Origin: Branchiostoma floridae
Lineage: Eukaryota > Chordata > Leptocardii > Amphioxiformes > Branchiostomatidae
Direction of reading: 5' to 3'
NCBI RefSeq assembly: GCF_000003815.2
Contig: NC_049989.1
Location: 6,706,734-6,770,733 of the forward strand
Length of the DNA: 64,000 nucleotides
In this document: positions 1 to 64,000 of the stretch, in pieces
Numbering within the stretch: the stretch's first letter is position 1
How the letters are laid out: each line of letters starts with the position of its first letter
The notes under the pieces: generated by a model
What the model was told of the DNA's origin: nothing
Seen by the model: the letters and a program-made list of their open reading frames with translations, nothing else
Databases searched by the model: none
Position numbers and translations under genes: made by a program

Positions 1-1200
1 CGTTTTCCGCTATTAGTTAGCTATATACAGTTCTTTTAGCTTTGTTCTATAAGTGTGTCATTCAAATTGACACAGTTTGACATTTGAACACGCATTCCGC
101 TTTAAGTTACCTATATACAGTTCTTACGGCGCTATTCCATAATGCATTGTGTCATTCAAATTCACACAGTTTGACATTTGAACACGCATTCCGCTTTAAG
201 TTACCTATATACAGTTCTTACAGCGCTATTCTATAATGCATTGTGTCATTCAAATTGACACAGTTGGACTCCTGAACACGTTTTTCGCTATTAGTTAGCT
301 ATATACATTTCTTTCAGCTTTGTTCTATAAGTGTGTCATTCAAAGTGACACAGTTGGACTCCTGAACACGCATTGCACTTTAAGTTACCTATATACAGGT
401 TTTTTACAGCGCTGTTCTATGAATGCATCATTCAAATTGACACAGTTTGTCTCCTGAACACGTTTTTCGCTATTAGTTAGCTGTATACAGTTCATTCAGC
501 TTTGTTCTATAAGTGTGTCATTCATATTGACACACTTTGTCTGTCAATACGTTTTCGCTATTAGTTTGCTATATACAGTTCTTTGGGCGCTGTCTACAAG
601 TGTGTCATTCAAATTGACACAGATTGACATTTGAACACGCATTCCGCTTCAAGTTAACTATGTACAGTTCCTACAGCGCTATTCTATAATGCATTGTGTC
701 ATTCAAATTGGCACAGTTTGTCTCCTGAACATGTTTTTCGCTCCTAGTTAGCTATATACAGTTCTTACGGCACTATCATGTAAGTGTGTCATTCAAATTG
801 GCACAGTTTGACACCTGAATACGTTTTCCACGATTACTTAATAGCTATATACAGGTCTAACATCGCTGTTCTATAAATGTGTCATTCAAAGTGACACATT
901 TTGTCTCCTGAATACGTTTCTCGCTATTTGTTAGCTACATACAGTTCTTACGGCGCTATTATGTAAGTGCGCCATTCAAATTGACATAGTTTGTCTCCTA
1001 AACACGTTTATCGCTATTAGTTAAGCTACATACAGTTCTTACGGCGCTATTATGTAAGTGTGTCATTCAAATTGACACAGTTTGTCTCCCCAAGGTCTCC
1101 CGAACACGTTTTCCGCTATTAGTTCCCTGTATACACTTCTTACAGCACTGTTCTATAAATGTGTTATTCAAATTAACACAGTTCGTCTCCTGATGTCTAC
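1..1200. repeat. Minisatellite, about 13 units of about 92 bp
   Basis: A unit of about 92 bp is repeated head to tail; the landmark cattcaaa recurs near 59, 151, 248, 341, 430, 520, 606, 699, 788, 880, 971, 1062 and 1160. Each unit contains a small palindrome with arms TGTGTCA/TGACACA around a 7-nt loop, then a segment resembling gctatatacagttctt. Two unit flavours (cgttttccgctattag and cgcattccgctttaag) are interspersed, which suggests a higher-order pattern. The array continues off the left edge and, given the exon at 1735-1890, probably lies in intron 1 of the dehydrogenase gene. Confidence 0.93.
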
Positions 1201-1734
1201 GAGAATGCCAGTTTAATAGTTCGTTCGGAAGGGACCTTACAACCGTTGCAGATTCGCAACGTGGGCCGAGACGATACGAACAAACACAAACTTAAAAAAC
1301 TTTCTGCAAGTTCAAACATACTTTCGCCAAGAGTCCCTTAACAAACCTAATTTGACAATATGCGTAAGCCTGACTTGAATCCTCCTCTACCGAACCTAGC
1401 GCAGACTGAGACCGTCAAGATACCTGGTGACCCGCGTTCAATGACCTCACTCGTACGACCCGGAAGTATATGATCGTAATCGGTTGCACGGAAACCCCCA
1501 TGCAGTGCGAAATCGAGGCCGAAAACAGGCATAAGGAGCCAGTTTGAAGGCTAACTTTGACTCTTCAAATCTCATCCCGAAATAATATTTGAATCAACAC
1601 GAGTACTGTAGGCGATAGAACAACTCGTGGGGATTACGTGGGCACCTTTGACAGCCTGATTTGGGCCACCGCGATTTTTTAATCTTTTTTTTACGCGACC
1701 ATGTCAAGTGCCTCAAACGGGCGTCCAATATCAC
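1201..1734. other. Unannotated sequence between minisatellite and dehydrogenase exon
   Basis: I see no exon, RNA gene or repeat here. If the dehydrogenase model is right it is the 5' part of that gene's first intron on the minus strand. The open frame on the minus strand at 1347-1532 has no recognisable domain and is not called. Confidence 0.5.
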
Positions 1735-1890
1735 CACCGTTTTGCCGTCCAGTCGAGCGGTACTGCGGCACCACCTGCCCCTCAGCACCAGCAGGTAGTA
1801 CACGTAGTGCAGGGCGCACAGTCCTGCTGCGGCCACGGACGGAATCACGAACCACTTGCTCCAAACTCTGCCCAGCAAGTCGTCTGCCAT
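1735..1890 (-). CDS. Retinol dehydrogenase-like SDR, first coding exon only (partial)
   Basis: The exon starts at ATG 1890 and encodes about 52 residues. A basic/aromatic N-terminus (MADDLLGRVWSKWF) is followed by a membrane anchor of about 20 residues, then a GRWCRS segment and ARLDGKTVV, which is the first beta strand leading into the Rossmann cofactor site of RDH11/12/13-type short-chain dehydrogenases. It stops just before the expected TGxxxGIG motif, at a plausible donor (ACGGTG then GTGATA). The start at 1890 is preferred over the in-frame ATG at 1944 because the family normally begins a few residues before the anchor. Members reduce or oxidise retinoids at the ER or mitochondrial membrane with NADP(H). 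The catalytic YxxxK exons would lie off the left edge, so substrate and subfamily cannot be decided. Confidence 0.6.
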
Positions 1891-4800
1891 GTTATTGTAA
1901 CCTTTGACCTCAATGTCCTGATTACTCACATAGTCCAAGGGCATTGATATTTTTGCGGCGTATAAAAAGCGCCACGTAACGGCTCAAAATATCATTACAG
2001 TGCAAGCGACCATACTGCTGCAAACATTATACAGATCGCCAGAGGTCGTCACTGCCACGTGTGGTTGTCGAAGGACGCAACGATTATGATAACGTTAACG
2101 TTGTTAACATTAGCCTTCTATTGTGAATAAATAAACACCCACCTAACCCCACACGATGCTAAAACCTCCCTTCTATCATTCTCTTAAAAAAGATTACTAC
2201 ATACTCCCTTTATTGTTCTTCTCGAGGATATAACGTTGAAACTTTGAAACTTTGAAACTTTATTAGAATAACCATTAGCGGTGGACCCTAGGGTCGTTTG
2301 ATCAAGAATATGTGATATTTGCAGTGTTAGTGTTGCAACCGACTTGTACTAACTGCAGTAATATTTTGGAACGTTGTGTGGAGCTTTCAATGCACCGTGT
2401 AACGCAAGCTTAAGGAAGCGCCTGCAATAATATCTTTCGCCGTTGTGGGGCACTTTTGAACTGCATAGAATTGAGAGATGTCTCTATGGCAATGTCATAT
2501 AGGAAACGACGTTTCAAATACCAGCTGGCTCCTCTTTCTTTGAAGCATCCAGTCAGACTTGTAGGAAGCAATTGGCCCAAAGGTGTGATGGTGGAGATTT
2601 GAGATTGCCAAACTGTATGTCAGTGTGATACCCCAAAGCAAGAGTGTCAACATAACTTCAATTTTCTTTTGCAGAACTTACAAGAACTTGTATAGCCACT
2701 TCCATGATTATTCATAATGTAAATCTATCAATAGAAACATGACAAATGCTTTTGGTTCTATTATGAAGCTTTTTTTAATTGACTGAATGTGCCTTTTTGC
2801 AATGTCTTGACTTGTGCATACGCATTGGTCCAACATTTACAGATGTAATCCTTGGGTTCCTCCTCACTGCCAACTATTCACAGTGGCGTAAAATATACAA
2901 AAATAACCCAGCACTTTTGCATCAGGTTTCATCAGTAAATACTAGCCACTAGTAACCTGTATAGTAGCAACATTCACGCAGTTAATACCTCCGTGGGGTA
3001 TACTAACAACATTATGTTCGCAGCAATGTACAATTTGACACATTCAAATTACTATAATAATTCCACAATATTCTATATCAGCCTTATATGTAACGATGCG
3101 TCCTAACATGATACTATTTCAGCTGGTACGGTACACATGTACAACACACAGACAATAAACCTGCAAGCAATTTCAACAATGAACACAATAATCTCATAAT
3201 ATATACAGCACAAGGCAGCCTGAAAAACATGTATTTCTTGTTGTAGCCTTGTGAAGAGTTAACATTACATGTACACAGTGCAAGGGCAAATACTCTACAT
3301 TGAACTAGTACTAGCTTGTATAGTAACAGTGGAGAAGCTACGGGGATCTCATTGCATCCAGGATTATTATTCTGCACAGAAGCAGTTTATACAGTGACAT
3401 AATGATTTGATACACACAGCTCTCAGATAGTTCCCATGGGAATTTTCCTGAGTTTTGTAATTTTTCTATACAAGGAAAAAGGGGTGTTTTCCTTCTTTAA
3501 CAACAATACTGCAAAAGTCGGTTGTATGAGATTTACAAGTGAGGATACACAGAATTCAATGCACTTTTTCAACATGCAGACAAGTTTTGCATTCGCAGCA
3601 TTTACAGATTTATACATTTTATTTCCTATAGATTGTTTTTCTTAAATTACAGTCTGTTTTCATCATAACCTGCACACAGAAAAAAACAAACTTGACTACA
3701 TTAGAAGATTACAAGTAGTATTTTACAGCGCTAACAACAATAGATCTGATAACGTTATCAGCTGAATGAAAATTAGATGTTATGAGATAACAAAATGTAT
3801 TGCACAACTTGTAACTGATATTTGACACTTTTGATTTTACAAAAAAAAGGAAAAACTAATTTTTTCTACTTCTGCTGTTGACAAAAGAAGCAGCAGTCTA
3901 CACAATGTACATACATGCTCCTGGTGGGAACTGATTTTCACATAACAAACTCTGCATTATGATGATGATAGGAAGTTCATTTCTAAAAGTAATGTACCCC
4001 TTTCAATCTGATGTCCCCTGATTGGTTCCTAGATATTTGATTTAAAAGTTAAGGACCAATCAAAGGTAAGGACATAGCATGGACCAATGACATTCAGTAT
4101 TTTCAAATACATACAAACATCACATCAAATCTCTGACCTGTTCATTCATATAGTGTACATCATACACATACTGTGTCCTTGTTTACCAAAACTTCATCCC
4201 TCTTTCTACCTGCCTGGATTTCTTTACATCCAAATCCATTTCCTTAAGTACTTTTTCTGACATTTATCTCTTTCTCTTTAATCTTATCAACAACAAAGTA
4301 AAAACCACCAAATATTCAGTGAACGATAGAGAACAGCAAGAACGTATATTTCTACTCTCACTACCTGTTGGAGAAAAACTTTTCCACAAGCCACGGAGCT
4401 GCACATACCAACAAGCCAATGACAACATGTGTAAAAGAAAACTCAGATAAAAACTTTCTCAAAACTTTTGCTTCATCTTTACATCACAGACCAACATCCT
4501 GATAGCCATATTGATTTGTTTACGTGGTTCATAGCAAATAAATATCAGTCGAGAGTTAAAGTTTGCTGAGCTCGTGGATCAAATATCGTCTTGGTGCAAC
4601 TTGTGCAACTTTTCCATATCTCTGCAAATTTCCATTGTTCACTTAAAACCTGAAATATAAACTGTTCTTTGAGAACTCTTTCCATAACTTTTTTTAACAA
4701 CAACAAAAAAAACCTCCACAAACAACTCTTCTGTACATCTTCTCATGTTGGAAGTTTAAAGGGAAGTGGAAACGATGACAACTGGACTGTAAAAACTGGA

Positions 4801-5004
4801 TACACCACATCAGAATCTTCATTTTTTCAAATCAAAGATTCAACTCAAAGGTTCTTCAATGTCCACAAAACTCACAGAAACTAGAAAAAATTCCCCCACT
4901 TTCCTCCCTTGGAGAACGACTTTCACTACCCATGGTCTCCAAGCAGCACACACAGAAACATATAACTAATAGGAGGACACATACAGCAACACTCAGTACC
5001 CTGC
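1891..5004. other. Intergenic region and USP32 3' untranslated sequence
   Basis: No coding exon is supported between the dehydrogenase start and the USP32 stop codon. The AT-rich part nearest 5004 is presumably USP32 3' UTR on the minus strand; its polyadenylation site was not resolved. An 11-bp motif (gaaactttgaa) is reiterated three times near 2234-2262. Open frames such as 3114-3377 and 3423-3617 look like chance. Confidence 0.5.
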
Positions 5005-31420
<26,416 letters not shown>

Positions 31421-31530
31421 CTTGGATGTTTGAAGGCGTAGTTGGGCTAAAATGTGACTAAAACAGGTGGTACACCTGGCGATGTTGCCGACGACAACAT
31501 TCTACCTCCCTCCACCTTCCTCCATATTGG

Positions 31531-31555
31531 ATCACGTGTGCTGGGTGACGTCACG
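31531..31555. promoter_or_regulatory. Putative USP32 promoter: E-box and CRE
   Basis: About 115 bp upstream of the USP32 ATG there is a perfect E-box CACGTG (31533-31538) and a perfect CRE TGACGTCA (31546-31553) within 21 bp. Such paired sites are common in TATA-less housekeeping promoters. Binding is inferred from motif identity only. Confidence 0.5.
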
Positions 31556-31950
31556 CTGTTCTCGTGTCCAGGCATTCTAAATCTCGTGCCCAGCAATCTC
31601 CAAGCAGATGCTGAGACGAAAGATTTATGAACATTTTCTGATCGACAGGCTTCTCTAGCGGTTAAGGTGAGTGGCTATCTTGAAAGCCATATAGGTAGAA
31701 AACGTTAGAATTTTTCCCAAAACATTTTATTGGAGGTAAGATTCCTGTGACAGATGAAACAATATATTTCATGTTAAGTGACCAATGATTCTTAGACCCA
31801 AGGGTGGGGTCAGGGGTGGCTACATTCCCTTAGGCAGAGGTGAGCCAGGTATGAGCCCGTTCTAAGACTTAAGGTTTCTTTCCGCCTAGGAGAATGGGTG
31901 GATAGTGTGATTGCTGAGGCAAACATGTAACGCTAGTTCACCTTTATTCG

Positions 31951-32124
31951 CGGGGTAACCTACATCCGTTGTACCTAAAAATATGATATTTATGGATATG
32001 AAGTTGATGGAAGGTGGTTTCAAATTGCATCTTTTTTCATCATAATGCAGTTTGAGACCTCCATCCGTCAACTTGATATCCCGAAATGCCCTGGTGTTAA
32101 ATACAACGGATAAAGGTTACCCTG
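31951..32124. mobile_element. Foldback element with arms of about 80 bp
   Basis: The left arm starts cggggtaacctacatccgtt and the right arm, read in reverse complement, starts cagggtaacctttatccgtt. The arms stay complementary, with mismatches and small indels, to a short A/T loop near 32031-32044. This is a long imperfect hairpin typical of foldback MITEs. It has no coding capacity and sits about 0.5 kb upstream of the USP32 start codon. Confidence 0.75.
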
Positions 32125-33233
32125 TGTCCATTCTAACCAAATTTAGTCAAATAAGACAAAGTGTCCCAAACCAGGTAAGGTTACAAGCTGCATCTGAGTT
32201 TATGAAAATGTGGTTTAAACTGAGTTACATGCATACTAATCCGTAAATTAGGTACTTCATGTACATTTTATCTTTCATGTAAGTCATGATCTATCATAGA
32301 CACACACATGATAGTACATTGTTTTAGGTTACCACATCACTTGCACAAGTGACTGTTCCAGACACTTGGTGTCAGAAGAATGTATACAAAATCCAGTTCC
32401 CAAAACTGTACAGGCCTTTGTATTACTGTTTGGCAAGGTCATTGTTCACTCACAGTGAGAAATAATGTGATCACACACTTGGGTTATCTTTTATTTGGTA
32501 CAGTGTAGGTTTACTTCAAGTAAACAAAACATTACTTCCTATCTGAGTCAAAGTATTTCACAGTTACAAACCAGAGACTAGACATAACAAGTCTTTTACA
32601 GAAAAAATGGAACAGCAATGACCAGCATGATATATGGTGTATTTGATTCATTTATTAAACAACAGCAACAGCCTTTATCACTAGTTCATGTTCACTGTTC
32701 ACACATTGTTTCAATCTAAACAGCTGAAGCAAAAACAACCAATGATACTTCTGTTCTGTCATGAATACTATACAGGTTTCAAAATTCTCGACAGAATTCT
32801 CTGTATAATGTTATCTGTACAAGCAACATTCCAGTAGAAGCAATTGTGTTAAAAGGGTGGATAAGTTTGTGGGCAAGATCTGACTGTATCATTCTGATGC
32901 TGAAAAAGATGTCTTCAATGCATATAATATGGAAATTGAAACTCGGTCTTTCCATCATCTTGTGTTTTTCATAAGTTTATTAGTTTGTTAAACTAAAAAT
33001 ACAAACATGGTCGACTACTTTCTAGTATTGCTGTTGCTACAACTCTATACACTCATACCCATCCTTCTTTCCTCATTTTACATAATTTTTACTTCCAATC
33101 CATGGCAATTTCACTTGAATAAAACAGTAGCATTCTGAGGTCTATGTTGCTTAACATATCTGGATGATGAAGAAAGTTTTGTAGCGGAAATCACCACCCA
33201 ACAGCAGCATATTAAAGTCCTCAGCATGTTTCG

Positions 33234-36200
33234 TCACTGTAAACCTGTGGAGACATGAAATATAAGGGTCAGGATTGAGGTCATTACTAATTGCCATTAC
33301 ACATTTGTAAAAAGTATCAATATAGGCGTTGAGTAAAACACATACGTCCGAACTATAAGATATGAGTATAGGAATGATTTCATCAAAAACAGGAGACCAG
33401 GATCAGTTGTTTATATATCGAACAGCCGGTCCCTTTCCAGGAACGTATAAGTAGTCATTGAGTACTATGCATTCTATGCCCATTATGTTCTACGATTTTA
33501 AACCTTTTAATATATCAGCTTTTTGACATGGCAGAATCAGATTATGATCCAGTACATGAAACAATCAACAGATAAACAATCAACCATTACAATAAAACAA
33601 AACATTTTAAAAATTGGTTCTAAGTACACAACTATCAGTAGGACTTATTACATACCATTTGCCACCTTACACTGCCGGATGGCCTCATTGAAACCCTCAC
33701 AGAGCGAGATGTCACTCTGGGACTGAGCACACTGCAGGAACTGTTGGATCTCCCATCCACAGGGCTGCTGTTGTTGTTGGTTGGGCTGTTGTTGTTGCTG
33801 TTGTGCAGGCTGTTCCTGATAGGTGACATCAGGCTGGGACTGGGAGGAGCCACCACCGCTGAAGGCTCCAGTCACAGCATGGCCAACCACATGCCCCTGG
33901 CAAACAGGAATCATCAGAATGACTTTTCATTTGGCAAACAAGCTGCATGGGAAACTTATTACTTTTTTTATATCATCTTATTAGTTACACAAACACAACC
34001 ACTTAGTTGTATAGCATAAAACACTAAGAATTACCATTTATATGATGCAAGTGATGCTGATACGTTGTTAGACATCAAAAGATACAGATGATAACAGTTA
34101 CTCAACCAAATTTTGCAAAAGGTCAGACATATTGGATAGCATCCACTACCTTTCCTAAGTAATAATAAGTTAGTAGAGAATCAACAGGTAAACTTACAAT
34201 AGCTACACCTCCAGCAGTAGCTGCCATCTGCCCCATCAGGCCTGGGCCCTGGGACACGGGCTGCTGCATCATGGGCTGGGAGGGGGGAGCTGGGGCTGGT
34301 ACATTGCTCCTGTGTGTGGCAGTTATAAAAAAAATACATGTAGATCTATATGTGTGCCATATCACCTATCGTTACATCATCATATACCTAGATGCCAGAT
34401 TTTCTGTTGAAAGAAATCATGTAGGAAAAGTCTGAAAGTTCAATAGCATAAAAATTATCTTTCCACTTCTTAAACTTAAAGCATTTTTGTGTTAAAAGGG
34501 TGGATAAGTGTAAATTTTAGGCATTTTCTGTTGTCCTAGTTATTAAAACGCAAGACAAGTTGTGGCTTTTACGTAACATGATCATCACAACAAAAGGATC
34601 CTTCACCCACCACCCCCATGCTGTAGTGATTTCGTCATTTAATTTCAAAGTTTATCACGTTAGATGCCCGTTTCCACATACAAATTTGCAAGTCTACGAA
34701 AGCTTCACCTTCCGCACTGGAACCGAGTGCTGAAAACAATGGTCGAATCGGCCTCAGCACTCGTTTTCCAGTGCTGAAGAATGTTCAGCACTCGTTTTCC
34801 AGTGCTGATCGGCCTTTCTCCAGTGCTGAAGCTCCCTCAGCACTCGTTTTCCAGTGCTGAAAAGACGGCAGCACTCGTTTTCCAGTGCTGAAAAGACGTT
34901 TTCCAGTGCTGAATGTTCGTCAGCACTCGGCTCCAGTGCTGAACTCGCGGCCCGGGCGGCGACGGGTCAGGTCAAAGGTCACTCAGCACTGGTTACCCAG
35001 TGCTGAAACCGCCGTCAGCACTGGAACCGAGTGCTGATATACAAAAGCTTCGCCTTCCGCACTCGATTTTCCAGTGCTCAGGGGCACTTCAGCACTGGAA
35101 CACCAGTGCTGAGAAATCTTCAGCACAGGAAAACGAGTGCTGACGTCTTTTCAGCACTGGAACGTTCTTCAAACCAGTGCCGAAGTCTTTCGAGCACTGG
35201 AGTATCCTAGTGCTGAGAGCGGTAACGTTACTTGACGTATACTGATTAGAAATAAAGTTAAACTTTTGGTTGTGCTATTCAATTTAATGTGTAACTTGGT
35301 GTATGTATAGAGTATAGATACAAAGTACTGAAAGCGGTACTATATACAGTACTAATAAAGATGATTTTTCAAGTTTATGCAGTTTTAGCTGGTGTGTTAC
35401 GCCGAACGGCGGTTTTGATATAACGTAAGATAGATACAGATGCAAAAAAGCCTGAATTTGTGTTGTTTTGTATAATTGAAATGTATAAGGAATGGATATC
35501 ATTAAAACGGGGTTGCAAACAACTTTATTGTGTCAATTTGTGATAGATATAGCCCTTTTGGGAAAGATTTGGGGGGCCCTGAAAAGGGCCGGGGTGAGAT
35601 GATACCGTGTTGCTGAAGCAAGGAAAGGCCGTGAGTCGATTCATTGAGGGTGTCGGGCCCGAAAGCATCGTCCGTGCCCGCCAACCTGGTGAAAGGGAGG
35701 CACAAGATCAACGGGAAACTTGTGACAGTTTCTAGAGAAGAAGGGGACGCTTGTTTTTCGACCTGGACGAAGAAATGTGCAGTCAACACAACACGTCGTC
35801 TGGACGACATCCTCACACTTACAGACGATGGTGCAGCAAAACAAGCAACTGTCAAACTAGATCAACATGGGAAGGCTTTCTTCGATCTGCAAGTTTCCAG
35901 TGCTGAGAGCGTCAGCACTCGGTTTCCAGTGCTGACGAACATTCAGCACTCGGTTTCCAGTGCTGAAGCCGGCGTCTCCAGTGCTGAGAGCGCGTCAGCA
36001 CTGGTTTTCCAGTGCTGACGAACATTCAGCACTCGGTTTCCAGTGCTGAAGCCATCTTCAGCACTGGTTTCCAGTGCTGAAAAAGGAGGGTGAAGCTTTC
36101 GTAGTTTTGCTACAAATTTGACAGTACTTAACAGCCACGTTACTTAAGAGCTTATGTGGACACTTTGGGAACATGTGGATACAAAAAGAGCATAAAACCC

Positions 36201-36400
36201 CGGTGTTTTATGGGAAAACCATCTGACCCGATTTTAGACGACGCAACGATGCTTCTGGAAAAACTGACCTTCGTCAGGAGACTGTAGAGTACGTACGTAA
36301 AACGACGTAACTAACTTTATCTAGCTTACCTTGGTGGCGCTCTGGCTGGAGCAGGGGGTGAGCTAGTACGGGCCCTGAAACCACCACCACGGCGAGGCAT
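33234..36400 (-). CDS. CHCHD2: CHCHD2/CHCHD10-type twin CX9C mitochondrial protein
   Basis: Exons 36330-36400, 34198-34309, 33656-33896 and 33234-33244 give 144 residues (human CHCHD2 has 151). The protein opens [14 protein letters not shown], a basic Ser/Arg/Pro-rich leader suited to mitochondrial import. A Gly/Ala-rich hydrophobic segment follows ([20 protein letters not shown], about 48-67), then [12 protein letters not shown] and a Gln-rich linker. The C-terminal CHCH domain has two CX9C pairs (Cys 107/117 and 127/137), the substrate of the Mia40/CHCHD4 oxidative import route into the intermembrane space. The last coding exon is only 11 nt and completes NGLQ, matching human NGLA. If intron 3 is retained, the frame ends two residues earlier at ATG-TAA. 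CHCHD2 acts in respiratory-chain and cristae maintenance and as a stress-responsive nuclear co-regulator. One gene may stand for both vertebrate CHCHD2 and CHCHD10. Confidence 0.93.
34717..35215. repeat. Left palindrome array (about 13 full, 2 half units)
   Basis: Successive units share the 8-bp arms TCAGCACT and AGTGCTGA around spacers of about 6-9 nt, either CGTTTTCC or its reverse type GGAACCGA. Two units near the right edge have degenerate arms or longer spacers. Half units consisting only of CCAGTGCTGA occur near 34812 and 34900. Bases outside the arms often still pair. Confidence 0.88.
35575..35590 (-). other. Histone-3'-end-like stem-loop inside the TIR element
   Basis: On the minus strand the sequence reads GGCCCTTTTCAGGGCC: a 6-bp stem and the UUUC loop that fit the consensus stem-loop of replication-dependent histone mRNAs. 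No histone coding sequence is visible upstream on that strand, so it may be coincidence or a remnant of a captured gene tail. Confidence 0.3.
35644..35889 (+). pseudogene. Coding-like fragment within the TIR element, unidentified
   Basis: A frame open from 35632 runs through protein-like sequence (for example [19 protein letters not shown] and GKAFFDL) up to the first right-array palindrome, where it dissolves into array sequence. There is no ATG; the first usable codon is TTG at 35644. It could be a captured host exon or a relic of the element's own gene. I do not recognise the family. Confidence 0.3.
35890..36080. repeat. Right palindrome array (5 full, 2 half units)
   Basis: Units have arms TCAGCACT/AGTGCTGA with spacer CGGTTTCC or GGTTTCC. 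The bases flanking the arms co-vary: GTCAGCACT pairs with AGTGCTGAC and TTCAGCACT with AGTGCTGAA, so stems reach 9-10 bp in both versions. The larger block gacgaacattcagcactcgg occurs twice, showing segmental duplication within the array. Confidence 0.88.
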
Positions 36401-37608
36401 TTTAGTTGTAAAGTGAGAGAATTATCTACGAAATTGTCCGCAAAACACCGGAGCACGAGTGCACTACGCTTTGACGAATCCAATATGGCGGCTCCCAGGG
36501 GTTAAATAGGGTCGTTCGTGACGTCATACTCATACCTGATTGGCTTAAAATAGGGCATACGTAATGCATCTTTTCCATGTTTCGCAACTTTCCATACAGT
36601 GCAAAGTTGAAAAGCGCATTATTAAACAGCCACACAACACTATGTAATAATGCTTTGCATACTCGAGAAACCACTTTCTTCATAGGAGCCAATGCTGATT
36701 GGGACGAAACTTGATTTATGGGGACTTGATATGTGCCTGTGTCCAAAACAAATTAATGTTAAACTTAATGAAGCTATGAAGTCAAGAGGCATCCCCTGTA
36801 TTAGAATACAACCTGCTTGATGAAGTCAAGGATGACTATGCAGTTTTAGGATCTGCACTTTTGGGAGATGCGGGTAATGCAAAGAGAATGTTGCTAGGGT
36901 CCTGGGAAAGGCATTAACGTTGCGTAAACACCATTCTAGAAATCCTGTCGCAAATGGTATCAGGACACTTATGAACATGTATCATCAACATGTAACAGAA
37001 TATGTTGGTTTGTGCCTGCATGTTTCATCACATGGATCTGAGTGATGTCCTTGGTCAAGGGCAATTGGATCTTTTACTCTTTACTTTTCCTTACAAATTT
37101 TGCCATTAACAATTCACTGACCATATATGGTAATCTCAATCATATAACCAGCAAAAGCCTTTCACACTGCCATGCAACTGAGAAGCACCCAAGCAAAAAA
37201 AGGCAGAGAGAAAAGTTTGCAACACCAGCAAAAAATCTTTATTAACCTAATACCAACACAAGGTCATTTTGAGGGTACATTTTGTATTACATAGAATGCC
37301 CTTGATCACTCTTATATAAAATTGTGAATTCATTGACATGCTGCTTGTTGTTTATTAATATAATAAACACCCAAAAATTAGTCTTAGCCAACAACACTCT
37401 TCTTGTTTTCTTAGTACATTCAGTGTACAACAGTTATATATATATAAATTTCATGCAGTATGAAGTCTTCATAATCATCTTCTGGCCTTCAATGTGAAGC
37501 TCTCATGTATTTATTATCTGCATCTTCCTTTCACTGTGCATACTATCAACAGCAGTAAAAGCATCTTAATACTGACCACTATATCATAACTTATAACACT
37601 CAATACAC
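36401..37608. other. Intergenic: CHCHD2 promoter side and ARL6IP4 3' side
   Basis: Promoter motifs lie at 36482-36546. From about 36550 to 37608 I see no supported gene; the part nearest 37608 is presumably ARL6IP4 3' UTR on the minus strand. The plus-strand open frame at 37042 has no recognisable domain. Confidence 0.55.
36482..36546. promoter_or_regulatory. Putative CHCHD2 promoter: YY1, CRE and CCAAT motifs
   Basis: Within 150 bp upstream of the CHCHD2 ATG are a perfect YY1-type site AATATGGCGGC (36482-36492, plus strand), a perfect CRE TGACGTCA (36519-36526) and an inverted CCAAT box (attgg, about 36538-36542). There is no TATA box. YY1/NRF-type control is typical of nuclear genes for mitochondrial proteins. 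The assignment rests on motif matches only. Confidence 0.5.
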
Positions 37609-39684
37609 TTATTTATTCAGGCCCAGACCCCGCATGAAGCTGAGTCCATCTCCTTGTGTGGCTTGCTGAGGGGACAGAAAAAGATCACAGAAGTCAATTT
37701 ACAAGGAACTTAATGAGTATACAAATAACAATGCTATAATTCCTTGCCAAATAAGTGGGTAATCTTAAGCACACAACAGCAAAGGCATACTTGACAACAA
37801 TGCATGTTAACTAAATATGAATAATTGGTGATTAGAGATTTCAGACTTCAAGCCCTTGTCTACAATGCTTCACAACCCTTCTACATTTTGTATTCCCAGA
37901 GGCAAAAATATCACAAAATATGCAGCACTGAAGATGCCGCATTGTACAAATTGGAAATCACAACAAGACAGAGAGACAAGCCAAAAATGATTCTGCGGAT
38001 CCACTGGTTGGAAGCTTATTTCTGTTGATACTAATTATTGTACAATGCTACCAGTATACTTTCTTCTAACACTAAGCTGTACGTGAATCAAATTTCAAAT
38101 TGGACCCATCATTGATCCTGAAAAAGATGACAGAGGGCATTGAAAGTTTGATAGTTCAGCATTTAATTTCAAATTATCACCCCCTTAAAGTAAGTTAGAG
38201 TAAAGTAACAAAGACTAATGTGTACCTTTAGATAATCTGAATGAAAACTTCAGCCCCAGAATGGACTCACCTGGTTAATCTGTTTATGTCTTTCCTTGCT
38301 CACAATCTCTTCAATAATCTCCCCATCTCCTTTTACCAGTCTGAGAATGAACCAATGAAAATAAAAGAAGGGATTATGGAATGCTACATTTACAGATACA
38401 ATGATTAGACAGACAAAATATTGATCAATCATATAAACCATATCACAAGAAGAATCATTGTGGTGAGTCATTCCTTGTTTGTAAACACAGTTATTTATAC
38501 CTGTTCCTTCCAGTATCAGGGTCGAACACTCTCCGAACTACACTCTGTTGTTTTTCCCACTCTTCCTTTGTCATCGGACGCATGGAGGAAGCCTTAGCAC
38601 TGTCATCTGGGGTAAGCAATGAGCAAAAATGTACGCTGAAAACCATACAAGGGACAGCAGCAGCTGTGTTTTATATATCTGATGAATTACAATGCATTAT
38701 AAAGGAAATGTGACATCAAACTAATTTTCTATTCAAAAAATGACCATAGAGTTGGAATTTTTATGTGCTTAAATGATCATAATCACTGGGAAAGATAATA
38801 ATGGAAACTCACAGTGAGCCTCTATTATTTAAAACTATTCTCAGGCCAAAGCTATATAATAGGTATAACAACAATAACAACAACAGTTCTGAGAATGGCT
38901 TGTCACCCCTACGACACTGAGCATTAATAAAGCAAGAAAGCTAATGTTGATGACTGCTGACATGGAAGTATTGCATTTTTGAGTTTTGATGATCAAAAGG
39001 AAGAATGCACAGACCCTTAGTTTCATTAGTACTTGTAGCTGGCATCAACGTAGGTCCCTGCAACACTCCACTTTCTGCCATTTCTGATAACCTCCTCTTT
39101 TCTTTTTTTCTTTGTTTCTTCTCCTTTTTCTTCCTTTTCTTCTCAGCCTTTTTCTTCTTCTTTCTTTCCTTTTTCTGTTTCTTTTTTGCTCTCTTCCTCT
39201 CTTGAGAACTGTCAGAAGAACTTTCACTACTTGAACTCTCATTGTCTTTGGTTTTCTTTTTCTCTTTCCCTTTGCTGTGACCTCTTGTCTCAGAAGAAGA
39301 CCTAGATGAGGAACTGCTGTTTTTTCTCTTCTTTGTCCTTTTTGATCTTTTCCTCTTTCTTCTTCTCTCAAAACTTGAGTCACTGGACTCAGAGCTACTG
39401 CTACTGCTTGAAGAAGACCTGCTCAGTCGCCTCTTCCTTCCCAAGTCTTTGGGTACAGAGGATGACTGAGACATGCTTCTACTTTTCTGACTGTCCCTGG
39501 AGGTTGTCCTTGCCCGTGTTCTTTCTCTCGAGTCCTTTTTAGCTCTCGGAGACTCAAGTGCATTTCTGTTCCTCACTGAGTCTGAGTGAGACCTATCCCT
39601 GTCTCGTGACCTTTCTTGCCTTGACCGATGCCGTTCCTGCTTGGGACTTGACGATCGAGATATGGGTGATCTTGAACGAGGCAT
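37609..39684 (-). CDS. ARL6IP4: ARL6IP4 (SRp25-like) RS-rich nuclear speckle protein
   Basis: Exons 39015-39684, 38501-38606, 38271-38340 and 37609-37665 join in phase to 300 residues. The first exon encodes a long low-complexity region: RS dipeptides, Ser runs (about residues 91-101), and Lys/Arg blocks ending in KKxKK repeats that act as nuclear or nucleolar localisation signals. The three small exons encode the conserved C-terminal module with [39 protein letters not shown] and [14 protein letters not shown], which matches vertebrate ARL6IP4. The protein is a splicing-associated SR-like factor of nuclear speckles and nucleoli that was first found as an ARL6 partner. The gene is head-to-head with POP5 (857 bp between ATGs), so a shared promoter region is possible. 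Confidence 0.92.
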
Positions 39685-40540
39685 CTTATCTGATGCTGTG
39701 CGTGTCTTCCTTCCAAAATTCTGTGCGTGATGTCACATCCTAGTGATCCTACTCATTCAGTTCATCAGATCATGAGTCCGAGCATTCCATGGGTTTTAGC
39801 TGAAATAGGTGATATAATTGACAATTGTTGCCGTTTAACACAAATTTTGATTACGAAAACAGATCCTCTACAGAACAGTCTAGTGTATGTTATCAAATAA
39901 GAATAAGTTGGAAGAGAGCAACATCAAGAAGATCTATGAAAACAACATCAAGAAGATCTAACTTTATCTTCTTCAATGCATTTTGATAATCAATGAAAAT
40001 ATCCTAACTGTGTCGGCATTCGCTCTACGTAAATGATATTACTTAACTCCAAGAATAATATGGTGACTGAAAATGTCATCTATCTAATCAGAAATTTACC
40101 ATAACTTGTATAACATGCACTGATCCGCAACTTACAAACGTAACCTACAAACCTTGTGACCAGGCACGCTTTCTTTTCGCCATTTAGACTATTCCACTCT
40201 AGTGACATGGGGAGGTTGGAAATGCAGATTTTGAAAGCCCTTAAATTCTCAACAAGTATGAATGATGTATAGATGTTAATCTCATATCAAATCAAATATA
40301 AAAAATCATATCAAATATTTATACTTAGCAACGGTGATAGCTAGAAACGTATGATAGACTTATATTTTCACTTTTTGTACCATTGAAACAATTGGCAATT
40401 CTTGTAACCTCTGACCCTAAGCAAGACTCGTCGTGCGGTGGCGTTTTTAATTTCCAAGTTTCCAGTTTATAATTTGGAATTATCCTGATGTGAAGCTTAA
40501 ATCTGCTGGAACAAGTTTGTTTTTGATGTAGCCTTTGAGA
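39685..40540. other. Divergent intergenic region between ARL6IP4 and POP5
   Basis: 856 bp separate the two start codons on opposite strands. The interval holds both 5' UTRs and presumably both promoters. I saw no TATA box at a convincing position and no repeat family member; a 17-bp stretch (aacatcaagaagatcta) is repeated near 39920-39961. Confidence 0.55.
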
Positions 40541-42584
40541 ATGGTTCGCTTCAAACACAGGTAAAATCCATTCTTTATATGAATTATTAGGAAACACTAA
40601 CGTTACTTTAATTTTGGGGAGGGGGGCACTACAAAAAATGAAGGAAGAGGGGATGGAAGAAGATGGATAATTGGGAATAGGGTAGATTTTAAGCACCTGG
40701 ATTGGAGGTAGGGCAAGGTAATCAAGTTATGCAGGATTGCAGGATTGAAATTAAGGTAGGGACAAAACCTGATTTGTACCTCTTCCACCCCCTTCACATT
40801 TTGTAGAACAGACCAGTTGGAAAATTTGGAAACTTATGATATTTGATAATTCACTTTATATGCTGTAGGCATTGACATGGATGATAACAGTGTAGATATT
40901 TCTTTTTAATACCTAACATTATATGAATAGTAGAGCCTGCAGTTCATAATACCAACTCAAGTTCTGCCGTATTTACTATATGCAAACTGGCTAAATGAGA
41001 CAAAAAGATTATGATTACATAATACTGTAATTTACTTTGTCTTCTCGGTACCAAACTCTCACGGTCTGAGAAATTTTAACTTGTTCTCGGAACTAGATGT
41101 TCACGGTGAACGAATTATTTGGTATCGTCACCAAGACGAATTATTTGTTATCGGTAATGAAAAGTTCACGTTACAGTCGTCACCGTGAAAACCGTGAACA
41201 TAAAAGTACATTGAAAAAATCAGGAATTACAGTACACCATTTCCCCTTGTAAACTTGCAGGTATGTCTTGGCTGAGCTTGTATTCGGCAATGACCTGTTG
41301 GTGTACAACGTCACCCAGCGTGTTGTGTATGCTGCAGTACGGGACATAATAGAACAGCTGCATGGTGGATACGGTATAGGACTCTTCACCCCAGGAATGT
41401 CAGGTGAGTGATATGTGAAATAGTTAATATGAACTACAGTCTCCAAGCAGATTGTACAGAGGGAGGAGCATTATCATTTTCTAACAGTAACATACATCCT
41501 TTCCATAGCATATGATCTTACGAGCATGCGTCTGCTTGGAGATCATGAAATATGTTACGTTACATATGTAGACGTAGCCGGTGCAATGGCCTAGTGGGTA
41601 GAGTGTTCGCCTTCGGAAGGTCGTGAGTTCGATCCTGGCCGAGTCATACCAAAGACTTTAAAAATGGTACATGCTGCTTTCTCTGCTTAGCACTCAGCAT
41701 TCGGGAAAGAGTATGGAAGTTGAACACACACCACTACCAGTGGACTAGCCCCTTGCTGTAGTGCTTTTGTTGTGTGTGGCCCAGGGCTAATGAAACAGAG
41801 ATGGGCACTTTAGATATTGTTTCTACTTCTAGTGAAGTACATCAATGAGTACACGCGGATGGTGATGGTACGGTGTCGGAGGGAGAACCTGAAGATACTG
41901 GCCTCTGCCATTCCATTCATCAAACACCTGCCAGATGGCAAGGGAGGACAGTTTCCATGTTTCCTGAGAACACTACATGTAGGAGGTACCAGGAGCCTTC
42001 TTGTGGTCATTCTTTTTTTCCACCCATTTAGGGCTTTTTGTCATGTAAAAGAACTGGCAACTGTTATACTTGGTATAACTAGTATCATTCCTCCTGTAGT
42101 GTGATAGGCTGTCATGAGTAAGGTTAGTAGGTTGTCATAGACTGGATGTAGCTCTACATTTTTGAAGTCATAAAGTATGCTGATAAGTGCAACCTTCTTT
42201 TCAGGAAGTATAAAAGCCTGCCAGAAGTGGCTGGTACAACACAACAGACAAGTCCTACCCACCCTGCTGCTGAGGTGCACAAGTGAAGGTGGGTTCATTT
42301 TATAAATCATGAAGATTTTGCATCTGTGCTGCCAGTTTATGTACAAATGATTATACAGGACAACTGTAGTCAGTTCTATATATTATGTATAGATGTACTT
42401 TTTTATTTCTGCTATCGGCATATTGGCCTTGTCCTTGCTGCTGATGAAAAGTATTCACACCTACTTGTGATCTGACTTGTGACCTATTTTTCTTACAGAG
42501 GAAAAATCCAGAATGAGGAAGTCCATTTTCGATAGTACCATCGTGAAGGAAGAGCCCTGGACTGAAGGGAAAAATGACACATAG
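40541..42584 (+). CDS. POP5: Ribonuclease P/MRP protein subunit POP5
   Basis: Exons 40541-40560, 41261-41403, 41833-41985, 42205-42288 and 42499-42584 give 161 residues (human POP5 has 163). The first exon encodes only MVRFKHR, the diagnostic start of the family (MVRFKHRYLL in human). Later conserved segments include VKYINEYTRMVMVRCRRE, SAIPFI and FLRTLHVGGSIKACQKWL. POP5 has an RRM-like fold and pairs with RPP14-type subunits in RNase P (pre-tRNA 5' end removal) and RNase MRP (rRNA processing) in the nucleolus. The acidic/Ser C-terminus is shorter than in human. Intron 1 carries a 212-bp MITE that abuts the exon 2 acceptor region; intron 2 carries a TIR element and a SINE. Confidence 0.93.
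41023..41234. mobile_element. 212-bp TIR element (MITE), copy 2, in POP5 intron 1
   Basis: Termini TACTGTAATT and AATTACAGTA; same 212-bp length as the copy at 13234-13445 and alignable throughout. The interior has palindromic ttcacggtgaac and gtcaccgtga motifs. Its right end lies only 26 bp upstream of POP5 exon 2, so it probably overlaps the branch-point area. Confidence 0.88.
41439..41543. mobile_element. TIR element, CTCCAAGCAGA family, in POP5 intron 2
   Basis: The left end ctccaagcaga and right end tctgcttggaga form a perfect inverted repeat about 100 bp apart. The ends match the family at 8685-8839, but the interior differs and is shorter, so this is a related subfamily or deletion derivative. 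Confidence 0.7.
41577..41815 (+). mobile_element. tRNA-derived SINE in POP5 intron 2
   Basis: The 5' part (41577-41650) has a pol III A box (TGGCCTAGTGGG) and a B box (gagttcgatcctgg) at tRNA-like spacing. It lacks a clear acceptor stem and is followed by about 160 bp of tRNA-unrelated body. It is therefore a tRNA-derived SINE rather than a tRNA gene. The exact 3' end and target duplication were not resolved. Confidence 0.7.
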
Positions 42585-43618
42585 CTTTCATGGTACAGAT
42601 GTCATGCCATGTGAAGTGGGATGTCTGGATATTTTTTTTCTGTTGTACAACAAAATTCAATTATCACTGTATAATGTCACGTTTCCTGTATCAAATCATG
42701 ATGAAAGTTGCAAATGCAACATTTATGAGTATTTTCATATTTCAAAGTCTCTATTAAATGATTGTTGTTTGTACATAATACTTGTGAATTAGTTTATTTT
42801 TACAGTACTAGAACAAAACATAACATGTTTTGAACATTCATATTGACAAACTCCAACTGTGTTTTGTGACTTGCACTCTTGATTGTGTTTCGTACTCAAA
42901 GTCAGAATTAGAGTACTAAGTATACAGAACATTTCTACTACAACTGCTTAAGTTTGATATAGTCTCCATAACTTTCCTTCATAGCAAGCGTGTCAACCTT
43001 ACAACTAAATGACTTGTCATTTAGTACATTTAACAATATGTTGGATCAACTTGTATGGATATGTAAACAAACAGCATAAGTATACCATATCCAATTGTCA
43101 TTTAGCTCTTGTACAAATATAAAGCCCTTTTTTTCTCAACTTGCCAGCATTACACAATTACATGTGTACATATCTATATAAACATTCTTTTCAGAAATGA
43201 ATAGTATATCTTAGCATACTGCATCTCGAGCCGCGAAATAAAAAAAAATAACATATCTACTTTCACCAGACACAAGTTTGTGCCATACTTACTGCACAAC
43301 ATACACTTTAGGAATAATATCACCCTTTCCTTGCCTATATGAAATAAAAAATACAATGAAAACGATCAGAATAGTTTAACACCTCAAATGGAAATGATCC
43401 TTTTCACTATTCTAGCAAGCTTGAACAGAGCTGCACCCGAACATACTCTCTGGGTATGTTTTTTTTTACTGCATGTAAAAGGTTGTACCTTAATTCCCTC
43501 ACTTACATTTCTGCCATTATCATACCCTTTCTCCTCTCAAGTATATTTCTAAGCCTTGTTGGCTTGAAAGGTTTTACTTTACAAAGGAATCTGTGATATC
43601 TGATGTTAAAGTTGCAGG
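42585..43618. other. Tail-to-tail interval between POP5 and TYW1
   Basis: The two stop codons face each other across 1,034 bp. The interval should contain both 3' UTRs. An ATTAAA near 42752 could serve POP5 and a minus-strand AATAAA near 42793-42798 could serve TYW1, which would make the transcripts overlap slightly. No further gene is seen. Confidence 0.55.
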
Positions 43619-46600
43619 CTAACACCCAGAAATGTCCTTTCTGTTCTTCCTGTACCATCTGGTTTCCTGGGGATCGAACCCTTGTTCCCTGCTCCCAAAC
43701 ACAGCCCAGCTGGGTGTTTTGGCCATGTAGTCCTCAGCACTGAACATCTTGTCCCCCCCACTGTCGGTGTAGTCTGCTATCAGCTGGTGGAACTTTTGGT
43801 AGTCGATCCATGTCCACCACTCACTACCCTTCTTAAACTGAAGGCAAGGAAGACGAGTAATATTTGTAAATCATCATGTGTTAACAGAGGCATATGTTTT
43901 TTATGCATCTATATAATTATAAGTGAACTGTATAGATGGAACTGTTGCCTTTTTGATATATCACTAAGTACCTCTGCGATTAATTTCATCAGGTTGGAAA
44001 ATGTTAACTTCCTTATTTATTACTGCTAGACAACAGCAATATTTGTATATATGACAACTATCATTCTTGTGCGTATGACAACACGTTATGTTTGGGACTG
44101 CATGATTGTACGACACTTCTTTATGTTTGTAACTGCATTGTATCTGTCAGCAGCAACACCTTAGCTGCAGTGTGGAATGGTACCAGCCAGTAGGATGTTG
44201 TTGATTGTTTTTAGATCCTGGTTTTGCATATAGAGCCGTGTCATCCAATAAGTAGTGCAAATAGGACCTCTAGCAGTTTGGAGCAGAAGTGCATCACCTT
44301 TGTATTGGCCAACAGCACACAGTTGGAGTGTTCATGCTCAGCAGCGATCTCGTATGCAGGCAGCTGATCTGCAAGCTGCTGGACAAAGTTGACGACCTCT
44401 TCATGCCAGGGGATGTTTGCCATGGACAGATTACTGGCCTTGGACTCTCCACAATACGTGACACCCTGCAAAGAAACAACGGAATAATCATGTTTAACAC
44501 AGTAGAAGCCGTTTAATTGCACTCCCCATTTGCCAGCACATTTTGTGCAATTATCCAGATGGTGCAGAAAGCAAAGTAATTCATATGGACCGCATCACTG
44601 CAGGACTTCTTTTTTTTTTTATTTACTNNNNNNNNNNNNNNNNNNNNNNNNNNNNNNNNNNNNNNNNNNNNNNNNNNNNNNNNNNNNNNNNNNNNNNNNN
44701 NNNNNNNNNNNNNNNNNNNNNNNNNNNCCGCAAAACAAGGCTCGTGGAGCCCTCAAGCGTTTTGGGTTACATTACTGAATTGTGAAGAGAGATGTTTGTT
44801 TACCCTTAATTTAAACAGTTTCAGGCTGTACCCTGTGGGGAAGCAAGTCCGTGGAAGCTTATTCCATAGCGATGTTGTTCTAGGAAAAAAGCTCTGAGCG
44901 TGGAACTTCCTCCTGTTAGGTGGATTGTGGAGGAAAAAAAGGATGATTTGTTTCCGTGGAAGTGGCTAAACGGGTTCTTGCTGTGAAGGTTCGTATTGAA
45001 GGCACAAGTGAATGAAGTTCTGCCGAGCATTTACCATGGAAGTACCGATAGAAAAGTGCTAGACTAGCTACATCACGCCTTTGGGCCAATGGTTGTAGTG
45101 TGGCGAATAAGTCGCTGCCAACAATGTTCCTTAACCGTTTTTGTACTCTATTGAGGCAGGTCAGGGAGTTCTGGGAGGCTCCGGCCCAAATGTGACAACA
45201 ATATTCCATTTTGGGCCTTATCTGACTCTTATAAAGATAAAGAATAGCGGAGGGGGTAAGATATTTTCTGGTTCGGTACTTCTGTGGAGATTCTGTGCAA
45301 TTAACAGAAGTGTGCAATTACCCATTGTGCAGTTAACTGGCTTCTACCGTATAATTCACTGGCTGCAGGAATTAAGAGCTGGAAGAATGTCTAAACAATA
45401 ACAAATTTGAAATTTCATTCATCCCTTCCCATGTCAACCTGCTTTAAAGTTAACAAAAAAAATATGCTAGCAATTCCAAGAAAATTTGCTAAATATTAGG
45501 CTGCTTTCCATTTTGAATCTACAACAGTTTTACCCATCTGACACTTACTTTGACTTCAATGAAGTCTGGCTTTCCAATCTCAACCAACTGGGCATAGTTC
45601 TCAATCTCATCAACGTTCCAAGCCTTCACCAGAGTCAGTCTGTACACAGTCCTCTGGCCCTGCAAAGCAACAATATTTTAGGAGGATTGACATTTCCTTT
45701 CAGAGTCTGTTATGATTTAAACATGTACATAGAACATATACCTACCATTGGGTACCTACTAGGTCTACCTACCCTGTCCCTTGATCTCTAGGTTGTTGGA
45801 GGGACAAGGTAGACACATAAAGAGAGAGAGCTGTCTCCAGGCTCATCTTTACCTTGCCATGGGCAGCCTTTCCTGCAGACTCAGGGACGTCCTAAGTGCA
45901 TGAAAATCACCAAAAAAAGGAACATACATACATATCATATACCATGTATACAACGCATTTCCCATACCTTTTCAGACAGTGCTTTCAGACTGTCTAAGAA
46001 TCTGGGCCAAAAGTCCCTGAAGAGTGGCCTGTCTATCTTCTTCAGACTGTCCTTCGTGCTGGCATCCACACTTACATACAGCTGGGTCACTGGGTCCATG
46101 TTCCTGGGGAAAACAACATGTTTGATGGCATTGGCATTGGAAAAACATATGTCCTGGTTACATGCCTGTAAGCTAAATTTGATTTATGATTGCACCTTCA
46201 TCTTATCAAGTGTTATCTAGAACAGGTTTCTCTTTAACTATTGCAGTACAAGTCCAATGCATGCCTCTACATCTGAAAACAAAGTTGTGTCATAATCTAT
46301 CTGTAAATCCTACCTGATGGCATCAGGAAACTGTGCATTGGTGACCAGGAAGGAGGAGATCCTGTGACTGTGCAGCAGTTGGACAAACGTGTTGATCTGT
46401 GGGTACATGATGGGTTCTCCCACCAGGGACAGGGCACAGTGCTGCACATCCATGGCCTCTGCCAGCCGCTCAGGTTTCACACCAGGTACTCCTGGACGTG
46501 AAATAAATGATGTGAATTGGAGTAAGTCCCAGAACATACAATTCCACCATCATCTGCACAGATTTGTGTCCCATAAGGGAAAGGACAGGAAAGTGATCCT

Positions 46601-49600
46601 GATCCAGTTTTAGCTCACTGAAGAGCTAGTCTTCCACTGGTCGCGACAGAGAAAAATATGTTATGTCAATATTCACAGGTTCATTGTAAAAGGGAAAATC
46701 TCGTAGTTCTTTGCGTCAATCGCAATGAACAGTGGACAATGGGCTTAATGTCCTGTCGTAAGCACTGCAATCTGTAAAACAACATGTATATGCATGTTGC
46801 CTATTACTGACCTTTGAACTGTTTGATGAGGTTGTAGTGGTTCTTCATGGCTCCATCTAGGATAGCCTGGGGATCGTCCATTTTCCACCTCCACTCAGTT
46901 CCAACAGGGTTCGTGTGGTGCCTGATCAAGTGGACATGTACGGTAAATGTTTCATCCCTTAATATGGTAAGTAAAAAGTAAATTTTAATCTTACAAATGT
47001 AAAAAAAAAGTGCATCTACAAGCAAATTATTGGTTGCCCAAAACCTTTCTTGTAAATATACATGTTCCAAATACATGTGATTTGCTTCGAGACATTTGGT
47101 GTTTGTCTTTTTGATGTTTTTTTTTTTTGCAAGATGCAACAAAGTTGTTCCTCTTCTTTTCCCTTTACTTTCTGGAGGATGTCAACTTTTACATGAACAA
47201 GGGGCACAGTCTTAGTCTTACCTCCAGCAGAAGACACACTTGTTGGCACATGCCAGGCTGGGGGTTGTCTCCATACACCTGTGGCTCTCGATGCCGTAGA
47301 AGGTGTGTTTGTAGCAGCCCCCCCTCCCCCGCAGCATGGACTTGGTCCAGCGGCATAGTTTCACACCCGAGTGGCTGCCAATCAACCTGTAACCTGAGGG
47401 TAAAAAAGTGTGGGATATGATTCTTTTTTCTTGAAGATGCAACTCTAGATCTCCTCTATATTACCCAACCTTTCCTACATTAAAAGACTGTGGCCTGGTT
47501 TCTCTGAATGCAATTAGCATCACTACCTACCTTGTTTTTCTAGAGCCTTCTTAAGAGCAGGAGTGATCATCTCCTTAGGCTCTCCTCCCTTCTTCTTAAC
47601 TGTTATCTTCCTCAGTCCTCCCCTAGCTGCTTCTTCTTCCACCTGTCTCTGCTTCTGGTGATGAGAAGTACAAATAAGCCATACAGGTACTGTCTTGAGG
47701 AATGCATACATGTATCATTGGAACATGGCTCAAAAAGGTCAAATGTCTTTTTCTTCTCTGCTTATCTTACTCTTTCACCTCTATACACCTTTTTCTTCTG
47801 TTGCATGTCTTATTGCAAAAAGAATCAGTAGAAATGGCTATAACCAAGCAACAATACAAAACTCTTTCTACCCAAAGTCGCATACAAGTGTATCTAAAGG
47901 CTGTTCCTACCTTGGCTTGTTTCATCTTATTCATGACAGCTCCTAGGTCCTCCACATCCACTAGTGAATCATCATCATCACTCAGGCTACCGTCTTCACT
48001 GGAGCTCTCATACTGAACCTGGTCAGGTGTGGAAACAATTCAGATAAAGGGGGTCCATATAAACCAACTGTCTAGCTGTGTACTGTAAATGCAGAAATGT
48101 TCGCGGTGGATTAATGTTCGCGGTTTTCGCGGTAACCACTTCACCGCGAACTTAAAACCACCGCGAACATTTTTCTATTATGGTATTAGACTGCATTCTT
48201 TGGTGTAACCACGAAGTTAAATCCACCGCGAAAAGTTCCTTTTCCCACCACCGCGAAATTAAATCCCCGCGAACTTAAATGCATTTACAGTATCTCTCTT
48301 GTACAGTATGTATTTAATTCAGACTTTGTGTGTCAAATGAGTACCCAGTAAAATTTGACATTTAGTCCCCATTGGTTTCAGTGATGCATTCATACAAATG
48401 TACATGTAACATTTGAAGCATATGATTATGAAGCTGGGACTCTGTTTAGCTGAATGTAGGATCATGAGATGATTTAACTCACCTCCTCATCTTCACCCTG
48501 TCTATTGTCATTTCCTTTACACTGACAGGACTCTGTACTTTCTTGTTTACAGCAACCTGAAATTACATTGTTTATCAGTAAATACATTGTTTAGTATACA
48601 TCAACAGTAATAAGACAAGAAAAGTACCATGAAAACAAACCCATGCGATATAACATCAGACCGCACCCACCTTCTTGTTGTGATTCACAGGACATGACAG
48701 CTCCCAGCAGCTCGTCCCTCCACACGGCGAAGTCCTGCTCCAGACTGCCATGTCTGCTGCCGGCCACGTTCTGGTCCCCCTCCCCCCTGGGGAACACCCC
48801 CTGGGCCCCCAGGGTCTGCAGCCACTGTTCTAACTTCCTGCTGGCCTAAAATATGGCACACAAACATGAACCACCTTGTAGATCTAGGAACAAAGACATT
48901 TGTTTACACCGATTCCCATAAACATAATCTATCATGCTATGAACAACCAGAGTGTTTATACATAGATATTAATCTGCTAGCTTTATTGTTGGTATATCAT
49001 ATGACTTTTCTTATTTTGCTTCCAAAACTTGCTGCATAAGATATGGAGAACAAGGCAATAAAGCATTGTGACATTGGAGCATGGTACTTCTAGTTTGGTT
49101 GTTCCTTACCATGTTGAAGTTATCTCCATACTCTGAGCTCCCAAGTCCAAACACTGCATACTTGAGTTTCCCCAGAAGTGTCTTGGATACCCTGAAGTCT
49201 GTGGAAGACTCCTCCAGCCACCTACACACCCATGCTGCACCCTCAGGTGGCTGGCCATCTGTGTATGTGGACAGTATAAAGACACACACAGATCCTGCCT
49301 CCATCTGTAATATAAGAAAAAAAACTTTAAATGTTGCTGAAGCTTTCAGAAAGAGCACTTCTAGTCTTCTAATAATTCTGTTTTTAATATACAGCCAATG
49401 GCATAAGCATTGTCATTGGCAGTTCATATGTCTTTCACCCACACCAAACAATGAAGGACAAACAATTTCGTGCCTGAGACTTTTCTGTAAGGCATAGGCA
49501 GCCTATCTTGATTTCCAATAATTCGTAGGGAGAGTCATCTTATGTAATTCGTAGAGAGGCAACCACATTTTGCATTATTGCCTCCCTTGATTGCAATACA

Positions 49601-51667
49601 GTACGTAGGAGGTTCTTCTGAATTCAGCTAAAGTGCTGTCAGGACCCTCAATGAAGACCCTCAACAATGTGTAAGGAACAAACCTCCTCTGTGAATGTGT
49701 CCTCTGGGTCAGTCACCTTTGCAAGGTCTTTGACCCCAGATGTCAGCCCTCTGTCCTGGGCTGCTGTATGCAGCAGCTCTGCAAAATGCTGCAAAATAGA
49801 AGACATGTTAAATACTGTTCAACAAGGTTGAGAATCATTCAAGCTACATTTTTTCCATCAAAGTAATCAGTAATTTTAACTTGCTTACTTGTAATCCTAA
49901 CAAAGGAGGTTAAAATGACTATATAAGCCTTAGATGCAAAAATGCTCAAAAAAAGCTCAAAGTGTTTCCAACCATTGAATAGTAAAATCACCTTGGCTGT
50001 CCCAGTCTGAGTGCCATAGAAAATCCTAAGATGTGGAGGCAGGATATCTTGAGAAGAGGTTTTGTAGCAAGCCACATCCTTATTGACATAAACAGTCTGA
50101 AATGAAAAAAAAATGCAAAATGGATTTATCATAGTAATGCTCGAGGATGCTTTTGTTCCATCCTTGTTGAATAAATGTGAATAAATACATTAAGTAATGT
50201 TTTTATCTACATATGTGCATGCACATATTAAGTACTTGTTAGATTTGATACAGCAAAGATTGTAGATTCAGTACATTGTAAAACAGTATGGTACTGAAGA
50301 TTCGACTAAATTTCACAGCATGGGAACAATTAGGAGTTTGCATATCTTTGAGTTCAGAGTTCAAACATCAACAACATAATGAAAATACTGGCTCCGGTTT
50401 GCAAGTGTGAGAGTTTGCAGTAGATAGGTGAATATGAAAAGGGTCAACTCCGAAATACTGCAGGTTTTCCCAGGTGTACATACCTGTTCCTTTAGCTTGT
50501 TCTTCCTCCTGGTGTAGACAAACCTGAGCAGCAGTAACAGATTCACCACCATGGCCAGCACCACTGCTGACGACATGTTCAGGACCAGTCCCCACAGCCA
50601 CTGTAGCATGGAGGACAGGTCTTTCCTGTCGCCTGGGAAATGTTGCCAAAAATATCAAACTTTGTCATTTTAAGTTATTCATCTACATTTGAGATCTAAA
50701 AGTGAAACCCGCCCTGCACTTTATTATCAAAAGTAGAACTTGTCATTGAAACTTAAGCGTATGGAGTTGGGGTAACGTTTGTGTATTTAAGGTTCTTATG
50801 GTTGTGTCCAAAGACAGACCTGTATGCAACAGCCATTACTCTGATACAACATTGACCAAAGACAAGAAAGAGACGATGCAGCTTAATAGGTGTGGATACC
50901 AAGCTATATACGAGAGAGGGGCCTAAATGGGAACTGGAGTTCCTACCTGCGCCTGAAGATCTATCCTCTACTCTACTCTACTCTACTCTATACATGGAGT
51001 GATGCATGTTATGTTTTGAATATGTTCTCAAAAGTAGGGGAAATATGTATGGGCTTGTAATTCATCGTAATGTTTTTTCATCACTCTGATAACAAGAATA
51101 AGGGATATCATCGGCCGGGCTGGTACACACATATCAAACTTTATCGCAGCCCACCCCAGGTATGACATAAAACGTTAATACTGAAGAGCTTCAATTGCAA
51201 AGTTTACCCCACCCCAAATATGATGGGTTTTTATTATTAGTACAGACTTAAGTACTTGTAACAATCAAAATTGTAATATTCGAGTCTAGAAATTAATAGT
51301 ACACAGAAGCTATGAGTATGACATAACGTTACCTAGAACTTTACAAATAACGTTAAGTTCATGCACATTCTTATTCAATGACTGTGTTAACGAATAGTTC
51401 TAAAACGTTGATTTAAGTGCATGGCAATTTTATGATATGATAGACAACATAAGGGGGGAGTGGTCTGTAGGATCCAAGCAAGTGGTTGTAGCTGGAGTTT
51501 GTGTACCGGGCTAATTCCAGGTATGGTATTAGATATTTCCGCTGTTCTCCAAATCGCTGTCTCTTACCTGCACCGGTTTCAGGCGCCAACACAACTCCTG
51601 CCAGTAACATAACGACATTTCCACACAACAACACCAGCAAGAACGTGTCTCTTCTTCCCTTGGCCAT
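43619..51667 (-). CDS. TYW1: S-adenosylmethionine-dependent tRNA 4-demethylwyosine synthase
   Basis: Exons 51568-51667, 50484-50632, 49992-50096, 49684-49788, 49110-49304, 48671-48845, 48483-48556, 47911-48018, 47531-47654, 47222-47393, 46812-46921, 46314-46491, 45968-46103, 45549-45659, 44298-44465 and 43619-43837 join in phase to 742 residues (human about 732). Two hydrophobic N-terminal stretches (about 9-28 and 43-71) precede a flavodoxin domain with the FMN loop YGTQTGTAK (about 110-118). An acidic/Lys linker follows, then the radical-SAM domain with CANKCVFC (Cys 427, 431, 434) binding the 4Fe-4S cluster. Further conserved segments are LSLVGEPIMYP, TYCGES and a C-terminus ending KDISGC. 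The enzyme condenses N1-methylguanosine-37 of tRNA-Phe with pyruvate in wybutosine synthesis. It is divergent from SBDS, its neighbour in human too. Confidence 0.96.
44628..44727. other. Assembly gap (100 N) in TYW1 intron
   Basis: 100 Ns directly after a T-rich run, inside the intron between exons 45549-45659 and 44298-44465. It falls at the 3' side of the LINE fragment. No coding exon is missing, because the flanking exons join in phase. Confidence 0.95.
44800..45270 (-). mobile_element. Non-LTR retrotransposon (CR1/L2-like) 3' fragment, degenerate
   Basis: On the minus strand the translation includes ILYLYKSQIRPKMEYCCHIW, LNRVQKRLRNIVGSDL and LAQRRDVASLALFYRYFHG. In the next frame it continues with FHAQSFFPRTTSLWNKLP and FKLRVNKHL. 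This is the typical C-terminal end of CR1/L2-type reverse-transcriptase ORFs. A frameshift at a poly-T run near 44935 and the lack of upstream RT motifs show it is a dead 5'-truncated copy. It lies in the same orientation as TYW1. Confidence 0.85.
48080..48292. mobile_element. TIR element with CCGCGAA palindromes, in TYW1 intron
   Basis: Perfect 12-bp terminal inverted repeats TACTGTAAATGC and GCATTTACAGTA bound 213 bp. The interior is dense in ttcgcggt and accgcgaa motifs in both orientations. Termini and size recall the 212-bp family at 13234 and 41023, but the interior sequence differs, so it is a sister family. Confidence 0.85.
50963..50992. repeat. (CTCTA)n microsatellite
   Basis: About five copies of ctcta/ctact pentamers, in the TYW1 first intron. 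A shorter run of the same motif occurs at about 30478-30497. Confidence 0.85.
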
Positions 51668-54487
<2,820 letters not shown>

Positions 54488-54596
54488 AGAAAAGATCCCC
54501 CTCATCACATAAAAGTGGATCAGTCTAAAAGAGATGGAGGAGGGAGATGAAATGTTCTGAAAAATAAGATCTCCCTCAGTACAAGTGGAACCATCT

Positions 54597-56062
54597 ATAA
54601 ACCAGCTATTGACAACATAGAATAAAAAGCTCTGCTTAAGCATTTTACATGTATAATGCAATCAAATCTGCATTGGTAAGCCAGTGTAGCCACCATTCTG
54701 AATAACAGAGCATGTGAATGGCCCTAGCACACAGAATAACACCTAAACAAGTTATACCTAAAGCTATCTGTATTTCAAGCTCTCAGCACAACTGATGAAG
54801 ATGAGAAGAAAAGATGTTGTTTGAAATATTTTGTTGTCATTTGTACAGACAATGTAAACCATGTTTTATATACAAAAGCAAACTGATACATATATATAAA
54901 TCTACTACATTGCAATAGATAGATACATGTATGATATATCCATGGCAGCTGTGGTACTGATGTAGGCATGTGGCTTGTATAATACTGTACAATGATTTGG
55001 ACTTTTTTGCAGTAATAAGTTGAAAAAGAGTCTTAATTCCTTTTTTATGATTAGTACTAGTATTTGAATTTACCAGTCTTGATATACCATGTGCATGACA
55101 CCAATCCTTGTAAAACAATGGCACTGGATTATGCCTTCTTCTAAAGAACAACCAAGCCTTTTTTTAATTTTTTTTCTGTTTTGACTCAAAAGACTTGTGT
55201 CCAAAGGCTTTGCTGCCTATACTATTATATCAAACTCGTCATTTTCGAAATAGAAAACAGTTTAGACCGTTCTCTAGCCCAAGCCTTGTCAAAGCTAGAC
55301 AATGGGTGATTATCAACTAACATTTAAAAGTCAAACAAAGTGTTCTATCTCTAAGCAGATGTTGAAGTGTGAGATGGTAAGATTTTCAGACAGATGGACT
55401 TCCCTGACAGTCATGTATCTCAATATCTGGAGTTGAAGGTCTGTTGGAGATGCCTCGCCATCAGCAAATGATCTGATATGTTACACTATAGCACCTGCTT
55501 AGACAGGCCTGTACACTTTCTCAAATGAGCTAGGCTGTTGCCAACTCCTTACACAAAGCAAATAAACATTGATACATCAAATTACTTGTGAATGATTGGT
55601 ATGGATATGGTAGACATATGTTATCATTCTGAATGAATGACTAACCATTATCTTAAGTGTAAGTCCCTTATCTGTTGAAAAAAGTGCATGGTTGCTCAAT
55701 ATGTGAACTTTTGATTCAGTGGTCATCACAACAAGGAATCAAAGTTAAGGTCAGATGACATGAATGTGCATTATGCAGACTCTGTTTCCTGAATTGATGT
55801 AGGCTGATAGAGACAGACATTTAATTACCTTGAAAACTCATCACGTCCATTGATACAGTTACCACCATTCTGTTATGTAAACATAATCTCCTGCATGTTA
55901 AAAATTCATGACGTAATCGGTACCATACATAATCAGTGTAATGGACGCAGCATCTCCATCCCCAAGCAGATGTTAGAGAAGAAAAGCGTAACTTGGCTGC
56001 CGTATTCATCATGACATGCAGTGAACCCTCGTCGATATGGTGGGGGAACGTCTGTAAACCAG
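54597..56062. other. Intergenic: SBDS 3' side to rolling-stone-like gene A
   Basis: Beyond the SBDS polyadenylation signal no gene is supported. Single CTCCAAGCAGA-like termini (tctctaagcagatgttg near 55349 and ccccaagcagatgttag near 55959) form a pair about 0.6 kb apart in the same orientation, perhaps solo ends or remnants of the TIR family. A second AATAAA occurs near 55560. Confidence 0.5.
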
Positions 56063-57472
56063 CTAAACAGGTGCTGCGCGTGCGGGGTTAGTTCCTGTTG
56101 CCGGTGTTTTCCCGCCCGACAGCCACATCAGGAGGCGGCACCGGAGCAGGTACAGCCCGTAGAAAAGCAGGTGGAACAGCGGGAGCGCCACCAGCACGAA
56201 GCCGAGCACCGCCGCTGACGAGAGGGCAGGTTTGCTGAAAGGAAAGAAAAAAAATCAAGAAACTTTATGCCTGGATGAATCTGCCATTATTGATACCTAT
56301 GAGTCTGCGTAAGACTGTTATTGCATTTTCTTTGCTGGAAATATCCTTTATTGTCCTCAAATGTTTCGATAACGACATCTAGAAAGAAAGAAAAGTTTGT
56401 CTTCGTCTACGCCTAGTTTTAGATACACTAAAGGAAATTAGCGCACCCTCTGAAAGTTAGATCATACACACTTCCACATGTACACAGCTGTTTGACAGAC
56501 ATTCATTTTGTTTATTACTTAGATAGTTACTTAGAAGTGCTTCTGTACCTAAAATCCAGGAACCAGTAGACTACTGTACCGGTCGCAGCCCAGCTGACGG
56601 CATATAGAACGATGTAAGCGAAACCGAACATAACGGGGTACACTGCATGGAGAACTCTGACAGGCACTCCGCAAACGAGCACGTCAACAAACACCAAAGC
56701 AGTGTTCAGGATATGGGTCGTCAAGTCTTTGAAGTTGTACTGTCCATCAGAGAGGAACCCTGTGAATCCTATGGTGATGATGATAGCGGGGGAGAAGGCC
56801 ATGTTCATAAGAAGCCATTGTACTTGGTGAAACCAGCGGAGGTTGTTCTGTGTTGTAACGTTACCTTGCTCTGCGTTAGACTGGTGTGCCGTCTCTTGGT
56901 CGCGATCGGTATCCGTCGGTTGGACAGAGGATCGTGCCCGAAAAAGTCCAACACAGGTAACGACGGCGGACCACAAGAAGTAAGCCGTCAGGATGTAGAA
57001 TCCGTAGTAAGTGGCGTAAAAGAAATAGTTTTCGGTTGCGGCATACTTTGCTAGCAGCCACATCAGAAACCCCAGGCAAAATGATGCCACGGTCAGCCGG
57101 TACACAAGAAACGGAACCTGTGTCCCCAACCACTGTAGGGAAGTATAGGCCAATATCAACAAAAATATGTGCAACATGCGTTCTAAAAAATAAGTGACCA
57201 CAACAGAAAGAAATTTGAAGAAACAAGAAGACTTGTAAAAATTTGGTGATCAACTCTTTTGCATTAGAACAAATTGGCTTTCTCCGTACACACATATCGA
57301 TGAAAATTCACTTAAGCCTTTATATGTTTTTCACTGATTCCTTTGTAGTCTTTATAGGATAGGTGTAAAAGCAAGGATGACTTACCGGTGAGGTATAGAA
57401 GATTTCTTCCCGATTGTGTCTCAAAAGGAAAGACTCGATACGGAATTCTTCTCGGCACGTGTTACTAGCCAT
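56063..57472 (-). CDS. Rolling stone-like multi-pass membrane protein, gene A
   Basis: Exons 57386-57472, 56549-57132 and 56063-56234 give 280 residues. The N-terminus MASNTCREEFRIESFLL is followed by TSPWLGTQVPFLVYRLTVA, the typical entry into the first membrane span. Five to seven hydrophobic segments follow. The family signature THILNTALVFVDVLVCGVPV plus RVLHAVYPVMFGFAYIV and a VYWFLDF turn is characteristic of Drosophila rolling stone relatives. A last span leads to a short polar tail ending AAPV. Rolling stone acts in myoblast fusion in flies; the molecular activity is unknown. Splice phases are 0 and 2. The acceptor CCCTACAG at 57133 was chosen because it restores the TxPWLGT junction seen in the paralogue (SAWGKSRAP). 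Gene B downstream is a tandem relative. Confidence 0.85.
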
Positions 57473-59314
57473 ACCCTCTTCTTCTTCCCTCCTGCGCCTC
57501 GGCCCTGTAGCTTGAACGCACGGTTAGAGAACACCAGAGTCACCACGAAAGATTGACGATATTCAACCTTATAACACTGTACCTCAATCTATCAGCTCAA
57601 TAAGAGCGATTGCTGATGTTGTTTATATCCGGGTTATTCGACGGCTAGGACGTCATCAGATTGGATTAAAAATTGATATTTTAAATTAGCAGATCAAATT
57701 ATTGGTTGATATGTAAGCCAATAGTTTGCCAAACACCTGCTTTTTGCCTACCATTGCATCACCGTGACATCATCGTTATCACTCGTATGGTACCAATCGG
57801 AAATTTTATCAGGCTGAAGTTCCATAAACCAAACTTTCTACCTGATGTAATAAAATCATAAACCTTTAAATAGAGCTAATTTCATGCTAACGTTATGTAT
57901 GATATCCCTGTCTGTAGACCGGGTATACCTATCTCCAGATCTCTTTTAACAAACTGGACCTAATAGGGTGTATAATTAACGAGACGTGTTCTGAAAGTAT
58001 CATAGGCTAAGCTCTCTGTCAGCACACTATATGTATTAAACAACGGAGGTGTCTGGATGCAAGTATAGGTGACATGTGACACCTTAATGGATGGGGATGT
58101 TTTCTGTTTGGTGTTAAGATGATAGGCACCCGAAAACCATTACGCTGATTGTCATGTTTAAGGATCAACACAACATGACGCATCTTCCGTTCAACGACTT
58201 GTTGACGAAAGAGAGCAAAATCATCACCTGATTATCTATGCACTTATCAAGGGAGCTATGACATTTTCATACCGTCTTACGTTGCATTCACTTTAAGTCA
58301 ACAACCTACAGTTTGAGACTTACCAAAGCAGTCATTCTCACGTGAGTGTGCCGAGCAGTTTCACTATGGTTACCGTTTTACGAGTTTTCAAACGTGAATT
58401 TACACCTAAAGTGAATATAACGTATGACATGGCACAAACAAGGGATTCGTTCACTGAGTTTATTTTTGCAATATTCATGCTGAAAGAATACATTGATTTG
58501 AATAAAGAAAAATCATTCGTAATACATATATATTTCACCATACATGATACATGTATGTATATTGGCATATCTGTAATGCTACGTGTTACATTCAACTTTA
58601 TATTTGCTCAAGCGAATCCTTATCTATTGCACAAAGTATCGTTTATCATGATTTATTGCTGAAATCTTGCTCGGTCATCTTGGTCATTCATCCGGTAGTT
58701 ATAGTCTAGATCTCAATAAACAAACAAGACTATGAATTATGGCACCATTTACACCTCAGGGCGGGTCATTAAAATCAAAATTAAAATTCACTCACGTCAT
58801 ATAAAAATCATTCCAGCCAAAATGGTGCCAAACCCTTTATCAAAAAGAACACTACCCAACATATATTTACTAGTACTAGTGTCAATTTGGAATCTAAGTG
58901 AATTGTGTACGCGGTTAAGTTTGTGCTCTATCGGCAAGCTTCTAAATATCATTTTACCCAGTAATTTCCAAATCCAATTGCGCATGCTTACAAGAAAATA
59001 ACAAAAACGGTGTGTACGGTTGAGATAAAATACATTGAAATGCGAATGGACAGTATTTTGTGTTGTACATGGTATTGTTGAGACACATTTCTGATGAGCT
59101 AGCAAAAATGTCGGTACTCTGCCATTGAAGTCGAAATCTCTACCAAACTCCCGCCTGGCCGAATAGTAATAGGGGACTTTGGTGAAGTTAGGAATAAAAA
59201 TCTAGTAGGAGATGATTGGCCTAGGAGTACGAGTGAACTGAAGCCGGCCGGGTAGCTGGATATATTGCACCCAAAGTAACTTATTTTGCCGTATTAGGCC
59301 GTATTTTGATTTTT
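57473..59314. other. Intergenic region between the two rolling-stone-like genes
   Basis: About 1.8 kb with the promoter of gene A near 57473-57650 and the 3' UTR of gene B near 59314. No further exon, RNA gene or repeat family member was recognised; open frames at 58342-58662 and 58797-59105 look random. Confidence 0.5.
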
Positions 59315-61122
59315 TTATCCAGCTGACACGTCTGCCTGGAGGCTACTGCCCATGCGCCGCATGACAGCCTGCTCCTCCCTCTCTCCCTGTAACTTGTTCT
59401 CGTACATGCGCACAAGGACGCACCTCAGGCGGTACAGCAGGTACAGGAACCCGTGAGCCAGCGGCACCGCCAGGAAAATCAGCCCGACGCACACTCCGGC
59501 TGCTAGCCCTGGGTCCCCACTGAGGATAAAAGTGTATAGAAAGAGTCATGCAGTGATCACTCGCGATCGCAGTGTGTCGGGCTTGTCTTGAGAATGATGT
59601 TTCTAGGCCTGACATAAGAGACAAGAGATGCTGAATCATGTAACCCGCAAGATTGTAGTCATCTTCCAAACTGCCGTCCTCCTAACTCCTGCTATTTTCT
59701 TTCTCGTCAAATACCTTACGGCCGGAGGAATAAGCCTGTATAGAGTTTCTGACCTGAAGTCTATGATGCTGTACACGTAAGGGTTTCCCTCGGCGTCCTT
59801 ACCGCCCGCTCCCCAGTAGATCAGCGCGAAGATGACGTAGAACAGCCCGAAGCACATGGGGTAGACTACGTGCAGCAGACGGACGTGAACGCCGCACACC
59901 AGAACGTCTAGGAGCGCCACCACAGCGTTCAGGATGTGAACTGACACGTCCTACAATGGAGAGGTGATTTTCATAGTTATAGTGTTGAGGTACGATCTAC
60001 CTTGTTGAAAAGCGACTGCATCGCCGAACAAGCTATCGAGACATAGATAAATTAAAGGCATTAAAGATTAGTCTTTATGTTCTTTGTAATGAAGCAGACA
60101 CTGATGAAGGCCACTTACGATGGTCTGAATATTTCTGCTATTGATAACAACAATGCAAGACGTACGTTGATACTAAAAACATTTCTGAAATGTACATTAT
60201 TGCCAATGTTGCATAAAATTGGGTTATGATTCAGACACAGTTCATACCCTGACCTATACCCGTCAAGCAAGACGGCGAGGACGAACATTACTTAATGGTT
60301 TTAAGGCCTTTACCTGGACGCTAGAAGTCCCCTTGATGACAAGGCCATTGTACACGAAGAGGACGAAAAACGCCACAGTGAAACTGACGTTGAAGAGGAG
60401 CCACTGAACTTGGAAGTACCAGGGAAGGCGGCCCTCAAGATTATCTTCCACTTTCGGCAGCCGAATGACTTCGGTGGACGATTGCTTCCGCCAGTAGTCG
60501 ACACATGCGAGGACGAGCGCCCAGATGAAGTAGATGACGAGCAGAAGGTATCCCCAGTTGTCGGCCTTGGTGAAGTACAGCGTGTCGCGACTGAAGGAGT
60601 CGTACAGATGCCAGATCAAGAAGATGACCAGGAACAGCGTGAAGAATCCACGGAACGCTATATAGGGAGCGCGGCTCTTACCCCACTGTGGAACAAAGAA
60701 ATATCATTTCAACATTCCAGAAGTTAATGATTCTCCTCGTGCAGATACAAAAACGAGCATTAAATTCCGTATAGCTAGTAACATCAGTATAACTTAAGTA
60801 TAGGAATATAACAGTGTGTATCAATGTGCTAACTTGTGTGTCTAATGATTGATATGTTTTGTTCGTGTGCATATGTATGATAATTACCTTAACTCCTGAG
60901 TCCTGTGGCTGTTCTAGTTTTATTTCAGAACAAATTTGAAATGCTAAAAGCTATTTCAATACATATTTTAACTGGGTCACACAATATTCTGTTTAAGATA
61001 CGTAGGACATCAATATCATATTTTCTAGATGTGAAATATTTTCTTACCGCTGACTGGACAAAGTCGCCATTCTTCGCATTTCTAAATAGGACGTTTTCAC
61101 ATTTGCCACCACAACACCCCAT
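59315..61122 (-). CDS. Rolling stone-like multi-pass membrane protein, gene B
   Basis: Exons 61048-61122, 60314-60685, 59754-59950 and 59315-59519 join in phase to 282 residues. The first exon encodes MGCCGGKCENVLFRNAKNG; MGCC could be N-myristoylated and palmitoylated. WGKSRAPYIAFRGFFTLFL starts the first span. The central exon ends VYNGLVIKGTSSVQ, and the next carries the family signature VHILNAVVALLDVLVCGVHV with LLHVVYPMCFGLFYVIF and YSIIDFRS. The C-terminal exon has a final span (VCVGLIFLAVPLAHGFLYLL) and a charged tail. Intron positions match gene A (phase 0 before the Trp, phase 2 after DFR), with one extra phase-0 intron just before the HILN signature. This supports tandem duplication with intron gain or loss. 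Function is inferred from the family only. Confidence 0.87.
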
Positions 61123-63922
61123 CTTGTCACAGTGCAGCGGTACTATTTTTTAGAAAACGTGTTTTCTTTCTCTACACCAACCTGAAAATAATGCAATTAT
61201 TCGTGACTATGCTGTAGACGAAATATATCATTATGTATGATGTTGCTCAACTCTTTATGAAATGTGTTACTAAATACCAGGTGAATTCTTGACCGAACCG
61301 ATGCAATGCACAATCTATATGAAGAAAACTATAAAGCAACTGAAAGGCATCTGTAATACAGAGTAGTCGTAGTCATCATCAACACCGAATGATCTATTTC
61401 CACTAGACATTTCTGAAAGAGCAAGCATACTAGTCTTCATCATTTTTGTTCGGTTCACACTCATATTTGGGATGTGCACTGCCCACTGTGTTTTATTTGT
61501 GACGTTTTTTTTTTATGCCTTTATTCCTACGGCTCTTGAACGCATTGTCCTATTTTTCTGTGTGTTTTTCCATTAAAAAACTGAGAATATGCTATGCGGT
61601 GTATTCAAGAAATGTAATGCTTTAATTCATTATGGACCGGTTTTTCATTTTCATAATTGTCTGGTAATTAGGATATCCGCATCAATTATTCAAACCGTTT
61701 TTTTCATGACGGCATTACGTCAGGCGGTTGCCATGACATTGGCAATGACAGCCGGACGACACATACCGTAGAATTAGCCTTTTGCAAAGAGATACAGCAT
61801 ATCTAACTGTTTTGAAAATCCTTTTTTTCTTTAGCGATGTAATTAATGGTGTAAGCAACAACAACAACAACAACAAAAAAGAAAGAACTTGTAAGCTGTC
61901 AAAAAAGCGTGACAACAAAATAGCATAACGTCAACTTCAAAAGCAGTAATTTTCCATCCATCCCAGGTCAGACTCGATTATTTAGTACTGAATATTCTAA
62001 TGTATAAAAACGTTTGGGTTAAAAAATGGGTTAAAGTTTTGTACCCCATATTAGCACATCTCTTTGTTGTATAGTTAGCTCGTGTTTCCAAAATATTTTT
62101 TCAGGGCTAAGAAATGGGATCAATAACCAAGCCTTCCCATGTCTGCGGGCTACCTCAAAACGACTTGATTTAACATCCGATTTAAAGGATAGCTGGAGGA
62201 AAGCTCGAACTTAACAATGTATGGTAATGACAAAAATGCAACTATATACATTGTATATATATGGTATTTCTTGTGACTTCAACACAGTATATACCAAGCT
62301 TGTACTTGATAGGAAAAACACAACCTAGAATGGCTACTTACGTACGGTTCTATTGAGTCGAAGGTACCTTACACCGTATAACGTAGGAATGTCCAACTTG
62401 TTGAAGGCGTGAGTGTGGACTGCGTAGGAAGGCAATTACCTTCCTAGTGCTTATCACATGTCAAGGTATAAAGTTACCAATTGGTTGGAATCAAACACGT
62501 GCCTTTTTTCAATGGGTTGTATGTTAATCCGATCCCTGTTGCCTGTAATATAATTGGTTATTACACAATCGTTGGTGGTAGGTTTTCTGTCACGCAAGAA
62601 TTAATCATCAAGGCTAACATATGATGTGTGGTCCGCCCATACCCCGATTGTCATCTTTTAATCATTCCAAATACAACGAAGGACAATGTTGTGGCACACT
62701 CAAGTTGTGCATCTTACATTTTGGGCCAATGCAATGACAAACACTGTAACAATCAAATAAAATAAAGCAAGATAGTGTTGTATTGACGGTACGTGCATCT
62801 GCGGGGGGTTGTAAGGGCGCTCTTGACGCTGCCACTGATCTGGAGAACGTATTACTCATAAAGATAGCCTCCACTGGATTTTAGGGTTGTCGTTAATGAA
62901 AAATTTATATGGAGTAGTCATTATGTATACATGTACAGGAACGATACCTAGCGATCTTTTCCCAAACGGCAAGCACCCTTGAGAGAGAGCGCAACGGGAC
63001 AAGTCTCAACTGTTTCGAAACCCAAAATAACCGTTAAAACAAATTTGGTGGAACTCCCGATTAAAAGCATTATTTGCGTATTCCTTGAGAAAATGGGGTA
63101 AACACAAACTCGTGACTGAGGATGATCGAAATAAAACTTGGAAACAATATCAATTTATTAAAGCCGGATTTCCTGCGTCGACTAGTGAGGCCAACATCTC
63201 GTACATCTACTTTCATCTTTTCAGCGTCCGCATCAGGAAGGAATGCATGATTTGATTGTTTCATTATTTGGCTGTTGCTATGCTAAAAATGTCTAGTTTG
63301 TTTACTAATGGCACCTTTTGGTAAACAAATTAGCGATTTATAATTGTGCACACAAATCATCACAGAATTGAATGTTTTCGGAAGACGAAGAAGAAGAGCA
63401 TCGTACACAGAACCTTCGGACACTGACTATTCACAATTCTTGTAAAGGGGGGGTATGATTATATCTCAAAATATTCTGCATAACTGAATGCTACACTCTA
63501 CATACATAAAAACAACTACATGAACATTTTGTCGTACATGTACCGCTTATATTATAATCTTTTTCTCAAAACCTCTGACTTTGAAGAAGATATATGAATG
63601 CGGAATTGTGAATGTAATATAATCTCCAACCAGATCCACGCTGCGTAGTATAGTATTAAACTTGCGGTGCCCGTTTGACTCCCTTAGCCGGCTATACTCC
63701 CAGCTTTGATACTATCTTATGGCACCGTAGGGTCTGCTTGGAAATTAAATGGAATGGTCAAATTGCAAAGGTCAAAGATCGATGAACGTGCGCTCACCAA
63801 GTTACTTGTACCTGCACGGGCGGCCGGCGAAATTTGTTCAGTCTAACGACGGATTCAAGGCTCGATTTACAGGTATTTTATGCTTGTGTAGAACTATGGG
63901 AAAACGATAAACAAGCTCCATA
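61123..63922. other. Gene-poor right flank
   Basis: The first few hundred bases should hold the promoter of rolling-stone-like gene B. A (CAA)n run lies at about 61857-61876 and a CTCCAAGCAGA-family element at 63621-63746. I found no other supported gene; open frames here (for example 61589-61771 and 63070-63264) show no family resemblance. Confidence 0.5.
63621..63746. mobile_element. TIR element (MITE), CTCCAAGCAGATCC family, second long copy
   Basis: Left end aatctccaaccagatcca, right end gtagggtctgcttggaaatt: an imperfect inverted repeat. The interior shares agccggctatactcc and agctttgatactatctta blocks with 8685-8839. Internal deletions explain the shorter length. Confidence 0.75.
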
Positions 63923-63987
63923 ATGAAATGCTTGCTGTTGTTGTTGTTGTTGATGATTTCTTCGCTAGACTTGCTCTCAGCTCAGAA
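63923..63987 (+). CDS. Possible signal-peptide first exon of a gene off the right edge
   Basis: ATG at 63923 opens MKCLLLLLLLMISSLDLLSA, a classic short secretory leader: one Lys, a seven-Leu core and a small-residue cleavage site after SA. It is followed by a possible donor (CAGAA then GTAACG) before an in-frame TAA. The Leu run derives from a (TTG)n microsatellite, so chance is quite possible. Confidence 0.3.
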
Positions 63988-64000
63988 GTAACGTAAGCCC

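Follow-up and report, generated by a model that had tools for sequence, protein, structure and literature searches.

The first intron of a gene that we take, from its CX9C exon, to be CHCHD2/CHCHD10-like carries a copy of a non-autonomous cut-and-paste DNA transposon family, whose subterminal arrays of short half-sites keep helical phase. We think it likely that this is a young transposon in which the arrays dock a transposase or an accessory protein and, through their phasing, could align the two ends. The unusual parts are the helical phasing itself and the fact that the body of the terminal inverted repeat (TIR) has changed between subfamilies while the array has been kept.

A transposon copy in intron 1 of a CHCHD2/10-like gene

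The copy occupies positions 34688-36110 of the window (the whole 64,000-nt stretch of lancelet DNA analysed here), a length of 1423 bp on the plus strand with the GCAAGT end taken as left, and its borders are fixed by family copies that end at the same two positions. On either side, at 34679..34687 and 36111..36119, stands the 9-bp target duplication TACAAATTT, its two copies identical. Comparison of the ends, both within the copy and across copies, defined the left TIR as GCAAGTCTACGAAAGCTTCACC (34688..34709, plus strand) and the right TIR as GCAAAACTACGAAAGCTTCACC (36089..36110, minus strand); the repeat extends to 26 bp at 88%, and its outer 22 bp contain two mismatches. The left tip reads GCAAGT and the right tip GCAAAA, and CTACGAAAGCTTCACC comes next in each. 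All 30 of 30 two-ended copies have one GCAAGT and one GCAAAA end, and the two ends are therefore distinct. The host gene lies on the minus strand, with exon 1 at 36330-36400, intron 1 at 34310..36329 and exon 2 at 34198-34309, its exons and splice sites being read from the sequence.

A preliminary description of this DNA had reported a TIR element with subterminal palindromes in CHCHD2 intron 1. That element is real and has a perfect 9-bp duplication, though the extent first given, 34681..36120, had to be corrected at the borders to 34688-36110. The outer repeat CAAATTTG, originally put forward as the TIR, is eight bases that belong mostly to the target duplication: on the left it comprises duplication bases plus the first base of the left end, a G, and on the right duplication bases and the next host base. 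It was mistaken for a TIR because the duplication bases and the neighbouring G make a palindrome.

Inside the copy, 35217..35553 is an interior that genome comparison found in common with many subfamily A copies. An inner duplicate of the end, TACAAAAGCTTCGCCTTCCGCACTCGA, lies at 35040..35066 on the plus strand (89% of 27 bases) and indicates growth by duplication. The 1423-bp element has no long open frame, and its central frame is without a Pfam match; no Rfam match was found anywhere in the window, nor any DNA match to it among phage records. At the far left of the window, positions 1-1193 consist of a 90-bp unit repeated in tandem, 13 copies in all.

Copies, ends and subfamilies in the genome

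The element was searched against the genome (513,431,437 bases in 431 contigs); 589 candidates yielded 312 matches, and scoring was confined to the best 40. Forty places were fetched, and 30 of them had both ends. The 9-bp flanks of these two-ended copies were identical in 23 cases (63% A+T), agreed at 8 of 9 bases in one and had two to six matches in six, and further perfect 9-bp duplications were found at L049, L050, L051, L069, L070 and L071. In the whole genome, exact ends numbered 86 for the GCTTCACC type, 76 for the ACCTC type and 141 for a third type, GCAANNATACAAAAGTAACGG, with 0 matches to the reversed pattern in each case; the looser pattern GCAANNCTACGAAA gave 220 matches versus 34 when reversed. 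Ten further places with the looser pattern, taken from the first 100 listed, were opened, and five had half-site arrays (L082, L083, L085, L086 and L088) and five did not. The genome search that the preliminary description had proposed thus found ends common to many copies with intact duplications.

The left 540 bp are on average 98.0% identical among A copies and 96.8% among B copies, and 82% identical between A and B. Lancelet heterozygosity is given as 3.2-4.2% in PMC12500494, so the family's insertions, that in CHCHD2 among them, may still be polymorphic. The TIR body differs between subfamilies (CTACGAAAGCTTCACC, CTACGAAAACCTCGCC, ATACAAAAGTAACGG), and the GCAA tips, the 9-bp stagger and the AGTGCTGA array are kept. 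A D-type copy at C1:12482795, for example, has another TIR body together with GCAA tips, palindromes and the duplication TGGGGCATT (by eye). Copies can be very short: L071, with the perfect duplication TACATTGCA, is 234 bp made of TIRs and 11 half-sites, and L088, with the duplication GCCTATGTG (by eye), is similarly short. Five further short or C-type copies comprised three with perfect duplications, one with 8 of 9 bases and one with none. When 15 of 19 single ends of the first type were opened (L054-L068), a second end was present only in L058, at 459 bp and with 7 of 9 duplication bases; L068 holds a separate B-type copy with a perfect duplication.

For L037 (C200:31772-33198), a related empty site was found among the fetched loci, one of 31 joined flank pairs to be spanned, and with one 9-bp copy removed its matches are gapless within 15 bp of the junction. 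The other 30 pairs had no spanning match, which means little given the few fetched loci compared. We also noted that the flanks of L037 read by eye as C2H2 zinc-finger coding repeats, and that similar repeats stand beside other copies in L068. Collectively, the shared TIRs, the fixed 9-bp duplication, the empty site and the lack of a transposase of its own identify the family as a non-autonomous cut-and-paste DNA transposon. We found no description of it in the literature on lancelet transposons and MITEs, Mutator, VANDAL/VANC and TNPA; Repbase may catalogue it.

Half-site arrays in helical phase

Allowing for up to one mismatch, the window copy contains 40 occurrences of the 8-bp half-site AGTGCTGA, of which 33 are exact. 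The window as a whole has 35 exact half-sites, and the 33 inside the 1423 bp, with two elsewhere, are a concentration far beyond chance. Sixteen palindromes of the form TCAGCACT-spacer-AGTGCTGA are present when up to one mismatch is allowed in each arm and the spacer is 7-9 bases long. The left subterminal array (34711..35216) has 27 half-sites (at most one mismatch) in both orientations and 11 palindromes, and the right array (35899..36080) has 12 half-sites and five palindromes. Both arrays had been recognized beforehand, with the right number of palindromes on the right and about 13 instead of 11 on the left, and the reversed spacers noted at that time (ggaaaacg versus cgttttcc) are present.

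Across the 30 copies, the usual distance is 15 or 16 bp between inverted neighbours and 21 bp between direct ones (83 of about 146), the latter with further classes at 33 bp (27), 31 bp (13) and 40 bp (13). For distances up to 130 bp in these copies, the best period was 10.4-10.5 bp in all four orientation classes; most inverted neighbours are separated by about 1.5, 2.5 or 4.5 turns of the helix, and direct ones by about 2 or 3. Half-sites in direct repeat that lack a partner also hold the phase (21 bp). Tandem units of 31 and 83 bp occur inside the arrays. Because the copies are related and the arrays grew by duplication, so that steps are not independent, single copies were tested as well, using step classes other than 15, 16 and 31 bp and a null of lengths drawn evenly from 13 to 58. 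The mean phase deviation was 1.19 bp over eight step classes in the window copy (p = 0.003) and 1.00 bp over seven in copy L034 (p = 0.002); off-phase steps were 13 and 33 bp in the former and 18 and 40 bp in the latter. Among listed palindromes of a D-type copy, a first series of steps runs 31, 31, 52, 93, 63 and 106 bp and a second 31, 31, 31, 52, 31, 31 and 32 bp.

Probable protein-binding sites rather than hairpins

The half-site alignment extends inward: position -2 is C in 39 of 40, and position -1 is C or G in 38 of 40. Half-sites are constrained across the subfamilies. Of 222 half-site positions compared, 20 differ between A and B, against 67 of 299 positions elsewhere; 6 of 520 shifted masks gave a contrast as extreme, and the comparison is somewhat biased by picking half-sites for their resemblance to the motif. 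The contrast is weaker within subfamilies (2.6% in half-sites versus 3.1% elsewhere for A, 1.3% versus 2.4% for B). A clear contrast between subfamilies and a weaker one within them fits the view that transposition requires the motif better than the view that the host retains it after insertion.

The preliminary description had seen co-variation in the bases flanking the arms and had taken it to indicate selection or copying as hairpins. We regard it as very improbable that the palindromes act as hairpins or cruciforms, in the manner of fold-back elements, or give CHCHD2 a structured intron. The window copy does have 16 near-perfect short palindromes. In all 16 (15 of 16 in L034) the second inner base pairs across the palindrome, the single feature for which a hairpin too would account. 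Against this, the base adjoining the arm pairs in only 4 of 16 palindromes of the window copy (7 of 16 in L034), and mutated arms are compensated in none of the six palindromes concerned, four from the window copy and two from L034. At flank positions 1 to 5, pairing was found in 6, 6, 2, 0 and 4 of the 16 palindromes of the window copy, compared with expected fractions of 0.36, 0.33, 0.25, 0.21 and 0.25 obtained by matching flanks of different palindromes, and three other copies gave the same picture, about equal to or below mismatched flanks. Flanks in four copies thus pair no more than chance, leaving both the co-variation and the hairpin selection or copying unsupported, and the unpartnered half-sites that hold the 21-bp register likewise speak against hairpins. 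Given the lack of flank co-variation and of compensated arms, the palindromes are predicted to be protein-binding sites and are probably not hairpins. The earlier proposal of transposase sites stands to the extent that the palindromes are probably bound by protein, although no transposase could be linked to them; cleavage within the palindromes, also suggested, was not borne out, as the target duplications abut the TIRs.

It is also conceivable, though unlikely, that the half-sites are read outside the act of transposition, whether by a host factor or by a VANC-type anti-silencing protein. The half-site TTCAGCAC, found throughout 34711-36080, presumably has a likeness to the left half of REST/NRSF, a vertebrate element, which would suit a host factor. 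Such a role is harder to reconcile with arrays that adjoin the TIRs at both ends and with a 234-bp copy that keeps little else. For a VANC-type protein there is a precedent in Arabidopsis VANDAL, which carries tandem short motifs bound by VANC, but VANC targets are described as diverging rapidly (PMC10398659 for both) and the half-sites here are the conserved part. An ordinary satellite or a local duplication without transposition, for which the 31- and 83-bp tandem units might argue, has a negligible chance of being correct; it is contradicted by the defined ends, the 9-bp duplications, the empty site and the dispersal of copies, and was rejected. Nor do the palindromes occur as a free satellite, an outcome the preliminary description had allowed for, since most listed palindrome places adjoin family ends. 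Compared by eye, 8 of 13 palindrome places on C1 up to 20.5 Mb lie beside a listed exact end (with 100 of 2001 strand matches listed); for places in that region that have at least two palindromes, the figure is 7 of 8.

Search for a transposase

The genome contains 27 matches to the MULE transposase domain, several in long open frames (for example L074 1194-3800, L076 960-2729 and L077 1588-2643), as well as 12 matches to KDZ (Kyakuja-Dileera-Zisupton) domains and three of Merlin type. The 27 MULE matches differ from the relevant statement of Dupeyron et al. 2019 (PMC6446971), according to which MULE transposases were undetected in the Florida lancelet. L074 also holds a coding tandem repeat. 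Distances were taken to family ends listed up to C7 for the loose pattern and up to C14 for the D type; among these listed ends the nearest was 19 kb away for the 26 of 27 MULE matches that could be placed, 31 kb for KDZ at seven places (10 of 12 matches, two on C300 being left out) and 336 kb for the one of three Merlin-type matches placed. Five MULE loci that were opened had no half-site array and no family ends, a simple scan of L076 and four others found no duplication with a convincing TIR, and tblastn of five MULE ORFs against the fetched loci gave one weak match (E = 0.045).

Long pairs of ends were found in L049 (4241 bp), L050 (7725 bp), L051 (4452 bp) and L052/L053 (about 11.7 kb), and no DNA transposase was found among the 10 ORFs scanned of 32 listed; L049 carries a reverse-transcriptase ORF. 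We rejected these pairs as the autonomous partner and read them as ordinary copies with later insertions. A Myb/SANT-like domain (PF13837, E = 9.5e-9) was observed at 4405-4803 of L052, in the roughly 10-kb insert of that long copy. The divergent ends L089-L091 were followed for ~3.5 kb, and no transposase was recognized by eye in the ORF list. Five more long pairs, formed by D-type ends, lie at C6:879650-883847, C7:7614968-7624830, C4:14389284-14391632, C6:8784972-8787236 and C11:19361242-19363615. An autonomous relative sharing the ends, which had been suggested as something to look for, was not recognized among the pairs, single ends and MULE loci opened.

Merlin elements make 8-9 bp duplications and have an IS1595-type transposase; membership in KDZ would require that a partner sharing these ends encode a KDZ transposase. 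Mutator/MULE duplications are typically 8-11 bp (PMC6446971). The 9-bp stagger, being within that range, points to MULE without proving it, and we would place the family among the Mutator-like elements with about even confidence.

The central segment

In the genome, searches at both the DNA and the protein level found the segment at 35600..35893 (plus strand) only here and in L010, where a protein-like open frame of 122 aa runs through it. The two copies differ by five substitutions in 371 aligned sites and by indels of 4 and 35 bp. Since L010 has a different target duplication, the segment moved with the element. No relative was found in Pfam, PDB, phages or IMG/VR, and the one NCBIfam match scored 13.3 bits against a cut-off of 792. 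MULE tend to carry host gene fragments; here the segment has an open frame in L010 and no source was found in the genome. Possibly it is what remains of an autonomous gene since lost, or else a fragment that was captured.

Proposed mechanism and significance

In the mechanism we favour, a transposase supplied in trans by a partner would cut at the GCAA ends, and the cut ends would join the target with a 9-bp stagger. The AGTGCTGA arrays would dock this transposase or an accessory DNA-binding protein of the same transposon. Given the phased steps between neighbours, the bound proteins would share a rotational register and could align so as to draw the two ends into one complex; the protein, its binding and its role in joining the ends are our inference. 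More speculatively, and with low probability, the group may be addressed mainly by its phased palindrome array, with a partner transposase perhaps from a superfamily beyond the MULE, KDZ and Merlin models. If so, one binding protein could mobilize ends of different sequence.

The family offers a countable natural model of transposon-end recognition, with dozens of half-sites per copy and copies down to 234 bp, and part of its value is that the TIR changes between subfamilies while the array and its helical register stay. Once the binding protein is identified, the role of phasing in joining ends becomes directly testable. If insertions are polymorphic, the one in CHCHD2 included, their effect on host genes may be measurable.

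Comparison with known systems

CACTA (En/Spm) elements have CACTA tips and a 3-bp duplication, and the GCAA tips and 9-bp duplication found here rule out membership. The fold-back element Galileo, of the P superfamily, has terminal regions rich in internal repeats, as in the present family, but very long TIRs and a 7-bp duplication; membership is ruled out by a TIR of 22-26 bp and a duplication of 9 bp. LanceletTn-2 (PMC5802833), a lancelet MITE compared by description only, is likewise a short non-coding intron element. The family resembles MULE and VANDAL in the size of the duplication (8-11 bp; PMC6446971) and in having arrays of short motifs, which in VANDAL are bound by the element's own protein (PMC10398659). 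It differs from MULE in having no linked MULE transposase, and from VANDAL, as that source describes it, in that VANDAL motifs are tandem and fast-diverging whereas the half-sites here alternate in orientation and are phased and conserved. In CACTA, subterminal repeats are reported to be recognized by the accessory protein TNPA and needed for excision (PMC2613891), and this may be the closest model for how the family works. By analogy, the family would work most like CACTA or VANDAL, with subterminal motifs bound by element-encoded proteins, combined with a Mutator-like stagger.
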